Below are positions 1-64,000 of a stretch of DNA of 64,000 bases, piece after piece. The DNA comes from Lachnospiraceae bacterium. Its GTDB lineage: Bacteria; Bacillota; Clostridia; Lachnospirales; Lachnospiraceae. Location: NCBI GenBank assembly GCA_017387565.1, contig JAFOEY010000025.1:17472-81471 (forward strand), written 5' to 3'. The notes below the pieces were generated by a model. That model saw only the letters and a list, made by a program, of their open reading frames with translations. It had not been told where the DNA came from and searched no databases. The position numbers and the translations under genes were made by a program. How positions within the stretch are numbered: the first letter of the stretch is position 1; each line of letters opens with the position of its first letter.

Positions 1-1237
1 TTCTGCCATATAGAGTTTGTCCAAAAAATGGAGAATTCTGTGACTTGGACAAAGATTTTTCATACACAAAAGTTTCATCCGGATTAAATATTACCAAATC
101 AGCAATTTCTCCTTCTGCAATTCCCTGGGGGTGAAATCCGTACAGGCTACATGGTCCGACAGTCATTCTCTCCAATATCTGCATAAGTGTCATGTATCCC
201 GGCTTTACCAGATTGGTAATTGCCAGGGGAAGTGCCGTTTCCAGCCCCAGAATTCCGCTTGGTGCTGTTGTAATATCCCTTGCTTTTTCTTCTGCTGCAT
301 GGGGTGCATGATCGGTTGCAATGATTTCAATGGTATTGTCCGAAAGTCCTTGTATAATGGCATCCTTATCTTCCTTTGTACGCAGTGGCGGATTCATCTT
401 TGCTAACGTCCCATAGGATATAACAGCATCTTCCGTCAACGAAAAATGGTGTGGTGTTGCTTCTGCGTGAATGTTCGGATACTTTTTTCTGGCCTCGCGA
501 ACCAACTCTACCCCTTCTTTCGTACTGATATGCTGAATATCAATCGTTGCACCGGTCTCTGCCGCCAAACGGATATCTCTTTCTATCATGGAAATTTCGG
601 CCATGCGATCAGAACCGCCAATTGCATAATGGGCACTTGCCATTCCTTTATTCACACCATTATTGGAAATATATTGAGGATTTTCTTCATGGAAGCTTAA
701 CGGCTTATCAATTGCCTTGGCTTTTTTCATTGCCTCTCTCACAAAATCCTCATTTAAAAGCGGAATTCCGTCATCGGTAAAACCGACCGCTCCCCGTTCT
801 TTTAATAATTCCATATCTGTTAACTGCTCACCCTTAAGCCCCATACTGACACAGGCACAGGTTTTGACATGTAAATCGGTCTGTTCTCCCTTTTTTATTA
901 CATATTGAAGCGTTTCTTCGTTGTCTACTACCGGTTTAGTATTTGCCATCAAAACCACAGTTGTTATACCACCGGCAAGCGCAGCCCTGGCTCCTGAAAT
1001 AATATCTTCTTTATACGTAAATCCGGGATCTCTGAAATGAACATGTACATCCATAAGCCCCGGCGCAATCACACAATCTGTTGCGTCCTCAATCTGAGGA
1101 TTATTTTCTTTCTCAAACAAAACCGTTTCATCCGGTTTTAACAGTTTTAAAATCTTTTGATCTTCTATCACCAGATCAAGCTTTTGATCAATTCCGGTAA
1201 CCGGATCCACAACTCTTCCGTTTTTTATCAATAACAT
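1..1237 (-). CDS. pyrC: Dihydroorotase, 3' end outside the window
   Basis: Catalyses cyclisation of carbamoyl-aspartate to dihydroorotate in cytoplasmic pyrimidine synthesis. I translated the minus strand by hand from the ATG at 1237, which follows a GGAGAA ribosome-binding site. The protein starts MLLIKNGRVVDPVTG and shows the amidohydrolase metal motif DVHVHFRDPG, then TPHHFSLTED and the ATDHAPH motif near the C-terminus. About 412 residues are visible, so little is missing at the left edge. This is the class I bacterial form. It stands alone here: the next minus-strand gene upstream is an unrelated lipoprotein. I am sure of the family; the neighbouring pyr genes, if any, lie outside the window. 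Confidence 0.95.
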   Translation of the reverse strand, partial: MLLIKNGRVVDPVTGIDQKLDLVIEDQKILKLLKPDETVLFEKENNPQIEDATDCVIAPGLMDVHVHFRDPGFTYKEDIISGARAALAGGITTVVLMANTKPVVDNEETLQYVIKKGEQTDLHVKTCACVSMGLKGEQLTDMELLKERGAVGFTDDGIPLLNEDFVREAMKKAKAIDKPLSFHEENPQYISNNGVNKGMASAHYAIGGSDRMAEISMIERDIRLAAETGATIDIQHISTKEGVELVREARKKYPNIHAEATPHHFSLTEDAVISYGTLAKMNPPLRTKEDKDAIIQGLSDNTIEIIATDHAPHAAEEKARDITTAPSGILGLETALPLAITNLVKPGYMTLMQILERMTVGPCSLYGFHPQGIAEGEIADLVIFNPDETFVYEKSLSKSQNSPFFGQTLYGR

Positions 1238-1334
1238 CGGCGTTCTCCTTTTTCCCTTACGTCAGACGTTGTCTTTTGTTGCGGGATTTTGCAAAAAAGC
1301 GCATCCCACAACTACTAAAAGTATAGCATTTTGC

Positions 1335-1781
1335 CTAGTCAAAGACAACTGAATAATCCAGGTATTCTGTCTTTAATACGATATATGGATAGGAACAGAC
1401 GCCATCGTTTGGAACATCCGGCTCAGGACCAATCAGACAGGTCTTGGCATAAATCGCATTTTGGGTCAGATACAGATCTTTTACCGAAATACTGTATCCT
1501 CCGCTCTCCTGCTTGCCATATCCCACACAGATATATAAGTATTCTCCATCATTAAACGTAAATTTAAATGGGGTTTCCTTTTTGCTTTCAATAATCTGCA
1601 ATAATTCTTCCGGTAAATTCTCTTTTGCAACCACAGTCAGTTCCAAATCACGTACTTTCTCGGGCCCCGGTTTTTCTTTGGTACAGCCGGTCAAAAGCAT
1701 GCAAAGCAATAAAACCAGCCCTGTCAAAAAATAACATCTTATCCAGCATTCCGAATGCTTTTTACTGCAAACTCCAGACAT
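1335..1781 (-). CDS. PrcB-like lipoprotein
   Basis: A 148-residue secreted lipoprotein. A hydrophobic signal segment at about residues 18-32 ends in the lipobox LLTGC, so Cys33 should be lipidated. The C-terminal half contains GYSISVKDLYL and LKTEYLDYSVVFD, the pattern of the PrcB C-terminal domain (a protease-complex subunit domain first seen in treponemes). I infer an extracytoplasmic binding or stabilising role; no enzyme motif is present. The ribosome-binding site before the ATG is weak (GAGTGA). It lies between pyrC and the divergent plsC with no obvious operon partner. Confidence 0.75.
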   Translation of the reverse strand: MSGVCSKKHSECWIRCYFLTGLVLLLCMLLTGCTKEKPGPEKVRDLELTVVAKENLPEELLQIIESKKETPFKFTFNDGEYLYICVGYGKQESGGYSISVKDLYLTQNAIYAKTCLIGPEPDVPNDGVCSYPYIVLKTEYLDYSVVFD

Positions 1782-1878
1782 ATTTTTTCATTCACTCAGT
1801 TTCTTTTTATTAAAAATATGTAAAAAAGTAACTTCCTATGACCTAAAAACTTGTCTTTATTTTCCGTTTTTTATATAA

Positions 1879-1942
1879 TTATGATATTCGAGTCAAAAGT
1901 TCGTATTTTTCATGCTGGCAAAAAAGTATGACTTTAAGACCC
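1879..1942. repeat. Dispersed repeat family 2, copy A
   Basis: This intergenic stretch matches two other sites in the window, 4371-4410 and 55140-55205. All begin with TATGATA, then a GTCAA core and TTTTCATGCT; copies A and C continue into AAAAGTATGACTTT. The two GTCATACTTTT-like halves are complementary, so copies A and C can fold as a hairpin. It lies between the divergent lipoprotein gene and plsC. Its role is unknown; REP-like element or terminator are the main options. Confidence 0.7.
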
Positions 1943-2094
1943 ACAAAGCATGAGAATACATCCCTATCAGGGCGGATTTTTATCATAAAATCTCCAAAAA
2001 AACAATTAGGGCGGATTTCGAATGTTTCCGGGATTTCGAATGATTTCAGATTACGAAGGCATATTATGTATATGGAAGTACGAAAGGGGAAAAA

Positions 2095-2838
2095 ATGTTA
2101 CGCTTTATTATTGTTTTAATCGGTGTTGTACTGTTTTTAATCATCAGTCTGCCCATTCAGTTCATTCTCTGGATTATCGGGAAATTCAACTATCAACTTA
2201 AGGGCAAAGTCTCTCTTGCTATTGTCAGCCAGGCTTTTCGATGTGTCACCTTTGTATCCGGTGTGGATTTAACCGTAATCGGAGAAGAGAACGTTCCCAA
2301 AGACAGACCTGTGCTTTATATCAGCAATCATCGCAGCTATTATGATATCATCCTGACATATTGTCGCGTTCCCAGAGAAACCGGGTATATTGCCAAAGAA
2401 TCCATGGCAAAAATTCCTTCTTTTTCCCGCTGGATGCGTTACATGCACTGTCTGTTTTTAGATCGCGATAACTTAAAAAAAGGGCTCCAGACGATAAAAG
2501 ATGCCATCAACTTAATCAACAACGGCATATCCGTTCATGTTTGTCCGGAAGGAACCCGCAATGAAACCGACGAACCGGTTTGCGAATTTCATAAAGGAAC
2601 CTTTAAAATTGCCGAAAGAACAGGTTGTACCATTATTCCGATTACCTTAAACAATTCCGATTCCATTTACGAAAAACAAAGACCACGTATCGTTCCTTCT
2701 AAAGTTGTTTTGGAATACGGAAAGCCAATTGAAACGGCCAATATGACAAAAGAAGAGAAAAAAGAACTAAGTGAAACGGTCAGACAGGTCATTCTTGAAA
2801 CATATTTAAAAAATCAAAAGTTAGTTGAAGGAAATTAA
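2095..2838 (+). CDS. plsC: 1-acyl-sn-glycerol-3-phosphate acyltransferase
   Basis: Transfers an acyl chain to lysophosphatidic acid to give phosphatidic acid, at the inner face of the membrane. The 247-residue protein has an N-terminal membrane segment (about residues 3-28), the catalytic NHRSYYD motif (HX4D, residues 78-84) and the substrate-binding PEGTR motif (151-155). Length is normal for PlsC. The ATG at 2095 follows AAAGGGG at a good distance. The gene is monocistronic and is followed by a palindromic terminator-like repeat shared with the convergent murF cluster. Confidence 0.95.
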   Translation: MLRFIIVLIGVVLFLIISLPIQFILWIIGKFNYQLKGKVSLAIVSQAFRCVTFVSGVDLTVIGEENVPKDRPVLYISNHRSYYDIILTYCRVPRETGYIAKESMAKIPSFSRWMRYMHCLFLDRDNLKKGLQTIKDAINLINNGISVHVCPEGTRNETDEPVCEFHKGTFKIAERTGCTIIPITLNNSDSIYEKQRPRIVPSKVVLEYGKPIETANMTKEEKKELSETVRQVILETYLKNQKLVEGN

Positions 2839-2842
2839 AATA

Positions 2843-2894
2843 ATGCCCGGTTTCAACTGTTCGAAGACGAAGTCTGAGTTTTGAAACTGGGCAT
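2843..2894. terminator. Bidirectional terminator-like repeat, family 1 copy 1
   Basis: Arms ATGCCCGGTTTCAA (2843-2856) and TTGAAACTGGGCAT (2881-2894) pair with one mismatch. The loop contains AGAC-GAA-GTCT, a second small hairpin. It sits between the convergent plsC and murF genes, as expected for a shared terminator. The same unit, inverted, occurs at 7353-7404, and a shorter one at 26727-26765, so it is also a dispersed repeat. Confidence 0.8.
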
Positions 2895-2933
2895 TTAATA
2901 AATACTTTGTGAGAAACATCGGCAGAGAAACGA

Positions 2934-4331
2934 TCAAGATCCTTCTTTTAAAAACGTCAGAATTTCTTTAAATCCCGATCCGTTGGATGCCTTGATTAAA
3001 ATCGTATCATCCTGTTTCAATATCCGGTCTGCCTCCTTCATAAAAGCAGGCTTATCCTTGAAGTAATAAACCACAGGACTTTCTTTTTCTTTCTGAGATT
3101 CCATAGCTCCTTTAGCCGTATATTCAGAAAGCGAGCCAATGCAGATAACAACATCAAGCGCCTTTGTCGCCGCATAATTTCCTACATCATAATGCAATTC
3201 TTTTTCTGCCACACCCAGCTCGAGCATATCACCAAGCAAAGCGACTTTTCTTGTGTTAGCATATGCTAACAAATCAAGTTCCGCTTTCATAGCTTTGGGA
3301 TTGGCATTATAACAGGAATCGATCAAAGTATATTTTGCAGTCTGAATCATCTTTCCCCTGCCATCCATCGCCTCTGCTTTGGAAATTCCTGTAGCAATCT
3401 GATTTGCATCCAATCCGAGCAGTTGACCCACCAATGCTGCGGCAACTGCATTCATGACCATATGATTTCCCGATAGGGGCACATGTACGTCAAAAGCTTC
3501 CTTCTTCCCATCGACATCAAGATGTATCCGACAGTTGCTTCCATATAACTGTAGATTCTGAATATCCGATGCATACGCATGACAGGATGTATTTTCAATC
3601 GAAAAGAAATAAGGACTGTTTCCATGAACAGCACTGATAGAAGAAAGTTTATCATCATCACCGTTTAAAATAACCTTTGCCGAATCATCCATATAATCAA
3701 AGCATTCCGTTTTAGCCTTTAAAATTCCATCCCGCGACTTGAGATTTTCCAAATGACATTGTCCGATATTGGTAATTACCATATAATCGGGTCTGGCAAT
3801 TTTTGAAAGCCTGTGCATCTCACCAAAATCACTAATTCCCATCTCGAGTATGGCAATTTCATGTTCTGTACCAATGGTAAAAACAGTAAGCGGAAGTCCG
3901 ATCTCGTTGTTAAAATTTCCGGCAGTCTTCTGCACACAGTATTTTTGCGAGAGAACCGTCGCTATCATTTCCTTGGTGCTGGTCTTTCCGACACTTCCGG
4001 TAATTCCAATGACTGTAACATCGAGTTTTTTCCGATAGTATTCAGCCAGATCTTTTAATGCCTGCTGTGTATTCTCTACCAAAATATACGGTTCTAAGCC
4101 GTTTAGTTTCTGCTCACTGATAACGCAGGCAGCACCATTTTCCAACACCTGGGGAATAAAGGAATGTCCGTCCACACGTTCTCCGACAATAGCAACATAT
4201 AACCAGTTCTTTTTCATTTTACGGGAATCGGTGACAACTCCCTCAATATTAACTTCTCCGGCATCTTCACTCCCAAAGAAAGTACCGTTTACCGCTTTCG
4301 CTGCCTCAATACAGCTTAATTCTTTCATCAT
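2934..4331 (-). CDS. murF: UDP-MurNAc-tripeptide D-alanyl-D-alanine ligase
   Basis: Adds D-Ala-D-Ala to the UDP-muramoyl-tripeptide, the last cytoplasmic step of the peptidoglycan precursor. The 465-residue product has the Mur ligase P-loop GITGSVGKTS (residues 109-118), a central domain with TNIGQCHLEN, and the family motif CYNANPKAM in the C-terminal domain. Length is typical. It lies downstream of ddl, which makes its D-Ala-D-Ala substrate, in the same orientation. The intervening 137 bp hold a copy of repeat family 2. The codons for LAYAN near residue 356 contain a perfect 16-bp palindrome also present in another gene (see findings). Confidence 0.97.
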   Translation of the reverse strand: MMKELSCIEAAKAVNGTFFGSEDAGEVNIEGVVTDSRKMKKNWLYVAIVGERVDGHSFIPQVLENGAACVISEQKLNGLEPYILVENTQQALKDLAEYYRKKLDVTVIGITGSVGKTSTKEMIATVLSQKYCVQKTAGNFNNEIGLPLTVFTIGTEHEIAILEMGISDFGEMHRLSKIARPDYMVITNIGQCHLENLKSRDGILKAKTECFDYMDDSAKVILNGDDDKLSSISAVHGNSPYFFSIENTSCHAYASDIQNLQLYGSNCRIHLDVDGKKEAFDVHVPLSGNHMVMNAVAAALVGQLLGLDANQIATGISKAEAMDGRGKMIQTAKYTLIDSCYNANPKAMKAELDLLAYANTRKVALLGDMLELGVAEKELHYDVGNYAATKALDVVICIGSLSEYTAKGAMESQKEKESPVVYYFKDKPAFMKEADRILKQDDTILIKASNGSGFKEILTFLKEGS

Positions 4332-4370
4332 TGCGACTTCCCTCTATGACATAAATCCATTTTTTCTATA

Positions 4371-4410
4371 ATATGATACCCGGGTCAATAGGTCATACTT
4401 TTCATGCTCT
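4371..4410. repeat. Dispersed repeat family 2, copy B
   Basis: The stretch ATATGATACCCGGGTCAA followed by GGTCATACTTTTCATGCT matches the left halves of copies A and C. This copy lacks the right arm, so it cannot form the full hairpin. It lies between ddl and murF. Confidence 0.65.
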
Positions 4411-4468
4411 CTGTACTCTCATAATCCGTAAAACATGCAAAACCGTCTTTCCCATCCAAACTTGATAA

Positions 4469-5515
4469 TTATGACCGTGACTCATATTTAGCCAATGATA
4501 ACTCTATAAGCATCTGGCATAAATCTTCGTAGCAGATACCAACTGCAGCCGCCTCCTGCGGAATCAAAGATGTAGGTGTCATTCCCGGCAGGGTATTGGC
4601 TTCCAAGCAATAAATCTGATCATTTTCATCCACCATAAAATCCATGCGGGCATAAACCTTCAGCCTAAGAGCTTTATATGCATCCTCGGCGATTTTCTGA
4701 ATCCGTTTTGTCAACTCCTCGCTGATCGGTGCCGGACATATTTCTTCCGTACTGCCTGCCTGATACTTATTTTTATAATCGTAAAATCCTTCTTTGGGTG
4801 CAATCTGGACAATCGGATAGGCTTTTCCGTCAATCACGACGTCCGTAAATTCCCGTCCCTTGATAAACTGCTCAATGACGATTTCTTTTTCAAAAGTATA
4901 TGCCTCTTTTACCGCTGCATCCAGTTCTTCCTTATTGTTGGCCAGATAAACACCGACACTCGAACCGCCGTGACTGGTCTTTACAACACAGGGAAATGAT
5001 ACATCCGGAATGGATTCTCCCTTCTTAATACCAAAGCCAAAAGGCGTCGGAACCTTTGCCTGTACAAAAATATCCTTGGTCAGTGCCTTATCCATAGCTA
5101 ATGTGCTGCTGACATAATCCGTACCGGTGTATTTAATATTTAGCAAATCAAAAGTAGCCTGAATACGTCCGTCTTCGCCGTTCATACCATGCAAAGCCAG
5201 AAAAACAATATCCGCCATCCGGCAGATATCCAAGACGTTGGGGCCGAAAAATCCCACTTCCGGATCTTTACGCTGTGCAATGATTTCACTGACGTCCGGA
5301 TTAATAACAGAAACCGGTTTAATCCCTTCACTAAAATCTCTGGGATCAGAAAAGATACCTTCTTTTTCAGCATCCGTCAAATCAATCCCGAGATAAACAT
5401 CCAAAAGAACAACCTGATGTCCTTTTTTCTTTAATGCTTTGTAAACTCCTGTTCCGGAAACCAATGAAACATCTCTTTCCGTACTGGTTCCGCCTGCCAA
5501 AACAACAATTTTCAT
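4469..5515 (-). CDS. ddl: D-alanine--D-alanine ligase
   Basis: Joins two D-alanines with ATP to supply the dipeptide used by MurF. The 348-residue protein has an N-terminal MKIVVLAGGTSTERDVSL segment, an ATP-grasp core with PCVVKTSHGGSSVGV, and the C-terminal metal and substrate motif EANTLPGMTPTSLIPQEA. Length is normal. Its ATG follows directly on the stop codon of the upstream CelD_N-type gene (5516), so the two are probably translationally coupled, with murF downstream. Function is certain from motifs and context. Confidence 0.97.
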   Translation of the reverse strand: MKIVVLAGGTSTERDVSLVSGTGVYKALKKKGHQVVLLDVYLGIDLTDAEKEGIFSDPRDFSEGIKPVSVINPDVSEIIAQRKDPEVGFFGPNVLDICRMADIVFLALHGMNGEDGRIQATFDLLNIKYTGTDYVSSTLAMDKALTKDIFVQAKVPTPFGFGIKKGESIPDVSFPCVVKTSHGGSSVGVYLANNKEELDAAVKEAYTFEKEIVIEQFIKGREFTDVVIDGKAYPIVQIAPKEGFYDYKNKYQAGSTEEICPAPISEELTKRIQKIAEDAYKALRLKVYARMDFMVDENDQIYCLEANTLPGMTPTSLIPQEAAAVGICYEDLCQMLIELSLAKYESRS

Positions 5516-7126
5516 TTATTGCTCCTCACTTTCCAAAGCTTCACTTTTTATGCTTTCTTTTTCTTTATAATCACTTTCTGTAATCTGTCCGAGTAAATAA
5601 AAGTATGCAGATGTATTTAAAGCATCACTTTGTGCTTCATCCACACCTTCATGAATAATCCCCCGATCGGTTAAATATATTTTGCCTTCTTTATTGCAGC
5701 CACTAAAGCCATGAATTGCATTTTTTAATATCCGGTTATATTCCTGACTGACAATTACGTGCTCAACTATGGCAATGACAGAAAGCCGGTCCGTCAAAAT
5801 ACGGCTTCTGCAATCATTCCCGATACCATCATAATTTTCACTTTGAATCGATTCATCAAACTGCTCTGCCGTCCGCATCAGATGTTTCATTCCCTTTTCA
5901 CACAAATCCATATCCACCGGATTTGTGGTTCTCAAATAAGAGACCAAGCCATGCACATATGCTTCGTCGGACTGCAGTTCTTCTGTAGAAGCATTCGACA
6001 AAAATAATTCCCTTTCCGGATTATTTTCCAGATATTCCTCTACAACGATTCGATATTTACTCTGTCCGGTATAGCGATACAACCCGGAGGCGGCATAGAA
6101 CAGAAAGGCTTCATCCAGGAGCTCACCTTTTCTTTGTTCAACAAGATTATAAGAGCGAACTGCCTCATTTAAATATGTATTTGCAAGTGTTGCATCATAT
6201 GCCTGCATTTTGTCATATAACATCGCCATCAGACAACTGTAATTGGCAAAGATATTTAAATTATAATCAACATTACTTTCGACAGCTTTGTCGCTTACAT
6301 ATTTTTCTGCCTGATTCATCAACCCGTCGGCTGCCTTTTCACACTCTTTCAGATACTCCGGTTTCTTCTCTGTATTCTCTTCCGTAGCAAAAACAGAATA
6401 AGGCTCATCATCGGTATATACATCCGCATAACGCAGTATCCACAATAAAATCAGCACTCTTTTTTCAAAATCCGACTGATTGTTGTTAGCATATGCTAAC
6501 GATTTCTGATAAAGTTCTACAGAAAGCGAAGCATATTTATCCTCGATGATACAGAATTGTCCGGAACGGCCGATAAAAGGTGTCTCAATATAATAAGTAC
6601 CGCATTCCGTAAGCTGGGAAAAATCGCCTGTTTTCTTACTGTCGATAGTTCCTGTTAACACCGTCTCTTTCGACTTCACATTGACAACTTCAAATACATC
6701 GCCCGCATTCCCCTTGTCGAAATAAGCCTTTTTTATATCATTTGTCTGATACCCAAGCAGATCAATTTTTATGACGGAGATGTCGTGTGTATTATTATTT
6801 ATATCATCACTTATATTGTCATTTGTACTGCTATTTGTTATGCTATTTGTATTGTAGTTTATATTTCCATTTAACTTGCCATCATTATTATCAATATTAT
6901 TATCTATATCATTGTTTACATCTAATCTGTCTGCATACTCTTCGTTTGTATTTCTACTTACCATGCCATGCATATCTTTATCTGTATCATTGGTATCCAT
7001 AGCAGTCCACGCAGTTTCTGCGAAATCCTTCCCTGCGTATCCCTTATCAAAATGCCAATAAGCATATAGGATCAGACCCATCAAACAGGCTGTAAGCAAT
7101 GCCCCTGTCAAAATCCTTTTTTTCAA
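5516..7126 (-). CDS. Membrane-anchored CelD_N-type protein
   Basis: A 536-residue surface protein of uncertain function. Residues 5-24 form a membrane anchor or signal peptide. They are followed by an Asn/Asp-rich low-complexity linker (about 60-118). An Ig-like domain of the CelD_N type, known from GH9 cellulases, comes next: IDLLGYQTNDIKKAYF, then GDFSQLTECGTYYIET. The rest is alpha-helical and may be a degenerate GH9-like barrel, but I see no catalytic GH9 signature. It lies directly upstream of ddl with no gap, which suggests a link to cell-envelope work rather than plant-fibre digestion. A LAYAN-encoding palindrome identical to that in murF occurs at about residue 209. Confidence 0.7.
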   Translation of the reverse strand: MKKRILTGALLTACLMGLILYAYWHFDKGYAGKDFAETAWTAMDTNDTDKDMHGMVSRNTNEEYADRLDVNNDIDNNIDNNDGKLNGNINYNTNSITNSSTNDNISDDINNNTHDISVIKIDLLGYQTNDIKKAYFDKGNAGDVFEVVNVKSKETVLTGTIDSKKTGDFSQLTECGTYYIETPFIGRSGQFCIIEDKYASLSVELYQKSLAYANNNQSDFEKRVLILLWILRYADVYTDDEPYSVFATEENTEKKPEYLKECEKAADGLMNQAEKYVSDKAVESNVDYNLNIFANYSCLMAMLYDKMQAYDATLANTYLNEAVRSYNLVEQRKGELLDEAFLFYAASGLYRYTGQSKYRIVVEEYLENNPERELFLSNASTEELQSDEAYVHGLVSYLRTTNPVDMDLCEKGMKHLMRTAEQFDESIQSENYDGIGNDCRSRILTDRLSVIAIVEHVIVSQEYNRILKNAIHGFSGCNKEGKIYLTDRGIIHEGVDEAQSDALNTSAYFYLLGQITESDYKEKESIKSEALESEEQ

Positions 7127-7269
7127 TTCTTTACTCCGTAATACAACAAAAAAATCGTGTAACCCTTGCCTTTTCAGTTCTTAGCTTTCCGTTTTCATAT
7201 CTGTTGATATTATACCTTAAGCACCCGAATCGGTAAAGTCACACGATGATTTTATTTTTTTCGCAAGTC

Positions 7270-7485
7270 GTTCTCACAGAAATATATATCTTTGCCGCCT
7301 CGTACTTCAGTTTCTAGACTTTCTAAGCGGCATGCTCGCAAAAAATTATTAAATGCCCGGTTTCAAAACTCAGACTTCGTCTTCGAACAGTTGAAACCGG
7401 GCATTATTTTTGCTCGCCATGCCGCTAAGAAAGTCACAAAACCTCGTGAAAGTCGGCGGACAAAGATATATATTTCTATGAGAAC
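7270..7485. repeat. 216-bp nested palindrome containing repeat family 1 copy 2
   Basis: The outermost 25 bases (7270-7294) pair with 7461-7485 with one mismatch. Inside, GACTTTCTAAGCGGCATG pairs with 7415-7435, and the core ATGCCCGGTTTCAA pairs with TTGAAACCGGGCAT (7353-7404). The centre carries AGAC-TTC-GTCT. It fills most of the 417-bp space between two minus-strand genes. It looks like a MITE-type or REP-type element. I see no convincing target duplication. Confidence 0.8.
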
Positions 7486-7543
7486 GCGTCTGAGAGAAGG
7501 ATATATAAATTTCTTAGGCACACAAGCATAGAAAGAATAAACA

Positions 7544-8389
7544 TTATTGAAAATATAAAACAGGGTCCATACTTTCCCCGTCATGCTCCATTTTCACATA
7601 AAGATTAGAGCCCTCGATTGTATAATACTTGGTCGGTTCTGCCACTGAACCGATAATCTGTCCACGGCTTACGATGTCACCCTGTTCAACATTGACATCC
7701 TTTAACTGTCCATACGTAATGGAATATCCGTCACCTAAATCCATGGTCACATACTGTCCGATTTCTTCATTATAACCAAGATTTGTTACCTTTCCTTTTG
7801 CGGCGGCACAAATAGATGTATCCTGTGGAGCACTGATAGCGATTGCCGGATAATATCGATATTCGTTTAAAGTAGCAAGATACGCTCTTTCATCCATACT
7901 GTAATTTAAAATCACATTGCCCTGTACCGGCCAGCTCATTCCGTCCTGTGGATTGAAATGGAGCTCCTGTTCGGTTACCTTTGTCTTACTTTTTGCTGTT
8001 GTGGGAACAATTTCATCCTGTATCGGAAGCTCTGCATCTCCGGTTAAATCAGCACTCTCCTCAAAATTGTCCTGCTGTTCCATGGCTCTGTCGGCATATT
8101 CCTCAGTCAAAGAAGTAGCTGCCGGCATAGGACTTTCTGAATCACCGTTGGTCATAACCGTTTCACCGGTTGCATCGTCATTTGCCTGATTCGCATCTGC
8201 AAGCCCCGCTTCTCCAGCATTTCTCAAATTGTTTTCGTCCAAACTTTCCATATCAATAATCTGTGTTTTGGACGGAGCCTCATTTGTCGCATATATTCCG
8301 GATACAACACAGACACCCAATACCAAGGCTGCCGATGCATAAACAGAGATACGTTCTTTATTCCATTTTGTAAATTTATGTCTCTTCAT
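7544..8389 (-). CDS. Non-catalytic LytM (M23-like) membrane protein, SpoIIQ-like
   Basis: A 281-residue protein with an N-terminal membrane segment (about 15-35), an acidic linker, and a C-terminal LytM fold from about residue 150. The fold shows WPVQGNVILNYS, then AAAKGKVTNLGYNEEIGQYVT and VEQGDIVSRGQIIGSV. The zinc ligands of active M23 peptidases (HxxxD and HxH) are missing: the corresponding places read AIAISAP and TYGQLKD. That, plus single-span topology, resembles SpoIIQ of the engulfment complex, but the SpoIIQ assignment is inference. Its ribosome-binding site lies in the 3' arm of a perfect hairpin just upstream. Confidence 0.75.
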   Translation of the reverse strand: MKRHKFTKWNKERISVYASAALVLGVCVVSGIYATNEAPSKTQIIDMESLDENNLRNAGEAGLADANQANDDATGETVMTNGDSESPMPAATSLTEEYADRAMEQQDNFEESADLTGDAELPIQDEIVPTTAKSKTKVTEQELHFNPQDGMSWPVQGNVILNYSMDERAYLATLNEYRYYPAIAISAPQDTSICAAAKGKVTNLGYNEEIGQYVTMDLGDGYSITYGQLKDVNVEQGDIVSRGQIIGSVAEPTKYYTIEGSNLYVKMEHDGESMDPVLYFQ

Positions 8390-8399
8390 AAAAAAATCA

Positions 8400-8422
8400 C
8401 CTCGGCATTATTATTGCCGAGG
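8400..8422 (-). promoter_or_regulatory. Hairpin that sequesters the ribosome-binding site
   Basis: On the minus strand the arms CCTCGGCA and TGCCGAGG pair perfectly around a 7-base loop. The 3' arm contains the GAGG of the GAGGTG ribosome-binding site of the LytM gene (ATG at 8389). A run of seven T follows, so the structure could also act as a terminator for the gene ending at 8457. Confidence 0.7.
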
Positions 8423-8456
8423 CGAAAAATATTATACATATTTAATAATAAAACTT

Positions 8457-9506
8457 CTAGATAGCCAGATCCAGTTGCTGCATCGTTCCGGCATTTCCGT
8501 TTTCATAAAGAAAAACACCGGTTGAACGGATTTGTCCGTTCGACTGATTATCCTTTAACGAATTCAATGAAAAATCAGTTGCCACCTTATGTAAGCATAT
8601 TGCGCCAACACCGGCTTCTTTGAGCGTATACAGTTCGTCATTTCCGTCTGCATCCTTTGACCAGATTAATAATTTATCGAATATTTCATCATTCTCATCA
8701 ATCCAGCCGTTTCCATCTTCATCATAGATGGCAAGATCTTTAAATCCATCACCGGATGAAGTTCCAAACAACTCCGAACCGTCATTAATGACACCATCAT
8801 TGTTTTTGTCAAGTGCCAGATAACCACTGCCTTTCTCCAGCATGGAAATGGTATCTTTAATACCGTCACAATCGATATCGAATTCAAACTTCTGATCGGA
8901 CAGCCCCGCAATATTCGTATCCAGATTGATCACTAAAGGATCCATCATCTGTAATACTTCTTCCGTATGAGTAGTCTCATAATATTCCTCGAAGCTGCGG
9001 CTCATGGAAATATCCAATCCGAATGTGATCTCTCTTCCGTCTGCGGTTACAACTTTTCCCTGCGTTGAAAAAGAGGTCTGCTCGCTTTCGGCATGATACT
9101 GCGAAGCAGTGACCTGCATGGTGGTCTTGTAAGCACTGATGAACGAACTATTTCCACTGGACTGGGTAATACCATTCTGATTTAACAGTTCATCCAGTCG
9201 GTCCGGTCTTTGCCCTCCAAATAACCAAAAGATCAGATATTGCATGCACTGAAACTTGATAGATTCAATGCTGCGCCTTTCATCTAAGTCGGAAATGTTT
9301 TTATTCACGGAGTTTGCTAAAAAACGCTCCTGCAAAGTCATTTCCTCCTCATTTGCATCTTCCGACAAAAAATCGGAAAAGCTTTTTGTCCCATCCATGG
9401 ATGATACCGGGATGCTGCCCTCCTTGTGATAACTTACGGCACCGGCATCTACAGAAGAATACCTTCTGGCGGATTCCATTCCTATAAAACTGGAATCGAT
9501 TTTCAA
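8457..9506 (-). CDS. EF-hand-rich putative surface or extracellular protein
   Basis: About 350 residues. The C-terminal third contains consecutive Asp-rich calcium loops: DIDCDGIKDTI, DKNNDGVINDGSELFG, DEDGNGWIDENDEIF and DADGNDELYTL. This arrangement is common near the C-terminus of large RTX or VCBS-type proteins, but here it stands in a short protein. There is no signal peptide. An ATG exists at 9515 but lies only one base after GGAG; the TTG at 9506 is ten bases from it and is preferred. Function is unknown; calcium-dependent folding is likely. Confidence 0.7.
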   Translation of the reverse strand: MKIDSSFIGMESARRYSSVDAGAVSYHKEGSIPVSSMDGTKSFSDFLSEDANEEEMTLQERFLANSVNKNISDLDERRSIESIKFQCMQYLIFWLFGGQRPDRLDELLNQNGITQSSGNSSFISAYKTTMQVTASQYHAESEQTSFSTQGKVVTADGREITFGLDISMSRSFEEYYETTHTEEVLQMMDPLVINLDTNIAGLSDQKFEFDIDCDGIKDTISMLEKGSGYLALDKNNDGVINDGSELFGTSSGDGFKDLAIYDEDGNGWIDENDEIFDKLLIWSKDADGNDELYTLKEAGVGAICLHKVATDFSLNSLKDNQSNGQIRSTGVFLYENGNAGTMQQLDLAI

Positions 9507-9640
9507 GTAATACATTCTCCTTTCTTATTTGCTTTCATGAAAGTATGATTCCACCTTCATAGGTGTGTATTACTTTTATCGGAAAAATCCGCACAATTCT
9601 TTACCGTATTTCGCACCATTTCATTTTCTTAATTAAAATT

Positions 9641-10411
9641 TCACTCTAATTTTATACCGGGAGTATAAAATACATCATATCGTATTGCTTTTCCCTTTAT
9701 GGAATAATTCGGCTCCCTGTCTGCTAAGAACGCCCCTTTCAGAGGTCTCTTGACAATAATTTTTTGTGGATGCAGGGAATGCGCCGCCAATAGAAGTTCT
9801 TCTTCCTGTAAACAAGGTTGCTCCAGTTTCTGTATCAGTTGCAGTTTCTTTCCGATCAGTCCGCTTTTTTGTCTCGCCGGAAACATCGGGTCCAAATATA
9901 CCACATCCGGTCTTTCAACACTGTCTTTTAATAATTCAACACTGTTACCTTCCACTAACTGCATCCGTCCGACAATATCACATAATACCGGATGTTTTTT
10001 TGCACGACGCAATGCATCCTTTAGTAATGCGGCGACGACCGGATTTTGCTCATACATCGTTACCTCGTAGCCAGAGGCTGCAAGAAGCAAAGAATCCTCT
10101 CCCATACCGGCTGTCATATCAATGGCCTTTCGTCCCTCTTCTTTTGATTTTGCCACACGAACCAGCATTTCATGTTGAAGTCTGCCCTGCGTAATGCGAT
10201 GAAGCATTTGTTCAAAATCACCATAATAACTTAATCCATAGCCCTGAAGTGATATACAATGTTCATCGACAACTAGCGAAAGCTGTTCTCCCGGTTTATC
10301 TGTTATGGGAACATTTAAACGCTTTGCCAGTGCTATAGCCATATTCTCATTTTTTCTGCTTTGGGAACATACTACCAGTTCCGATGTTTGATTCATCTGC
10401 TTTTTATCCAT
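9641..10411 (-). CDS. RsmJ-like 16S rRNA methyltransferase
   Basis: A 256-residue class I SAM-dependent methyltransferase of the RsmJ (YhiQ) family, which methylates a guanine of 16S rRNA in E. coli. Visible motifs are the SAM-binding DMTAGMGEDS (residues 98-107) and the catalytic-loop DPMFPARQKS (174-183). The N-terminal segment with VVDEHCISLQGYGLSYYGDF also matches the family. The ATG at 10411 follows AGGTAG. It is followed downstream by an EF-hand gene and preceded by an ArsC-family gene, 49 bp away. rRNA specificity is inferred from family. Confidence 0.85.
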   Translation of the reverse strand: MDKKQMNQTSELVVCSQSRKNENMAIALAKRLNVPITDKPGEQLSLVVDEHCISLQGYGLSYYGDFEQMLHRITQGRLQHEMLVRVAKSKEEGRKAIDMTAGMGEDSLLLAASGYEVTMYEQNPVVAALLKDALRRAKKHPVLCDIVGRMQLVEGNSVELLKDSVERPDVVYLDPMFPARQKSGLIGKKLQLIQKLEQPCLQEEELLLAAHSLHPQKIIVKRPLKGAFLADREPNYSIKGKAIRYDVFYTPGIKLE

Positions 10412-10460
10412 AACTTCTACCTATGAAAGTTGCATCATCTTGTATAAACTATTTTTCTTA

Positions 10461-10808
10461 TTACAGTTTTTCTTCCCATTCGGATTCTTTAAAGCCGGTA
10501 AGTACCGTATCTCCATCCACAACCAAAGGACGTTTAACTAACATTCCATTCGTTGAAAGAAGCTTCAGTTGTTCTTCTTCACTCATATCCTTAAGCTTAT
10601 CTTTTAACTGCAGCTCTTTATAAAGAAGTCCGCTCGTATTAAAGAATTTTTTAAGCGGCATTCCACTTTTCTGATACCACTCCTTTAATTCTTCATAAGT
10701 GGGATTTTCTTCAACAATATGACGATCCGTATACGGAATCTGTTTTTCATCCAACCACTTTTTTGCTTTCTTACAGGTAGAACATTTGGGATACTCAATA
10801 AATAACAT
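10461..10808 (-). CDS. ArsC/Spx-family thioredoxin-fold protein
   Basis: A 115-residue protein of the ArsC/Spx/MgsR superfamily. The redox motif CSTC is at residues 9-12, and VKRPLVVDG with the family arginine is near residue 93. Length fits both glutaredoxin-linked arsenate reductases and Spx-type regulators. Spx usually has CXXC plus a longer C-terminus, and no arsenic-resistance genes are nearby. I therefore leave the function open. It has a strong AAGGAGG ribosome-binding site before the ATG at 10808. Confidence 0.85.
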   Translation of the reverse strand: MLFIEYPKCSTCKKAKKWLDEKQIPYTDRHIVEENPTYEELKEWYQKSGMPLKKFFNTSGLLYKELQLKDKLKDMSEEEQLKLLSTNGMLVKRPLVVDGDTVLTGFKESEWEEKL

Positions 10809-10894
10809 GTTGCTTCCTCCTTCTTTATAAAAATCCGACTTTAGCCGAATGTTTTTTGCTGTGTATAGACAAAGCTATCTTTCCAGATATACTC

Positions 10895-11350
10895 TTATTT
10901 TTCTTCATGAAGTTTGTCATTAATCCTGCCAATGCGTTTCTTCCACATAAGATACTGGCTTATCCAGACAATCACAAAGATAACAAAGAATATCGCAAAA
11001 TATTGAATGAAACCAAATATAGAATGTTCCATCCATTCCAGAAAATATGCGATTGTCATCATAAGTATCGTAACAACCAAAAAATAGATACCGGTCTGTT
11101 TCAGCAAACTCCAAGAATCCTGTTGCCAGATAAATGAACTTAACGCAAATCCGGCTCCCAAAACTGCACTTAGAATTGTTTGGACAACAACAGCTACGAT
11201 TTGAGTTCCAAATCGATCAACCAGAGTAGGTACACATGGATAATAATTACCATCCCAAACCACCATCGATATACCTATCGTAATCAGATAGCTGATCACA
11301 ATTCCTCCTAAAACACCTATTCCAACTCTTTTTAATATTTCTTTCTTCAT
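10895..11350 (-). CDS. DUF3021 membrane protein
   Basis: A 151-residue integral membrane protein with four predicted hydrophobic segments, matching DUF3021. These proteins are encoded next to LytTR regulators and are thought to act as membrane inhibitors of them. The ATG at 11350 is chosen because AAGGTGG lies eight bases upstream; the GTG at 11359 overlaps that site. It starts ten bases after the stop of the LytTR gene, so the two form an operon. Confidence 0.85.
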   Translation of the reverse strand: MKKEILKRVGIGVLGGIVISYLITIGISMVVWDGNYYPCVPTLVDRFGTQIVAVVVQTILSAVLGAGFALSSFIWQQDSWSLLKQTGIYFLVVTILMMTIAYFLEWMEHSIFGFIQYFAIFFVIFVIVWISQYLMWKKRIGRINDKLHEEK

Positions 11351-11360
11351 AATAACCACC

Positions 11361-11807
11361 TTATAATCCTAATTTCTTTTTAATCTTTGATACATATCGT
11401 CTGGAAACATAGCTTACTTCTCCATTTTCCAATTCCATGCAGATTGTTCCCACAAAACTTAAATCAAGACCTTTCACCTTTTTCAAATTTACAATTTCGG
11501 AATTGGATATTCGAACAAATTTCTCGTTATCTAATCTCTCCTCCAATTCATACAACCGTAGTCTGATCTGATAAGTCGCCTGATTTAACTTTGCAAACGT
11601 CTTTCCATTTTCTGCATATAACCGAATAATTTTTTCCTGATCAAGTAATTCTATCTTTCCGTCTTTTTGACCTGTTATCATAAACGAAGAATTTTCCAGA
11701 TTGCTAATATAATTAACAACCCGATTCACTTCATCGGTCATTGCAGACGTTGTGATCACAGTCTCCGGTTCAACAATAGCTGTATCAATTTTTATTTCCA
11801 GTTTCAT
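11361..11807 (-). CDS. LytTR-domain transcriptional regulator
   Basis: A 148-residue regulator without receiver domain. Residues 45-148 form the LytTR DNA-binding domain, with FVRISNSEIVNLKKVKGLDL and GEVSYVSRRYVSKIKKKLG near the end. Such short LytTR proteins work with the adjacent DUF3021 protein as a LytTR regulatory system. Upstream lie two 9-bp direct repeats with the 21-bp spacing usual for LytTR dimers, so autoactivation is likely. The ATG follows AAAGGAGG. Confidence 0.92.
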   Translation of the reverse strand: MKLEIKIDTAIVEPETVITTSAMTDEVNRVVNYISNLENSSFMITGQKDGKIELLDQEKIIRLYAENGKTFAKLNQATYQIRLRLYELEERLDNEKFVRISNSEIVNLKKVKGLDLSFVGTICMELENGEVSYVSRRYVSKIKKKLGL

Positions 11808-11831
11808 TTTCGTCCTCCTTTCTTAATGTGT

Positions 11832-11899
11832 AGTATAGCTTTCACAGGATTTTTTTCTACACATTTTCAATAGGTGGTCATTTTATTAATATAGGTGGT
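11832..11899 (-). promoter_or_regulatory. LytTR operator and -10 element
   Basis: ATAGGTGGT occurs at 11870-11878 and again at 11891-11899, exactly 21 bp apart in the same orientation (two helical turns). A TATACT -10 element for the lytTR gene lies at 11832-11837 with no good -35, as expected for an activator-dependent promoter. Confidence 0.7.
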
Positions 11900-11922
11900 T
11901 TTTCTAACAGACTATTCTCTCT

Positions 11923-12225
11923 TTATAAATTGATTCCCTCCTGCCGAATCCACTTGATAAACAAAAATGATTTCAGTTCAAAGGTCACGACAGAATCTAT
12001 TTCCAAACGGTAGGGCGGCATTAATACTTCTCCGATTGGAGCCGGTACTGCACGATAACGTTTCTTTTCTTTTAAACTCACTGCAAACTTTTCTGAAACA
12101 AATCGCGGACAAATCTCCGTGACATCAAAATCCGAATTCTGTGTCTGGATGACCTCCACCATAATATACCGCTTTCCGGTTTTTTCCATATATTCCGTTA
12201 ATCCGGGCTTAAATTGTACTTCCAT
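11923..12225 (-). CDS. Hypothetical protein, 100 residues
   Basis: I do not recognise the family with confidence. The protein starts MEVQFKPGLTEYMEKTGKRY, contains no membrane segment and ends in KWIRQEGINL. The start at 12225 is chosen because AAAGGGAA lies six bases upstream, while the ATG at 12249 has no such site. It is followed by the LytTR system and preceded by a CmpB-type gene; a 15-bp tandem repeat lies between it and that gene. Nothing in the sequence shows a function. Confidence 0.6.
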   Translation of the reverse strand: MEVQFKPGLTEYMEKTGKRYIMVEVIQTQNSDFDVTEICPRFVSEKFAVSLKEKKRYRAVPAPIGEVLMPPYRLEIDSVVTFELKSFLFIKWIRQEGINL

Positions 12226-12260
12226 GCGATTCCCTTTCGAGTTTATCATTTATCTGTTTT

Positions 12261-12303
12261 CTGATATTACTATTCCTGATATTACTATTCCTAATATTAT
12301 AAA
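12261..12303. repeat. 15-bp tandem repeat
   Basis: CTGATATTACTATTC occurs twice in exact tandem (12261-12275 and 12276-12290) and a third, degenerate unit follows. It fills the space between the gene ending at 12341 and the gene starting at 12225. Confidence 0.8.
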
Positions 12304-12340
12304 ATGAATTTATTAATGGTTCTTATCACTTTTTATCAGG

Positions 12341-13405
12341 CTATTTATTTTCTGCGCTCTCAGCATCTTCTTCAGATTTTGTCAGTTCACCGACTTCTCG
12401 TTTAATATTTTCAATCAACTTATCCCGATATTCTTTAAAAGCAAGAGCATGTCTGCCGGAAACTGCAGAAGGATTCCGTCGAAGCAGACTGGCAATTGCC
12501 TTATTATCTGACATATTGTATTTCTTTTTTTCCAGATAATATTTCTGCTTATCCCGGATTTCCTGAAGCTGTGCCTTTGCATCTTCTTTTTTCAAAGACC
12601 AATCTTCCTTGAAATTATATTTATATTCACTAACACCTTCCACAAAAGCATCCTTGCGTTCTTTAACTTCATCCGCAATCGCATTCTTGTGTTCCTGTAC
12701 TCCCTCTAATATGTTTTCTTTTCGCTCCTGCAGTCCTTCTATCAGGTTATCCTTGCGTTCCTGCATTTCTTCCTTGAAATTCTCTTTTGCATCATGAAAA
12801 TCATCAGCTAAAAATGCTTCAATCACTTCCGCACGTTTTTGCAGACGTTTCATCTCATCTTTGATACGTTCCATACTGTCGAGAATTGCACGCAGCTCCA
12901 TTGCAGTCTTGAAACTGATTGCAAAATCAGCTGCCACAATAACCGTCAAAACTGTGGTCAGAATATCCAGCCATGCAAAAGGAATGGAAAGAACCAACTT
13001 TTCAATGGGCTTGTGAAAACCGTAAATCATGGCTAACGAAAATACCCCCCAAGCAATGGAAGATGTCAGACAGATATGTCCCTTAAAATTGAATTTCTGA
13101 TTGCTGTAATCCCAATACCGTACATGAAACAGCTTTTCCATGCAAATTCCCGTTACCAGCTCCAGTGCCGTAGCACCAAGCATCCCGAAAACAAAGACCA
13201 GAACCGGAAATGGTCTGACCGGAAGGGTTGCAATTAAAACCGACAAAGCACCAAATCCGTAAATTGGAAGAAACGGACCGTTCATAAATCCGCGGTTTAC
13301 CCATTGGCGCTTTTTGGCAGAAACATAACAGGATTCCCAGCACCAGCCAAGAAAACAATAGATAAAGAAAAACAACAGCCACTCTTGTAAATTGTAATGA
13401 TACAT
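12341..13405 (-). CDS. CmpB-type (PF06541-like) membrane protein with helical repeat tail
   Basis: A 354-residue protein. The N-terminal 165 residues carry about five membrane segments and the pattern YGFGALSV...GMLGATALELVTG, typical of the putative ABC-transporter type IV (CmpB) family. The C-terminal half is charged and helical. Between DNA positions 12805 and 12575 it contains seven consecutive 11-residue units such as EEMQERKDNLI, EGLQERKENIL and EGVQEHKNAIA. The ATG at 13405 is chosen because GAGGG lies six bases upstream. Function is unknown; the tail suggests membrane-surface or right-handed coiled-coil contact. Confidence 0.8.
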   Translation of the reverse strand: MYHYNLQEWLLFFFIYCFLGWCWESCYVSAKKRQWVNRGFMNGPFLPIYGFGALSVLIATLPVRPFPVLVFVFGMLGATALELVTGICMEKLFHVRYWDYSNQKFNFKGHICLTSSIAWGVFSLAMIYGFHKPIEKLVLSIPFAWLDILTTVLTVIVAADFAISFKTAMELRAILDSMERIKDEMKRLQKRAEVIEAFLADDFHDAKENFKEEMQERKDNLIEGLQERKENILEGVQEHKNAIADEVKERKDAFVEGVSEYKYNFKEDWSLKKEDAKAQLQEIRDKQKYYLEKKKYNMSDNKAIASLLRRNPSAVSGRHALAFKEYRDKLIENIKREVGELTKSEEDAESAENK

Positions 13406-13425
13406 TTTCATCCCTCTTTATTAAA

Positions 13426-13451
13426 GTTTATTGCAAAATTTTGCAATAAAC
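13426..13451. promoter_or_regulatory. 26-bp perfect palindrome
   Basis: GTTTATTGCAAAA is followed at once by its exact reverse complement TTTTGCAATAAAC. It lies between the mfd stop (13463) and the start of the CmpB-type gene. It may be a terminator for mfd or an operator for the next gene. Confidence 0.6.
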
Positions 13452-13462
13452 TAAATACAATC

Positions 13463-16400
13463 CTACAACAAATACGCTTCCATGATTTCAATCAAATCCT
13501 CGCAGGTTTTTAACAAGTTTTCCTCATCCTTGGTATCAAAACCCGTAGGATACAATTTGCAGGAAAACATGGGGATATTGCGTAATGTAAAATTGATTTT
13601 CCCGCCGGCGCGCTCCAAAAGATCCGGAATATTCTCCGATTTGATTTTGGCATTCCGGTTCATCACCAGCTCAATTTTATCCTTTTGCCCCTTTATTTCC
13701 TCAACATAGAGTCGATGTGCCCTGGCACGCAGTAAGGATATCCGCAATAAATTTTGTGCCGGAAGCGGAAGTGCACCGAAACGATCCTGAAGTTCCGTCT
13801 TCATATCTTCAGCTTCTTCCTCATTTTCAATATAAGAAATCCTCTTATAAATGTCCAGTTTCTGTGTTTCATTCATGACATATTCCGCAGGAATATAGGC
13901 GTTGATATCCAAATTTAAAATGGTATCAAAATCCGTTTCGTCCACAGGAAGTCCTTTCAACTGTTTCACTGCCTCATTTAACATTTTGCAATACAGGTCA
14001 TATCCAACCGCAGCCATGTGTCCATGCTGGACTTTTCCAAGCAGATTTCCTGCCCCGCGAATTTCTAAATCTTTCATGGCAATTTTAAAACCACTGCCTA
14101 AATCTGTAAACTCCTTAATGGCTTCCAATCTCTTCTGGGCAACTTCTTTTAACAGCTTATCGCGTTTATACATTAAAAAGGCATAGGCATTCCGGTTGCT
14201 CCGTCCCACACGTCCCCGAAGCTGATATAACTGGGACAGTCCCAGTTGATCCGAATCATGGATGATCATGGTATTGACATTGGGAATGTCGATACCCGTC
14301 TCAATAATCGTGGTTGAGACTAAAACATCGATCTCTCCATTGATAAAATCATATAATATAGTCTCTAAATCATTCTCCGCCATTTGTCCATGTGCAAAAG
14401 CAACTGTTGCATCCGGCACCAGTTCCTGAATCCTCTGGGTAATTTCCGCAATGGAATTCACACGGTTATAGACATAATAAACCTGGCCGTTTCTTGCAAG
14501 CTCTCTGTTAATCGCTTCCCGCACCATTTCTTCATTATATTCCATAACATAAGTCTGGATCGGCATACGGTCTCCGGGACCTTCCTCCAATACACTCATA
14601 TCCCGGATACCAACCAAACTCATATGAAGTGTACGCGGTATCGGCGTTGCTGTCAAAGTAAGGACATCCACATTTTTCTTTAATTGCTTAATCTTTTCTT
14701 TGTGTGTCACACCAAAACGCTGCTCTTCATCCACAATGAGCAGCCCCAGATCATGAAAAACCACATCTTTGGATAAGATCCGGTGTGTACCGATTACAAT
14801 ATCCACCATGCCACGTTCTAACTCACGGATCGTTTGTCTTTGTTCGGAGGCGGTTCGAAAACGAGACAACATCTCAATCGTAATCGGATAATCCTTCATA
14901 CGTTGTTTGAATGTATCATAATGCTGTTTTGCCAAAATGGTTGTGGGCACCAGAAAAACTACCTGCTTTCCTTCCTGTACGGCTTTAAAAGCGGCACGAA
15001 TTGCAATCTCTGTTTTTCCAAATCCGACATCCCCACAAATCAGGCGGTCCATGATTTTGGTACTTTCCATGTCCTTTTTGGTCGCTTCGATTGCCATGAG
15101 CTGATCCGGTGTCTCTTCATAAGGAAACAGCTCTTCAAATTCCTTCTGCCATACCGTATCTTCCTTATAGGCATATCCCTTCTGTCCGGCACGTATCGCA
15201 TAAAGTTCGACTAAATCCTTTGCCACCTCATTGACGGCAGTTTTTACTCTGCCTTTGGTTTTTTCCCATTCGGAGGTTCCCAGTTTATTGAGTTTCGGCT
15301 GCTTTGCATCCGAAGAGGCATACTTTTGGATTACATTAAATTCGGTCGCCAGGACATAAAGATTCCCGCCTTCCCGATAAGAAATTTTCATGTAATCTTT
15401 TACCACATGATCCACTTCTATTTTTTCGATGCCCTGGTAGATACCAAGCCCGTGACGTTCATGAACAACATAATCTCCGATTTTCAAATCAGTAAAATTA
15501 CTGATCTTCTGGCCTTCGTATTTTTTGACTTTCTTTTTCTTCGTCTGCTTTTTACTGAAAATATCGCTCTCAGAGATTACGGCAAATTTCAGATGCGGAT
15601 ACTCAAATCCTTTCTTAATCTGTCCGTATACAGACATAATCTGTCCGTTTTTCAAATCCTCTTCTCCGGTCTCGGAATAAAAGCAGGATAATTCCCGATC
15701 CCGAAGTTCACCGGCCAACCGCCTTGCCCTGGTCGTGGAAGGCGTAACCAGTAAGACCTTGTAGCCGTCTTTTTTATATTTCTTTAAAGTCGTGCACAGC
15801 TCTTCAAAGCTGTTATGAAAAGACTGAACAGACTTCGTGGTCAGATAGTATTTTTGATCGATTTCAACCGGCATTTTGGTATCCAGTGTCGAAATACACG
15901 CCAGATACCGTTTTTGCAACTGTGCAAAGGTTTCCTTTACGCCAAACATGATGTTGCTCTGTCCCGGAAGGGAATATCCCTTTTCCAAACGGGTTTTCAT
16001 GCTGTCAACAAATTCCATCTCAACAGCATCTGCATGCTCTTTTACGCGCAGCGGTTCGTCCAGAAAGAAAACGGTTTCTTCTTCGGAAAGCAATTGAAAC
16101 AGGGATGCCGGCTTCTCAAAGAAGTAGGAGATGTAGCTGTCCAGATTGGCCATAACCCCATACTCTTCAATCTGCTCCATTAAAGAAGCCACCCCTTTTT
16201 TAATCCGGGACGCATATTCCGGATTATGTTCTTTTAAAAAGGCTGCCTCCACACTCTTAGCTTCTTTTTTTATTTTCGCAAGTCCCTCCTCCTTTTGTTT
16301 TGGAGAAAGAAGCATTTCCGTTGCAGGAAATATTTTCACAAAATCCAATTGTTCAATGGACCTTTGGCTGAGCACGTCAAAAGAACGGATAGAATCGATT

Positions 16401-16987
16401 TCATCTCCCCAGAGTTCAATTCGATAAGGATTTTCTTCTGTCAGGTCAAAGATATCAACAATCCCGCCACGGATGGAATACTGCCCCGCACTTTCCACCT
16501 GCGCCACTCTCTCATATCCCATGCGGACCAGTTTCATGGATAACGCTTTTGTATCTACGATGCTTTCCTTATCCACCAGAATGACATTGTTTTCCAATAC
16601 TTCTAACGGCATGCAGGGTGCCATAAATCCATCTAACGTTGTGATGATGGTAACCGGCTCCGATTCCAAAATCCGTCTCAATACCTCAATTCTTTCCTTT
16701 GTCACCTTATTGCCATTGATGTCGGCCTGAAAGAAAATAAAATCTTTTGCGGGAAAAAAATATACATCCTTGGAATAAAACGAAAAATCCTCATACAGTT
16801 CTCTGGCTCTAAGCTCGGAATGTGTGATAATCACGCGATACGGAAAATCTTCCGATAATCCCCACATGAAATGAACTTTTTGAGAATCCACGCATCCTGA
16901 GACAGAGATTGTTTTTTTATCCCGTAATTCTTTTTGCATTTGTTCAAAATCTGTAAGTTGGTTCAGACACTCGCGTAATACTTTCAC
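13463..16987 (-). CDS. mfd: Transcription-repair coupling factor
   Basis: Removes RNA polymerase stalled at DNA damage and recruits UvrA. The 1174-residue protein has the full domain order: UvrB-like N-terminal region, the RNA-polymerase-interaction domain beginning [19 protein letters not shown] (about residue 510), the helicase core with Walker [10 protein letters not shown] (about 650) and DEEQ box (about 756), the RGRVGRS motif, and the C-terminal TRCF domain. Length is normal. It lies in the usual Clostridia order after spoVG and pth, here with an alkD-like gene between pth and mfd. Confidence 0.98.
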
Positions 16988-17025
16988 AATTAACCTCTCT
17001 TTACAAGCCTTCGTTTGGGCTGACT

Positions 17026-17721
17026 TTACATACTTTTATTTTGAGCAATCTTTAACTTCTTCAAATACTCCTTTTGCTCATCCGTGATACGATAACTTTC
17101 CTTTGCTTTTTGGATCGTCTTGTTATGTACCCATGGTTCCATTTTCTTCTGCTCTAAATATGGTATGACTGCATCCCACTGTTTTGCAAGCGCCGTAGCC
17201 ATATACCATGCAATTTCCATATTGATGTAGTATTGTTCTGACTGAATGGACGAAACCGTCCGTACATACTCCGGCTTAAAATCTTCGTCTAAAAAGTGTT
17301 GCATAAGCATTCCAATCGCAAAACGCACCGTATAAGTATGCTCCTTTTGAATCCATTTATATATATAAGGCAGCAACTCCTCTTTATGACTTTTAAATAT
17401 TTTCGGTGATGTCTGATCACAGGTTGCCCAGTTATCCATATACGGTAAAAATGCTTCCAGATATTGTATACAGGTATCAAAATCCTTCATCTGCGACAGG
17501 ATAAAACCATGAAGCTGGTTTTCTTCATAATATTCATGCGGAAGCTCTTTTAAAAATGCTTCACATATTTCTTCTTTGGAAATCTGCTTTGCAAGTGCAC
17601 GAAGCTGCGGCGTTCTGACACCGATAATCTTCTGTGGTTCCAAATTTGGAACCAGACGCCTGTGAAATTCGGCAAATGCCTTATCCTGTTTTTCAAATAG
17701 TAAATCCTGTATATATTGCAT
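17026..17721 (-). CDS. DNA alkylation repair protein (AlkD-like)
   Basis: A 231-residue all-helical HEAT-like repeat protein of the AlkD family, which in characterised members removes alkylated purines. Family features are the N-terminal GVRTPQLRALAKQI, the central YMDNWATCDQTSPKIF and EMEIAWYMATAL-like segment (MEIAWYMATALAKQWD), and the KESYRITDEQKEYLKKL tail. The conserved Trp-Ala/Thr and Asp pairs of the glycosylase groove seem present. It is placed between pth and mfd, which fits a DNA-repair cluster. Confidence 0.88.
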   Translation of the reverse strand: MQYIQDLLFEKQDKAFAEFHRRLVPNLEPQKIIGVRTPQLRALAKQISKEEICEAFLKELPHEYYEENQLHGFILSQMKDFDTCIQYLEAFLPYMDNWATCDQTSPKIFKSHKEELLPYIYKWIQKEHTYTVRFAIGMLMQHFLDEDFKPEYVRTVSSIQSEQYYINMEIAWYMATALAKQWDAVIPYLEQKKMEPWVHNKTIQKAKESYRITDEQKEYLKKLKIAQNKSM

Positions 17722-17737
17722 ATCTGTTTATTCCATT

Positions 17738-17834
17738 TCTTTTACTTATTTATCCTATTTCTTTTACTTATTTTATCTTATTTCTTTTAGTTACTTATTG
17801 CTTAAAGTTACCGATTTCTTTTGGTTACCTATTT
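17738..17834. repeat. Degenerate tandem repeat after pth
   Basis: Five irregular copies of a motif ATTTCTTTT(A/G/T) followed by a TTA-containing segment occupy the 107 bp between pth and alkD. The first unit overlaps the last codons and stop of pth (AACAAAAAGAAATAG on the minus strand), so the array seems to have grown from the gene end. Confidence 0.6.
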
Positions 17835-18398
17835 CTTTTTGTTAAATGCATTCATGGCCGCATCCGGTCCTTCTGTGATCATCATTTCCACCGCATCGGC
17901 AGCTTCCCTAAATGCTTCTTCCATCACACCACGGTCTTCTTTTGAAAAATGTCCCAGCACATAATCTGCAAGATCATATCCCGCCGGTTTTTCACCGACT
18001 CCGACCTTAATCCGCATAAAAGTATCATGACCTAAATGTGCAATAATATTCTTAATACCATTGTGTCCTCCGGCACTGCCTTTTTTTCGGATTCGAAGTT
18101 GTCCGGGCGGCAGGGAAATGTCATCATAGATGACAATCAGACTGTCTGTTTCATCTGTTTTGTAATAATCAAGTGCAGCTCTTATACTCTCTCCGCTCAG
18201 ATTCATGTAGGTCTGTGGTTTCATGAGTATAACCTTTTCTCCGGCAATAACGCCCTTTCCGATGATTGCCTTATGCTTTTTTTCTGTAACCGCAATTCCA
18301 TATTTGTCTGCAATGCAGTCGATGGTATCAAATCCTACATTATGTCTGGTTTTCTGGTATTCTTTGGATGGATTTCCCAATCCTGCAATAATAAACAT
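17829..18398 (-). CDS. pth: Peptidyl-tRNA hydrolase
   Basis: Releases tRNA from prematurely dropped peptidyl-tRNA. The 189-residue protein shows GLGNPSKEYQKTRHNVGFD with the catalytic His, PQTYMNLSGES, GSAGGHNGIKNI and RIKVGVGEKP. The ATG at 18398 is preferred over 18431 because GGGAGGAATCAT precedes it and because the family starts MFIIAGLGNP. It follows spoVG after two hairpins. Confidence 0.96.
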   Translation of the reverse strand: MFIIAGLGNPSKEYQKTRHNVGFDTIDCIADKYGIAVTEKKHKAIIGKGVIAGEKVILMKPQTYMNLSGESIRAALDYYKTDETDSLIVIYDDISLPPGQLRIRKKGSAGGHNGIKNIIAHLGHDTFMRIKVGVGEKPAGYDLADYVLGHFSKEDRGVMEEAFREAADAVEMMITEGPDAAMNAFNKKK

Positions 18399-18435
18399 AT
18401 GATTCCTCCCGGTAAAAAGTCTGTAACGCACAATT

Positions 18436-18497
18436 GCCTCTGCGACAAAACAGAGGCTTTTGCAGTAAAAGACCGCTGCCCCCCGGCAACGGTCTTT
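18436..18497. terminator. Two hairpins between spoVG and pth
   Basis: A strong stem AAAGACCG-TGCC with its partner at 18485-18497 (18468-18497 overall) lies just after spoVG on the minus strand. A second perfect stem GCCTCTG/CAGAGGC lies at 18436-18457. The first is likely a terminator or attenuator for spoVG; neither has a long T run on the minus strand. Confidence 0.65.
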
Positions 18498-18538
18498 GTA
18501 ACCCTTTTCCTTCTCGAAAAATGAATTCGAAAAAATAA

Positions 18539-18814
18539 CTATCCCTGAAATTCAGGTGCAGCCAACGCTTCTTTATAAGCACTAAGAATAGTTGTCTGAA
18601 GTAGTTCCCTTGTTGCTGAATTAATCGGGTGTGCGATATCCCGATATTCCCCATCAGCAGTTTTCTTACTGGGCATTGCAATAAACAATCCCTTTTCACC
18701 TTCAATTACTTTGATGTCATGTACAACAAAAACATCATCCAGTGTGATGGAAACAACCGCCTTCATCTTGCCTTCCTGTGTAATTTTACGTACATGTACG
18801 TCAGTAATGTTCAT
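18539..18814 (-). CDS. spoVG: Septation/sporulation regulator SpoVG
   Basis: A 91-residue SpoVG protein, a small nucleic-acid-binding regulator affecting septation, sporulation and virulence traits in Firmicutes. It starts [11 protein letters not shown] and contains [20 protein letters not shown], both family hallmarks. A GGGGGAAAG ribosome-binding site precedes the ATG. It begins 37 bp after glgD and may be cotranscribed with glgCD. Confidence 0.97.
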
Positions 18815-18851
18815 CTAACTTTCCCCCTTAATTTGTCTCCGCGGGCTCTGA

Positions 18852-19970
18852 TTAAAGTACATAACGGTCGCTTTTTTCAACGACAACCTTGATACCTTCC
18901 TCACCTTTCAAATAAGAATTGGCCCGGATTGTGTCATGACTTTCAATAATACAATTTTCAATATATGTATTGTCACCAATATAAACATCGTTTAGAATAA
19001 TGGAATTTTTGATGGTACAATTGCTTCCTACAAATACACCTTTGAAAATAACGGAATTTTCCACTACCCCGTTAATGATGCTTCCACTAGAGACCAGTGC
19101 ATTTTTCAGTTTTGCACCAACATTGTATTTTGCAGGAGGCAAATCGTCAACTTTTGAATAAATCTCCGGATACTGTCTGAAGAAATAATTGCGGATATCC
19201 GGTTTTAGGAAATCCATATTTGCTTCAAAATAGTCATCCACAGTTGCTATATTCTTCCAGTAATCCTCAATCTTGTAACCATAAATCCGTTTCAAATTTT
19301 TATAACGAATCAGAATATCTTTTACAAAATCATACTGACCTTCTTCTGAGCATTTCTCAATTAACTCAATCAACTGTCTTCTACGGATAACATAAATTCC
19401 GCAGGAAATAGTATTGGAATTGGCAACAAGCGGTTTCTCTTCAAACTCTTCAATCCGGTTATCCTCATTTAATTTAAGAATACCGTAACGGTCCACATTT
19501 TCACCTGCCGGCATATCCTTACATACTACAGTAATATCTGCTTTCTTAGCAATATGATATTCCAGCACCTTGTTGTAATCCATCTTGTAAACACAATCCC
19601 CGGATGCAATCACAACATAAGGCTCATGACTTTCTTTTAAGAAAGATAGATTTTGATAAATGGCATCTGCAGTGCCACGATACCATGCATTATTATCTCC
19701 TGTAATCATAGGGGTGAAAACAAATAAACCACCTTGTTTTCTACCAAAATCCCACCACTTGGAAGAACTTAAATGCTCATTTAAACTTCTGGCATTGTAC
19801 TGTGTAAAAACCCCGACCTTCTGAATATGGGAATTGGTCATATTACTTAATGCAAAGTCAATACTGCGGTAACTGCCTGCAATTGGCATAGCAGCAATTG
19901 CTCTTTTCTTGGATAACTCACCCATGCGGTTATTATTTCCACCGGCTAATATAATTCCGATTGCTCTCAT
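18852..19970 (-). CDS. glgD: GlgD subunit of glucose-1-phosphate adenylyltransferase
   Basis: The GlgD subunit pairs with GlgC to make ADP-glucose for glycogen. The 372-residue protein has the nucleotidyltransferase N-terminus IGIILAGGNNNRMGELSKKRA and a C-terminal left-handed beta-helix made of hexapeptide-like repeats (VFVGSNCTIKNSIILNDVYIG). GlgD proteins lack some catalytic residues and modulate GlgC. The ATG at 19970 starts two bases after the glgC stop and follows AGGTGAG; the GTG at 19979 overlaps that site. Confidence 0.95.
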   Translation of the reverse strand: MRAIGIILAGGNNNRMGELSKKRAIAAMPIAGSYRSIDFALSNMTNSHIQKVGVFTQYNARSLNEHLSSSKWWDFGRKQGGLFVFTPMITGDNNAWYRGTADAIYQNLSFLKESHEPYVVIASGDCVYKMDYNKVLEYHIAKKADITVVCKDMPAGENVDRYGILKLNEDNRIEEFEEKPLVANSNTISCGIYVIRRRQLIELIEKCSEEGQYDFVKDILIRYKNLKRIYGYKIEDYWKNIATVDDYFEANMDFLKPDIRNYFFRQYPEIYSKVDDLPPAKYNVGAKLKNALVSSGSIINGVVENSVIFKGVFVGSNCTIKNSIILNDVYIGDNTYIENCIIESHDTIRANSYLKGEEGIKVVVEKSDRYVL

Positions 19971-19971
19971 A

Positions 19972-21240
19972 CTACTCACCTGCCTTAATCAAAGATTTGC
20001 CGCTTGCAAGATTATTATCCGGATAATCCTCTGCTGTGGTTACACCGGAAATTACGACATTTTTACCAATGCTTACACCACTTGGAACAACAGATTTTTC
20101 TCCGATACAAACAAGGCCGTGATTATAAATATGAGGCGCCGTATCATTATCAACTTCTTCGCCGACACCTACTTTAATATTATCACCGAGCGAAACATTT
20201 TCAGCAATAATGGTCTTGGTAATTTCACAACCATATCCGATTTCTGTATCATTCATAATGATGGAATCCCTGACAATGGTGCCTTCTCCGATCACAACAC
20301 CGCATCCGATTACGGAATTGTATACTTTACCATAAATCTGCGCACCCTCACCAATAATACATTTTTCAATCTCACTGTTTTCTGAAAGGTACTGTGGCTG
20401 CAGTTTTTCATACTTGGTATAGATTTTCCAATACTCTTCATACAGATTGAATTCCGGTACGATATCCACCAGTTCCATGTTTGCTTCCCAGTAGGAGTGA
20501 AGTGTTCCTACATCTTTCCAGTAGCCATTATATTCATAAGCATAACAGGGAGCGCCTTTTTGATGGCAATAGGGAATAACATGTTTACCAAAATCCAGAC
20601 CGGGCTGCTGTGCGTTTGCAATTAACGCCTCTTTTAAAGTTTTCCAATTAAAGATATAAATACCCATGTTTGCCAGATTACTTCTGGGATTCTCGGGTTT
20701 TTCCTCAAAATCGGTAATCTTGTGCTCATCATCTGTAATCAAAATACCAAAACGCTTTGCCTCTTCAAAAGGAACAGGCATGGCAGCAAGCGTAACTTCC
20801 GCCCCCTTTGACTTATGATAATCAAGCATTACTTCGTAATCCATCTTATAGATGTGATCACCGGACAAAATCAATACATAATCCGGATTAAAACTATCCA
20901 TATAATCAATATTCTGATAAATGGCATTGGCTGTACCCGTATACCATTCGGTATTGGAGCTTTTTTCATATGGAGGCAAAACAGTTACTCCACCAATATT
21001 TCTATCAAGATCCCACGGAATACCGATACCGATATGGGTGTTCAGTCGTAGCGGCTGATACTGTGTCAGCACGCCAACTGTATCAACCCCTGAATTAATA
21101 CAGTTACTGAGTGGGAAATCAATGATACGGTACTTTCCACCGAATGATACAGCAGGCTTTGCAACCTTTGCTGTCAGTACACCAAGTCTGCTGCCTTGTC
21201 CGCCGGCCAGCAACATGGCAATCATTTCCTTCTTAATCAT
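19972..21240 (-). CDS. glgC: Glucose-1-phosphate adenylyltransferase
   Basis: Makes ADP-glucose from glucose-1-phosphate and ATP, the committed step of glycogen synthesis. The 422-residue protein has the pyrophosphorylase motif [22 protein letters not shown], the active-site [10 protein letters not shown] and FEEKP, and the C-terminal beta-helix. It starts an operon with glgD under AGAGGTGAAGAC as ribosome-binding site. It is divergent from murC, with 361 bp of AT-rich DNA between. Confidence 0.97.
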
Positions 21241-21519
21241 GTCTTCACCTCTTGCTATCTTCTCTAAATATTGAAAAAGAATATATCGAAAAGAATATTT
21301 TTTAATTAGTATATAGATTATAGCATACTATATTTTTAAAGTGAATATTTTTACATACAAAATCCTGCTTTTTTAAAATTTTTATGTAAAAAATACACAA
21401 ATTTGGTATTTCTTTTGTGCGATATTCTGTAAAAAGTACCAACCCCTTTCTTTTCTGCCAAGAACAGATAAACTTTTTTTGTTAAATATTACCAAAACTT
21501 TACAAATAAAAAATTCTAT

Positions 21520-21547
21520 TTGTTTTTCTCATAATGGCGGTTATAAT
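21520..21547 (+). promoter_or_regulatory. Sigma-A-like promoter of murC
   Basis: TTGTTT (21520-21525), 16-bp spacer, TATAAT (21542-21547), about 55 bp before the murC start. The rest of the 361-bp glgC-murC space (21241-21601) is AT-rich, with no gene or clear repeat. Confidence 0.6.
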
Positions 21548-21601
21548 GAATGAAGGGAAACAAATTCGTTTTCTTCAAATATTATAGTAGGAAGTGTAAT
21601 C

Positions 21602-22978
21602 ATGTATCAAATCGATTTTGAAAAACCGATTCACATTCATTTTATCGGTATTGGCGGCATCAGCATGAGCGGTCTGGCTGAGATTTTAGCGGATCGTGGA
21701 TTTACGGTATCAGGTTCAGATGCTAAGGAGAGCAGTCTGACCAGACAGCTTCATCAAAGAGGGATTACCGTATTATATGGACAATCTGCCAAGAATATTA
21801 CACCAGATATCAATCTTGTTGTTTATACGGCAGCAATACATAATGACAATCCTGAGCTATGTGCAGCAAAAGCAGCAGATATCCCCTGTATGACTCGTGC
21901 CGATTTACTGGGACAGATCATGAAAAATTATGAAATTCCCATTGCAATCAGCGGCACACACGGAAAAACCACAACGACCTCCATGGTCAGCGAAATTTTT
22001 ATGGCCGCAAAAAAAGATCCCACTCTTTCCATCGGCGGAATCCTTCCTTCCATTGGCGGAAATATCCGGATTGGTGCATCCGACTATTTTGTTACGGAGG
22101 CTTGTGAATATACAAACAGCTTTTTAAGCTTCTTTCCAAAAATCAGTATCATTTTAAATATTGATGCAGATCATCTTGATTTCTTTAAAGATATCGAAGA
22201 TATTCGATCTTCTTTCCGCCGTTTTGCCGCATTACTGCCAAAAGACGGTACGTTAATCATCAATGGAGAAATTCCAAATCTTGCATCCATCACAGATTCC
22301 TTAGCATGTAACATCATTACCTTCGGCTTTTCCGATTCGTTTGACTATTATGCAAAGGATATTTCTTATGATGCCTATGCAAGACCCACTTATACCATCT
22401 GTCATAAGGGGACAGAACGAAGCATTACGCTTGGCGTGACCGGAGTGCACAACATTTCCAATTCCATGGCAGCCATAGCACTTGCCGATCTTTGCGGCAT
22501 TGACACAGAGACAACTTCTAAAGCGCTTTCTGCTTTCTGCGGAACAGAGCGCCGTTTTCAATTGAAGGGAACGGTGGATGATGTCACAATCATCGATGAT
22601 TATGCACACCATCCCACCGAAATCAAAGCGACTCTTGAAGCAGCCCACAACTATCCCCACAACAAGCTGTGGTGCATTTTCCAGCCTCATACCTATACCC
22701 GTACCAAGGCATTGCTTTTAGAATTTGCCAAAGCCCTTTCCATGGCTGATCACGTCGTCCTTGCAGATATCTATGCAGCAAGAGAAACCGATAATTTGGG
22801 AATAAGTTCACAAACTCTTCAGACCGAGATTCAAAAACTGGGAACAACCTGTGACTATTTTCCGTCTTTTGATGAAATTGAAAAATTTTTACAAAAAAAT
22901 TATTCTCCCGGTGATTTGTTGATAACTATGGGAGCCGGAGATGTTGTAAAAATCGGCGAAAATCTGTTAAAAAAATAA
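21602..22978 (+). CDS. murC: UDP-N-acetylmuramate--L-alanine ligase
   Basis: Adds L-Ala to UDP-MurNAc, the first step of peptide-stem synthesis. The 458-residue protein has the N-terminal FIGIGGISMSGLAEIL, the P-loop GTHGKTTTTSM (about 116-126), NIDADHLDFF, and IIDDYAHHPTEI in the C-terminal domain. It is of normal length. It is monocistronic on the plus strand and is followed by a DnaA-box cluster. Confidence 0.97.
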   Translation: MYQIDFEKPIHIHFIGIGGISMSGLAEILADRGFTVSGSDAKESSLTRQLHQRGITVLYGQSAKNITPDINLVVYTAAIHNDNPELCAAKAADIPCMTRADLLGQIMKNYEIPIAISGTHGKTTTTSMVSEIFMAAKKDPTLSIGGILPSIGGNIRIGASDYFVTEACEYTNSFLSFFPKISIILNIDADHLDFFKDIEDIRSSFRRFAALLPKDGTLIINGEIPNLASITDSLACNIITFGFSDSFDYYAKDISYDAYARPTYTICHKGTERSITLGVTGVHNISNSMAAIALADLCGIDTETTSKALSAFCGTERRFQLKGTVDDVTIIDDYAHHPTEIKATLEAAHNYPHNKLWCIFQPHTYTRTKALLLEFAKALSMADHVVLADIYAARETDNLGISSQTLQTEIQKLGTTCDYFPSFDEIEKFLQKNYSPGDLLITMGAGDVVKIGENLLKK

Positions 22979-22979
22979 T

Positions 22980-23142
22980 TTATCCACAATATCCACAAAA
23001 ATAACGGTATCAGATATACACGTTTGATTGTGGATATTTTAATTTACATAAACTTTATTTTTTTATGCAGACAAGCATTAAATTATAGGCTTTTTTTGCT
23101 ATAACAGGAATCTTATGTGTACTTTTCATCCACATATCCACA
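22980..23142. promoter_or_regulatory. Cluster of five DnaA-box-like 9-mers
   Basis: A perfect TTATCCACA lies at 22980-22988, immediately followed by ATATCCACA (22989-22997). An inverted copy TGTGGATAT is at 23029-23037, and TCATCCACA plus ATATCCACA overlap at 23126-23142. All are within 163 bp of AT-rich DNA upstream of dnaD. DnaA binding is an inference from the consensus TTWTNCACA. Confidence 0.6.
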
Positions 23143-23265
23143 TTTTTTCAGGAATGCCGCGAAGCCTTGATTTTCGGCGTTTTTCGGGAAATTTACCTAT
23201 TTCATTTTTACTTATTCTGTGCTATACTTGCACTTGCTTTAAAGAATGAATGAACAGGTGATAAG

Positions 23266-24354
23266 ATGACACAATTAACAGTATCTTTGGAACAGGGATC
23301 GGATTTTACCGTTTTATCCAATCGTTTTATTGATGAATATATGGTTTTGGCCAATGATGCACAGATTAAGATTTATTTATATCTGTTGCGCATGAGTGGG
23401 GCAAATCTGCCCTTTGGCATTTCGGATATTGCCGACCACTTTAATTATATGGAGCAGGACGTACTGCGCGCACTTTGCTATTGGGAAAAAAATCATCTTC
23501 TTTCTTTGGATTTTGACAGTGCGCACAACGTAAAGGCTATCCGTATTCTGCCCTTACCTTCTAAAGAAGCTTCTGTGTCTTCTGATATAACACCATCCCT
23601 TTCGCAGATTCAGCAGGCTGAGATTGTCCCTCTGGCTCCCAAGCTTGCCATAAGCAACGTTTTGGCAGAATCAAGTGAGCGGATGGGAAAACCCAATTAC
23701 AACGCAAATGATCTGGTTGCTTTTAAAAACAATAACGAAACTTCCCAGATTATCTTCATTGCTGAATCCTACACCGGAAAGCCTTTGTCATCTTCTGATA
23801 TGCAGACTTTACTTTATATATATGACAAGCTCGGCTTTTCCATTGATTTAATCGACTATCTGATTCAGTATTGTGTAGATCTTGGCAAAAAGAAGTTTTC
23901 CTATATCCAGAAGGTTGCCATCGACTGGTACGATTCACATATCACCACGGTAGAACAAGCCAAAAACCACACCGGCAAATATGACAAATCTGTTTATACC
24001 ATTATGAAAGCACTGGGCAAGAATACCAATCCTGCTGATCCGGAAATCACTTTCATCCGCAGATGGTCACAGGAATGGGGATTTTCTACTGAATTGATCT
24101 TAAATGCATGTGAAAGGGCGGTATTGAGTACCGACAATCATCGTTTTGAATATGTCAACGGAATTTTGTCTAATTGGCATGCTGCCAATGTGAAATCATT
24201 ACAGGATGTTGAAGCTTTAGAAGAAAAACATCACACCAAAGCAACCAAAACATCTTCTAAAAAATCAGGTAATACTAAGAGCGGTTTTAACGATTTCACC
24301 CAACGCTCATATGACTATGAAGAATTGGAAAAAGCATTATTGAGAAGTAATTGA
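23266..24354 (+). CDS. DnaD-domain primosome protein
   Basis: A 362-residue protein that should act in replication restart or initiation with the helicase loader encoded next to it. The N-terminal winged-helix-like part (about 15-90) is followed by a variable linker and a C-terminal DnaD domain (about 230-315) with the hallmark YVNGILSNWHAANVKSL. The C-terminal tail is basic and disordered. The ATG follows AACAGGTGATAAG. Its last codons form the first unit of a 16-bp tandem repeat. Confidence 0.9.
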   Translation: MTQLTVSLEQGSDFTVLSNRFIDEYMVLANDAQIKIYLYLLRMSGANLPFGISDIADHFNYMEQDVLRALCYWEKNHLLSLDFDSAHNVKAIRILPLPSKEASVSSDITPSLSQIQQAEIVPLAPKLAISNVLAESSERMGKPNYNANDLVAFKNNNETSQIIFIAESYTGKPLSSSDMQTLLYIYDKLGFSIDLIDYLIQYCVDLGKKKFSYIQKVAIDWYDSHITTVEQAKNHTGKYDKSVYTIMKALGKNTNPADPEITFIRRWSQEWGFSTELILNACERAVLSTDNHRFEYVNGILSNWHAANVKSLQDVEALEEKHHTKATKTSSKKSGNTKSGFNDFTQRSYDYEELEKALLRSN

Positions 24355-24425
24355 ATTTAGAAGTAATTGAATTTAAAAGCAATTGATTTTAATAGCAATT
24401 GATTTTAGAAACAATTGCTTTAGAA
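24349..24425. repeat. 16-bp tandem repeat at the dnaD 3' end
   Basis: AATTG recurs at 24349, 24365, 24381, 24397 and 24413, exactly 16 bp apart, in units such as AATTGAATTTAGAAGT. The first unit contains the dnaD stop codon TGA, so extra in-frame-like stops follow. The array ends just before the ribosome-binding site of the next gene. Confidence 0.85.
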
Positions 24426-24440
24426 CAAAGGAGTTTACTC

Positions 24441-25409
24441 ATGGGGTTAACCAACAAGCAGTTTGATACCATCATGCAGCACTATGATGATATTCAAAAA
24501 GAAAACCGGGATTTGTTATCAGCAAAAGAACAGGAAATCCGCAACAAAATTCCTCAATATTTCCAGCTGGGACAGGAAATCAATTCACTCCGTGTAAAAA
24601 GAACGAAAGCTGCCTTATCCAAAAACGAAGCCTTAGTTTCACAGTGTCTGGAAGCGGAACAGGCTTTAAAAGAAAGGCGTGACAAACTTCTTTTATCGGA
24701 AGGCTATCCTGCCAATTATCTTACCATGACATATCATTGCCCGATTTGCAAAGATAAAGGACTTCTTTCCGACAACAGAACCAAATGCACTTGTTTTATT
24801 TCTGCCCAGACCAAGCTGTTGTTTGAGCAGTCCGGCATTTATGAATTAATCAAAACACAAAATTTTGATACGCTTTCCTATGAGCATTTTGATAAAGATC
24901 ATGTGGCAGGATATCAGGATGCTGTAAATATTGCAAAAAAATTTATCACAAATTTCAACTCGGACTACCAAAATCTTCTCTTTTATGGTAATGTGGGTAC
25001 TGGTAAAACTTTTTTGACATGCTGTATTGCCAAAGAATTGATGGAACAGGGGATTTCCGTTACCTATTGCAGTGCGGAACAATTATTCCGCATGTTGGTA
25101 GACTTGCGTTTTCAGGAGGATAAGGATTCCTATTTTTCATTTATGGAAGAAATCAATGATCGGGATGTTCTGATTATTGATGATTTAGGTACTGAAACTG
25201 TGACAGAGCGTGTCCGTTCCGATTTGTTTACCTGTTTAAACAATCGGGATATTGCTCACAAATCCACCATTATATCTACCAATTTATCAATTGAAGAGTT
25301 AAACAAACGCTACTCCGAGAGGATTTTCTCGCGCATGAGCAGTCATTTTACTTTTTGTAAATTTGATGGACCTGACATACGCATGAAAATTAAGCTTTCC
25401 GGCAATTAA
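24441..25409 (+). CDS. DnaI/DnaC-type helicase-loader ATPase
   Basis: A 322-residue AAA+ ATPase that loads the replicative helicase. An N-terminal cysteine cluster CPICKDKG...CTCF (about 97-115) is like the zinc site of DnaI. The core has Walker A GNVGTGKTF (about 184-192), Walker B VLIIDDLGTE and the STNLSIEELN sensor region. The ATG at 24441 is chosen because AAAGGAG lies upstream; the more distal ATG at 24399 is inside the tandem repeat. It forms an operon with dnaD. Confidence 0.9.
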   Translation: MGLTNKQFDTIMQHYDDIQKENRDLLSAKEQEIRNKIPQYFQLGQEINSLRVKRTKAALSKNEALVSQCLEAEQALKERRDKLLLSEGYPANYLTMTYHCPICKDKGLLSDNRTKCTCFISAQTKLLFEQSGIYELIKTQNFDTLSYEHFDKDHVAGYQDAVNIAKKFITNFNSDYQNLLFYGNVGTGKTFLTCCIAKELMEQGISVTYCSAEQLFRMLVDLRFQEDKDSYFSFMEEINDRDVLIIDDLGTETVTERVRSDLFTCLNNRDIAHKSTIISTNLSIEELNKRYSERIFSRMSSHFTFCKFDGPDIRMKIKLSGN

Positions 25410-25537
25410 TCATTTTTGCAAAGTCGCAAATATTATGATGTATATGGATTGCTACGCAATTCTCACAATCATCATTGTTTTTGGCATAAATATTAATTTC
25501 AAAATAACCAAATGATAGAAAGAGAGGATCATTCATC

Positions 25538-26722
25538 ATGTCCAAACGTGAAGAATTGAGAAACTTAGAAACCATTCCTGTAGGCTCTTTAGGAATCATT
25601 GCTTTACAAAGCTGCAAGGAACTAGGAGAAAAGGTCGACAAATACCTTGTTGACTGGAGAACCGAACGCGAACATGCACACAGCGAGGATCTGGCATTTA
25701 AAGGCTATCAACGAGATTCCTATCTGCTTCAGACCAAAGTTCCGAGATTTGGTTCCGGCGAAGCCAAAGGTGTTATTTTGGAATCTGTCAGAGGAAATGA
25801 TTTATATATCCTGGTAGATGTTGCCAATTATTCCTTAACCTATTCCCTCTGTGGTCATCCCAATCATATGTCTCCGGATGATCATTTTCAGGATTTAAAA
25901 CGTATTATTGCCGCTGTTGGTGGAAAAGCCCGCCGCATTACGGTTATCATGCCTTTCTTATACGAAAGCAGACAGCATAAAAGAAGTGCCCGTGAATCTT
26001 TAGACTGCGCTCTGGCATTACAGGAACTTGTCAGCATGGGTGTAGACAATATCATTACCTTTGATGCTCATGATGCTCGAGTACAAAATGCGATTCCGTT
26101 AAACGGCTTTGAAACCGTTCAGCCTGCTTATCAGTTTATTAAAGGTTTATTGAAAAATGTAAAAGATCTGACCATCGATTCCGAGCATATGATGGTTGTC
26201 AGTCCCGATGAAGGCGGTATGAGCCGTGCCATTTATATTGCCAACAACTTAGGACTTGATATGGGTATGTTCTATAAACGAAGAGATTACACGCGTGTAG
26301 TAGATGGCAAAAACCCTATTATAGCACATGAATTCTTAGGTTCCAGTGTAGAAGGAAAAGACGTCATTGTTGTAGATGATATGATTTCATCCGGTGAAAG
26401 TGTTATCGACGTCTGCATGGCATTAAAGAAAAGAAAAGCAAACCGTATTTTTATCTTTGCAACCTTTGGTTTGTTTACAAACGGTCTGCAGAAATTTGAC
26501 GAGGCACACAGCTCCGGTCTTTTTGACTATGTTCTTACAACAAACCTGATTTATCAATCACCTGATTTATTAGAGCGTCCTTACTATATCAATTGTGATT
26601 TAAGTAAGTATATTGCATACATTATTGATACACTCAATCACGATGCATCGATCAGTGATTTATTAAATCCAAGTGATCGTATCCAGAATCTGCTGGCACG
26701 CTATAAGAACGGAGAGATGTAA
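25538..26722 (+). CDS. prs: Ribose-phosphate pyrophosphokinase
   Basis: Makes PRPP from ribose-5-phosphate and ATP for purine, pyrimidine, His and Trp synthesis. The 394-residue protein is longer than the common 315-residue form; this long type is known in Clostridia. It shows PFLYESRQHKR (ATP loop), ITFDAHDARVQNAIP, VVSPDEGGMSRA and the PRPP-binding VVDDMISSGES (about 287-297). The ATG follows AGAGAGGATC. It is followed by a terminator-like repeat. Confidence 0.95.
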   Translation: MSKREELRNLETIPVGSLGIIALQSCKELGEKVDKYLVDWRTEREHAHSEDLAFKGYQRDSYLLQTKVPRFGSGEAKGVILESVRGNDLYILVDVANYSLTYSLCGHPNHMSPDDHFQDLKRIIAAVGGKARRITVIMPFLYESRQHKRSARESLDCALALQELVSMGVDNIITFDAHDARVQNAIPLNGFETVQPAYQFIKGLLKNVKDLTIDSEHMMVVSPDEGGMSRAIYIANNLGLDMGMFYKRRDYTRVVDGKNPIIAHEFLGSSVEGKDVIVVDDMISSGESVIDVCMALKKRKANRIFIFATFGLFTNGLQKFDEAHSSGLFDYVLTTNLIYQSPDLLERPYYINCDLSKYIAYIIDTLNHDASISDLLNPSDRIQNLLARYKNGEM

Positions 26723-26726
26723 TAAA

Positions 26727-26765
26727 ATGCCCGGTTTCAAAACTCAGACCATTGAAACCGGGCAT
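26727..26765. terminator. Bidirectional terminator-like repeat, family 1 copy 3
   Basis: ATGCCCGGTTTCAA (26727-26740) and TTGAAACCGGGCAT (26752-26765) pair perfectly around a short loop. It lies between the convergent prs and zinc-ribbon genes. The following TTCGCCATG also matches the flank of copy 2 at 7414-7422, so more than the hairpin is shared. Confidence 0.85.
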
Positions 26766-26797
26766 TACTTTGTTCGCCATGTTTTTATTTATGTTTC

Positions 26798-27205
26798 TTA
26801 AAACTGATGTCCGCATACACTACAGAATGCAGCTTCTTCCGGCATACTGTGATTGCAGATAGGGCAGATTTTTTCTGATTTTACAGAACCTTCTTCTGCT
26901 TCTACGGAATTATCTCCTTTTTTCTTATCCTCAATTTCAGATTTTAACTGACCAATCAGTTCTTTCTTTGCTTTGATCAGTGTAAATAAATCTTCATATT
27001 CCGGAGTTTCATCATCCACATGTGCATTGAAATATGCTTCACCGATTTCTTCATAAGCCTTTTTAATCGCAGCTTCTGCTTTACCAATCTGAACCTGAAG
27101 TCCGGGAATTTCGGCATAGTTCTTTGCTTTTTTGGTTATATCACTATCTTTGATTGTCTGAATGGTTTCTCCCGCTTTTGATGACACTTTACTTAAAAAA
27201 TCCAT
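26798..27205 (-). CDS. Coiled-coil zinc-ribbon protein
   Basis: A 135-residue soluble protein. The N-terminal 95 residues are helical and probably coiled coil. The C-terminus is a zinc ribbon, CPICNHSMPEEAAFCSVCGHQF shortened here to its two CxxC knuckles (CPIC and CSVC). The ATG at 27205 is preferred because GGAGG lies eight bases upstream; the earlier ATG overlaps it. Function unknown; such proteins are widespread in Lachnospiraceae. Confidence 0.75.
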   Translation of the reverse strand: MDFLSKVSSKAGETIQTIKDSDITKKAKNYAEIPGLQVQIGKAEAAIKKAYEEIGEAYFNAHVDDETPEYEDLFTLIKAKKELIGQLKSEIEDKKKGDNSVEAEEGSVKSEKICPICNHSMPEEAAFCSVCGHQF

Positions 27206-27376
27206 AAAAAATTCCTCCATTTCCTCAGTTTACGTCTGAACCGATTAACTATATGGTAAAATATGAAAAATAAAAAGTCAATGCATTAATATTTTTTTAA
27301 TAATTAGGCAATCCTAAACATCTTTCCGGTTAAACACCAGCAAGACCAGCCTGAATACCATTTATAAAAGCATCTA

Positions 27377-28033
27377 TTACAACAAAATACAACTCAAAAT
27401 AAATATGATACTATCATGAAGACCATGAGCCAATGAAACAGAAATAATCGTGCAATCTTTCCACTTTGTCTTAGCAACGGAATAGATCAAACCGATAATA
27501 AAAATCCACGTCACATTTATAAAATTCCTTGTTAATGGAAAATGCATAAACCCAAATAATATGGAAGTAACTATACAGACAACTATTTTGTTTCTAATCA
27601 GTTTTTCTAATTGCTGTTGAAAGTACCCACGAAAAATAAATTCTTCAACCGGTCCCACGAACAAAAGCAAAAAAATAATCTGACCAACTACATTTTGCTG
27701 TTTTACCGATAACACATACTCTTTATTGACCCCACATAGCAATGGAAGCAATACAAAGATACTGATTGTAATCATCAATAGAAATCCGCTCGCGCAAATC
27801 TGCTTTCCCAAATTCTTTGCGGAATATCCCAGTTCCATAAAAATTTTCTTCTTATTCTTATAAAAAACAAATACTGTCCCTGCCATCAGAAAATATGTAA
27901 ACATTTTGCCAAACAGTCGTCCAATGCTATTTTCTGTCAGCATCTGAAATAATAATGGAACTGCTGTCAACCCTAACAAAACAGAATATACAATCACCAA
28001 TTTCATTGTTAATAATAATATTTCCTTTTTCAT
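27377..28033 (-). CDS. CPBP-family intramembrane protease
   Basis: A 218-residue membrane protein with about six segments and the CPBP (Abi/CAAX protease) motifs PVEEFIFRGYFQQQL (about 124-138), FGFMHFP (about 163-169) and a later His in SLAHGLHDS. These are the glutamates and histidines of the active site. Family members process prenylated or peptide substrates or give bacteriocin self-immunity; the substrate here is unknown. Confidence 0.85.
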   Translation of the reverse strand: MKKEILLLTMKLVIVYSVLLGLTAVPLLFQMLTENSIGRLFGKMFTYFLMAGTVFVFYKNKKKIFMELGYSAKNLGKQICASGFLLMITISIFVLLPLLCGVNKEYVLSVKQQNVVGQIIFLLLFVGPVEEFIFRGYFQQQLEKLIRNKIVVCIVTSILFGFMHFPLTRNFINVTWIFIIGLIYSVAKTKWKDCTIISVSLAHGLHDSIIFILSCILL

Positions 28034-28172
28034 TCTTATTTTCCTTGCTTTGATACGTTATTAGATTCGTTTTCTAAACTTGTCCATGAGTATGATACCA
28101 TTTAGATGTCTGAAATACCACTACCAGCAAAGTTCTAAATGTAAACTGCCTGTTGCATTACTGTTTTATAGG

Positions 28173-28739
28173 CTATTTTGATTTTTTCTGTATAGACTTA
28201 TACTCAATAATCAGGCAGATGGCAAACACGATTTCAATTAAAAGCATAAGTGCTGCAATTATAGCTGACGGATAATATAATCCAATCAGCAATACAGTAA
28301 TTGGTATTACTATCGAAAAAATATAATACACTTTTGATTGATATAACCAACCATATGGCAAAAGATGTGCACCGAAAATCATAGCATAGACCATCAACAT
28401 TTTATCGGGAACTGCCGCATACACCCACATCGCTATCAAAATATATAGCATCTGGTTCAATGCAAACAGTAATCCTAAATTACTGAGTGGATTTCCTTTA
28501 TTTTGAAAATCCACTCCGATGAGCTTTGAAATTAGAAAAGCTAATGGAACTAACGGAGCAGAACAGAAAAAAGTATACATATTTTTTGTTAAGATCGGCA
28601 ACGAGGACATATGTATGCCCAAAACAGCTCCCCAGATAATAATAGAAGCAAGGATAAAATGCACGCCTCTTTTCTGCTTGCTTATGTTATCAGCTCTTAA
28701 TTCTTGCATTGCTGAAATGAGTTTCCCTTTACTTTCCAT
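28173..28739 (-). CDS. DUF7010-like membrane protein
   Basis: A 188-residue protein with about six membrane segments. The phrases KRGVHFILASIIIWG, LISKLIGVDFQNKGNPL and YAMIFGAHLLPYGWLY match a conserved Firmicutes membrane family that I recall as DUF7010. The start at 28739 is chosen because AAAGGAG lies upstream and because it overlaps the DUF3021 stop by 11 bases; the first ATG at 28826 would put a long unrelated N-terminus inside that gene. It is the third gene of the LytTR-DUF3021 operon. Confidence 0.75.
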   Translation of the reverse strand: MESKGKLISAMQELRADNISKQKRGVHFILASIIIWGAVLGIHMSSLPILTKNMYTFFCSAPLVPLAFLISKLIGVDFQNKGNPLSNLGLLFALNQMLYILIAMWVYAAVPDKMLMVYAMIFGAHLLPYGWLYQSKVYYIFSIVIPITVLLIGLYYPSAIIAALMLLIEIVFAICLIIEYKSIQKKSK

Positions 28740-29196
28740 TTTCCATACTCCTTTTTTGCTGGTACTCCTGCAGTGCCTGTGTATAAATCTCTCCCTGCTG
28801 CCTACTATATCTCTGGTATATCGCAATACAGATCAAATACAAAAGCAAAATTACTCCCACAAACGCAAACCACTGAATTGCTGTACCTAAACCTGTAAAA
28901 AAGTCAAACCAATAAAACCCCAAGCACTCATAAATGCTGATAACAACCATAAAACAGCTCAGCCTTTTTACAAATCCCCATTTTGCTATTATCAAGCGTG
29001 CAAAAAAGAGATTAAAGATGAAAACCCCACCGATAATCCAAATCACCATTTTAATCAAACTAATGGTTAAAATACTTTGAATACCACTGAAATGGCAAAA
29101 TACTAATACGAGAACCAAAAACCAGGTAGTACAAAATGCAATGCCATTTCTCATCCATTCCAAGAATTGAATTAAGTCGTTTTTATGATTTCGCAT
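28729..29196 (-). CDS. DUF3021 membrane protein
   Basis: A 155-residue protein with four hydrophobic segments of the DUF3021 type, second in an operon after a LytTR regulator. It overlaps that gene by 14 bases and the next gene by 11 bases, so translation is probably coupled through all three. Likely role is membrane-bound control of the LytTR protein. Confidence 0.82.
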   Translation of the reverse strand: MRNHKNDLIQFLEWMRNGIAFCTTWFLVLVLVFCHFSGIQSILTISLIKMVIWIIGGVFIFNLFFARLIIAKWGFVKRLSCFMVVISIYECLGFYWFDFFTGLGTAIQWFAFVGVILLLYLICIAIYQRYSRQQGEIYTQALQEYQQKRSMENGK

Positions 29197-29638
29197 ATTT
29201 ACCTCCTATTGACAACACATTACGGATTGCTTTGACATATTTTCTGGAAATATATAGTTGCTCTCCGTTACACATTGTTGCTAAAATTGTGCGGTTCAGT
29301 TCAGGCTTTAACACTTTTATTTTGTTGATATTAACAATCCGGGACTTTGATATTCTGACAAAATCTTTTTCCGAAAGAAATGTTTCCAATTCATATAATC
29401 GCAGTTTGACTTCCATCACGTCATCTGCAGTATATAAAAAAGTACGGTTATCCACGGATTCAAAATACAATATATCCGAAGAATCAACGAAAAATGTTTC
29501 ATTATCCCGCTTTGCCTGTATCTTTTTATCAAACAATTCAATATGGTATTTTAATCGCAACACTTCATCATTTACCTGACTGCATTTTATAATTACTTTC
29601 AGAGTATCTCTTATAGATTCAACAATCTGTATATCCAT
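29183..29638 (-). CDS. LytTR-domain transcriptional regulator
   Basis: A 151-residue regulator with the LytTR DNA-binding domain (about 45-150), including FVRISKSRIVNINKIKVLKP and GEQLYISRKYVKAIRNVL. It lacks a receiver domain. It is a paralogue of the gene at 11361-11807, with which it shares the same layout. It starts a three-gene operon under a good sigma-A-like promoter. Confidence 0.92.
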   Translation of the reverse strand: MDIQIVESIRDTLKVIIKCSQVNDEVLRLKYHIELFDKKIQAKRDNETFFVDSSDILYFESVDNRTFLYTADDVMEVKLRLYELETFLSEKDFVRISKSRIVNINKIKVLKPELNRTILATMCNGEQLYISRKYVKAIRNVLSIGGKYAKS

Positions 29639-29655
29639 TTTGCACCTCCATTACA

Positions 29656-29684
29656 ATTATAGTAATCTATATTCTCCTTCTCAA
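29656..29684 (-). promoter_or_regulatory. Promoter of the second LytTR operon
   Basis: On the minus strand TTGAGA (29679-29684), 17-bp spacer, TATAAT (29656-29661). It ends about 18 bp before the LytTR start and its GGAGGTG ribosome-binding site. Confidence 0.75.
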
Positions 29685-29786
29685 GTATCCTGCGGTAAGA
29701 GGTACAATACAGGCATCTAAGAAGCCATTCTAAAAAAGATACCAATGAACGGTAGCATTGGAGAAATTTTGGCAACCCCCATATTA

Positions 29787-32153
29787 TCATGTCATTATTT
29801 CCTCGTCTACACTTTCTGTGTATTCTGTGAGAATGGTCACCACCCCCGCAGATCCATCCACTCTTACTGTATCCCCATCATGCAGTATCTGGGTGGCATT
29901 CCCGCATCCTACCACCGCAGGGATACCAAATTCCCTGGCGACAATTGCTGCGTGAGACAAAGGTGCACCTATATCAGTAATAATTGCTGCTGCCTTTGCA
30001 AATACGGTAGTCCAGCCGATATTGGTTGCTGTTGTTACAAGGATTTCTCCCGGAAGCAATTTTACTGCCTCGGATGGATTTTTCAATATACGCACAGTTC
30101 CTTCTACAGTACCCGATGCGCCGGCATATCCCTTAATATCAGCTTTGGCACAAACCATGCCACCAGCATGCCACAAATCAACACGCCGGTTGGGATAAGC
30201 CAGCCATTCCTCCGGCTGAAATCTTCCTACGATAACATTTGGAAAAGCAGGATAGGAACAATACTTGTCATACTGTTGTTTTCTTTCCTCAATATGTTCA
30301 AGAACACTGCAATTTCCTTCCAAAAGCGCCAGTGTTTCCTGAAAATAAAGCATAAATATTCCATCTCCCACACCATTTAACCGGGATGCTTTTAATAAAA
30401 ACTCGCGCATTAGACAAAATAGTTTTACAGCCTGACTTCTCACCATTTCTCTTTTATAATTTGCTTTTGCAAAATCAGTCAATTTTTTGTCAAGCCACTC
30501 TGCTTTGGAGGGATAATTTTCTTTAAACTTCTGGACCGCCTGCATATACTTCCGATTCTGTTCTTCTTTCATTTTGTGTACACAAATGCCGGATTCTTTA
30601 TGCTGTCGTATTCGTTCCTCCAAATATTCGGGATCCTCATATGGATATGGGCAACAGACTTCCATTTCATTTACACTTCTGTGTCCGTAACGTTTCATAT
30701 ACTCTTGTTTTGACAGTTTCCCATCTATGACATCTTCCAATGCCAGCATTGGTTTCATACTTTCCAATACCCCATTTTGTGAACTGTTCGAGCAAAGCTC
30801 ATTTGCTAACTCCTCTCCTGCAATCGCGACAATCTGCCGTCTGGTCTTTAGCAGAGATTTTAAAGAAAGAGACATCATTACCACTTTGAGTACCCTGGTC
30901 AGATACGCATTGCAATGGGTTTCCCAATATTTTTTCAATTCCTGATTGGAGGACTGTCTGCGAATTCCTTCTATCAACCGGTCACCTATCTCCCCCATCC
31001 TGCTTTCAAATTCTTCCTTTGGAATGTTTGTAACCTCTTCATCAAACTTAATCTTCTTGCCAAACATCATTTTTCCAATACTTTTGAAAAAACCAGTCCG
31101 GTCAAATGGAAATACGGGGATATCGATCTCCTCCGGTATTGCTCCCGCAATATCCGAAATCATTTCATAAGCCTTCTTTTTGGAAAATCCAACCGAGACG
31201 AGCAGAGAACACAAAATACTGATATTGCAATAAGCCTGGCCGCATATATTGTCTATAAAATCAGGCACTCCCAACAATTTACATATTATCTCCAAAATAC
31301 TGTATGTCGCCGGAGATACCGTGCACATAAAAATCTCACCTACATTGGTTTTCGAAAACAGATACTCTCCGGATAAAGATCCATTGATCTGGTAAGTGTC
31401 ACGGTCAAAACGTTTCAAAGTAGTGATTGGCCGTGCTTGTAACAGATACAGTTTTCTCCCGGATACCGCCCATTCAATATCCATGGGACACCGGTACATC
31501 TTTCGTATTTTTACTGCAAATCTATACAGTTTTCTGGCATACGGTTTCAACTCTGCCTCACCATGATAAGCATAATGCATAGCATCAAAAGTAAACTGCA
31601 TGCCGGTTTCTGCACCGGAAACCAACTGTTCACCACAGCCTCTTACATAGTTTCCCACCATCTTTGCACTGCTTCCTGTAATTACATCGGAAGTAAATAA
31701 CACCCCTGCCAGTTCCGGTTTCACATATTGTTGAATTACGATTGCTATCTTTCCTTCTTTCCCCCCTCTGTTATGAGCATATATCGTGACGCGCTCTGCA
31801 TTTATGGATGCCGCAATTTTTTCCACCGCGTCCGGAATGTTTTCCCGCGGCACATCCAATTCTGTTTCATAAGCTCCTGCAAAAGAATGCTCTTTTCCAT
31901 CTTCTCCCACAGCCGAAGACCGTACAGCATAAGTATGGTTATCCGATAACTTCTCAATTAAAAATAACAATTCTTTTTTTGCCTGTTCTTTTAAACCGGT
32001 ATCGTCCCATGCATCTGCCAAAATCACAAATCCCTCCGGAACCGGAAATCCGGCCTCACACATTTTCATAAGAGATGCAGCTTTTCCTCCAAGCCGCTCA
32101 TCTGCATTCCCTTCCGGCATACTTTTATCACTCAGACAAACAATATATTCCAT
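29787..32153 (-). CDS. Rifampin-phosphotransferase-like dikinase
   Basis: A 788-residue protein of the PEP-synthase/rifampin-phosphotransferase family. An N-terminal ATP-grasp domain (GGKAASLMKMCEAGFPVPEGF, then YAVRSSAVGED and MDIEWAVSGRKLYLLQARP) is followed by a central helical substrate domain with YGHRSVNEMEV. The C-terminal swivelling domain has the phospho-His motif APLSHAAIVAREFGIPAVVG. The PEP-binding TIM barrel is absent, so the layout is that of Rph, not of PEP synthase. Substrate is not provable from sequence; rifamycin inactivation is a candidate. The ATG at 32153 follows AAAGGAGG. A TetR gene precedes it in the same operon. Confidence 0.85.
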   Translation of the reverse strand: MEYIVCLSDKSMPEGNADERLGGKAASLMKMCEAGFPVPEGFVILADAWDDTGLKEQAKKELLFLIEKLSDNHTYAVRSSAVGEDGKEHSFAGAYETELDVPRENIPDAVEKIAASINAERVTIYAHNRGGKEGKIAIVIQQYVKPELAGVLFTSDVITGSSAKMVGNYVRGCGEQLVSGAETGMQFTFDAMHYAYHGEAELKPYARKLYRFAVKIRKMYRCPMDIEWAVSGRKLYLLQARPITTLKRFDRDTYQINGSLSGEYLFSKTNVGEIFMCTVSPATYSILEIICKLLGVPDFIDNICGQAYCNISILCSLLVSVGFSKKKAYEMISDIAGAIPEEIDIPVFPFDRTGFFKSIGKMMFGKKIKFDEEVTNIPKEEFESRMGEIGDRLIEGIRRQSSNQELKKYWETHCNAYLTRVLKVVMMSLSLKSLLKTRRQIVAIAGEELANELCSNSSQNGVLESMKPMLALEDVIDGKLSKQEYMKRYGHRSVNEMEVCCPYPYEDPEYLEERIRQHKESGICVHKMKEEQNRKYMQAVQKFKENYPSKAEWLDKKLTDFAKANYKREMVRSQAVKLFCLMREFLLKASRLNGVGDGIFMLYFQETLALLEGNCSVLEHIEERKQQYDKYCSYPAFPNVIVGRFQPEEWLAYPNRRVDLWHAGGMVCAKADIKGYAGASGTVEGTVRILKNPSEAVKLLPGEILVTTATNIGWTTVFAKAAAIITDIGAPLSHAAIVAREFGIPAVVGCGNATQILHDGDTVRVDGSAGVVTILTEYTESVDEEIMT

Positions 32154-32246
32154 AAATGATTTCCTCCTTTTCATATCCTTTTTATATCTTTTTCAGCCCC
32201 TTTTTCACTTACGACCATTCAGCGTTTCCATATGAAATTCTTTCCT

Positions 32247-32831
32247 TCAATCCTTTAAGAACAGATCAATCTGTTCATCTACAAATTTCTTTCGTCCGAC
32301 CTCGTCCAGAAGATTCAGCCCACAAAATTCCTTCAATGCTTCATGCCGGTATACCGCTAATTGCATCGTACTGGACATCTCATAAGAAATCAGCTTACAC
32401 TCCTGTTCGGTCTTTCTTCCCTTATAATGTTCTATCACAAAAGGCAGGCTGTTAAGTCCCTGGGACAAATCTCTATGTAATAACACGTGTCCCAACACCG
32501 CCTGCATATACACATAATTATCCAACATCATCGTAATCATATAAAAATGTATTTTTTTCAACTTATCCTTTGGAGGACACTCACTTTTGATTATTTCATA
32601 AACCTGCGGACACTCTTGAAACTGTTCTCTCGATAAGTCCTGAAACAGGCAAAACAGCAGTTCCTCTCTCGAACCAAAATAGTAATTAACCATGGCAAGT
32701 TGCACCCCTGCTTCCTTTGCAATTGCCCTTGTAGTGACCTCGGATGCATTCTCACACTCCGCCATTAATTTTGCTGCCGCTTTTTTAATCTTCTCTTTTG
32801 CCAAATCAGCCTTTAATTTCTTTGTCTCCAT
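32247..32831 (-). CDS. TetR-family regulator
   Basis: A 194-residue TetR regulator with the N-terminal helix-turn-helix TTRAIAKEAGVQLAMVNYYFGSREEL. The C-terminal ligand domain is unassigned. The ATG at 32831 is chosen because AAAGGAG precedes it; the TTG at 32855 lies inside the operator. It sits 93 bp upstream of the Rph-like dikinase and probably controls it together with itself. Confidence 0.9.
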   Translation of the reverse strand: METKKLKADLAKEKIKKAAAKLMAECENASEVTTRAIAKEAGVQLAMVNYYFGSREELLFCLFQDLSREQFQECPQVYEIIKSECPPKDKLKKIHFYMITMMLDNYVYMQAVLGHVLLHRDLSQGLNSLPFVIEHYKGRKTEQECKLISYEMSSTMQLAVYRHEALKEFCGLNLLDEVGRKKFVDEQIDLFLKD

Positions 32832-32853
32832 CTTTGTATTCTCCTTTATTTCC

Positions 32854-32875
32854 AAAATTGAACGTGTTCAATTTT
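32854..32875. promoter_or_regulatory. TetR operator
   Basis: AAAATTGAAC and GTTCAATTTT form a perfect 10-bp inverted repeat with a GT centre. It lies between a minus-strand TATAAT (32876-32881) and the tetR ribosome-binding site. Confidence 0.8.
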
Positions 32876-32910
32876 ATTATAGTGTAACAGAGCATTCTCT
32901 TTTGTCAAGG

Positions 32911-33003
32911 AAAACTATTAGCGATACCAAGAAAAAACTATTAACGATACTGAGACAGAAATACATAAAACGGATTGTTCAGATTACAAAAAAGTGATAA
33001 AAT
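32911..33003 (+). promoter_or_regulatory. FIST operon promoter with upstream direct repeats
   Basis: AAAACTATTAGCGATAC (32911-32927) is repeated with one change at 32934-32950, 23 bp apart. Downstream follows TTGTTC (32975-32980), 17-bp spacer and TAAAAT (32998-33003). The repeats lie upstream of the -35, as expected for an activator. Confidence 0.65.
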
Positions 33004-33006
33004 ATA

Positions 33007-33061
33007 CACAAAAGTTTAGAAAAAGACTTTTGTGGGGCGGGAGCAAAATACCTTTTGCTCC
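33007..33061 (+). promoter_or_regulatory. Two perfect hairpins in the FIST leader
   Basis: CACAAAAGT/ACTTTTGTG (33007-33034) and GGAGCAAAA/TTTTGCTCC with a TACC loop (33040-33061) both pair perfectly over nine bases. The transcription start would fall near 33010, so the second hairpin is surely in the leader. Confidence 0.6.
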
Positions 33062-33098
33062 ATTGCATTTATAGCAAAAAATATTATAGGAGGGATTT

Positions 33099-34157
33099 AT
33101 GGAGCAGAAAGTCAAAATATGCAATGCAGTAGAATTAGGAGCATCTTTAACAGAGTTTTCCGATGCTAAGCTTGTTGTCACGATAGCTCCATCCGCAGTT
33201 TTTGTAGAATGTGCAGCAAAGATAAAGGAGAACATTCCTAATGTACCCAATATCGGAGTATGCGGACAAGGCTACTTTATGTCAGGTGATTATCCTGAAA
33301 GCATTATTGTAATTGGTTTCTATGGATGCGAAACCGTCGTTGATGTTATCCCGGATGCATCGAAGCCTATTTTATCCGTACAAAAACTTATGGAAAACGT
33401 GACACACATTCAAGGAAATGCAACCAATACGATATGTCTTGATTTCACTACTGCAAATGACAGTATCATTGTGACAACATTCAACGCATGTCTGAACGAA
33501 AAAGGAATTTCATTAATCGGGGCCACTGCCTGGGATAATAAGGTCAGTTGTAACGGAGTTGTTTATGAAAATGCCTGTGTATATGCTTTGATCAAAAATC
33601 TTACAGGGAAAATTTATGTTTATAAGGAAAACATATACAACATCGATGAAAAAATGCCCAAATTCATAGCGACCAAGATTGACGAAGGTTCCCAGAAAAT
33701 TATTTCTCTGGATAATCAGAGTGCATCCAAAGTGTATCAGAATACCTTACATATCCGCGAAAGCGATATAGAAACGCAGACCTTTAAAAATCCTATCGGC
33801 CGATTGGTTGGAGATGATATTTATATTATTTCAATTAAAAGCCGATGTGCAGATGGAAGTCTGGAGTGTTATAAACGTGCAAACCATATGGATGCACTTA
33901 CCATTCTTCAGTTGGGAGATTACAAATCCATAATTGCTGATACGGTATCCACAATTAAACGGGATATTCCTGATTTAAAAGGTGTATTCTCAATTAACTG
34001 TATTTTGAGATATCTTATGTTTCAAGATTTTGAGTATATGAACGAATACTTAAATACAATGAACCGATTGGGCACTCATGTTGGCTTAGTCGGATGTGGA
34101 GAACACTATAAAACGCAGCATGTAAATCAGACCATGACATGCTTTGCATTTGATTAA
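33099..34157 (+). CDS. FIST-domain sensory protein
   Basis: A 352-residue cytoplasmic protein with FIST N (about 20-190) and FIST C (about 210-345) domains. Visible markers are LVVTIAPSAVFVECAAKI, ALIKNLTGKIYVYKENIYN, NPIGRLVGDDIYI and VGLVGCGEHYKTQHVNQTMTCFAFD. FIST proteins are predicted to bind small ligands and feed histidine kinases or chemoreceptors. The next gene, 27 bp later, is a soluble chemoreceptor, so FIST-to-receptor signalling is the natural inference. The ATG follows ATAGGAGGG. Confidence 0.85.
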   Translation: MEQKVKICNAVELGASLTEFSDAKLVVTIAPSAVFVECAAKIKENIPNVPNIGVCGQGYFMSGDYPESIIVIGFYGCETVVDVIPDASKPILSVQKLMENVTHIQGNATNTICLDFTTANDSIIVTTFNACLNEKGISLIGATAWDNKVSCNGVVYENACVYALIKNLTGKIYVYKENIYNIDEKMPKFIATKIDEGSQKIISLDNQSASKVYQNTLHIRESDIETQTFKNPIGRLVGDDIYIISIKSRCADGSLECYKRANHMDALTILQLGDYKSIIADTVSTIKRDIPDLKGVFSINCILRYLMFQDFEYMNEYLNTMNRLGTHVGLVGCGEHYKTQHVNQTMTCFAFD

Positions 34158-34184
34158 TTCATGCAAAAGAGAAATGAGGTGCAC

Positions 34185-35147
34185 ATGAACTTGTTTCATA
34201 AAAAAAAGACAGATGTGTCTAAACAGACAGTTTCTGCTATTCAAGAAATAAAAGAAATACAAGAAGATAATAATTTTAAATTAACCGATGCTGTCCGTCA
34301 GATGGCAAAATATCAAAAAAAGCAAGTGAAATCCGTTATGCAGGAGGATTTCAAAATGTCGCAGGACATTGTCGAAATACAAAAAGAATTTGATTCTATT
34401 ATTGGAAATATTGATATTCTTGACGATAGTATAAACAATTTTCAGAATAATTTCCGAAATCTTTTTGAGACGGTAAATCAATACCGCGAGTATCAGACTC
34501 GAGTTAACAACTCAATTGAATTGGCCCAAAGCAGAGTGACCGCCTTTACACAGGATTCTGTGGAAATGGTAAATCGCTTTGAAAATCTTGACAGTTCATT
34601 TATAGAATTGACAGAGTCGGTGGCTAATATCGGAGCATGTGCTAAAGGTATTGAAGAAGTTGCCGCACAGACTAACCTGCTTTCTTTAAATGCCAGCATT
34701 GAAGCAGCTCGTGCAGGAGAAGCCGGAAAAGGGTTTGCGGTTGTTGCTGCAGAGGTACAGGCTTTGTCAAAGCAAATCAAACAGCTTGTAGATAAAGTAA
34801 ATTCAAGTATTCAAATGGTTAATTCATCTATTTCAAAAATGAATATTTCCGTTTCCTCAAGCAAGGATATGATGGTTACAAACTTAGAAAATACAAGACA
34901 GGTCGACGATGACTTTAAGGCTGTTATTGAAGAGACCAATCGTATTGAGGAAATAAATGAATCGGTAGAATCTATGGTTTCCGATTCGAATAGCAAGCTT
35001 GTCAATATTGCAGATTTTATCGAGTCTTCCAAAGAAGCATATGCCACTGTAGGAAAATATATTGATCAGGTAGAAACAAATACGAAGTCAAAAGGAATTA
35101 TGTACGAGGATATCAATAACATAATTACACAGTTTGAAACAATATAA
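34185..35147 (+). CDS. Soluble methyl-accepting chemotaxis protein
   Basis: A 320-residue receptor without membrane segments or periplasmic domain. The N-terminal 60 residues are charged; the rest is coiled coil. The kinase-control tip reads [20 protein letters not shown] followed by [19 protein letters not shown] (about 163-200). The ATG at 34185 follows TGAGGTGCAC and is preferred over 34161. It is cotranscribed with the FIST gene. No CheA, CheW or flagellar gene is in the window. Confidence 0.92.
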
Positions 35148-35172
35148 TGATAAACAATCAGCAGATACAAGC

Positions 35173-35208
35173 ATCGCCTGCTTTCCATATAAAAGGAACG
35201 CAGGCGAT
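35173..35208. terminator. Bidirectional terminator after the receptor gene
   Basis: ATCGCCTGC and GCAGGCGAT pair perfectly around an 18-base loop that can pair further. It lies between the convergent receptor and hypothetical genes. Confidence 0.75.
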
Positions 35209-35212
35209 TGTG

Positions 35213-35479
35213 TCAGTATTCTTTCTTTACATTCTCCAGATTATAGATTTTCTTAAATCGCTGTTCCTCTTTTTCTGTTCGAATCAACATGACCTCCGTG
35301 AAATGTCCATCTTCTATATTCTTAAAACCGGCAACTTTTTCGCCTGTACAAATAGAACTGCGAATGACAGCATATTGTTTCTGGGGATCAAATGGTATAG
35401 TTTCTTTTAAATCTCGTTTCCAACTCCATCTGCCGCCAAAGTGTATTGAATTTATTTTTGGAAGCGCCAGTTTTTTCAT
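35213..35479 (-). CDS. Hypothetical protein, 88 residues
   Basis: I do not recognise it. It starts MKKLALPKINSIHFGGRWSW and is mainly beta-like and charged, without membrane segment or cysteine motif. The ATG at 35479 follows AAGGTGAAGAC; the GTG at 35488 overlaps that site. It lies just after the hydrolase gene on the same strand, with 16 bp between. Confidence 0.6.
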   Translation of the reverse strand: MKKLALPKINSIHFGGRWSWKRDLKETIPFDPQKQYAVIRSSICTGEKVAGFKNIEDGHFTEVMLIRTEKEEQRFKKIYNLENVKKEY

Positions 35480-35495
35480 TGTCTTCACCTTACTA

Positions 35496-36368
35496 TCAAT
35501 TCGAATTTTGAAGCAAAAAATCAGTAATCAGTTTCTTTTCATTATCTGTCAGGACATTCATATGACCTCTTTCTTTCAACAAGTATGTTTGGCAATTGGG
35601 TATAATTTTCTCCGCTCTCGCTATAACTCCTTCTCCGGGAAATAAACAATCCTTTTCTGCTGCCATTACAAGTGTTGGTGCTTTGCATTTTTTCATTCTT
35701 TTTTCATTGACATTACTTGGCATCGCCGTTTTTACTTTTGCATAATCAATACTTAGCTTAGCGGTTTGATATATGTCATCCGTAATATTCTCCTCTGAGA
35801 TTGCCATAGGTAAAATACACTTTTTTAACCACTTGTCCTTTTTTGTAATCCAATACATAATCATCGGAAACATCATACTGACACTTTTAATGGACGGTGC
35901 GTTTTTTATCCCTGATGGCACATATAATACTACTCTTCTTACTTTATCCGGCACTTCACACATTGTTTTAGCAATTATTCCAGCACCGAATGAACCTCCA
36001 AATAAGTCCATTGATTTAAATCCAAGCTTATCGATTATCTCTCCTGCCCACTTTCCGTATTCATAACCAAATGCTGACAAACAAGTTTCTGCACTTTTCC
36101 CCGGATGCCCTATTGTGTCAACGGCATATATATGAAAATCATTTAGCAGAAAATCACACGCTAACAGATTGTATGCTGTTGTTGCATTGCCTCCATGAAA
36201 AACCAATAATGGTTCTTTCTCTAATGAGCCGGTCTCTATGATATGTGTTGTTCCAAAAGAAGTTTGAATATAAACATCCTTATATGAAACATTTAGTCTA
36301 TTTAATTGCTCATCATATAATTCAATTATTTTTTTCTTTCCTGCTGTAGACTTATATATTGTTCTCAT
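35496..36368 (-). CDS. Alpha/beta hydrolase
   Basis: A 290-residue serine hydrolase. The oxyanion segment is VFHGGNATTAYN, the nucleophile elbow GGSFGAGI (Ser about 121), the acid in KDCLFPGEG and the His in ERGHMNVLTD. No signal peptide is seen, so it is cytoplasmic. Substrate is unknown. It is followed by the 88-residue gene in one unit. Confidence 0.88.
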   Translation of the reverse strand: MRTIYKSTAGKKKIIELYDEQLNRLNVSYKDVYIQTSFGTTHIIETGSLEKEPLLVFHGGNATTAYNLLACDFLLNDFHIYAVDTIGHPGKSAETCLSAFGYEYGKWAGEIIDKLGFKSMDLFGGSFGAGIIAKTMCEVPDKVRRVVLYVPSGIKNAPSIKSVSMMFPMIMYWITKKDKWLKKCILPMAISEENITDDIYQTAKLSIDYAKVKTAMPSNVNEKRMKKCKAPTLVMAAEKDCLFPGEGVIARAEKIIPNCQTYLLKERGHMNVLTDNEKKLITDFLLQNSN

Positions 36369-36463
36369 TTGTTACCTCACTTTAATCTCACATAATAAGC
36401 AGCCTTTCCGGAACCACCTTTTGATGGGCAAAGTTCTCTAATATCCTGTTTTGAGAACTTACC

Positions 36464-37192
36464 TTACCACTTTATAGGAATATTATAGTAATTTATCATG
36501 GCAATAAATTTGTATGATGCCAGATTATTAAATGACATCTCGACCCTTCTTCCATCCTTTAATTCTGCCTGCACAATATAAATACCACCTCTGTTATGAC
36601 CCGCATAACGTATCTGTGCAATACTATTCAACGCGATGGCAATTGGCGAAAATACCATTCTGGATCGACTAATAAAAATATAATTCTGCGAGAAATTGAC
36701 TCTTTTAGTGTGGATTAATACACCATCCTTTATTTCATTTTCCAGCACAGCCTCTAGTTCATCCGACTTACAATTTGCATATGGCAAAGAGTTGTATATT
36801 AAAGTCTTCACGTAATCTTTCTTTTGACTTCCCCTTATAATCAATAAGGAAACTCCTACTAATGTACCTATTGACAGAAAAGGAAAACCTATTACTATCC
36901 ATGGGTATCCGGCATCCCTCAAATATTCTGGTACCCCTACAATGAACACAATTTCCATCAGAATTATAATAAACAGATATAATGCCGCCACAATCCAAAG
37001 TACACCTTGGTCCGTCATTCCCTGCAGCATTACATTTAAATTCCATTTTTTATTTTTATCAGGGACAAATCGATATTCATTTGGATTAAACTTCCACTTT
37101 TTTGCACGATTAGCACATGCTAACATGACTATTACCATTACCAATATCTGTAATATACAAAATAATATACATATCTGTTCTATACTCATCAT
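36464..37192 (-). CDS. Membrane protein with C-terminal PH-like domain
   Basis: A 242-residue protein with three membrane segments (about 6-25, 66-90, 96-118) and a soluble C-terminal part, MVFSPIAIALNSIAQIRYAG then VQAELKDGRRVEMSFNN, which resembles a bacterial PH-like domain. Function unknown. It contains LACAN (about 24-28), encoded by a near copy of the 16-bp palindrome seen in murF. The region from 37193 to 37378 after it has no gene; it holds one small GCCTG/CAGGC hairpin. Confidence 0.6.
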   Translation of the reverse strand: MMSIEQICILFCILQILVMVIVMLACANRAKKWKFNPNEYRFVPDKNKKWNLNVMLQGMTDQGVLWIVAALYLFIIILMEIVFIVGVPEYLRDAGYPWIVIGFPFLSIGTLVGVSLLIIRGSQKKDYVKTLIYNSLPYANCKSDELEAVLENEIKDGVLIHTKRVNFSQNYIFISRSRMVFSPIAIALNSIAQIRYAGHNRGGIYIVQAELKDGRRVEMSFNNLASYKFIAMINYYNIPIKW

Positions 37193-37378
37193 CGCTCTTT
37201 CTTCTCCTTTATATTAAATCTCAAAAAGGAAAAGCCTGAATAGTACATACAGGCGACCAATCTTCCAAAATAATCTCTGATTCCATTTTACCTCCATAGC
37301 TCCAAACAGATGCCTTATATGCCTTCAAAAAGTAATAATTCAGGATCAATGAGCATAGTTCTCATTTTAGAATTCTCA

Positions 37379-37681
37379 TCAAATGTATTCAAAAATTCCC
37401 TGAATAGCATCAGATATGTTAATCATTTCTGAAAGTGGTAATCTATCTACTTTCTTGTAACCGCGAAGCGACATATCTAACAATGTAAGTTTTTCACATT
37501 GTATATAGCCTTCATTTTCTTCTGTAGTCATCCATATATGAAGTGGGCCCGGAGTAGAATTTCTAATAATTGGACATCCAATTATTTCACCACTAGTATT
37601 AAAAAAATCCTTACTAACCACCAATACGGGATGTTGTATTTTTTCAATCTTAAGAATGTCTCCTTGATGTAAAGATTCCAT
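37379..37681 (-). CDS. MazF/PemK-family toxin
   Basis: A 100-residue type II toxin of the MazF/PemK fold, probably an mRNA endonuclease. It starts MESLHQGDILKIEKIQHPVL and contains IIGCPIIRN and LLDMSLRGYKKVDRL, matching the family pattern of a substrate-binding loop and ending strand. The ATG at 37681 overlaps the antitoxin stop in TAATG and lies seven bases after AGAGAGG, which is better than the ATG at 37687. Confidence 0.85.
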   Translation of the reverse strand: MESLHQGDILKIEKIQHPVLVVSKDFFNTSGEIIGCPIIRNSTPGPLHIWMTTEENEGYIQCEKLTLLDMSLRGYKKVDRLPLSEMINISDAIQGIFEYI

Positions 37682-37923
37682 TACCATACCTCTCTTCCGA
37701 CAGGTTCGCCCCAATCATATTCGCCATCAAGCATTAACTTTCCATCAAACTCAGCGGCTCTTTCTTCCAAAGTTTTATGACGAAATGGTTTCACTAAAGT
37801 GATTACACCATTTGATACCGTAACATCCAAATAATCATCCAATGCAATCCCTGCACTTCTCAATACTTCTTTTGGTAATCTGATTCCTTGACTGTTTCCC
37901 CATTCTTTTACTTGTGCTTGCAT
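37681..37923 (-). CDS. MazE/AbrB-family antitoxin
   Basis: An 80-residue antitoxin. Its N-terminus MQAQVKEWGNSQGIRLPKEV is a typical SpoVT/AbrB DNA-binding swapped-hairpin, and the acidic C-terminus should bind the toxin. It overlaps the toxin start. A 23-bp palindrome directly upstream is the probable autoregulatory operator. Confidence 0.88.
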   Translation of the reverse strand: MQAQVKEWGNSQGIRLPKEVLRSAGIALDDYLDVTVSNGVITLVKPFRHKTLEERAAEFDGKLMLDGEYDWGEPVGREVW

Positions 37924-37942
37924 ATAGAAACCTCCTTGCTTT

Positions 37943-37965
37943 CAGTATATACATAGTATATACTG
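37943..37965. promoter_or_regulatory. mazEF operator
   Basis: CAGTATATAC and GTATATACTG form a perfect inverted repeat with an ATA centre, about 20 bp before the antitoxin start. AT-rich arms like this are typical of MazE-type operators. Confidence 0.75.
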
Positions 37966-38035
37966 AATGGTGAAAAATATCAAATAAACTCATTTGCTTT
38001 TCTCTCCTTAGACTGGAAAATAGGAATTTATTAAA

Positions 38036-38275
38036 CTAATTGCAATCTATCAAAACAAATTTACATTCTTCACAAGCCCAAGCTTTTGTTCTATTCTTAG
38101 TAACTCCATTACCAATTGGAATATGAATGGCTCCATTTTTAATTGCATTTCTTTCTGTAAAACAATTGCATATTTTTGAGTTATAATATTCTTCCTTCGC
38201 CCAGAACAACGAACCTTTTTCACTTGGACTAAGTGCACCAATTGTCATATCTTTTCCACATTTAGGACATATCAT
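38036..38275 (-). CDS. Small zinc-ribbon protein, DUF6487-like
   Basis: A 79-residue protein with CPKCGKDM at the start and CEECKFVLIDC at the end, likely one zinc site. The central GSLFWAKEE and CFTERNAIKNGAIHIP match a small Clostridia family I recall as DUF6487. The ATG at 38275 lies eight bases after GGAGG; the TTG at 38290 overlaps that site. Confidence 0.7.
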   Translation of the reverse strand: MICPKCGKDMTIGALSPSEKGSLFWAKEEYYNSKICNCFTERNAIKNGAIHIPIGNGVTKNRTKAWACEECKFVLIDCN

Positions 38276-38373
38276 TTCTCCTACCTCCAATATTCATAAT
38301 TATTCATAAGTATTTTCCACTCTTAAAATCCCGATTTTTCAATTTCCCTATAAGCCGGGAAATAAGATCTTTC

Positions 38374-38601
38374 CTACATCTCAAATTCCTTAAAATAATC
38401 CTCTCCACCATCAAGCCAAAACTCAAACCATTCTAGAAAACCAAGTTCTGGAGCTGCTGGCGCTATACCCACATCTGTACAATTCCACATTTTTCCGTAT
38501 TCTTTACCACAAACAATGATATTCCATGTCTGTCCACAACCTATATCAATCAACTCAATATTTCCATAGTCAATAGACTGGAAAATGGGAATTTCAACAA
38601 A
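38374..38601 (-). pseudogene. SMI1/KNR4 (SUKH) 3' remnant
   Basis: An open frame of 75 codons without start, ending at TAG 38374. It reads ELIDIGCGQTWNIIVCGKEY, then MWNCTDVGIAPAAPELGFL and WFEFWLDGGEDYFKEFEM. This is the C-terminal part of a SUKH-superfamily protein (SMI1/KNR4), common as immunity proteins to polymorphic toxins. An in-frame TAG lies just upstream, so the 5' half is lost. It sits in a 760-bp space with no intact gene. Confidence 0.75.
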
Positions 38602-38659
38602 CTATCAATCGCATTTACGCATTTGTTATTCTATGTCTGCGTAATACATATTATTGTCT

Positions 38660-38812
38660 TCAGAATAAAATCCCACATCCACCTATAATAAGTATTTCTT
38701 CAGAATTGTCTTCAATAAACCTCTCTAGCTGTTCAAACATCCTTCCCATTCTCCCTTTACGTAATTCATTATTACAACCTTGCAATGTCATACCCCAAAA
38801 ACTGCTGACCAT
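38660..38812 (-). pseudogene. Unidentified 50-codon remnant
   Basis: The frame starts MVSSFWGMTLQGCNNELRKG and ends EEILIIGGCGILF. Codon use looks protein-like, but there is no ribosome-binding site and I do not recognise the family. It may be a decayed relative of the SUKH remnant's operon. The rest of 38813-39035 shows nothing recognisable. Confidence 0.35.
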
Positions 38813-39035
38813 GTCTGGTAATCATCAGACTATTTTCATAATATCACACATATATCGAACTATATAGATGCAATAGAAGCAAAATAAACCGTTTATTTTG
38901 CTTCTAGCATTAACAATTCAAGACAATTAGTTATCCCTATGCCGGAGCCGGTGAATAAACCGCCCTACAAATTGACTTGTCTTCTTCTATTTATTAGAAT
39001 ATTTGTAAATATGAAATCGCTAAGGAAAATTAGAA

Positions 39036-39845
39036 ATGCCTAATATTATAAAAATCACAGATTTAAAAAGTCCACAATTAGCAGTGTATACAATACGTTC
39101 AGAGGTGCAGCTTCTCCATTACTTTGAACCAAAGGAGGGCATCTTTATCGCCGAAAGTCCCAAGGTTATTCGTCGTGCGCTTGATGCCGGTTATGAAGTA
39201 ATTTCTGCCTTGGTTGAACTTGACCACATACACAATCCCAATACCGAAGTATCGGATATCCTGACAAGCATTGAAACAGCGCCTATCTATACAGCTGAAT
39301 TTGATGTGTTAACAAAACTCACTGGATACAAATTAACGCGTGGTATGCTTGCAGCCATGCGCCGAAAACCTCTTCCTAATGTAGATGAAATCTGTGGGAA
39401 TGCAAAAAGGATCGCCGTTTTGGAAGATGTTGTAAATCCAACCAATTTGGGAGCAATCTTTCGAAGTGCTGCTGCCCTAAACGTTGATGCCATATTATTA
39501 ACTCCTGCGTGTACCGATCCGCTTTACAGACGTGCGACAAGAGTGAGTATGGGAACTGTATTCCAAATCCCGTGGACAATTTCAGAAAATGTATACGAAG
39601 AGATAAAAAGACTTGGTTTTAAAACTGCTGCCATGGCTTTAACCCATCGCTCAATTTCTCTTTCGGATCCTGCACCGGCAAATGAAGAAAAGCTTGCTAT
39701 CATTCTGGGCACAGAAGGCGAAGGATTAAAACCGAAAACGATTGAAATGTGTGACTATACGATACGTATTCCTATGAGAGAGGGTGTCGATTCCTTGAAT
39801 GTTGCTGCAGCAAGTGCAGTCGCATTTTGGGAACTGTGCACTTAG
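39036..39845 (+). CDS. TrmH/SpoU-family RNA methyltransferase
   Basis: A 269-residue RNA 2'-O-methyltransferase of the SPOUT class. The three motifs are NPTNLGAIFRSAAALN (about 133-148), LAIILGTEGEGL (about 221-232) and IRIPMREGVDSLNVAAASAV (about 241-260), forming the trefoil knot that binds SAM. The N-terminal part resembles the RNA-binding L30e-like domain. Whether the target is rRNA or tRNA is not clear. Confidence 0.92.
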   Translation: MPNIIKITDLKSPQLAVYTIRSEVQLLHYFEPKEGIFIAESPKVIRRALDAGYEVISALVELDHIHNPNTEVSDILTSIETAPIYTAEFDVLTKLTGYKLTRGMLAAMRRKPLPNVDEICGNAKRIAVLEDVVNPTNLGAIFRSAAALNVDAILLTPACTDPLYRRATRVSMGTVFQIPWTISENVYEEIKRLGFKTAAMALTHRSISLSDPAPANEEKLAIILGTEGEGLKPKTIEMCDYTIRIPMREGVDSLNVAAASAVAFWELCT

Positions 39846-39853
39846 TCAATTTT

Positions 39854-39930
39854 AAAAGTGCAAATATTGCACCTGTTTTGTTTGAAAAGTGCAAATATTG
39901 CACTTTAAAACATTACATGGTGCAATATTA
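39854..39930. repeat. 31-bp-period repeat with inverted core
   Basis: AAAAGTGCAAATATTGCAC occurs at 39854-39872 and 39885-39903, and a partial GTGCAATATTA starts at 39920. The cores start at 39858, 39889 and 39920, exactly 31 bp apart, and each full core is an inverted repeat GTGCAA/TTGCAC. It lies between convergent genes and may end transcription. Confidence 0.8.
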
Positions 39931-39967
39931 GTATTCTCATATACATAGTTCTTATTCCAATGTTTTG

Positions 39968-40678
39968 CTATATCTTCCTGTCATATTTTTTCTTCATAAT
40001 GAAAATCCAACCCATTGACACCAAAACGGACAGCAACATAGAAACCGGTTCTTTTTCTGCCATCGCTTTTCCCATCCAAAAAGATGGAAGAAAGGAAACG
40101 CAAAGATTAAGAGGTGCCGGAACAAAATACGGAACAAATGCTCCAAGCATCATTAAAGAAGCTAATTTTGTTACCGCCATACCTTCAAGCTTATTGGACG
40201 ATAAAGTCACAATCAAAAGGGCAATTATGATTCCCTGCAAGCTGCCTGCCAGGGACAGAAAAAAAATTTCTGCAACAGACATAGACATAAGTCCAAACAC
40301 CGGGAGCAGCACCACGGTAATAAAAAAAGCAAAAATTGCCGGTAGCACAATGTGCGATATGAAATATCCATTCCGTCCTAACCCCGTCACAAACAGATAA
40401 CGGTCAATGTGATCATCGTGTTCCTCTAACACCACCATAGCGGCAATAAAACAGAACATGACCGGAGTGATGGATGCAAAGAAAACATCAAACAGACTAT
40501 AATATGGGAATAAAATAGCAGGCATTCCGGTCATACGAATTAACTCTTTTTCAGCAACCGGAACAGCAAAATGAATTGCGATTCCTGCAAGAAGCGGTGC
40601 TATCATCGCCGCAAACAGCATCTTATCCTGCCTGACAAATTTTATCATATGTAAAAAACTCAATCGGATTGTTCTCAT
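39968..40678 (-). CDS. ABC-2-type permease
   Basis: A 236-residue permease with about six membrane segments. It starts MRTIRLSFLHMIKFVRQDKM. The ATG at 40678 overlaps the upstream permease stop in ATGA and follows GGAGGTG, so it is preferred over 40720. It is the third gene of a putative exporter of the ABC-2 type with two different permeases. Confidence 0.85.
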   Translation of the reverse strand: MRTIRLSFLHMIKFVRQDKMLFAAMIAPLLAGIAIHFAVPVAEKELIRMTGMPAILFPYYSLFDVFFASITPVMFCFIAAMVVLEEHDDHIDRYLFVTGLGRNGYFISHIVLPAIFAFFITVVLLPVFGLMSMSVAEIFFLSLAGSLQGIIIALLIVTLSSNKLEGMAVTKLASLMMLGAFVPYFVPAPLNLCVSFLPSFWMGKAMAEKEPVSMLLSVLVSMGWIFIMKKKYDRKI

Positions 40679-41355
40679 AGCTTCACACCTCCCTGATTCT
40701 GCCACATTTTCCCAACGCATTTATATGCAACCACAAACAACACTGCAATCAGGATCATGGTAAGAATAAGTCCTATGAGTGAAAAATCTCTTCCGGCAAT
40801 CAAATCCATGCATACATTTGCAGGATATATTCTTAAAAATGCCGGTGTCATTTTAAACAGATGCAGTACCGCGGGTACGAAAGCAATGATTTCAATCGGA
40901 ACAGTTGCAAGAATAAACTGATTCAAGCTTGTAATCTTCGTTGCTATAATCACTCCTAACAAGGTAAACATTACACTGGATAAAAAAGTGCCCAACAGCA
41001 AAAGCGGTAAACTTCTGCAATTTGTCGCTACTGCAAGCACGGTTGCCACAAGCATACCAATCACACTTAAGGAAAGTACTTTTGAACACACATACTCTAT
41101 AACACGAAGCGGCGAAACCGCAAAAAATGAAGTCACTCTCTGGCTTTTCTCTAATAAAATAATGGCACCCATGAAAAACAATCCCATTGCCGCAGGATCA
41201 GAATAGATCAGAATCGCAGCGGCATTTTCTTTCCATGAAAGCGGCAGGGAAAGTAACAGCACAATATAAAAAACGGTCAAAAATCCATACAACAGATAAA
41301 ACCCATATCTTGCCTGAAATTTCATATCCCATAACAGCAAAGTCTTAAATCTCAT
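40675..41355 (-). CDS. ABC-2-type permease
   Basis: A 226-residue permease with about six membrane segments; it starts MRFKTLLLWDMKFQARYGFY. It overlaps the ATPase gene by four bases and the next permease by four bases. The two permeases and ATPase probably form one heterodimeric exporter. Substrate unknown. Confidence 0.85.
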   Translation of the reverse strand: MRFKTLLLWDMKFQARYGFYLLYGFLTVFYIVLLLSLPLSWKENAAAILIYSDPAAMGLFFMGAIILLEKSQRVTSFFAVSPLRVIEYVCSKVLSLSVIGMLVATVLAVATNCRSLPLLLLGTFLSSVMFTLLGVIIATKITSLNQFILATVPIEIIAFVPAVLHLFKMTPAFLRIYPANVCMDLIAGRDFSLIGLILTMILIAVLFVVAYKCVGKMWQNQGGVKL

Positions 41356-42197
41356 ACCAGCGTCCTCCCTGTTATCTCCATAAAAATGTCATTTAATGTA
41401 GGTTCGCTGCTGTGAATTGATTGCAGGCGATTTTCTCTAATTAATCTCTGAAGTTGTTGATCCTCAGATATTTGTTCCAACAGGCAGCTTGCTGTCTGCT
41501 CCCCATTGTCATACCATGTGTAAGTAACACTCGCCGCTCCTCTTGACATAATCAGATTGTGCGGACTGTCCATGGCAAAAATCTGTCCTCCGACAATAAA
41601 TGCAACCCTGTCACAAAGTTCTGTCGCATCCTGCATATTGTGAGTTGTGAGTAAAATTGTTTTTCCTCTGTTTTTTTCCGCCAGAATCATATCTTTCATC
41701 AAACGACTGTTTGTCGGGTCAAGACCGCTGGTCGGTTCATCCAAAAACAATAGCTTTGGATCATGCAACAATGCTTTGACAAAGTTTAGGCGACTTTTCA
41801 TTCCTTTAGAATATTCCGATACGCGCTTTTGTGCATCGTTTTGAAGCCCTACCATTTGAAGCAGTTCGTCAATGGAACGCGCCTGCCTATGATAGAGAGA
41901 AGAAAAGAAGCGAAGATTTTCTCTTGCAGTTAATTTCTCATACATGGTAGAAAATTCGAAGTCTACACCAATGGATTCATAAAAATCCGAACTATGTTTT
42001 TTGCACTCGGTTCCGTTTACAACAGCAGAACCCTGATAATTCGGAAGCATTCCCAGCAATATTTTCTGCAAGGTACTTTTGCCTGCACCGGACGGGCCTA
42101 AAAAACCAAAGATTTCTCCTTCCGAAACCGAAAAACTCATATCCTGAATAAACGGATTTTTAGAATAGCTGAATGTGAGATGGTCTACCTTTATCAT
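41352..42197 (-). CDS. ABC transporter ATP-binding protein
   Basis: A 281-residue ATPase with Walker A GPSGAGKST (about 34-42), signature EYSKGMKSRL, Walker B LLFLDEPTSGLDP and the switch H in TTHNM. The C-terminal 60 residues are an extension typical of drug and bacteriocin exporters (DrrA/CcmA class). It is the first gene of the exporter operon, downstream of a TetR gene, and has an AAGGAGG ribosome-binding site. Confidence 0.93.
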   Translation of the reverse strand: MIKVDHLTFSYSKNPFIQDMSFSVSEGEIFGFLGPSGAGKSTLQKILLGMLPNYQGSAVVNGTECKKHSSDFYESIGVDFEFSTMYEKLTARENLRFFSSLYHRQARSIDELLQMVGLQNDAQKRVSEYSKGMKSRLNFVKALLHDPKLLFLDEPTSGLDPTNSRLMKDMILAEKNRGKTILLTTHNMQDATELCDRVAFIVGGQIFAMDSPHNLIMSRGAASVTYTWYDNGEQTASCLLEQISEDQQLQRLIRENRLQSIHSSEPTLNDIFMEITGRTLV

Positions 42198-42283
42198 AAT
42201 ATCCTCCTTATCAAATGTTTGACTGCTATCAATTAAACAGTCAAATAAATTCTTGTTTTAAGTCCGGCTATTAACCGGACTAT

Positions 42284-42874
42284 TTAGCAAATCTGTGTAA
42301 TAACACCGTATATCAACATGCGGATTGCTTCATCGTACTTTGCTTCGCCAATTTCTTTTTTATACAGTGTTGCATAATAGATGGCATGGAATGCAGCACT
42401 TATAGCCTCTATATCTACTTCTTTTTTTACAGGAAGCATGGAAAATAATTGCTGAATCGAATCCGTATCATCTTGTAAGTGCTCATTTACTACTTCCTTT
42501 GGCAGTTTACGCACCAATAATTCTATTTCCTCTGAACCAAGCAGTTTAAAAATTGGCATTTCCTCTGTCATTTTATAAAACTCAAAAATCACATCTGTAA
42601 TCTTCTCCGGTGAAAACGGCTCACCTGCAAGATTTGCCATTGCCTGATACAGCTTTTGATTGACCAATTCATGCTGCTCCTGAATCACATCGAACAACAG
42701 AAGCTCCTTCGATTTGTAAAACAAATAAAAGGTTCCTTTTGGAATATTCACACGCTTTACAATCTCATCCACTGTGGTACGCCGAATCCCAAACTGCCCC
42801 ATGCAGGCAGCCGCTTCTTCCTTCAGGCGCTTTTTTATATACTCTCGTTCCTGCTCGGAATAACTCTTTGGCAA
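42284..42874 (-). CDS. TetR-family regulator
   Basis: A 196-residue TetR regulator with helix-turn-helix TTVDEIVKRVNIPKGTFYLFYKSKEL. The TTG at 42874 is chosen because AAAGAGGTG lies upstream and because a strong promoter lies between it and the more distal ATG at 42961. It probably represses itself and the ABC exporter that follows 86 bp downstream. Confidence 0.9.
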   Translation of the reverse strand: MPKSYSEQEREYIKKRLKEEAAACMGQFGIRRTTVDEIVKRVNIPKGTFYLFYKSKELLLFDVIQEQHELVNQKLYQAMANLAGEPFSPEKITDVIFEFYKMTEEMPIFKLLGSEEIELLVRKLPKEVVNEHLQDDTDSIQQLFSMLPVKKEVDIEAISAAFHAIYYATLYKKEIGEAKYDEAIRMLIYGVITQIC

Positions 42875-42889
42875 ATGTTTCACCTCTTT

Positions 42890-42942
42890 TTGACTAATGT
42901 CAACTATATGGTCAGTATAATGTTTACACAAATATATGTCAA
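42890..42942 (-). promoter_or_regulatory. Promoter and operator of the TetR-ABC unit
   Basis: On the minus strand TTGACA (42937-42942), 17-bp spacer, TATACT (42914-42919). Immediately downstream lies the palindrome TTGACATTAGTCAA (42890-42903), placed over the expected start of transcription. That position suits repression by the TetR protein. Confidence 0.8.
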
Positions 42943-43015
42943 CAAAAAATTTAAACTTCACTCTCTTTCAATCTACTCGGGATGTTCTCAGTTTCGTTCT
43001 AACTCAATTCATTCA

Positions 43016-43894
43016 CTATAACTTTTTCTTCTCTACGGGAATCTGTATTTCCGTAAGCCATTCATTTTCTGTATCTTTATTCCATATCCCATCAATATAA
43101 GATTCTCTGATATTTCCGCAAATCTCATATCCGTTTTCTTCAATATATTGAAGTAGCATTGTATAAGATTTATGCAAGGTGCTATAAGAGCCTTTATGAA
43201 AAATACATGCTGCCATAGGTACTTTGGGAAATACCTTAAATACAATATCACCGGAATCTTGTTTTTTCTCTGTGACTGCCTCACAAATTTCTACCAATAT
43301 ATCCTCATCTTTATATCCCGGCTCCAGATAGTGTGTAAAGCAGTACTCCGGCAGAGCGCACTGACAGTCCAGATTTTCCATCTGTGCTCCCATCTGTGGC
43401 ATAAGTTCAAACAGCGCATCGTATGACTTAATTCTTTGCTCCATAGTACAGACAATGACTTTTGGTATTTCTTTGATAAGAACCGGAGCAATTAGATGCT
43501 CACTACCTTTTGCAAGATAGCATTCCACCTGTGCAAGCCTCGCAGTCAGCACGGCCATCTCTTCTAAGATTTCCTGCTTTTTTGAAAGAAGCAGAGATCT
43601 TTCCTCTGCTCCATTCATCATTTTTCGAATATCATCTATGGAAAATCCCATATTTTTCAATGCTATAATTCTCTGTAACTGTGCCATCTGACCTGCTTTA
43701 TAATAGCGGTAACCGTTTTCTTCATCCACATATACCGGAATTAACAGTTTCTGCTCATCGTAATAGCGAAGGGTCTTAATCGTGACGCGGTTCATACTGG
43801 CAAACATACCTATCTTATACAAATTCTCTTTTTCTTTTTTCTCGAAAGCTGGATGATACTGATTCATTTTCATTTCTATCAAATTTTCCTCCAT
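43016..43894 (-). CDS. MerR-family regulator with GyrI-like effector domain
   Basis: A 292-residue BmrR-type regulator. The helix-turn-helix starts YKIGMFASMNRVTIKTLRYYD (shifted by an N-terminal extension of about 25 residues), followed by a coiled-coil linker and a C-terminal GyrI-like ligand-binding domain. Such proteins sense drugs and activate efflux genes. The nearby ABC exporter could be a target, but this is inference. Confidence 0.9.
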   Translation of the reverse strand: MEENLIEMKMNQYHPAFEKKEKENLYKIGMFASMNRVTIKTLRYYDEQKLLIPVYVDEENGYRYYKAGQMAQLQRIIALKNMGFSIDDIRKMMNGAEERSLLLSKKQEILEEMAVLTARLAQVECYLAKGSEHLIAPVLIKEIPKVIVCTMEQRIKSYDALFELMPQMGAQMENLDCQCALPEYCFTHYLEPGYKDEDILVEICEAVTEKKQDSGDIVFKVFPKVPMAACIFHKGSYSTLHKSYTMLLQYIEENGYEICGNIRESYIDGIWNKDTENEWLTEIQIPVEKKKL

Positions 43895-43984
43895 TCCGGA
43901 CTATTCCAAATAAATAGCCTCCTTTTTTCATACGGCTATGCTATAACCTCCCCTAAGGAACGAGTCAAGAAAAAAAATAAACAC

Positions 43985-44073
43985 AAAAAAGACCGCCCTC
44001 GTCTAGTAAACTATGGCAGTCTTTTTTGACTTAAAATAATATCAGGCTAACCGTCTATCGGTAGCACTTTACT
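43985..44073 (-). ncRNA. Orphan type I antitoxin-like small RNA
   Basis: On the minus strand TTGACA (44103-44108), 17-bp spacer, TAGTAT (44080-44085) gives a start near 44073. The RNA folds into an outer stem AATATCAG/CTGATATT with an inner CTACCG/CGGTTAG stem. It ends in a 13-bp hairpin, AAAAAAGACTGCC with GGCGGTCTTTTTT, which is a good terminator. The plus-strand GCCCTCGTCTAGTA resembles the leader of the holin-like toxin at 45315. No toxin gene remains here. Confidence 0.6.
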
Positions 44074-44233
44074 GATATTATACTAACATCTGACCATCTC
44101 TATGTCAAACAAATTGACATTATATTCTATTCTATTGGCAACGTTCTTTCTGCAATAAATGAATTGCCAATTCCTCTGCAGATGCTGCAAGTGCCAAAAT
44201 GCATAACGTCCAACTATATATATCGATAACAGA

Positions 44234-44437
44234 ATGCTGAGTGTTGCACTAATTCTTTTGATTGCAGCAGGTGTAGATACAACAATTCAATCAATAAAAG
44301 AAGATTGGAAAGAAGGGTTTAAGGTATCAGCGATAGGACGTGTGATTGGTTTATTATTAAATTGTTTTGCAGCGGTCTTGTATGTATTTAATGTGTTATC
44401 AAGTCTTTTAAGCATATTCGGTGTGTTAACTAAATAG
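44234..44437 (+). CDS. Small membrane protein, doubtful
   Basis: A 67-codon frame with two hydrophobic segments (about 1-14 and 35-65) and a charged middle. Amino acid use looks natural, but no ribosome-binding site precedes the ATG. It might be a remnant. The stretch 44074-44233 between it and the small RNA shows only the RNA's promoter. Confidence 0.35.
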   Translation: MLSVALILLIAAGVDTTIQSIKEDWKEGFKVSAIGRVIGLLLNCFAAVLYVFNVLSSLLSIFGVLTK

Positions 44438-44504
44438 TTTTATTTATATTAATGAGATGGTTTTGTAAAATTGTCTAGGCAAATAATGGCATATTTTTAT
44501 ATAT

Positions 44505-44538
44505 TTGTATTGTAAAATGCAATACAACGTGGTACACT
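44505..44538 (+). promoter_or_regulatory. Promoter and operator of relB-parE
   Basis: TTGTATTG and CAATACAA form a perfect inverted repeat with a 7-bp centre (44505-44527). It overlaps a TTGTAA -35 (44510-44515), followed by a 17-bp spacer and TACACT (44533-44538). Antitoxin binding here would block RNA polymerase. Confidence 0.75.
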
Positions 44539-44562
44539 ATCCTTTGAAAGGTGGTGTTTGTT

Positions 44563-44868
44563 ATGGCAGCAAAAACAGCAAATGTTACAGCGAGAATACA
44601 ACCAGATATTAAAGAATCAGCAGAAGCAATTTTGGAAAAGCTTGGCATACCTGTTTCGGTATTTATTGATATGACATATAGACAAGTAATTGCAACGAAT
44701 GGTGTGCCATTTGAGTTAAAAACATCAAATGCCCCATTATCTAGAGAATCTATGACAAATACAAGATTTGATGAAATTATGGAAATAGGCCTTGTACAGG
44801 CTAAAGCAGACGAAGCAGAAGCTACGAACGAAGTATTTGCAGATTTACGAAAGAGAGTTAATCATTGA
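44563..44868 (+). CDS. RelB/DinJ-family antitoxin
   Basis: A 101-residue antitoxin with a ribbon-helix-helix N-terminus: KTANVTARIQPDIKESAEAIL, then VSVFIDMTYRQVIATNGVPFEL, the usual RelB/DinJ pattern. The ATG at 44563 follows AAAGGTGG; the earlier ATG at 44551 is not needed. It overlaps the toxin start in TTGA. The upstream palindrome is its probable operator. Confidence 0.88.
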   Translation: MAAKTANVTARIQPDIKESAEAILEKLGIPVSVFIDMTYRQVIATNGVPFELKTSNAPLSRESMTNTRFDEIMEIGLVQAKADEAEATNEVFADLRKRVNH

Positions 44869-45206
44869 AAGAAATTTATGATGTAAAAATCACGAAACAA
44901 GCCAAAGAACAGATGGCTCAGATTGTAGATTATATTTCAAATGAGTTATTTGCTCCTAAAGCTGCAATTAATTTATTAGATAAGCTTGAAAGTAGTATTA
45001 TGGCGCTATCTAATTTTCCAGAACGTTATCAGCTTATTGATGAGGAGCCTTGGCGAAGTGAGGGCATACGAAAGATAGTTGTTAATAATTTTTTAGTATA
45101 TTATTGGATAAATATTCCTGATAAAAAAGTTCAGGTAACGGCTGTAATATATGAAAAAAGAGAGCAATTAAAACAATTGATGCTTATGAATGCGGATGAA
45201 CAATAA
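44865..45206 (+). CDS. RelE/ParE-family toxin
   Basis: A 113-residue toxin starting at TTG 44865. It reads VKITKQAKEQMAQIVDYIS, then PERYQLIDEEPWRSEGIRKIV and FLVYYWINIPDKKVQVTAVIY, the standard RelE/ParE order of helix, loop and strands. The sequence alone does not separate the mRNA-cleaving RelE from the gyrase-targeting ParE type. It is coupled to the antitoxin by a four-base overlap. Confidence 0.88.
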   Translation: MKEIYDVKITKQAKEQMAQIVDYISNELFAPKAAINLLDKLESSIMALSNFPERYQLIDEEPWRSEGIRKIVVNNFLVYYWINIPDKKVQVTAVIYEKREQLKQLMLMNADEQ

Positions 45207-45314
45207 GAAGATGGGCAGTGTATACGGAACCAATTATCTTTCCTTTTTCATCCAGAGGGTGTGATTTTCCGATTGTTAGATGCCCTCTAGTACTACAAAG
45301 GAGGGTGATGCCCT

Positions 45315-45401
45315 ATGAACACAATAGAAGTGCTTACTTTGTTGCTAGTAATATTTGCGGCTCTGTCATACATAGACAATCATAACAACAAAAAGAAATA
45401 A
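45315..45401 (+). CDS. Holin-like type I toxin peptide
   Basis: A 28-residue peptide, MNTIEVLTLLLVIFAALSYI then DNHNNKKK. One membrane helix with a charged, lysine-ending tail is the TxpA/BsrG/YonT pattern. A strong AAAGGAGGG site lies nine bases upstream and can pair within GGGTGATGCCC, as expected for a poorly translated toxin mRNA. Its stop codon lies inside a terminator shared with a convergent antisense RNA. Confidence 0.75.
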   Translation: MNTIEVLTLLLVIFAALSYIDNHNNKKK

Positions 45402-45488
45402 GTACCCGACCACTGCTCAAAGTTTTGGGTACTTATTTCTTAAGATTCAAATACTGAGGGCAAATCGGAAACATATCCGATTGCCTTT
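45391..45488 (-). ncRNA. Antisense RNA antitoxin
   Basis: On the minus strand TTGATT (45518-45523), 17-bp spacer, TATAAT (45495-45500) gives a start near 45488. The RNA has a stem GGCAATCGGA/TCCGATTTGCC and ends at the AAATAAGTACCC/GGGTACTTATTT hairpin plus T run. It overlaps the 3' end of the toxin mRNA by about 50 bases, as in txpA/RatA-type pairs. Confidence 0.75.
45396..45438. terminator. Bidirectional terminator of toxin and antisense RNA
   Basis: AAATAAGTACCC (45396-45407) and GGGTACTTATTT (45427-45438) pair perfectly over 12 bases. It serves both converging transcripts and includes the toxin stop codon. Confidence 0.85.
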
Positions 45489-45617
45489 GAGCAGATTATA
45501 TACTAGAGTGGCTGAGAAATCAACCACTCTTTTTATTCGTATTGTCTGTTGTAAGTGGAACTTTTCAATATCGGTCTTCTCGTATCTTTCCAATAACAGC
45601 ACTTAAGATTGCCGTTT

Positions 45618-46166
45618 TCATTTCTTCTCCCACTTTTTAATCTGTTCTTTCGCCTCTTTACACCACTCAAGATAAGCCTCATATGTTTTAATACCAAACC
45701 GAACCGTTAAATAATAATACTTATGCGTATCGTTCTCCAAGTGCTGCATCAGATTTTCTGCAAACATATTTAACACGACCAATTCATTCATGCACTTTTC
45801 CTCAAAGCGTTCAATGTGCTCCTTTGCTCCCTCAAAGCCATTCTCATTTCCAAAGAAAAGTTTTAAAAGTGTCTCATATCGAAGTTCATCTTTTTCCGCA
45901 GGTTTTCTCAACCACTCTTTTAATGTCTCTTTTCCATATTCTGTAATAGAATAAGAAATCTTCTCCCGCCCATTGCAACTGGTGTCCTCCTTGGTCACTT
46001 TGCCTTCCGTTTCAAGCTGGTTTAACGTCGGATATATGCTTCCGTAGCTACCGCCCCAGAAAAAACGGAGTGTCGTATCAAGCCTTTTTTTCATTTCATA
46101 TCCGGTCATAGGCTCATGACTTAACAAACCCAATAAAACATAATCCATCTTCTTTGTATTTGCCAT
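45618..46166 (-). CDS. PadR-family regulator
   Basis: A 182-residue PadR regulator: MDYVLLGLLSHEPMTGYEMK, then GGSYGSIYPTLNQLETEGKV (winged helix), and a C-terminal coiled-coil dimer part with YEAYLEWCKEAKEQIKKWEKK. The ATG at 46166 follows AAGGAG and lies four bases after the ferredoxin-gene stop. It probably binds the two 19-bp palindromes upstream of the operon. A copy of its 3' end lies at 51457-51515. Confidence 0.9.
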   Translation of the reverse strand: MANTKKMDYVLLGLLSHEPMTGYEMKKRLDTTLRFFWGGSYGSIYPTLNQLETEGKVTKEDTSCNGREKISYSITEYGKETLKEWLRKPAEKDELRYETLLKLFFGNENGFEGAKEHIERFEEKCMNELVVLNMFAENLMQHLENDTHKYYYLTVRFGIKTYEAYLEWCKEAKEQIKKWEKK

Positions 46167-46170
46167 TCTT

Positions 46171-46902
46171 CTATCTTCTCCTTTTAAATCCATAAGATAA
46201 CGCCTTTTTCGGGCAATGATCCACACATGCACCGCATTGAATACATTCCGCACCAAAATCACGATGATCCTTAACGAATTCTGCCACGTTTAATCCCATC
46301 GGACATGTCTGATTACATTTTTTACAGGAAATACATTTCTCTTTCTCGGACGCAATATGTATTCCCGGTAAATGCAGCAAATGTCTGATTTTGGTTCCTA
46401 TGACCATAAATGGTGCCATCCAGCAAAAATAGTGACAAAATACTCTTTTCCCAAAAAGTACTGCCGGTATTAGTATTAAAAAAATCACTCCATAGTAAAT
46501 CACATAACTGTATATTTCAGAAATGGATATTCCATGATCTGTCATATAAAAGAAATCAATGGTAATTTCTTTTTTTCTATATATGAAGCATACAATAACC
46601 GTAATAATCCATACCGTCCAAATAACATATTTAATGTTGTTTTTCCAACCTTGTTTCGGAGATTTATCATTTACAGCAAATAAGCATTCCTGCATACCGC
46701 CCATAGGACAAATCCACCCGCAAAACAATCTGCCGAATAAAACAGCCCCCAACAGCATCAATACAAATACAATAAAACTTCCTGATACAATACCTTCCAT
46801 TGCTCCTTGAATAATCAGATAAGGGGACATATACCATATCGTAATCGGAAACAAAAGCATGGAAATAATCAATAGTAATTTTCTAATATTCTGTCTTTTC
46901 AT
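46171..46902 (-). CDS. Membrane 4Fe-4S protein, NapH-like
   Basis: A 243-residue redox membrane protein. It has about four membrane segments, the conserved RLFCGWICPMGGMQE motif in the first half, and a C-terminal ferredoxin domain with two 4Fe-4S motifs: CISCKKCNQTCP and CIQCGACVDHCPKKAL. The order fits NapH/YccM-type electron-transfer proteins. Partner and substrate are unknown. It is first in an operon with padR, under two operator palindromes. Confidence 0.85.
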   Translation of the reverse strand: MKRQNIRKLLLIISMLLFPITIWYMSPYLIIQGAMEGIVSGSFIVFVLMLLGAVLFGRLFCGWICPMGGMQECLFAVNDKSPKQGWKNNIKYVIWTVWIITVIVCFIYRKKEITIDFFYMTDHGISISEIYSYVIYYGVIFLILIPAVLFGKRVFCHYFCWMAPFMVIGTKIRHLLHLPGIHIASEKEKCISCKKCNQTCPMGLNVAEFVKDHRDFGAECIQCGACVDHCPKKALSYGFKRRR

Positions 46903-46913
46903 TAGTACCCTCC

Positions 46914-46967
46914 ATGTATCAAACTGATATATTATTTGTATATTAAATATGTATCATTCTGATATAT
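46914..46967 (-). promoter_or_regulatory. Two PadR-type operators
   Basis: ATGTATCAAACTGATATAT (46914-46932) and ATGTATCATTCTGATATAT (46949-46967) are near-identical imperfect palindromes 35 bp apart. TTGACA at 46969-46974 (minus strand) abuts the second. PadR proteins bind ATGT/ACAT palindromes of this kind. Confidence 0.75.
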
Positions 46968-47020
46968 TTGTCAAGACAAAATTAATTATATACAGATTGA
47001 AGTCTTCCGAGAAATCAAAT

Positions 47021-47530
47021 TTATCTCTTTTTGTATGTGATTACAATTCCAATTACAGAAATCAAAAAAGCAATCGGTGCAAGTCTTACAAAAATAAATT
47101 CATACCCGTGCAAGATTGTTCCCGCAACTGCTAATTCAGGATCATTGTAATTCCAATCTAGATAGGAACTGTTCATAAATGCAAGAGCAATAAAAAGCAT
47201 AACAATTAGTATGCACAATGAGATGAGTATCCAACGAACGGTTTTCACTTTTGCCATGCTTCTCTTTGCAAGCTGCAGATTAATCACCTCTAGCTTTTCG
47301 GAAATTGTCTTTATATCGTCCGAGCTGTTTTCGTGTACGTTTTCTCCAAGCAATACACTTACAGAAGTATCCAACTCATCAGCCAATAAAATAAGCATAT
47401 TGGAATCCGGAACCGATAAACCATTCTCCCATTTAGAGACAGTCTGCCTTACCACATTAAGTTTAATTGCAAGTTCTTCCTGTGAGAGCCCTTTTGATTT
47501 TCGAAGATTTTTTATGTTTTCGTTCAACAT
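47021..47530 (-). CDS. XRE regulator with C-terminal membrane anchor
   Basis: A 169-residue protein. The N-terminal helix-turn-helix reads NLRKSKGLSQEELAIKLNVV then RQTVSKWENGLSVPD. A linker leads to two membrane segments (about 98-120 and 145-165). Such XRE-membrane fusions are common in Clostridia and may sense envelope state. The ATG at 47530 follows AAGGAGG. A fragment of its 3' end is duplicated at 53089-53142. Confidence 0.88.
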   Translation of the reverse strand: MLNENIKNLRKSKGLSQEELAIKLNVVRQTVSKWENGLSVPDSNMLILLADELDTSVSVLLGENVHENSSDDIKTISEKLEVINLQLAKRSMAKVKTVRWILISLCILIVMLFIALAFMNSSYLDWNYNDPELAVAGTILHGYEFIFVRLAPIAFLISVIGIVITYKKR

Positions 47531-47610
47531 AGTCTGTGCCTCCTTGTTTTTTGATGCCTCCATTTAATATCAAAAGAGCCATTGCCACAAGCAACGCATA
47601 TTAACATTAG

Positions 47611-47670
47611 CTTTTTTCAAGCATTTACACTAAAAATAGGTTTGCGTTCTTCCCTACAAACCGGAAGTTA
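47611..47670. repeat. 60-bp direct repeat, copy 1
   Basis: The 60 bp from 47611 recur with almost no change at 51522-51581. The repeat contains TTTGCGTTCTTCCCTACAAA and the 3' end of the next minus-strand gene. Confidence 0.85.
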
Positions 47671-48127
47671 TGTATCTGTCAAACAGTTTTTTTAAATCAG
47701 ATAAATCAAATATAACTCCAGCCTGATTAGAACAATCATCTTCCAAATCTTTAATGTGTTCATACTGATTGAAATGTTCCGGCAGAAGAGGATTAGCACC
47801 TTTTTGAAGCAAATACTCAATATAATCCATTTCATACTGCGAAGGCTTATAAATATGTCCCTTTGGGAGATTACTTGTATTATATACTACTCCATTTTCA
47901 TCCGTAACAACACTAAGGCACATTTCTACTGCAGAATCAAGGACTAAATATGCATATTCATCATTAAATAATTCTTCATTAGCTTCTATAAATCTTTTGG
48001 CATTGTAAAAATCGTCATTAAAATTCAATTTTCCTAATATACGATAATGAAATGGAATATCAGCATCATAGCTCATAAAATTTTGAGCGTCTTGCAAAAA
48101 TTCTTCACTTAACTCTAAATAGTCCAT
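47654..48127 (-). CDS. Hypothetical protein, ankyrin-like
   Basis: A 157-residue acidic soluble protein of unknown function. EYLLQKGANPLLPEHFNQYEHIKDLEDD resembles an ankyrin-type repeat (shortened core: EYLLQKGANPL). The style is like small immunity proteins, but this is only an impression. The ATG at 48127 follows GGAGGGAAAG and is preferred over 48166. Confidence 0.55.
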   Translation of the reverse strand: MDYLELSEEFLQDAQNFMSYDADIPFHYRILGKLNFNDDFYNAKRFIEANEELFNDEYAYLVLDSAVEMCLSVVTDENGVVYNTSNLPKGHIYKPSQYEMDYIEYLLQKGANPLLPEHFNQYEHIKDLEDDCSNQAGVIFDLSDLKKLFDRYITSGL

Positions 48128-48215
48128 TGATAACTTTCCCTCCAAATTCCAATTAGTAATTATCAACCCATTCTATTTTTTCTGTATTATCTTTTTATCA
48201 ACATAATCTTATTAT

Positions 48216-48965
48216 TTACTTCTCTACATTGGCTGTCATTTTTGAAAGTAAAGTACCCATTTTTATAGGGAATAAATAACAACCCATTGTTTGGATTTTC
48301 TGATTGAAACTATGGCAGATTATGTATCTCTTTGAATTAATATGTTTCGCAAGACCATAACCAACTTTTTCCGGAAGCGCCTTAAATTCATTAGGAACCG
48401 GTAACGGAGAAGCCGATTTTGTTCGTGTAAGGGGTGGATGCATAATATGAAAAGTAATGTTATCCTTTGCATATTCAATACGAAGACATTTAGCCAATGC
48501 TTCTAAAGCTCCCTTCGTTGAACTATACGGTGAAATATTCATAAAACCTGTTACACCTACACCAGAACTTGTAAAAATGACCTTACCCTTCTTCTGTGCT
48601 GTCATATACGGAATTATACTCTTAACAAAACGCAATGCACCAAAATAATTTACATCAAAAACATCTTTATAGGTATCAAAATCTGTTTCAATTTCGCTTT
48701 TAAAAGTACATTTACATGCATTATGTACAGCAATATCAATAATACCAAACTCTTTAGCTGTTTTATCTACTGCCATTTTTACCTCTTCATTATTTCTCAA
48801 GTCAACCTTATAAAAAATAAGATTGCTATTGTACTGATTTTTTAGGTTTGCAAGATTTTGGGTTTCAATATCTAGAACGGATACCCTATTTCCATCAGCA
48901 AGTAATTTTTCTATCATATAGTATCCAATACCTTCATTTGCTCCTGTTATAATTATATTTGCCAT
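48216..48965 (-). CDS. Short-chain dehydrogenase/reductase
   Basis: A 249-residue SDR oxidoreductase. The cofactor motif is TGANEGIGYYM (about 7-17) with DIETQ favouring NAD(H), NACKC in place of NNAG, Ser in TSSGVGV and the catalytic YSSTK (about 152-156). Substrate unknown. It starts at the TetR stop with a one-base overlap, so the two form an operon. Confidence 0.92.
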   Translation of the reverse strand: MANIIITGANEGIGYYMIEKLLADGNRVSVLDIETQNLANLKNQYNSNLIFYKVDLRNNEEVKMAVDKTAKEFGIIDIAVHNACKCTFKSEIETDFDTYKDVFDVNYFGALRFVKSIIPYMTAQKKGKVIFTSSGVGVTGFMNISPYSSTKGALEALAKCLRIEYAKDNITFHIMHPPLTRTKSASPLPVPNEFKALPEKVGYGLAKHINSKRYIICHSFNQKIQTMGCYLFPIKMGTLLSKMTANVEK

Positions 48966-49573
48966 TATCTATTTCCTCCCATTTCCATAAAAAACATTTG
49001 AATATGTTTGTATGCAGCTTCACGAAAAGCTGTTTTATTTTCCTCAGTAAGTTCCTCACTGAATAACCACTTATTTGCATAAAAATAAATAGGCGAATAA
49101 TATTTTATTGCAAGATATTGACTATCACAATTTGGAATTATGCCAAAGTTCATCAACGTTTGAAAGATTTTGATTTGAATTTGTAACGGTTTATCAAGGA
49201 GCCATTCCCGATACAGTTTGCGTATATCATCATTTCCCAACTGCTCAATGAGCATTACACGCATAACCTTATTACAAAAATCATCCATAAGATATTTTTC
49301 AAAGAACACATTTGCAACGGAATTGAAACTATCCGAAAATGAACCTTCTCCATCTGTTAATCCATTTTCTAACTGTATGATCATACCATTTGCGATTTCA
49401 GTGAATTTGTTTATAAACTCATCAAATATGCTTTGCTTATTTTTAAAATGATAATATACCGAGCTTTCTTTGATTCCTACCTGTTTACATATATCTCTTA
49501 TAGACACAGCTGTATAACCTTGTTTTGCAAACATGTCCAATGAAACCTCTAATATTTTTTCTCGTGTATTCAT
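48965..49573 (-). CDS. TetR-family regulator
   Basis: A 202-residue TetR regulator with VSIRDICKQVGIKESSVYYHFKNK (helix-turn-helix). The ATG at 49573 lies a few bases after GGAGGTG. Two palindromes with the core CTAAC/GTTAG overlap its promoter, so it should repress itself and the SDR gene. Confidence 0.92.
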   Translation of the reverse strand: MNTREKILEVSLDMFAKQGYTAVSIRDICKQVGIKESSVYYHFKNKQSIFDEFINKFTEIANGMIIQLENGLTDGEGSFSDSFNSVANVFFEKYLMDDFCNKVMRVMLIEQLGNDDIRKLYREWLLDKPLQIQIKIFQTLMNFGIIPNCDSQYLAIKYYSPIYFYANKWLFSEELTEENKTAFREAAYKHIQMFFMEMGGNR

Positions 49574-49585
49574 CTTGTCACCTCC

Positions 49586-49634
49586 ATCTAACAAATGTTA
49601 GATTCATGCTACCTAACAGTCGTTAGATTGTCAA
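49586..49634 (-). promoter_or_regulatory. Promoter and double operator of TetR-SDR
   Basis: ATCTAACA-AA-TGTTAGAT (49586-49603) is a perfect palindrome. A second, CTAACAGTCGTTAG (49613-49626), lies 25 bp away, between TTGACA (49629-49634) and TAGCAT (49606-49611). Confidence 0.8.
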
Positions 49635-49788
49635 GTGCTATTTTTATTATTTTAACTTTACTCTCGCTACATTCTATTTGTAATGTAACTAAAAGTCTTG
49701 CCGCCAAAACCTTTCTTACCAATTGTATCGGTCTGCTTCCTAGAATGATTACTTTTAGTTCCAAATATCGACCCCCACGTAATAAAAT

Positions 49789-49816
49789 ATCCCACTACTT
49801 TTTTGAGTAGTGGGAT
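49789..49816. terminator. Isolated terminator hairpin
   Basis: ATCCCACTACT and AGTAGTGGGAT pair perfectly around a 6-base loop. No gene ends next to it. The 49635-49788 stretch around it has no recognised gene. Confidence 0.65.
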
Positions 49817-49925
49817 TTGTGTTTAATTTTATCAGTTAGACAAATACCGAGACTGTGTGAACTGCCAATTTCCTGATAATAAAACATTGATAAATTGGTT
49901 AAAATATAAATTGACCCATAAAAAA

Positions 49926-50015
49926 TTGACGATTATGATAAAAAACCCAAGAATAAAATTGACGATTTTGCAGAAAATGCTTAAAATAAAATTAACGATT
50001 TTGCATAGGGGGGGG
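49926..50015 (+). promoter_or_regulatory. Repeats, promoter and G8 tract before the DUF4143 gene
   Basis: AAAATTGACGATTTTGCA-like units recur at about 49924, 49957 and 49989. One of them forms TTGACG (49959-49964), 17-bp spacer, TAAAAT (49982-49987). A run of eight G (50008-50015) acts as the ribosome-binding site of the next gene. Confidence 0.6.
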
Positions 50016-50019
50016 ATTT

Positions 50020-51351
50020 ATTCTGTTTAAGAGAAAAATATATAATCAATTACTACAATGGAAAGCGGAATCAAACGGGAAAACAGCTTTACTGGTAGAA
50101 GGAGCAAGGCGTGTCGGTAAATCCACAATAGTTGAAGAATTTGTACGAAACGAATACGAGAGTTTCATCATTGTTGATTTCTATAGAGCTTCATCTGCCA
50201 CAAAAAAACTATTTGATGATTTGTCTGATATAAATTATTTATTTCTTCAGTTGCAGCTTACTTATCAAACAAGTTTAAAAGAAAGAAAATCTTGTATTGT
50301 ATTTGATGAGGTTCAGTTATGCCCTAAAGCCAGACAGGCGATTAAAGCATTGGTTAATGATGGAAGATATGATTATATCGAGACAGGTTCATTAATTTCT
50401 ATACACAAAAATGTCAAAGATATTTTAATTCCCAGCGAAGAAAGAAAACTTCATATGTATCCCATGGACTATGAGGAGTTTAGATGGGCACTCGGGGATG
50501 AAGTGTCAGTTAATATGCTAAGACAATTTTATGATGAGAAAAAGCCACTAGGGCAGGCAGCAAATCGTAAAATGTTGAGAGATTTTAGATTATACATGCT
50601 TGTTGGAGGAATGCCACAGGCAGTGGAAACATATATCTCAACCAATGATTTTAGCAAGGTTGATAGCATAAAAAGAGATATCTTTACTTTGTATGAGGAT
50701 GATTTTAGAAAAATAGATCCCACAGGCAAGCTTTCCGCTTTATTTGATGCAATTCCCGCTCAGCTTATGGGGAATGCATCACGATATCAGGTTTCAAGTG
50801 TTTTGGCAGGAAGTAGATCAGGAGATATTTTGGAGCAGATTACAGAACTTAAGGATTCTGGGACCGTACTTGTAGCATATCATGCGAATGATCCTGGTCC
50901 GGGGATGGCTCAAACTAAAGATTTGGAAAGATTTAAACTCTTTACAACGGATATAGGTCTATTTGTAACACTTGCATTTAAGGATAAAAGTTTTACTGAA
51001 AACGATATTTATACCCGATTACTTAGTGATAAGCTGCAGGCTAATTTGGGATATGTTTATGAAAATGTAATTGCCCAAACACTGGCAACTAATGGACACA
51101 ATTTGTATTACCACACTTTCTTGAATGAGAAATCAAAACATAATTACGAAATTGACTTTTTAATTGCTGAAAAAAATAAGATATGTCCAATAGAAGTTAA
51201 AAGTTCCGGTTATAAGACACATCCATCTATAAATGCATTTACTGAAAAATTTTCATCAAGAATTATTCGAAAGATTATGATTTATACAAAAGACTATATG
51301 CGAGATGGAGACCTTGAATACTTACCGGTTCATATGGCGCAATTTTTGTAA
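50020..51351 (+). CDS. DUF4143 ATPase with non-ATG start
   Basis: A 443-residue AAA-like ATPase. The Walker A GARRVGKST lies at about 26-34 (DNA near 50105), VFDEVQLCP is the Walker B region, and a DUF4143 domain follows with EIDFLIAEKNKICPIEVKSS, a PD-(D/E)XK-like core. The first in-frame ATG (50221) lies after the Walker A, so translation must start earlier. The only options before the in-frame TAA at 49993 are ATT 50020 or CTG 50023, both 3' of the G8 tract. Function unknown; often encoded near defence and TA genes. Confidence 0.8.
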   Translation: MLFKRKIYNQLLQWKAESNGKTALLVEGARRVGKSTIVEEFVRNEYESFIIVDFYRASSATKKLFDDLSDINYLFLQLQLTYQTSLKERKSCIVFDEVQLCPKARQAIKALVNDGRYDYIETGSLISIHKNVKDILIPSEERKLHMYPMDYEEFRWALGDEVSVNMLRQFYDEKKPLGQAANRKMLRDFRLYMLVGGMPQAVETYISTNDFSKVDSIKRDIFTLYEDDFRKIDPTGKLSALFDAIPAQLMGNASRYQVSSVLAGSRSGDILEQITELKDSGTVLVAYHANDPGPGMAQTKDLERFKLFTTDIGLFVTLAFKDKSFTENDIYTRLLSDKLQANLGYVYENVIAQTLATNGHNLYYHTFLNEKSKHNYEIDFLIAEKNKICPIEVKSSGYKTHPSINAFTEKFSSRIIRKIMIYTKDYMRDGDLEYLPVHMAQFL

Positions 51352-51357
51352 TGAAAT

Positions 51358-51399
51358 AGTTCCACTTAATCTTAGTTTAAAACCAGATTAAGTGGAACT
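51358..51399 (+). terminator. Terminator of the DUF4143 gene
   Basis: AGTTCCACTTAATC and GATTAAGTGGAACT pair perfectly over 14 bases, followed by TTTCAATAT. Confidence 0.75.
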
Positions 51400-51515
51400 T
51401 TTCAATATAGGTCTTCTCGCAAATCTTTCCTATAACAGCTCTTACGATTGCCGTTTTTATTTCTTCTCCCACTTCTTAATCTGTTCTTTCGCCTCTTTGC
51501 ACCACTCAAGATAAG
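51389..51515 (-). pseudogene. Duplicated padR 3' region
   Basis: This stretch matches 45552-45676 with a few changes. It includes the last codons of padR on the minus strand (LEWCKEAKEQIKKWEKK). It is joined within about six bases to the 60-bp repeat copy at 51522-51581, so the DNA between (padR body, ferredoxin, XRE) is missing here. Confidence 0.8.
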
Positions 51516-51521
51516 ATAATT

Positions 51522-51581
51522 CTTTTTTCAAGCATTTACACTAAAAATAGGTTTGCGTTCTTCCCTACAAACCGGAAGTTA
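51522..51581. repeat. 60-bp direct repeat, copy 2
   Basis: Almost identical to 47611-47670. It directly follows the padR 3' duplication. Confidence 0.85.
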
Positions 51582-51586
51582 ATGAT

Positions 51587-51714
51587 GCGGTACCCATTCG
51601 CATTTCGCTACGCTACATGCTCATGTCGCGCTGTCGCGCTATGCAGCTAGGACAGAATACATCCTTTGGTGAGCAAGCTCCCCACGTCTGTATTCTATCC
51701 TAGCTGCGCACCGC
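51587..51714. repeat. GC-rich structured element with long hairpin
   Basis: GCAGCTAGGACAGAATACA (51643-51661) pairs with 51689-51707 with one mismatch. Outer GCGGT and ACCGC close a larger fold. The first half holds short CGC-rich repeats (TCGCTACGCTAC, GTCGCGCTGTCGCGC). Its base composition differs sharply from the AT-rich surroundings. Nature unknown. Confidence 0.6.
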
Positions 51715-51766
51715 TTGTAGAAACGCACAAATCCCGATTTTTTCTCTCTAATAATTGAATATATTT

Positions 51767-52663
51767 TTAACACTCCATTTTTCTCTGCTTTATACAAATG
51801 ACGACTGCCATAATAATCATAGGGATCATACTGATGATACCAATATATGCCGGACCAAAGATTGCCATATCTGCATATTCAGATTTAGAAAGATAAGCAA
51901 ATATGGTAAATGCATTGACTGCACCATGCATCAGTGACGGAAGCCAGATAGTTTCTGTCTTTTCATACACATAATCAAACAAAATACCCATCATAACAGT
52001 ACTGATACAGAATACGATCGGTCCGAGTACCGGTGCGCCAATATATTCTTTACCATATTCATAGCCCGCAAAAATCATAATCGGCCAGTGCCAAGCACCC
52101 CAGATTGTACCACCCACAATACGTCCCTTGGTGACACCAAATTTTTCCTTCAAATATGGATACATAGCACCTCTCCAACCGACCTCTTCTCCTAAAGCCA
52201 CAAACATATTAATAAATGGTCCATATGTAAGCGCCTGAATTGTAGAGATCAATAGATACATCGGTATCGTTAATCCCTGTGCTTCTAACTGTTGAAGCGC
52301 ACCAGCCTCTTCTAAAATGCCGCGCAAGGTCAAAAATTCTGAATCATATGCATCCGGAAAAAATACAAAAAACAAAACACCACCAACAATGCTTAGTAAA
52401 GCCGGCATCCAAAGCGCAAAAAATACATATCGAATTTTGTTTTTAAGATGCGGCACCCATCCCATGCCTTTTAGTGGAATTCTTGCTATGAGTACTCCCA
52501 GGAAAGGCATAAACATGGTAATTATCAAATTAACTTTAAATACCATTTGATTTCCTTTGTTGCTATAAATACTTGCAATAATTTCTAAAATCCAGGCCAG
52601 ACCAAATGCCACTATCATATATATCACAAATTGTTTTCTACTCATTTTTGTTTTTTCCATCAT
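51767..52663 (-). CDS. CPBP-family intramembrane protease
   Basis: A 298-residue membrane protein with about eight segments. The active-site motifs are ALGEEVGWRGAMYPYL (about 166-181) and GAWHWPI (about 202-208). These are the long CPBP type. The ATG overlaps the stop of a short cysteine-rich frame in ATGA. Substrate unknown. Confidence 0.88.
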   Translation of the reverse strand: MMEKTKMSRKQFVIYMIVAFGLAWILEIIASIYSNKGNQMVFKVNLIITMFMPFLGVLIARIPLKGMGWVPHLKNKIRYVFFALWMPALLSIVGGVLFFVFFPDAYDSEFLTLRGILEEAGALQQLEAQGLTIPMYLLISTIQALTYGPFINMFVALGEEVGWRGAMYPYLKEKFGVTKGRIVGGTIWGAWHWPIMIFAGYEYGKEYIGAPVLGPIVFCISTVMMGILFDYVYEKTETIWLPSLMHGAVNAFTIFAYLSKSEYADMAIFGPAYIGIISMIPMIIMAVVICIKQRKMEC

Positions 52664-52770
52664 GAATTAACCCCTTTCCTGTATACTTCAAGACTCCAAA
52701 TTTTTCTCTTACAATTAGGACAAGATAACTTTCTACTTTTGTATTTGTTGCATATGTTCTCAATTACTCC
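52660..52770 (-). CDS. Small cysteine-pair frame coupled to the CPBP gene
   Basis: An open frame ends with TGA that overlaps the CPBP start. It reads NICNKYKSRKLSCPNCKRKI then WSLEVYRKGVNS. CPNC looks like half of a zinc ribbon. An AAGGAG site lies at its 5' end, but no ATG, GTG or TTG is in frame, so it may be a decayed gene or use ATT. Confidence 0.35.
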   Translation of the reverse strand, partial: GVIENICNKYKSRKLSCPNCKRKIWSLEVYRKGVNS

Positions 52771-52828
52771 TTAATGATATTTTCCATTTTCTATCATATA
52801 ATTGTCTACTTTGAAAGACTAATGTTAT

Positions 52829-53062
52829 TTAATTTGGCATTTGTTCGTTTAGTTCATTCAAAAGGTAGATAGTCTTAAATATCTTATTACATTTTTTGCA
52901 TTGCCAGTCACAATTACTCTTCTTTGCTTTTTTGTGCAATAATTCAAGTTCATTGCCGCATATAGGACAATTCGTTTTTTCCAAATTCCATAGTTTTTTC
53001 AAAAATTTAATTACTTCATTTCGGGATTCCATTTTCAGTTCTTTTAATACAACTCTTTCCAT
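52829..53062 (-). CDS. Small zinc-ribbon protein
   Basis: A 77-residue basic protein with CPICGNEL and CKKCNKIF, a two-knuckle zinc ribbon. The ATG at 53062 follows AGGTGAAATGT. Function unknown. Confidence 0.65.
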   Translation of the reverse strand: MERVVLKELKMESRNEVIKFLKKLWNLEKTNCPICGNELELLHKKAKKSNCDWQCKKCNKIFKTIYLLNELNEQMPN

Positions 53063-53088
53063 ACATTTCACCTATAACTTATTTTTCG

Positions 53089-53142
53089 TTTTGTATGTGA
53101 TTACAATTCCAATAACAGAAAACCAAAAGCAAGCGGTGCGCA
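53089..53142 (-). pseudogene. Duplicated XRE 3' fragment
   Basis: TTTTGTATGTGATTACAATT and the bases that follow match the 3' end of the XRE gene (47029-47083), coding for SVIGIVITYK. It shows that pieces of the 45-48 kb region have been copied more than once into 51-53 kb. Confidence 0.7.
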
Positions 53143-53259
53143 GAAAGTCCAGAAATCAGCCTTGGCTTTCAAGATATTTGTTAAGCAATATACTACCATA
53201 TCCTTTTCCAATGTAAACAGGCAGAAAATATATGGAAACAACAGCCTAAAAGATCAAAG

Positions 53260-54024
53260 TTATCTTGAATTCATTTCTCCAACTAACAACATTACAATCA
53301 TCATAATCATAATACAAATAATCGGTAAAATCCCTGTATGTAATGTGAGCATCAAAACAAATGCAATAACCCATAAAATCATCCCGGTTAGCATTCCGGC
53401 ACTATATGCCTTCTGAGCCCCTTTAGCAGCTTTCATCAGTTCAGCTTCATCCATACAGTTAATCCATTTCTTCCGAAAATGTATATCAAAAATATTTCCC
53501 TGTTTTTCCGGATTTATCTTTTTTTCCAAATTTACAATTAGGGCATTTATGATTAAAAATAATGCCATGCCAAACATAAAACAAATTTCAGCAATAATTA
53601 CCCCTGTAAGAGATAATTCTTTCCCTGATATTTCAACCGCTTCTCTACATAAAACAACAATAGGGAAAGCGCAAAGACTAAATAAATACATTACTGCACT
53701 GATAATCATTGATTTACTCAGCGCTAACTCTACATGATCTATTTCTGATTCAAATGTTTCATCATCCATTTTTTCTAATTTGATATATTTTTTCTTTGCT
53801 GAAATATAAATAAAAAAACTTATTCCATATGTAATGAATGTTAATACGACAAAAAAAATGGAAGTCGGGATATAAATATTTTCTGCAACAAGGCACCAAT
53901 TAATACCATCTATTGTATCCTGTATATTTCTCGCAAATTTTCCCACAAAAAAGCCTGCTACAAGACAAAAAATCATCAATACAGCAAACGTAAAATATAT
54001 CTTAATATTCTGCTTTTTATTCAT
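53260..54024 (-). CDS. DUF3169-like membrane protein
   Basis: A 254-residue membrane protein with about six segments, resembling DUF3169 proteins that are encoded after small XRE regulators. The ATG at 54024 overlaps the XRE stop by eight bases and follows GAGGGAG. Likely a membrane partner of the regulator; role unknown. Confidence 0.78.
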   Translation of the reverse strand: MNKKQNIKIYFTFAVLMIFCLVAGFFVGKFARNIQDTIDGINWCLVAENIYIPTSIFFVVLTFITYGISFFIYISAKKKYIKLEKMDDETFESEIDHVELALSKSMIISAVMYLFSLCAFPIVVLCREAVEISGKELSLTGVIIAEICFMFGMALFLIINALIVNLEKKINPEKQGNIFDIHFRKKWINCMDEAELMKAAKGAQKAYSAGMLTGMILWVIAFVLMLTLHTGILPIICIMIMMIVMLLVGEMNSR

Positions 54025-54241
54025 CTTTACTATCTCCCTCATCTGAAATATATTCAAAAATATCTTCAACCTTTACTCCACAGGTACTTGCAATTTTAAG
54101 AGCAAGTGTAACGGACGGGCTGTAATCTCCGCGTTCAATTTGACTTATTGTTTGTCTGCTTGTTCCTACTAATGCCCCCATTTCCTGTTGATTTACGCCC
54201 AGCTTAGCCCTGAACTCTTTCAAGTGATTATATAATGGCAT
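54017..54241 (-). CDS. Small XRE-family regulator
   Basis: A 74-residue Cro/CI-type protein: LGVNQQEMGALVGTSRQTIS then QIERGDYSPSVTLALKIAS. This is the YozG/XRE short form. It is second in a three-gene operon. The palindromes at 55063-55121 and the related site at 56078 are good candidate targets. Confidence 0.92.
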   Translation of the reverse strand: MPLYNHLKEFRAKLGVNQQEMGALVGTSRQTISQIERGDYSPSVTLALKIASTCGVKVEDIFEYISDEGDSKDE

Positions 54242-54246
54242 TCTTA

Positions 54247-55020
54247 CTATTCCTCATCTTTCTTAACCTGTTGAGATTCATCATTCTTTTGCTTCTTGAA
54301 TGCTTGCTTCTTTGCACTACTATAATAATTTGTTCCATAGGCCATACCTATGGACATTCCAATGCACATTCCAATGCACATTCCGGTTGGACTATTGTCA
54401 AACATTACTCCAAACATCATTCCAAGCGCCATTCCAAGACACATTCCGATTCCTATAGCCGACTCGCTTGTTTTGCCAATTGTTTTATCTGCAATAATAT
54501 TTTCTTCCCAAATAATTACTTTTACACCAAGATTATTATAGGCTGCCGCCTCCTTTAACATCTCTAACAAATCCTTCATAATTATTGTTTCTTTCGATTT
54601 CAAATCTTCGCTTAAGTAAAGGGACTCTAAAACATAGGCATTTGCAGTCATTGCCTTTTCACGTTCTCTTTCTTTTCCTTTTTTCGTTCTAATTTGATAT
54701 TTGGCATCAAATTCTATAGCCTTGTTCATTATCGTTGTCCCCATCTCATCTATCTGGTTTTGTTTATCCTGTCGCTCATCTTTCTTCTCATTTTCAAGTT
54801 CAAAATCTGACGCCAAATGCTTTTCATATTTAATAACCACAACACCACATACTTCTTTCTTACGGGAAATGAAATATACTCTACCATTATCAGAAAGAAC
54901 TTTTTCTATCTGAATTTTTAACTTATTTCTTGCAACTTTTGCTTCTATCTCAGGTGACAATATAAACTTATCCTTCTGAATCTTTTTTAATGAAACATTG
55001 CTATAATCATATCCTCTCAT
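54247..55020 (-). CDS. GNAT-like protein with glycine-zipper membrane hairpin
   Basis: A 257-residue protein. Residues 1-165 look like a GNAT-type fold with a charged insertion: DNGRVYFISRKKEVCGVVVI, then NAYVLESLYLSED and YNNLGVKVIIWEE. Residues 187-232 are a membrane hairpin of GxxxG repeats: GIGMCLGMALGMMFG and GMCIGMCIGMSIGMAYG. The acetyltransferase likeness is tentative. It is first in an operon with XRE and DUF3169, five bases before the XRE start. Confidence 0.6.
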   Translation of the reverse strand: MRGYDYSNVSLKKIQKDKFILSPEIEAKVARNKLKIQIEKVLSDNGRVYFISRKKEVCGVVVIKYEKHLASDFELENEKKDERQDKQNQIDEMGTTIMNKAIEFDAKYQIRTKKGKEREREKAMTANAYVLESLYLSEDLKSKETIIMKDLLEMLKEAAAYNNLGVKVIIWEENIIADKTIGKTSESAIGIGMCLGMALGMMFGVMFDNSPTGMCIGMCIGMSIGMAYGTNYYSSAKKQAFKKQKNDESQQVKKDEE

Positions 55021-55062
55021 ATCTCACATAGTCCCTTCTTTTGACAACTTTTCTTTATATAA

Positions 55063-55121
55063 TGACAACTATCCTTGTCATTTTGTATTTGAAATATACA
55101 CCATGACAACTATCCTTGTCA
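55063..55121 (-). promoter_or_regulatory. Double operator upstream of the glycine-zipper operon
   Basis: TGACAACTATCCTTGTCA occurs identically at 55063-55080 and 55104-55121, 41 bp apart; each is an inverted repeat TGACAA/TTGTCA. A minus-strand TTGACA (55117-55122), 18-bp spacer and TATATT follow. Confidence 0.8.
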
Positions 55122-55139
55122 ATAATTTCTTGTCAAAAA

Positions 55140-55205
55140 TTATGATACCAGAGTCAAAAAGTCATACTTTTCATGCTCGCATGAAAAAGTATGACTTTGA
55201 AACCC
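55140..55205. repeat. Dispersed repeat family 2, copy C
   Basis: The most complete copy: TATGATACCAGAGTCAA, then GTCATACTTTTCATGC and ATGAAAAAGTATGAC forming a strong hairpin. It lies after the CPBP gene (55220) and may be its terminator. Confidence 0.8.
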
Positions 55206-55219
55206 GTCTTCTTATATTA

Positions 55220-56044
55220 TCAGTTATTAGAGACTTCCTTTTTTCTCAGCAGAAAAACTGCATACAGCAGCAAAGGAATAAAAAGGCAAAGATTTATAAC
55301 GTATGCCCTTGCACTTGGAGTGTTATTATTGGCTATCTCTTCTGTTGTCATTTGCCGGACAGCAAAATCACCAAAGCCGGCTGCCATGTCATATAAACTA
55401 TGAAGAATGCAACACCACAGAAGGTTTAAGTTGGTTCTAAGCAGAAGTGCTGAGAAGAATACGCCTATAATACAAGCATAACCTACTTGCGTTAATACAG
55501 CCGCAGCACCGACTCCCGTACGGAAATTTTTTAAGTGAATTAACCCAAATAGAATACTGGACATAAAAACAGCACAAATGGTTCTGTTATGAGTATTCCC
55601 AAAGAGTTCTGTGAATTGCCGTAACAGCACTCCGCGGAATAGAATCTCCTCATAAAATCCAATGGCTAAGCTCTCTAAAATCATCAGCAGAACCATCCCC
55701 GGATTTGCCTGAGCCAAGCCGTCAATTTCTAAATTGGCTACGATATAGACAAAGAACATCCAACTGAGACCAAAGTATGTTTTATCAATCCTATATGTGA
55801 ATATCCGCATATCACTAAGATGAAATAGTATTGGAAGTAGCAAAGCCAGTCCGAATAATCTGACGATTATCCCCATCCCATATTTTGTTCCCAAATCATT
55901 GGAATCCAGTTTTATCCCTGCATGAGCAAATCCCCATGAAATTCCTTTTGGAAGAATATCCAATGTAAAAATCACACCTACGAACACAACCAATATGAAT
56001 ATAAGAATTGTTTTTTGCACTGACACTGTATCTCTATGTACCAT
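55220..56044 (-). CDS. CPBP-family intramembrane protease
   Basis: A 274-residue membrane protein with about eight segments and the motifs AIGFYEEILFRGVLLRQF (about 146-163) and FGLIHLKNF. The ATG at 56044 lies after GGAGGTG. A site at 56078-56092 shares the core of the operators of the next operon, suggesting joint control. Confidence 0.88.
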   Translation of the reverse strand: MVHRDTVSVQKTILIFILVVFVGVIFTLDILPKGISWGFAHAGIKLDSNDLGTKYGMGIIVRLFGLALLLPILFHLSDMRIFTYRIDKTYFGLSWMFFVYIVANLEIDGLAQANPGMVLLMILESLAIGFYEEILFRGVLLRQFTELFGNTHNRTICAVFMSSILFGLIHLKNFRTGVGAAAVLTQVGYACIIGVFFSALLLRTNLNLLWCCILHSLYDMAAGFGDFAVRQMTTEEIANNNTPSARAYVINLCLFIPLLLYAVFLLRKKEVSNN

Positions 56045-56077
56045 ATCACAACGCACCTCCAAGAATAATAGTATCAA

Positions 56078-56092
56078 AACAACTATCCTGTT
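56078..56092 (-). promoter_or_regulatory. Operator-like site upstream of the CPBP gene
   Basis: AACAACTATCCTGTT shares ACAACTATCCT with the double operator at 55063-55121 and keeps the inverted-repeat form (AACA/TGTT). Confidence 0.6.
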
Positions 56093-56127
56093 GCAAGAAT
56101 CATCTCTACTGCATTATCTGTGCAAAT

Positions 56128-56880
56128 CTACCATTCCATCTTTGCCAACCATTGGTTGACTTTTTCCTCTCGCTGCTTAAACGAATCTTTTGGACAATCT
56201 TCCAGCATCAATTCTCCTTGGAGTTGTCCGTCTAGCAAATACATAATCCGTCCGCAGCGACTTGCCATCCTGCTGTCATGAGTTACCATCAAGATAGTAG
56301 TTCCTTCACGATTCAATGACATAAGTGCATTCATCACTTCCTCTGAGGCACCTTTATTTAATGCCCCTGTGGGTTCATCAGCAAAAATAATCTCAGGATG
56401 ATTTATCATACTTCTGCAAATACAAGCCCTCTGTAGCTGACCGCCCGAAACTTCAGTTATTTTTCTTTTCTCCAAGCCGGAAATCGAAAGCTTTTCCATC
56501 AGACGCGCCGCTTCATCTATCAGCTCCCTTTTTTCCGTTCTTTCTTTTTTCTTTTCCTTGTTTGCCTGTATGGCAGGAAGCAAAATATTATCCAGAATAT
56601 TCAGGTTTTCCATCATATTCATCTGTTGAAAAACGAAACCAATCTGATGAAGCCGTAATTTTGCTTTATCGTTCTCAGATAATGCTGTGATTTCCTGTTC
56701 TTTTAGCCATACTTTACCTTTGGTAGGTTGATCCATACCGGATATGTTATATAATAATGTGGACTTTCCTGAGCCTGACGGTCCCATAATTGCTACCATT
56801 TCTCCTTGATTGACACCAACCGAAACATCCTTTATAATCTCGTCTTTACAAAGTTTTTCTACCCGTAAAATTTTATCCAT
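56128..56880 (-). CDS. ABC transporter ATP-binding protein, MacB/LolD type
   Basis: A 250-residue ATPase with Walker A GPSGSGKST, signature VSGGQLQRA and Walker B IIFADEPTGALN. It is cotranscribed with the large FtsX-type permease, starting six bases after its stop. The ATG at 56880 follows AAAGGAAT. Typical of lipoprotein, peptide or drug exporters. Confidence 0.95.
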   Translation of the reverse strand: MDKILRVEKLCKDEIIKDVSVGVNQGEMVAIMGPSGSGKSTLLYNISGMDQPTKGKVWLKEQEITALSENDKAKLRLHQIGFVFQQMNMMENLNILDNILLPAIQANKEKKKERTEKRELIDEAARLMEKLSISGLEKRKITEVSGGQLQRACICRSMINHPEIIFADEPTGALNKGASEEVMNALMSLNREGTTILMVTHDSRMASRCGRIMYLLDGQLQGELMLEDCPKDSFKQREEKVNQWLAKMEW

Positions 56881-56885
56881 ACAAT

Positions 56886-59135
56886 TTATTCCTTTCTCAT
56901 GCAGCACTCATATGCTTTGATTTTTTTCACTTCCAAAGTGCCAAAACTTACAGCCGCAGCTGCTGTCACCATCAAAATTATGATAATTAAAATCACCCAC
57001 TCCCAACGAATCACAAAGTGAAATCCATATGCTCCAAGGGATTTTAATATCTGTCCGCAGATACTTTCACCAAAGATGTTACCTAATAGCACTCCCATAA
57101 GCGCGCCCACTGTTATCGGAACAAATCCATGAATGAAATAATCTGTTCTTATACTGACATTGTTAAACCCCAAAGCTTTTTGAAGAGAAATGCAGTATCG
57201 CTTTTTTTCAATCATCAATCTCATAAAAAGCATTACCACAACCATAATAATCAGTAAAGCTATACCCATTGCCACAAGCTTTGCCATCTCAATCTGCTTT
57301 ATCGTAGGGCCATATGTTCCCTGTACGTAACTCGCAATATCTACAATGTCTACCCCTGGGCAAGTGTATTTTTTCATCCACTGCTCTGTATGCACATTAT
57401 CCTTTAAGGATACATACAAAATGCTCCACATCACCCGGTCATCTGTATTCCCACCGGACGAAAGATTGCTCATTTTTGCTGTTTTTCCACCATTTGTAAT
57501 ATCCGAATAAATACCGCACACCACAGCAATTTTTGATTTTCCGGAATATATCAACTCCAATTTATCACCGACATGAAGTCCCAAATCCTGTGCCTGCAAA
57601 ACGGAAAGTGCAATTTCTCCCTCTTTTTCCGGGTGGCTTCCCTCCGCATACTTAACAGGGAACACGGAATGGTCTCCTGTTTCCACAATGAGATTTACCT
57701 GTGATCCATCCGCTAAAATGACAGGGCAGGATACTGTTTTTAACGCCACATACTTTAAAACATCGGAATCATAACTTAATTCCTCCAACAGATTCTCTGT
57801 TATCTCCCCGATATTTTCAGATTGTCTCACGTCCATCCGAATGGCGGCATCTCCGATACCCATATAGCTAACAAATTGCGACGAAGAAATTGTACTGTAT
57901 AGATTCTGTGGAATCAGCGTTAAAACCATACAAGCCGCCACTACAAGACCAATTATCACATACTGACTTCTCTCCTTATTTTTCCCTTGTGTCTGTACCG
58001 GAAATAATGCCTCCAGTGCCGACATCTTCTCAATTTTTTTTAAAACATGCCTTATAAAAAAAAGTATTACTGCCTGAATCAATATACAAGTCAGAATGGT
58101 AATGGCAACAGAAAACAAGCCCTTATTTGACACACCATATAACTCTCTTAACTTTTCTGAAAGTGGTCTCTCTAATATCCCGGCGCCCCAAAAGCCCAAC
58201 AATGCACCAACGAACGAAAATAATATATATTTGGATAAATATAAAAACCGGATCTGTTTGTTTTCAATTCCCAAAGCTTTTAACATTCCCACTTCTCTTC
58301 TGTCCTGTTCCACGCCAAGGGCAGTTATAAAACGAATACAAAGAAGAGAAATCAACAACACCCCAATACCAACCAGCAAAATCACCAAAATCATAATTCC
58401 GTCTGATAAGGCATTCATCATTCGAATCAATGGTTTCGTAATAGCCGGGCCGTTCGCATCCATCCCGGCACTACCATAATCTGCCGCAAATGAATCTATA
58501 TCCGTCTTCTCCTTTAAAAGAAATTCTATTAAATATTCTTCCTCTCCCAGTTTTTTTATCCGGTTGTAGTCTTCTTTACAGACTAAAAAACGTTTGGAGG
58601 AGGCCATCATAGAACTCATCTGTGAATCTCTGATAAAACCCGCAACAATTAATTCTTCACTACCAATCTGCATTTTGTCACCAATATTCAGTTCATACAA
58701 AGAGCGATAACACACCGGCACATAAACTTCTCCCTCCTCTACCACAGGACAGACATTGTTCATATCCAGCAAAAAATCAAATCCATCACTTTGCATACAT
58801 AGTCCATTGTCCTGGGTACTATCTGCAAGACTCCTGTTTCCAAGTACCACGGAACTGTTTTCCAAATTTAAGAAAGGGGATACCTGCCATTTTTCAACCT
58901 CAGCATGTTCCCTGGCAAACACTTTTATTTTCTCCGTTTGAATATCACCCGCATGCATCTGCAGGTAATCCGGTGTTACAGCCTTCTCCATCAGGTCATC
59001 CACACAACCCAGCAAACCGACAAGCAAAACTGCTGCCAGCGAAATAAAAAGTGACGAAGCCGCCATAAAAATAACCGTAGAGAACGACAACAGCTTATGA
59101 TTCCTTATATCATTCCATAATAATCTTCCTATCAT
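56886..59135 (-). CDS. FtsX-like ABC permease
   Basis: A 749-residue permease with two FtsX domains (membrane segments at about 15-40, 250-380 and 390-410, then 615-740) and two large extracellular regions. It overlaps the MFS gene by four bases and is followed by its ATPase. Likely an antimicrobial-peptide or drug exporter of the MacB/BceB class. Confidence 0.93.
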   Translation of the reverse strand: MIGRLLWNDIRNHKLLSFSTVIFMAASSLFISLAAVLLVGLLGCVDDLMEKAVTPDYLQMHAGDIQTEKIKVFAREHAEVEKWQVSPFLNLENSSVVLGNRSLADSTQDNGLCMQSDGFDFLLDMNNVCPVVEEGEVYVPVCYRSLYELNIGDKMQIGSEELIVAGFIRDSQMSSMMASSKRFLVCKEDYNRIKKLGEEEYLIEFLLKEKTDIDSFAADYGSAGMDANGPAITKPLIRMMNALSDGIMILVILLVGIGVLLISLLCIRFITALGVEQDRREVGMLKALGIENKQIRFLYLSKYILFSFVGALLGFWGAGILERPLSEKLRELYGVSNKGLFSVAITILTCILIQAVILFFIRHVLKKIEKMSALEALFPVQTQGKNKERSQYVIIGLVVAACMVLTLIPQNLYSTISSSQFVSYMGIGDAAIRMDVRQSENIGEITENLLEELSYDSDVLKYVALKTVSCPVILADGSQVNLIVETGDHSVFPVKYAEGSHPEKEGEIALSVLQAQDLGLHVGDKLELIYSGKSKIAVVCGIYSDITNGGKTAKMSNLSSGGNTDDRVMWSILYVSLKDNVHTEQWMKKYTCPGVDIVDIASYVQGTYGPTIKQIEMAKLVAMGIALLIIMVVVMLFMRLMIEKKRYCISLQKALGFNNVSIRTDYFIHGFVPITVGALMGVLLGNIFGESICGQILKSLGAYGFHFVIRWEWVILIIIILMVTAAAAVSFGTLEVKKIKAYECCMRKE

Positions 59136-60379
59136 CTCTCTTCTTCCCCACTTTTATTTTCTTCAAGAAACCGTATTTCTTTTACAAACAGAATACTTAC
59201 CGAAACAATCACAAGTGCCACACCTGCACAAGATATTACCATCGCGGCACCTCTTCCTACGCTTATTCCACCACATTTTGCTATCCAGTCTGCTAAAATC
59301 CCGCTGCATCCATATGCAATGACATATCCAATCTGTGACATAAATCCCACAATGCCCCATACACGTCCCTGCAATTCTACCGGTGTATTTGTTCTAACCA
59401 AGAAGTCGAGACAATTATTCGCAAACGGCAGCATCATAAAAAATCCAAAACCGAAAAGGGTAATAAACACAATACTTTTTAATATTCCAAAACCCAAAAT
59501 ACAAACTCCTGCCAGTGTCAGCGACAGGCTGAGTACCTTTACATATCTACCATGAATACCTAGGATTCCAAGATACAGACTTGATACTAACATTCCACTG
59601 GCGCAGATGGTTTCTGCAATTCCCAGTGTCTTCGCATCTGCTATGGATAAAATCAACGGCTCCGCCAAAATCTGAAATACGCCCATAAAAAGTGTCAGCA
59701 GAGAAGATACCATAACGAGCAGTAATACACCTCTTTTTTTGCTGATTGCATTCCATCCGTCCTTCATACTCTCTTTAAAGGAAATCTGCTCCAAACTCTT
59801 TTCTGTCTTAATTCCTTTTCTTACAGCAAATGTTGAAATCACAGTTAAAATAAAAGTACAGATATCAATAACCAACAAAAGCTTTATATCACTGATTGAC
59901 AACAAAATCCCTGCTATAACCGGTGAAACCAGATATCTGGCGCTTCCCGCCAGAGAAATAAGTCCACTTGCCTTCGAATATTCATCCTCAGTTAATAAGT
60001 CAGAAACGGTTGCCTTGTATGCCGGGTCCAGCAAGGAAGAAAATACGGCAGATATAAATACTCCAATACATATATGGATCAGAGGAACCTCACCTCGCAT
60101 CATACAGACCAGAATATAAAGCACCCCTATCCCGGAAAATCCGTCACCTAGCATCATGAGAAGTCTTCTGTCATACCGGTCTGCCAGTACGCCCGCCGGA
60201 ACACTAAGCAAAAGCGTTGGAAGAAATCCCAACAGGGTAACAAGCGCCATTCCTGCTGCACTTCCCGTCTTCTCAAAAACATAAACGCCAAGTCCAAAGC
60301 TTGTAAGACCTCCTCCAATAGCTGATATCAATTGTCCCATCCACAGTAATATAAATTTTCTAAAATTTGATTTTTTCAT
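59132..60379 (-). CDS. MFS transporter
   Basis: A 415-residue, 12-segment major facilitator of the MFS-3/MefA-like type, with LLSVPAGVLADRYDRR in the loop between helices 2 and 3. The ATG at 60379 lies six bases after GGAG. It is first in an efflux operon with the FtsX permease and ATPase, behind an operator palindrome. Confidence 0.93.
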   Translation of the reverse strand: MKKSNFRKFILLWMGQLISAIGGGLTSFGLGVYVFEKTGSAAGMALVTLLGFLPTLLLSVPAGVLADRYDRRLLMMLGDGFSGIGVLYILVCMMRGEVPLIHICIGVFISAVFSSLLDPAYKATVSDLLTEDEYSKASGLISLAGSARYLVSPVIAGILLSISDIKLLLVIDICTFILTVISTFAVRKGIKTEKSLEQISFKESMKDGWNAISKKRGVLLLVMVSSLLTLFMGVFQILAEPLILSIADAKTLGIAETICASGMLVSSLYLGILGIHGRYVKVLSLSLTLAGVCILGFGILKSIVFITLFGFGFFMMLPFANNCLDFLVRTNTPVELQGRVWGIVGFMSQIGYVIAYGCSGILADWIAKCGGISVGRGAAMVISCAGVALVIVSVSILFVKEIRFLEENKSGEEER

Positions 60380-60453
60380 TTTAATCTCCATTCCGCTATT
60401 TCTCCATTCCTCCGGCCTTTAGCTGATATCTTTCACATTTTTCTTTTATACGG

Positions 60454-60478
60454 CACAACCGACATGCTGTCGGTTGTG
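60454..60478. promoter_or_regulatory. Operator before the efflux operon
   Basis: CACAACCGACA and TGTCGGTTGTG form a perfect 11-bp inverted repeat with a TGC centre. This ACCGACA-type palindrome is often bound by TetR-family efflux repressors. Confidence 0.75.
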
Positions 60479-60490
60479 TTGTAAAAATAT

Positions 60491-60519
60491 AGTAACTATT
60501 CTAAAATAGAATAGTTACT
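60491..60519 (-). terminator. Terminator of tetR
   Basis: AGTAACTATTCT and AGAATAGTTACT pair perfectly around AAAAT, six bases after the tetR stop; ATATTTTTA follows on the minus strand. Confidence 0.75.
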
Positions 60520-60524
60520 GAGCC

Positions 60525-61154
60525 CTATTTTCTGTAGAACATTGGAAGCATGGCCTCAAGCATACTTCCTTTTTCCATATGAAGTAATATTTCCGAATTG
60601 CTGATAAATGCAAGAACCATTTTCTTTTTTTCTTCTTCAGAATATTCTATAGAATCATCAAATACCGTGTTGGCATACAAAAGAAGCATCTGCATGGTTT
60701 CCTCCGGATAATCTGTCTGCATCAGATTTTGAGAAATTCCATCCTCAATGATTTTAACAAACAAAGGTATCAATTGGCTTAACAGTCTTTCCTGCATCTT
60801 TGCATGCATCAGGGCATTCTGCGGTTTATGAACCTGTTCTAAAATCATGCTCCCGGTCTTAGTATCTACATTGGCCGCAAGCACGGTTTTTGTAAGCCTC
60901 TCCAAAACCGGCATGGATACATCAAGTGCAATCTTCTCTGCCTTTTTAATGGTTTCATCCAGAATCCTGTCAATCATTGCATCCAGAATGTCTTCTTTGT
61001 TTTTGAAATGATAATACAGCGTCCCTCTGGCAATTCCAATCTCTGCCAGAATATCATTTGTGCTGGTATTGTCATATCCATTTGTGCAGAACATTCTTTC
61101 TGCTACATCCAGAATTTCATTTCTTCGCTCGGCGGCTTCTTTTACAATTCTCAT
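60525..61154 (-). CDS. TetR-family regulator
   Basis: A 209-residue TetR regulator: STNDILAEIGIARGTLYYHF gives the helix-turn-helix. It sits directly upstream of the MFS-FtsX operon and probably represses it through the ACCGACA palindrome. The ATG follows AAGGGG. A terminator separates it from the MFS gene, so the two have separate promoters. Confidence 0.92.
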   Translation of the reverse strand: MRIVKEAAERRNEILDVAERMFCTNGYDNTSTNDILAEIGIARGTLYYHFKNKEDILDAMIDRILDETIKKAEKIALDVSMPVLERLTKTVLAANVDTKTGSMILEQVHKPQNALMHAKMQERLLSQLIPLFVKIIEDGISQNLMQTDYPEETMQMLLLYANTVFDDSIEYSEEEKKKMVLAFISNSEILLHMEKGSMLEAMLPMFYRK

Positions 61155-61537
61155 AATACGCGCCCCTTACCGACAAGTTGTCTATTAGCAAAATAACATA
61201 TTGATTCCTTTCTGTAAAGAGAATTTTTTCAATACTCATGATTGGAAGCAGATTTCTGGATTTATCGAACAAATCAAAATATCTCTCATCCATATAGTTA
61301 CCATTTGTTTTAGATGGAGAAATGCAGGCATGGGTAAATGCGATTAATAGTTTGGAAGTATGGTAATTTTTAAGTGAGGCATCAACACTTCCTGCCTCAG
61401 TCCATACGGGATAGCTATAGTAATAACTCAAGGTTGTTGTCACTAAACGAAAAATCAAACAAAACTGCACCAAGAAGCACATCTGAACCATTATATTTTC
61501 CTTCCACTTCGTATTTATGTTAAATTTCTTTTAGCAA
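61155..61537. other. Space without a confident gene
   Basis: The minus strand holds a 124-codon frame (61117-61491) with a plausible AAGGA site but no recognised family, overlapping the start of tetR. Another frame reads VEGKYNGSDVLLGAVLFDF for a short way. Either may be a remnant. Confidence 0.4.
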
Positions 61538-61846
61538 TCATATTATCTCATTGACTAAACGCGCCATATCATCAGGAGTTTCGCAGAACCCACGTTTTAT
61601 CCATTCGTCAAGAAGACCAAAAAGACCATATGAATAAAATCGGGCTTTGTAGCATTCCGTCGAATCAGCACCATACTGTGGAATCATTACCTGATAGAAT
61701 GCATCATAGACGCAAGATTGCAGGTCAGCACGATAAATTTCGGTTAGAATATCTTTGATAGAATTGTTGAAAATAAAAAACAGTTCCGCATTGTCTAAGG
61801 TGTAACGGTGGCGTTCTTTCATACCGTGCTCATCCGCCCAACGATG
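61538..61846 (-). pseudogene. TetR 3' fragment
   Basis: The frame reads HRYTLDNAELFFIFNNSIKD, then ARFYSYGLFGLLDEWIKRGF and ETPDDMARLVNEII, a TetR C-terminal domain. The DNA-binding half is missing. At about 61846 the sequence changes to a plus-strand hydrolase fragment. Confidence 0.8.
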
Positions 61847-62060
61847 CCAGATACTGATTCTGCACGGAGACATGGATACCCTTGTGGATATCTCCGGTTC
61901 CCAAGAGGCTGCCAAAGCCTATGAAACTGCCGGAGCAGATGTACGATTTCAGATCATCCCCGGCGGTAAGCATATTTTTCGCAGCCCAAAGCACATAAAA
62001 ACTGCGGCAAAGGCCATATCGGAATTCGCTTGTTCAATCATCAGCGAATATGTTCCGTAA
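61847..62060 (+). pseudogene. Alpha/beta hydrolase 3' fragment
   Basis: The frame reads ILILHGDMDTLVDISGSQEA then GADVRFQIIPGGKHIFRSPK, the part of a hydrolase with the catalytic Asp and His. The Ser-bearing half is missing. It ends 33 bp before an intact hydrolase gene. Confidence 0.8.
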
Positions 62061-62093
62061 GTCTTTTATATATGAATTATTAAGGAGGATTAA

Positions 62094-63044
62094 ATGAAAA
62101 AATTTATGAAAATTATTCTGACTATTTTGGGAATAATTGCAGCCCTGATTATCATGTTCATCCTGTTTTTACTGTGGGCAGGCAAACAACCGATGGTAAA
62201 AGACGGTTACTCTAACGACGTTCAGACGAGTGCGCCGTTAGAGCAAAAGTACACGCTGAAAGGTAATTACGAAGTTTCATACTATGAGCAAGATGCAAAC
62301 AACAAGCAATGGAAAAAGTACGAAATATGGTATCCAACCGAAATGAAAACAAGCGAAGGTACGTATCCGCTTGTCGTAATGGTAAACGGAACGGGTGTAT
62401 CCGCTTCAAAATATAAGCCTATCTTTGAACATCTTGCAAGCTGGGGCTTTATCGTAATAGGCAACGAAGACGAAAGTGCAGGAGGCGGCGCGTCAGCAGC
62501 TGCAAGTCTTGATTATATTTTATCGCTTAATTCCGATAGCAACAGTATGTTTTACGGTAAAATCGACGTTGACAATATCGGTATTGGCGGACACTCGCAG
62601 GGCGGTTTAGGAACAATTAATGCTGTTACGGCACAAGATAACGGCAACCATTACAAAGTGATGTATGCGGCAAGTGCACCGACATTACAAATAAGCGTTG
62701 ATTTACTGAAAGCACCGTTTGATATCAGCGGCGTAAATATTCCGTGCTTTATGGTTGCGGGAACCCAAAAAGTGGATGCTGGCGACGGAAAAAATTCAGG
62801 GATATGTCCGCTTATTGAGTTGCAGGAAAAGTACAACAATATTTCCGACAGTGTTCCAAAGATAATAGCTCGCAGAAAAGATACCGACCACGGGGACATG
62901 CTGACTTATGCCGACGGATATATGACGGCGTGGTTTATGTATCATTTGCAGGGTGATAAAGAGGCAGGTGCGGTTTTCTTCGGTGACAATGCGGAAATTC
63001 TGAATAACATCAACTGGCAGGATGTTCAAAAAAACGTTAAATAA
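62094..63044 (+). CDS. Membrane-anchored alpha/beta hydrolase
   Basis: A 316-residue chlorophyllase/PET-hydrolase-like protein. It has an N-terminal membrane anchor (about 6-29), oxyanion NGTGVSASKY, nucleophile GGHSQGGLG (about 165-173) and a late TDHGDML with the His. The enzyme part should lie outside the cell. The ATG follows AAGGAGG. Codon use with many GGC and GCG looks less AT-biased than its neighbours, possibly a transferred gene. Confidence 0.85.
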   Translation: MKKFMKIILTILGIIAALIIMFILFLLWAGKQPMVKDGYSNDVQTSAPLEQKYTLKGNYEVSYYEQDANNKQWKKYEIWYPTEMKTSEGTYPLVVMVNGTGVSASKYKPIFEHLASWGFIVIGNEDESAGGGASAAASLDYILSLNSDSNSMFYGKIDVDNIGIGGHSQGGLGTINAVTAQDNGNHYKVMYAASAPTLQISVDLLKAPFDISGVNIPCFMVAGTQKVDAGDGKNSGICPLIELQEKYNNISDSVPKIIARRKDTDHGDMLTYADGYMTAWFMYHLQGDKEAGAVFFGDNAEILNNINWQDVQKNVK

Positions 63045-63054
63045 AGGAGGATAT

Positions 63055-63105
63055 ATGAAGTTTCATGAACTACCACGAAAATGGAAAGTTTTATGTGCTC
63101 AATAA
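63055..63105 (+). pseudogene. Stub of a truncated gene
   Basis: A strong AAGGAGG site is followed by ATG and 16 codons (MKFHELPRKWKVLCAQ) and a stop. It seems to be the start of a gene whose body is lost. The space 63106-63184 shows nothing. Confidence 0.4.
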
Positions 63106-63184
63106 ATTGGAATCTGTCGAATAATAGCTACTCTTCTTTCACTTTATGTCAGTATTCAATGGGGTCACCTCTTTCACCCGGGCG

Positions 63185-63586
63185 TTAGTTTTCCGGCTTA
63201 AACGAACAGTGCACATGCATTACTTTCCACATTTCCTGCAACTTTTCTAAGTACATTGTCATTCTAACATACGGTTTCGGACAACTTTTATATCTTGCAA
63301 TAAAGCAGAGGCAAGCGGCGTCATCTTTTGTGAATACATTGAAATTTTCAATGATCAGTTCCTCGACTTCTCCTGACTCCGTTTGCTTTCCGTGTTCAAA
63401 AAATTTAGATATCAACAACAAATGCTCCCGGAGTGTATAAGTATCGTTACCTTTGTGATTATCAAAATATATGAGATTATTGTGTTCAACATCATAAAAC
63501 TCAGTTAACTTATCAATGTCTTTACTGTACCATGCTTGATTATAATTATTTAAATAGCTTTCAAAGAGTACCTTTACATCTTCCAC
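63185..63586 (-). CDS. NTF2/SnoaL-like protein
   Basis: A 133-residue cone-fold protein: a helical start with YLNNYNQAWYSKDIDKLTEF, then strands ending in MWKVMHVHCSF. Enzymatic or binding role unknown. The ATG lies after a GGAGGTGACAC site. Confidence 0.75.
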   Translation of the reverse strand: MEDVKVLFESYLNNYNQAWYSKDIDKLTEFYDVEHNNLIYFDNHKGNDTYTLREHLLLISKFFEHGKQTESGEVEELIIENFNVFTKDDAACLCFIARYKSCPKPYVRMTMYLEKLQEMWKVMHVHCSFKPEN

Positions 63587-63666
63587 AGTGTGTCACCTCC
63601 GCAAATTTAGCCCGCTCTTTTAAGTTCATTTACTCATCTCCCCTAATTCAAATTTTTGTATGTCAT

Positions 63667-63795
63667 CTAATTTTTCATATGTCCATCAAGAATATCATGT
63701 AATTCTATAAATGGATTTTGTTTTAATCTAACACCTGTCACCGTATTTACTATGTCATGCTTATCATTACTATACATACTATATCCATCAATTAA
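63667..63795 (-). pseudogene. Unidentified 3' remnant
   Basis: A 42-codon frame, with TAA just upstream, reads DGYSMYSNDKHDIVNTVTGV then RLKQNPFIELHDILDGHMKN. Composition looks coding, but start and family are unknown. Confidence 0.4.
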
Positions 63796-63806
63796 TTATT
63801 TCTATA

Positions 63807-64000
63807 TTATTCAATGTTTTTTCTCCCCACCATAAGAAAATAGGAATTTAGCAATTCTGCAACTTCAAATTGAACAAAATCGCTGCGCGATGGCCTGCCA
63901 AGGCTGTGGCGTAGTTTTCTACTTTTTCTAAAAAAGGCAGTGACAGGATTGTCCCAAGATAGTATTGTTAAAGTACGACCAATAACAAACTTCAAACACG
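63807..64000 (-). CDS. Partial frame at the right edge
   Basis: The frame is open to the edge and ends EVAELLNSYFLMVGRKNIE. I do not recognise it. It may be the end of a gene outside the window or a chance frame. Confidence 0.3.
   Translation of the reverse strand, partial: CLKFVIGRTLTILSWDNPVTAFFRKSRKLRHSLGRPSRSDFVQFEVAELLNSYFLMVGRKNIE

What the first reader, a model, noticed from the sequence alone, without database searches (positions are those of the whole stretch)
53260..56092. Possible shared regulon of a glycine-zipper protein and an intramembrane protease
TGACAACTATCCTTGTCA occurs twice before the GNAT/glycine-zipper-XRE-DUF3169 operon, and its core recurs before the CPBP gene. A GxxxG membrane hairpin on a GNAT-like domain together with a CAAX-type protease suggests a bacteriocin-like or membrane-remodelling system not known to me.
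Basis: partly seen in the sequence, partly recalled or inferred. Interest (0 to 1): 0.7.

Follow-up and report, generated by a model that had tools for sequence, protein, structure and literature searches.

The report
Membrane-stress switch with pseudo-acetyltransferase cargo
This stretch holds a small repressor, its tandem DNA docking sites and a membrane sensor, of the kind that in Staphylococcus responds to blocked protein secretion, and in related bacteria the same docking sites repeatedly sit in front of membrane-embedded proteases, which may point to the kind of protease still missing from that stress response.

Summary
The two TGACAACTATCCTTGTCA copies are very probably operators: they overlap a promoter (TTGACA-18-TATATT) before 257-aa protein, XRE and DUF3169 genes. 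Exact tandem TGACAA-N6-TTGTCA occurs in 40 of 397 family genomes (reversed control 0) and in 21 of 27 DUF3169 genomes; in 130 of 133 loci with XRE it overlaps a -35/-10 pair. XRE-DUF3169 is the AyrR-AyrA arrangement, which in S. aureus senses uncleaved preproteins (PMC5727409). The third 'core' before CPBP is not an operator: spacer 6 of 6, arms 6 of 12, score -26.7 against 10.8 to 29. CPBP is not shown to be in this regulon here. Elsewhere membrane proteases are enriched under these operators (CPBP motif 9 of 88 cargo genes against 6 of 646 others; membrane HExxH 5 of 88 against 0 of 646), beside ABC-2 exporters and signal peptidase I; three targets lie in trans. Yet 68 of 154 operons show no cargo. 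The 257-aa protein is rare (3 full-length in 397 genomes, all in this slot): a GNAT-like domain without acetyl-CoA motif, plus membrane hairpin. No support for a bacteriocin role.

The parts
55104..55121 (-). operator 1 (TGACAAGGATAGTTGTCA on the minus strand); its left arm with the preceding T makes the -35 TTGACA
55063..55080 (-). operator 2, identical, 41 nt downstream (commonest spacing elsewhere is 33)
55093..55122 (-). sigma-70-type promoter TTGACA-18-TATATT overlapped by operator 1, -10 lying between the operators
54247..55020 (-). 257-aa protein: GNAT-like N-terminal domain without the [QR]xxGx[GA] motif, then a glycine-zipper membrane hairpin (helices from about residue 183 in the model)
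   Evidence: (no Pfam family at its cut-off)
54017..54241 (-). XRE/Cro-CI repressor, 74 aa (AyrR-like; best solved relative CylR2)
53260..54024 (-). DUF3169 membrane protein (AyrA-like) with the DEAE motif; start at 54024 chosen by eye from a ribosome-binding site, Pfam scan done on 53260-54033
55158..55198 (-). 14-bp perfect inverted repeat between CPBP and the operators, followed on the minus strand by TTTTT; terminator-like by eye, but not in the terminator scan's list
   Evidence: (I8)
55220..56044 (-). CPBP (PF02517) gene with EEILFR, FGLIH and HSLYD; start chosen by eye; neighbour, not shown to be in the regulon
56080..56089 (+). CAACTATCCT, the 'third core'; judged not an operator

Best explanation
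The finding is an AyrR-AyrA-type switch. The 74-aa XRE protein binds two TGACAA-N6-TTGTCA operators that cover the -35 box and the region just after the -10 of its own promoter, and so represses the operon 257 aa - XRE - DUF3169 (operator, promoter and gene order are shown from sequence; binding is inferred). DUF3169 is the membrane sensor that, on membrane or secretion stress such as uncleaved preproteins, stops the XRE protein from repressing (reported for S. aureus AyrA by others; inferred here). The released operon makes an effector. In the window the effector slot holds a GNAT-fold protein that lacks the acetyl-CoA motif and carries a membrane hairpin; in other species the same slot or a neighbouring one holds CPBP, M50 or DUF3267 membrane proteases, an ABC-2 exporter, or signal peptidase I, and often nothing. 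The effector most likely helps to clear or extract stuck membrane-anchored proteins, the 257-aa protein probably as a membrane adaptor rather than an acetyltransferase (inferred). The window's CPBP gene is a neighbour, probably with its own transcription unit.
For: Tandem exact operators in 40 of 397 family genomes, reversed control 0. 27 of 200 family genomes carry DUF3169 over cut-off; 21 of these have the exact tandem and 26 at least one exact operator. Of 22 tandem genomes whose handles place them in the 200-genome set, 21 have DUF3169 over cut-off and the 22nd (G152) a sub-cut-off piece next to it. 130 of 133 loci with an XRE gene and exact tandem (window included) have TTGACA-(16-18)-(-10-like) overlapping operator 1; shuffled spacers 12%. 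Phylum-wide, of 8 other DUF3169 loci over cut-off, 6 have an exact operator in the stretch and 5 of these also an XRE gene. In trans: tandem operator before ABC (L104), ABC (L139) and M50-like (L145) genes, in genomes that hold XRE-DUF3169 with the same operators elsewhere. XRE best PDB match CylR2, E 5.5e-12. DEAE motif present, a motif named for AyrA in PMC5727409 (passages). Cargo enrichment with family checks.
Against: No binding, expression or stress data for any of these species. The window operon lacks an ayrBC exporter. DUF3169 here is divergent (130 bits against up to 295 in relatives). In 2 of 8 phylum-wide loci (L259, L261) I found neither operator nor XRE, and in L263 no XRE. 68 of 154 operons contain only XRE/DUF3169 by my gene calls, and 53 of 99 cargo genes of at least 150 aa carry none of my labels, so a single theme may be over-read. 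The role of the 257-aa protein rests on slot and fold only, with a middling model (pLDDT 66, pTM 0.52, 8 sequences; fold matches have TM about 0.33 and large rmsd). The profiles were built partly from in-operon genes; the motif count avoids this but is cruder.
Confidence: 0.6

Rival explanations
1. The XRE-DUF3169 switch is real but responds to something other than secretion stress (for instance an antimicrobial peptide or a lipid change), as CylR1/CylR2 responds to a peptide; the cargo is general membrane defence.
For: [quoted passage not shown] CPBP proteins and ABC-2 exporters also serve peptide defence (recalled).
Against: DUF3169 is the AyrA family, whose inducing signal was traced to stable preproteins; a signal peptidase I gene follows DUF3169 in L108, and a frame similar to it lies further down the operon of L094.
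Confidence: 0.25
2. The 257-aa GNAT-like protein and the XRE protein are a toxin-antitoxin pair.
For: Listed fold matches include AtaT, KacT and TacT (that these are GNAT toxins is recalled), and rank 1 is titled 'bacterial toxin'; the XRE protein has sub-cut-off hits to antitoxin models.
Against: No [QR]xxGx[GA] acetyl-CoA motif in 9 of 10 family members, the one match (L187) near the N-terminus; membrane hairpin; a relative was found in only 7 of 120 tandem-operator loci; the operon includes DUF3169.
Confidence: 0.06
3. A bacteriocin-like or membrane-remodelling system.
For: Glycine-zipper hairpin (by eye); CPBP proteins are known as bacteriocin immunity proteins (recalled).
Against: No bacteriocin family among the nine neighbouring proteins scanned with Pfam; the 3 full-length members in 397 family genomes all lie in the switch operon. 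No dedicated precursor search was made.
Confidence: 0.04
4. The window's CPBP is co-regulated after all, through a half-site at 56080.
For: Ten shared letters placed between a plausible TTGCAA and TACTAT (by eye); CPBP is recurrent cargo elsewhere; a second CPBP gene (51767-52663) lies on the other side of the operon.
Against: Score -26.7, arms 6 of 12; no motif by the 74% identical paralogue; ACAACTATCCT count not clearly above control genome-wide; CPBP follows the ABC gene on the same strand with a gap of about 83 nt.
Confidence: 0.1

Closest known systems
AyrR-AyrA (cro/cI and DUF3169) of the ayrRABC operon, Staphylococcus aureus (PMC5727409, passages; PMC5013292, passages and section 11)
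   Same: Small Cro/CI repressor followed by a DUF3169 membrane protein with the D-E(A/G)-E motif; repressor acts upstream of its own gene; ABC exporters are frequent cargo in relatives of the window operon.
   Different: No ayrBC in the window operon; a GNAT-like hairpin protein takes the first slot; membrane proteases are recurrent cargo in relatives. No direct sequence comparison with the S. aureus proteins was made, and the S. aureus operator sequence was not read.
CylR1-CylR2 of Enterococcus faecalis (PMC3709268, passages)
   Same: XRE repressor of similar size, best PDB relative; paired with a membrane protein needed for induction.
   Different: CylR1 has three predicted membrane helices, the window DUF3169 six hydrophobic stretches; no lanthipeptide genes among the neighbours scanned.
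CPBP/Rce1-like intramembrane endopeptidases (PF02517; ABC fusion NF041647)
   Same: Adjacent gene in the window; recurrent cargo under the operators elsewhere.
   Different: The window copy is not under the operators.
GNAT acetyltransferases, among them AtaT, KacT and TacT
   Same: Predicted fold of the N-terminal domain (weak to moderate).
   Different: Acetyl-CoA motif absent; membrane hairpin added.

Membership tests
AyrRA-type switch | small Cro/CI (XRE) repressor gene next to DUF3169 | tested here: met
   PF01381 58.3 bits and PF11368 130.2 bits, adjacent genes
AyrRA-type switch | D-E(A/G)-E motif in the loop between membrane helices 4 and 5 of DUF3169 | tested here: met
   DEAE at residues 195-198 of the translated frame; six hydrophobic stretches in a crude count; the place in the loop was not modelled
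AyrRA-type switch | repressor site upstream of its own operon | tested here: inconclusive
   conserved tandem operator over the promoter; binding itself cannot be tested here
AyrRA-type switch | ayrBC ABC exporter in the operon | tested here: not met
   absent in the window operon; PMC5727409 itself says that ayrRA occurs without ayrBC in other species, so this defines ayrRABC rather than ayrRA
AyrRA-type switch | induction by uncleaved preproteins | not testable with these tools
   needs an experiment
AyrRA-type switch | direct sequence relation to S. aureus AyrR/AyrA | not tested
   only the shared Pfam family of DUF3169 and the Cro/CI type
CylR1-CylR2 | three-helix membrane partner and cytolysin-type operon | tested here: not met
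   partner is DUF3169 with six hydrophobic stretches
GNAT acetyltransferase | GNAT fold | tested here: inconclusive
   most of the 50 listed Foldseek matches are titled N-acetyltransferases; rank 1 titled only 'bacterial toxin', E 3.6e-4, TM 0.33/0.45; model pLDDT 66
GNAT acetyltransferase | [QR]xxGx[GA] acetyl-CoA motif (recalled definition) | tested here: not met
   absent in the window protein and in 8 of 9 relatives
type II toxin-antitoxin | toxicity neutralised by the partner | not testable with these tools
   needs an experiment
bacteriocin system | precursor peptide and dedicated export or immunity gene | tested here: inconclusive
   none among nine neighbours scanned with Pfam; no dedicated precursor search made

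The most novel reading that the evidence does not exclude
AyrRA-type switches of Bacillota share one operator code, and their regulon is a modular membrane-clearance kit in which ABC-2 exporters, CPBP and metallo membrane proteases, signal peptidase I and a membrane-anchored pseudo-GNAT replace one another. The membrane-embedded protease postulated but not identified for the S. aureus signal-peptidase bypass would then be of the CPBP or M50/DUF3267 kind, the exporter-protease fusion NF041647 being the joined form.
Probability: 0.33. Interest if true: 0.78.

Novelty: new variant of a known kind. Interest (0 to 1): 0.56.

Why it matters
[quoted passage not shown] The sequences here give a precise operator, a promoter layout and a list of outputs that can be tested in many species. 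PMC5013292 concludes that a protease, perhaps embedded in the membrane, is linked to the exporter but leaves the mechanism to be determined (section 11 read); the enrichment of membrane proteases under the same operators gives direct candidates. I found no paper that joins these in the searches I made, seen as listings unless said otherwise: DUF3169 (5 papers; passages of two), ayrRABC (1 paper), AyrA/AyrR/signal peptidase (8 papers), arylomycin with ABC transporter, signal peptidase, Cro (537 papers, 20 listed), CPBP with XRE/operon/intramembrane protease (5 papers), CPBP with secretion stress and related terms (11 papers, 10 listed), the operator arms with repressor terms (0 papers). The library holds open-licence papers only.

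Tried and rejected
Third site as operator: rejected by weight matrix and paralogue. Further operators in the own genome: I fetched 26 stretches that cover all matches with up to 1 mismatch outside the window; in 22 the site lies inside a frame of at least 100 aa, and the four others are a variant tandem at G000:C10 (L284) and three weaker single sites (L289, L292, L306) with no evident link to the theme. The same-genus matches to the 257-aa protein (L002-L004) are only short glycine-zipper proteins. No phage or plasmid record matches the 257-aa protein at E 1e-5. No Rfam match at gathering score in 52000-57000.

Limits of the counts. The DUF3169 alignment A2 was too variable for a genome-contig scan, so the operator pattern was scanned instead. 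In 17 of the 120 no XRE or DUF3169 gene was recognised near the operators, in some because the stretch ends there. Three of these (Actinoplanes L158, a beta-proteobacterium L167, Phycisphaeraceae L208) have no DUF3169 in their genomes and look like chance matches; L233, L236 and L251 look alike but were not searched. All these were left in the counts. Removed before those counts: 12 loci redundant between the two collections and L117, which has no operator. Gene calls are by longest open frame and contain spurious frames, mainly in the outside set, which inflates the contrast; among proteins with at least 4 hydrophobic stretches CPBP is still 9 of 31 against 6 of 124 and HExxH 3 of 31 against 0 of 124. 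Several related species share loci, so Fisher p values treat related loci as independent. Two operator-led genes, CPBP L215 and the 257-aa relative L209, lie in genomes of 1.9 and 1.6 Mb where no DUF3169 was found; unexplained, perhaps incomplete assemblies.

Full report
What is there. On the minus strand of 53260-56092 lie, in order of transcription, a CPBP gene (PF02517; 55220-56044), a 14-bp inverted repeat (55158-55198), two identical 18-bp palindromes (55104-55121 and 55063-55080), a 257-aa gene (54247-55020), a 74-aa XRE gene (54017-54241) and a DUF3169 gene (53260-54024). The palindrome is TGACAA-GGATAG-TTGTCA on the coding strand. It occurs twice exactly and not elsewhere in the window within three mismatches.

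Is it an operator? I asked where DUF3169 occurs in the family. Of 200 genomes searched, 27 have it over Pfam's cut-off. Their flanks showed an XRE gene and one or more TGACAA-N6-TTGTCA palindromes upstream in nearly all (two of the 27 could not be read by that script). Turned round, two exact palindromes 8-30 nt apart occur in 40 of 397 family genomes, while the reversed control pattern occurs in none. Of the 27 DUF3169 genomes, 21 have the exact tandem; of the other six, five have one exact copy and one (G050) neither an operator nor an XRE gene that my search recognised. Of 22 tandem genomes whose handles place them in the 200-genome set (one search does not list every handle), 21 have DUF3169 over cut-off; the 22nd, G152, has a short sub-cut-off piece beside the operators. 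In 154 loci, 133 have an XRE gene and an exact tandem; in 130 of these the base before operator 1 makes TTGACA and a -10-like hexamer lies 16-18 nt further on (17 in 110), between the operators; with shuffled spacers this happens in 12%. The window has TTGACA-18-TATATT. This is the layout of a repressor that blocks RNA polymerase. Phylum-wide, 9 of 398 genomes have DUF3169 over cut-off, the window's own among them; of the 8 others, 6 have an exact operator in the stretch and 5 of those an XRE gene as well, 2 have neither.

The third site. The weight matrix from 115 sites (93 exact) of 44 other loci has nearly all its information in the arms and little in the centre. In register, the site before CPBP matches all 6 centre letters and 6 of 12 arm letters and scores -26.7, a level that 3.3% of window positions reach. 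The best score anywhere in the CPBP upstream region is -14.1, in another register. The 115 sites score 10.8 to 29 and the two window operators 27.3. ACAACTATCCT occurs five times in the genome, two of them the operators, against three for the reversed control. A paralogue of this CPBP (74% identity, G000:C21) has nothing like it. I therefore reject the third site. CPBP lies about 83 nt after an ABC ATPase gene on the same strand and may belong to that ABC/MFS group.

What the switch is. XRE plus DUF3169 is the arrangement of AyrR-AyrA in S. aureus. In the passages read, AyrR represses its own operon, AyrA (DUF3169, six predicted helices, D-E(A/G)-E motif) relays the signal for derepression, and the signal is a set of uncleaved preproteins with stable signal peptides; the authors note ayrRA without ayrBC in other species and suggest a two-component signalling system. 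The window DUF3169 carries DEAE. I did not compare it with the S. aureus sequence. The XRE protein's best solved relative is CylR2, whose partner CylR1 is also a suspected membrane protein, with three predicted helices.

What the switch controls. For proteins of at least 200 aa, the CPBP motif with at least 4 hydrophobic stretches is in 9 of 88 cargo genes and 6 of 646 others (Fisher p 9.5e-6); HExxH with at least 3 hydrophobic stretches in 5 of 88 and 0 of 646 (p 2.2e-5). With profiles, and at least 150 aa, CPBP is 13 of 99 against 6 of 787 and ABC ATPases (by motif) 18 of 99 against 9 of 787 (profiles built partly from in-operon genes, so biased). Of the six outside CPBP hits two are the window's own, one (L096) is divergent from the operators and one (L074) is a fusion downstream of DUF3169. 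Against this, 68 of 154 operons hold only XRE/DUF3169 and 53 of the 99 cargo genes bear none of my labels. Pfam finds PF02517 in all eleven in-operon or adjacent CPBPs given to it; M50 over cut-off in L109 and below it in L145 and L106; DUF3267 ('putative zincin peptidase') in L164 and L183; ABC-2 permeases in L107 and L139; and signal peptidase I (PF10502, 160.5 bits) directly after DUF3169 in L108. A frame similar to that signal peptidase lies after the ABC genes of L094 (not checked with Pfam). In L177 the operon contains an ABC permease-CPBP fusion (NF041647, 543.9 bits over a cut-off of 435, cut by the end of the stretch); L074 has one about 1.5 kb downstream of DUF3169.

Action at a distance. 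Tandem operators also precede genes with no XRE nearby: an ABC ATPase-permease pair in G228 (L104), another in Amphibacillus cookii (L139) and an M50-like gene (L145). In all three genomes a DUF3169 locus with XRE and the same operators exists on another contig. A CPBP (L215) and a 257-aa relative (L209, stretch ends just beyond the operators) stand behind tandem operators in genomes where no DUF3169 was found.

The 257-aa protein. It matches no Pfam family at its cut-off. A profile of three members finds three full-length members in 397 family genomes, each between operator and XRE; the matches in 12 other genomes cover only parts of the C-terminal portion, from model position 94 or later. 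Seven more relatives appear in the 120 stretches. They share an N-terminal part (GRVYGIY..KE..GVYIF) and a C-terminal hairpin; by eye the glycine zipper is strong in some and absent in L082. The AlphaFold model (8 sequences, pLDDT 66, pTM 0.52) matches mostly N-acetyltransferases (best E 3.6e-4, TM 0.33 by query, large rmsd). The acetyl-CoA motif [QR]xxGx[GA] is absent in 9 of 10 members, and the one match is near the N-terminus. I read it as a membrane-anchored pseudo-acetyltransferase. Its slot is the one taken by CPBP (L113, L146, L189, L193, L243) or DUF3267 (L164, L183) in other species, so I infer an effector in the same clearance task.

Judgement. Shown by sequence: operator, promoter overlap, linkage to XRE-DUF3169, cargo enrichment in a capped sample, trans targets. 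Inferred: binding, sensing of membrane or secretion stress, the job of each cargo. Known already: the AyrRA pair and one output (ayrBC). New as far as my searches reach: the operator code across Bacillota, the membrane-protease outputs, the link to the fusion and the 257-aa family. The open point it touches is the possibly membrane-embedded protease named in PMC5013292.

Noticed in passing
G000:C10:37905-37952 (L284:1506-1553): A variant tandem TGCCAAGTTTTATTGTCA x2, 30 nt apart, with TTGACA-17-TATAAT read by eye on the opposite strand, before a 105-aa (or 111-aa) membrane-like protein; looks like a sister switch with a different operator. No XRE frame was seen on that strand in the 3.1 kb fetched.
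   Followed up: partly
window 27377-28033, 51767-52663, 55220-56044: Three of the genome's 11 PF02517 (CPBP) matches lie in this window; two flank the XRE-DUF3169 operon.
   Followed up: partly
L108:5090-5659 and L094:9590-10138: Signal peptidase I gene directly after DUF3169 under tandem operators (L108, Pfam) and a similar frame after the ABC genes of L094: the most direct link to secretion stress.
   Followed up: partly
L177:1-1758 and L074:2121-4190: ABC permease-CPBP fusion proteins (NF041647) in or downstream of AyrRA-type operons.
   Followed up: partly
L215 and L209: Tandem operators before a CPBP gene and before a relative of the 257-aa gene in genomes where no DUF3169 was found.
   Followed up: partly
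L250:7064-7399: A DUF6442 membrane protein (PF20040) in the slot before XRE, possibly another sensor or effector.
   Followed up: no
L002, L003, L004: Short glycine-zipper proteins of 105-111 aa in the genus, 3 of 3 next to a NUDIX-like gene (label by eye); they match only the hairpin part of the 257-aa protein.
   Followed up: no
window 50221-51351: A 376-aa frame that looks like a DUF4143-type AAA protein without its P-loop start (label recalled, not searched).
   Followed up: no
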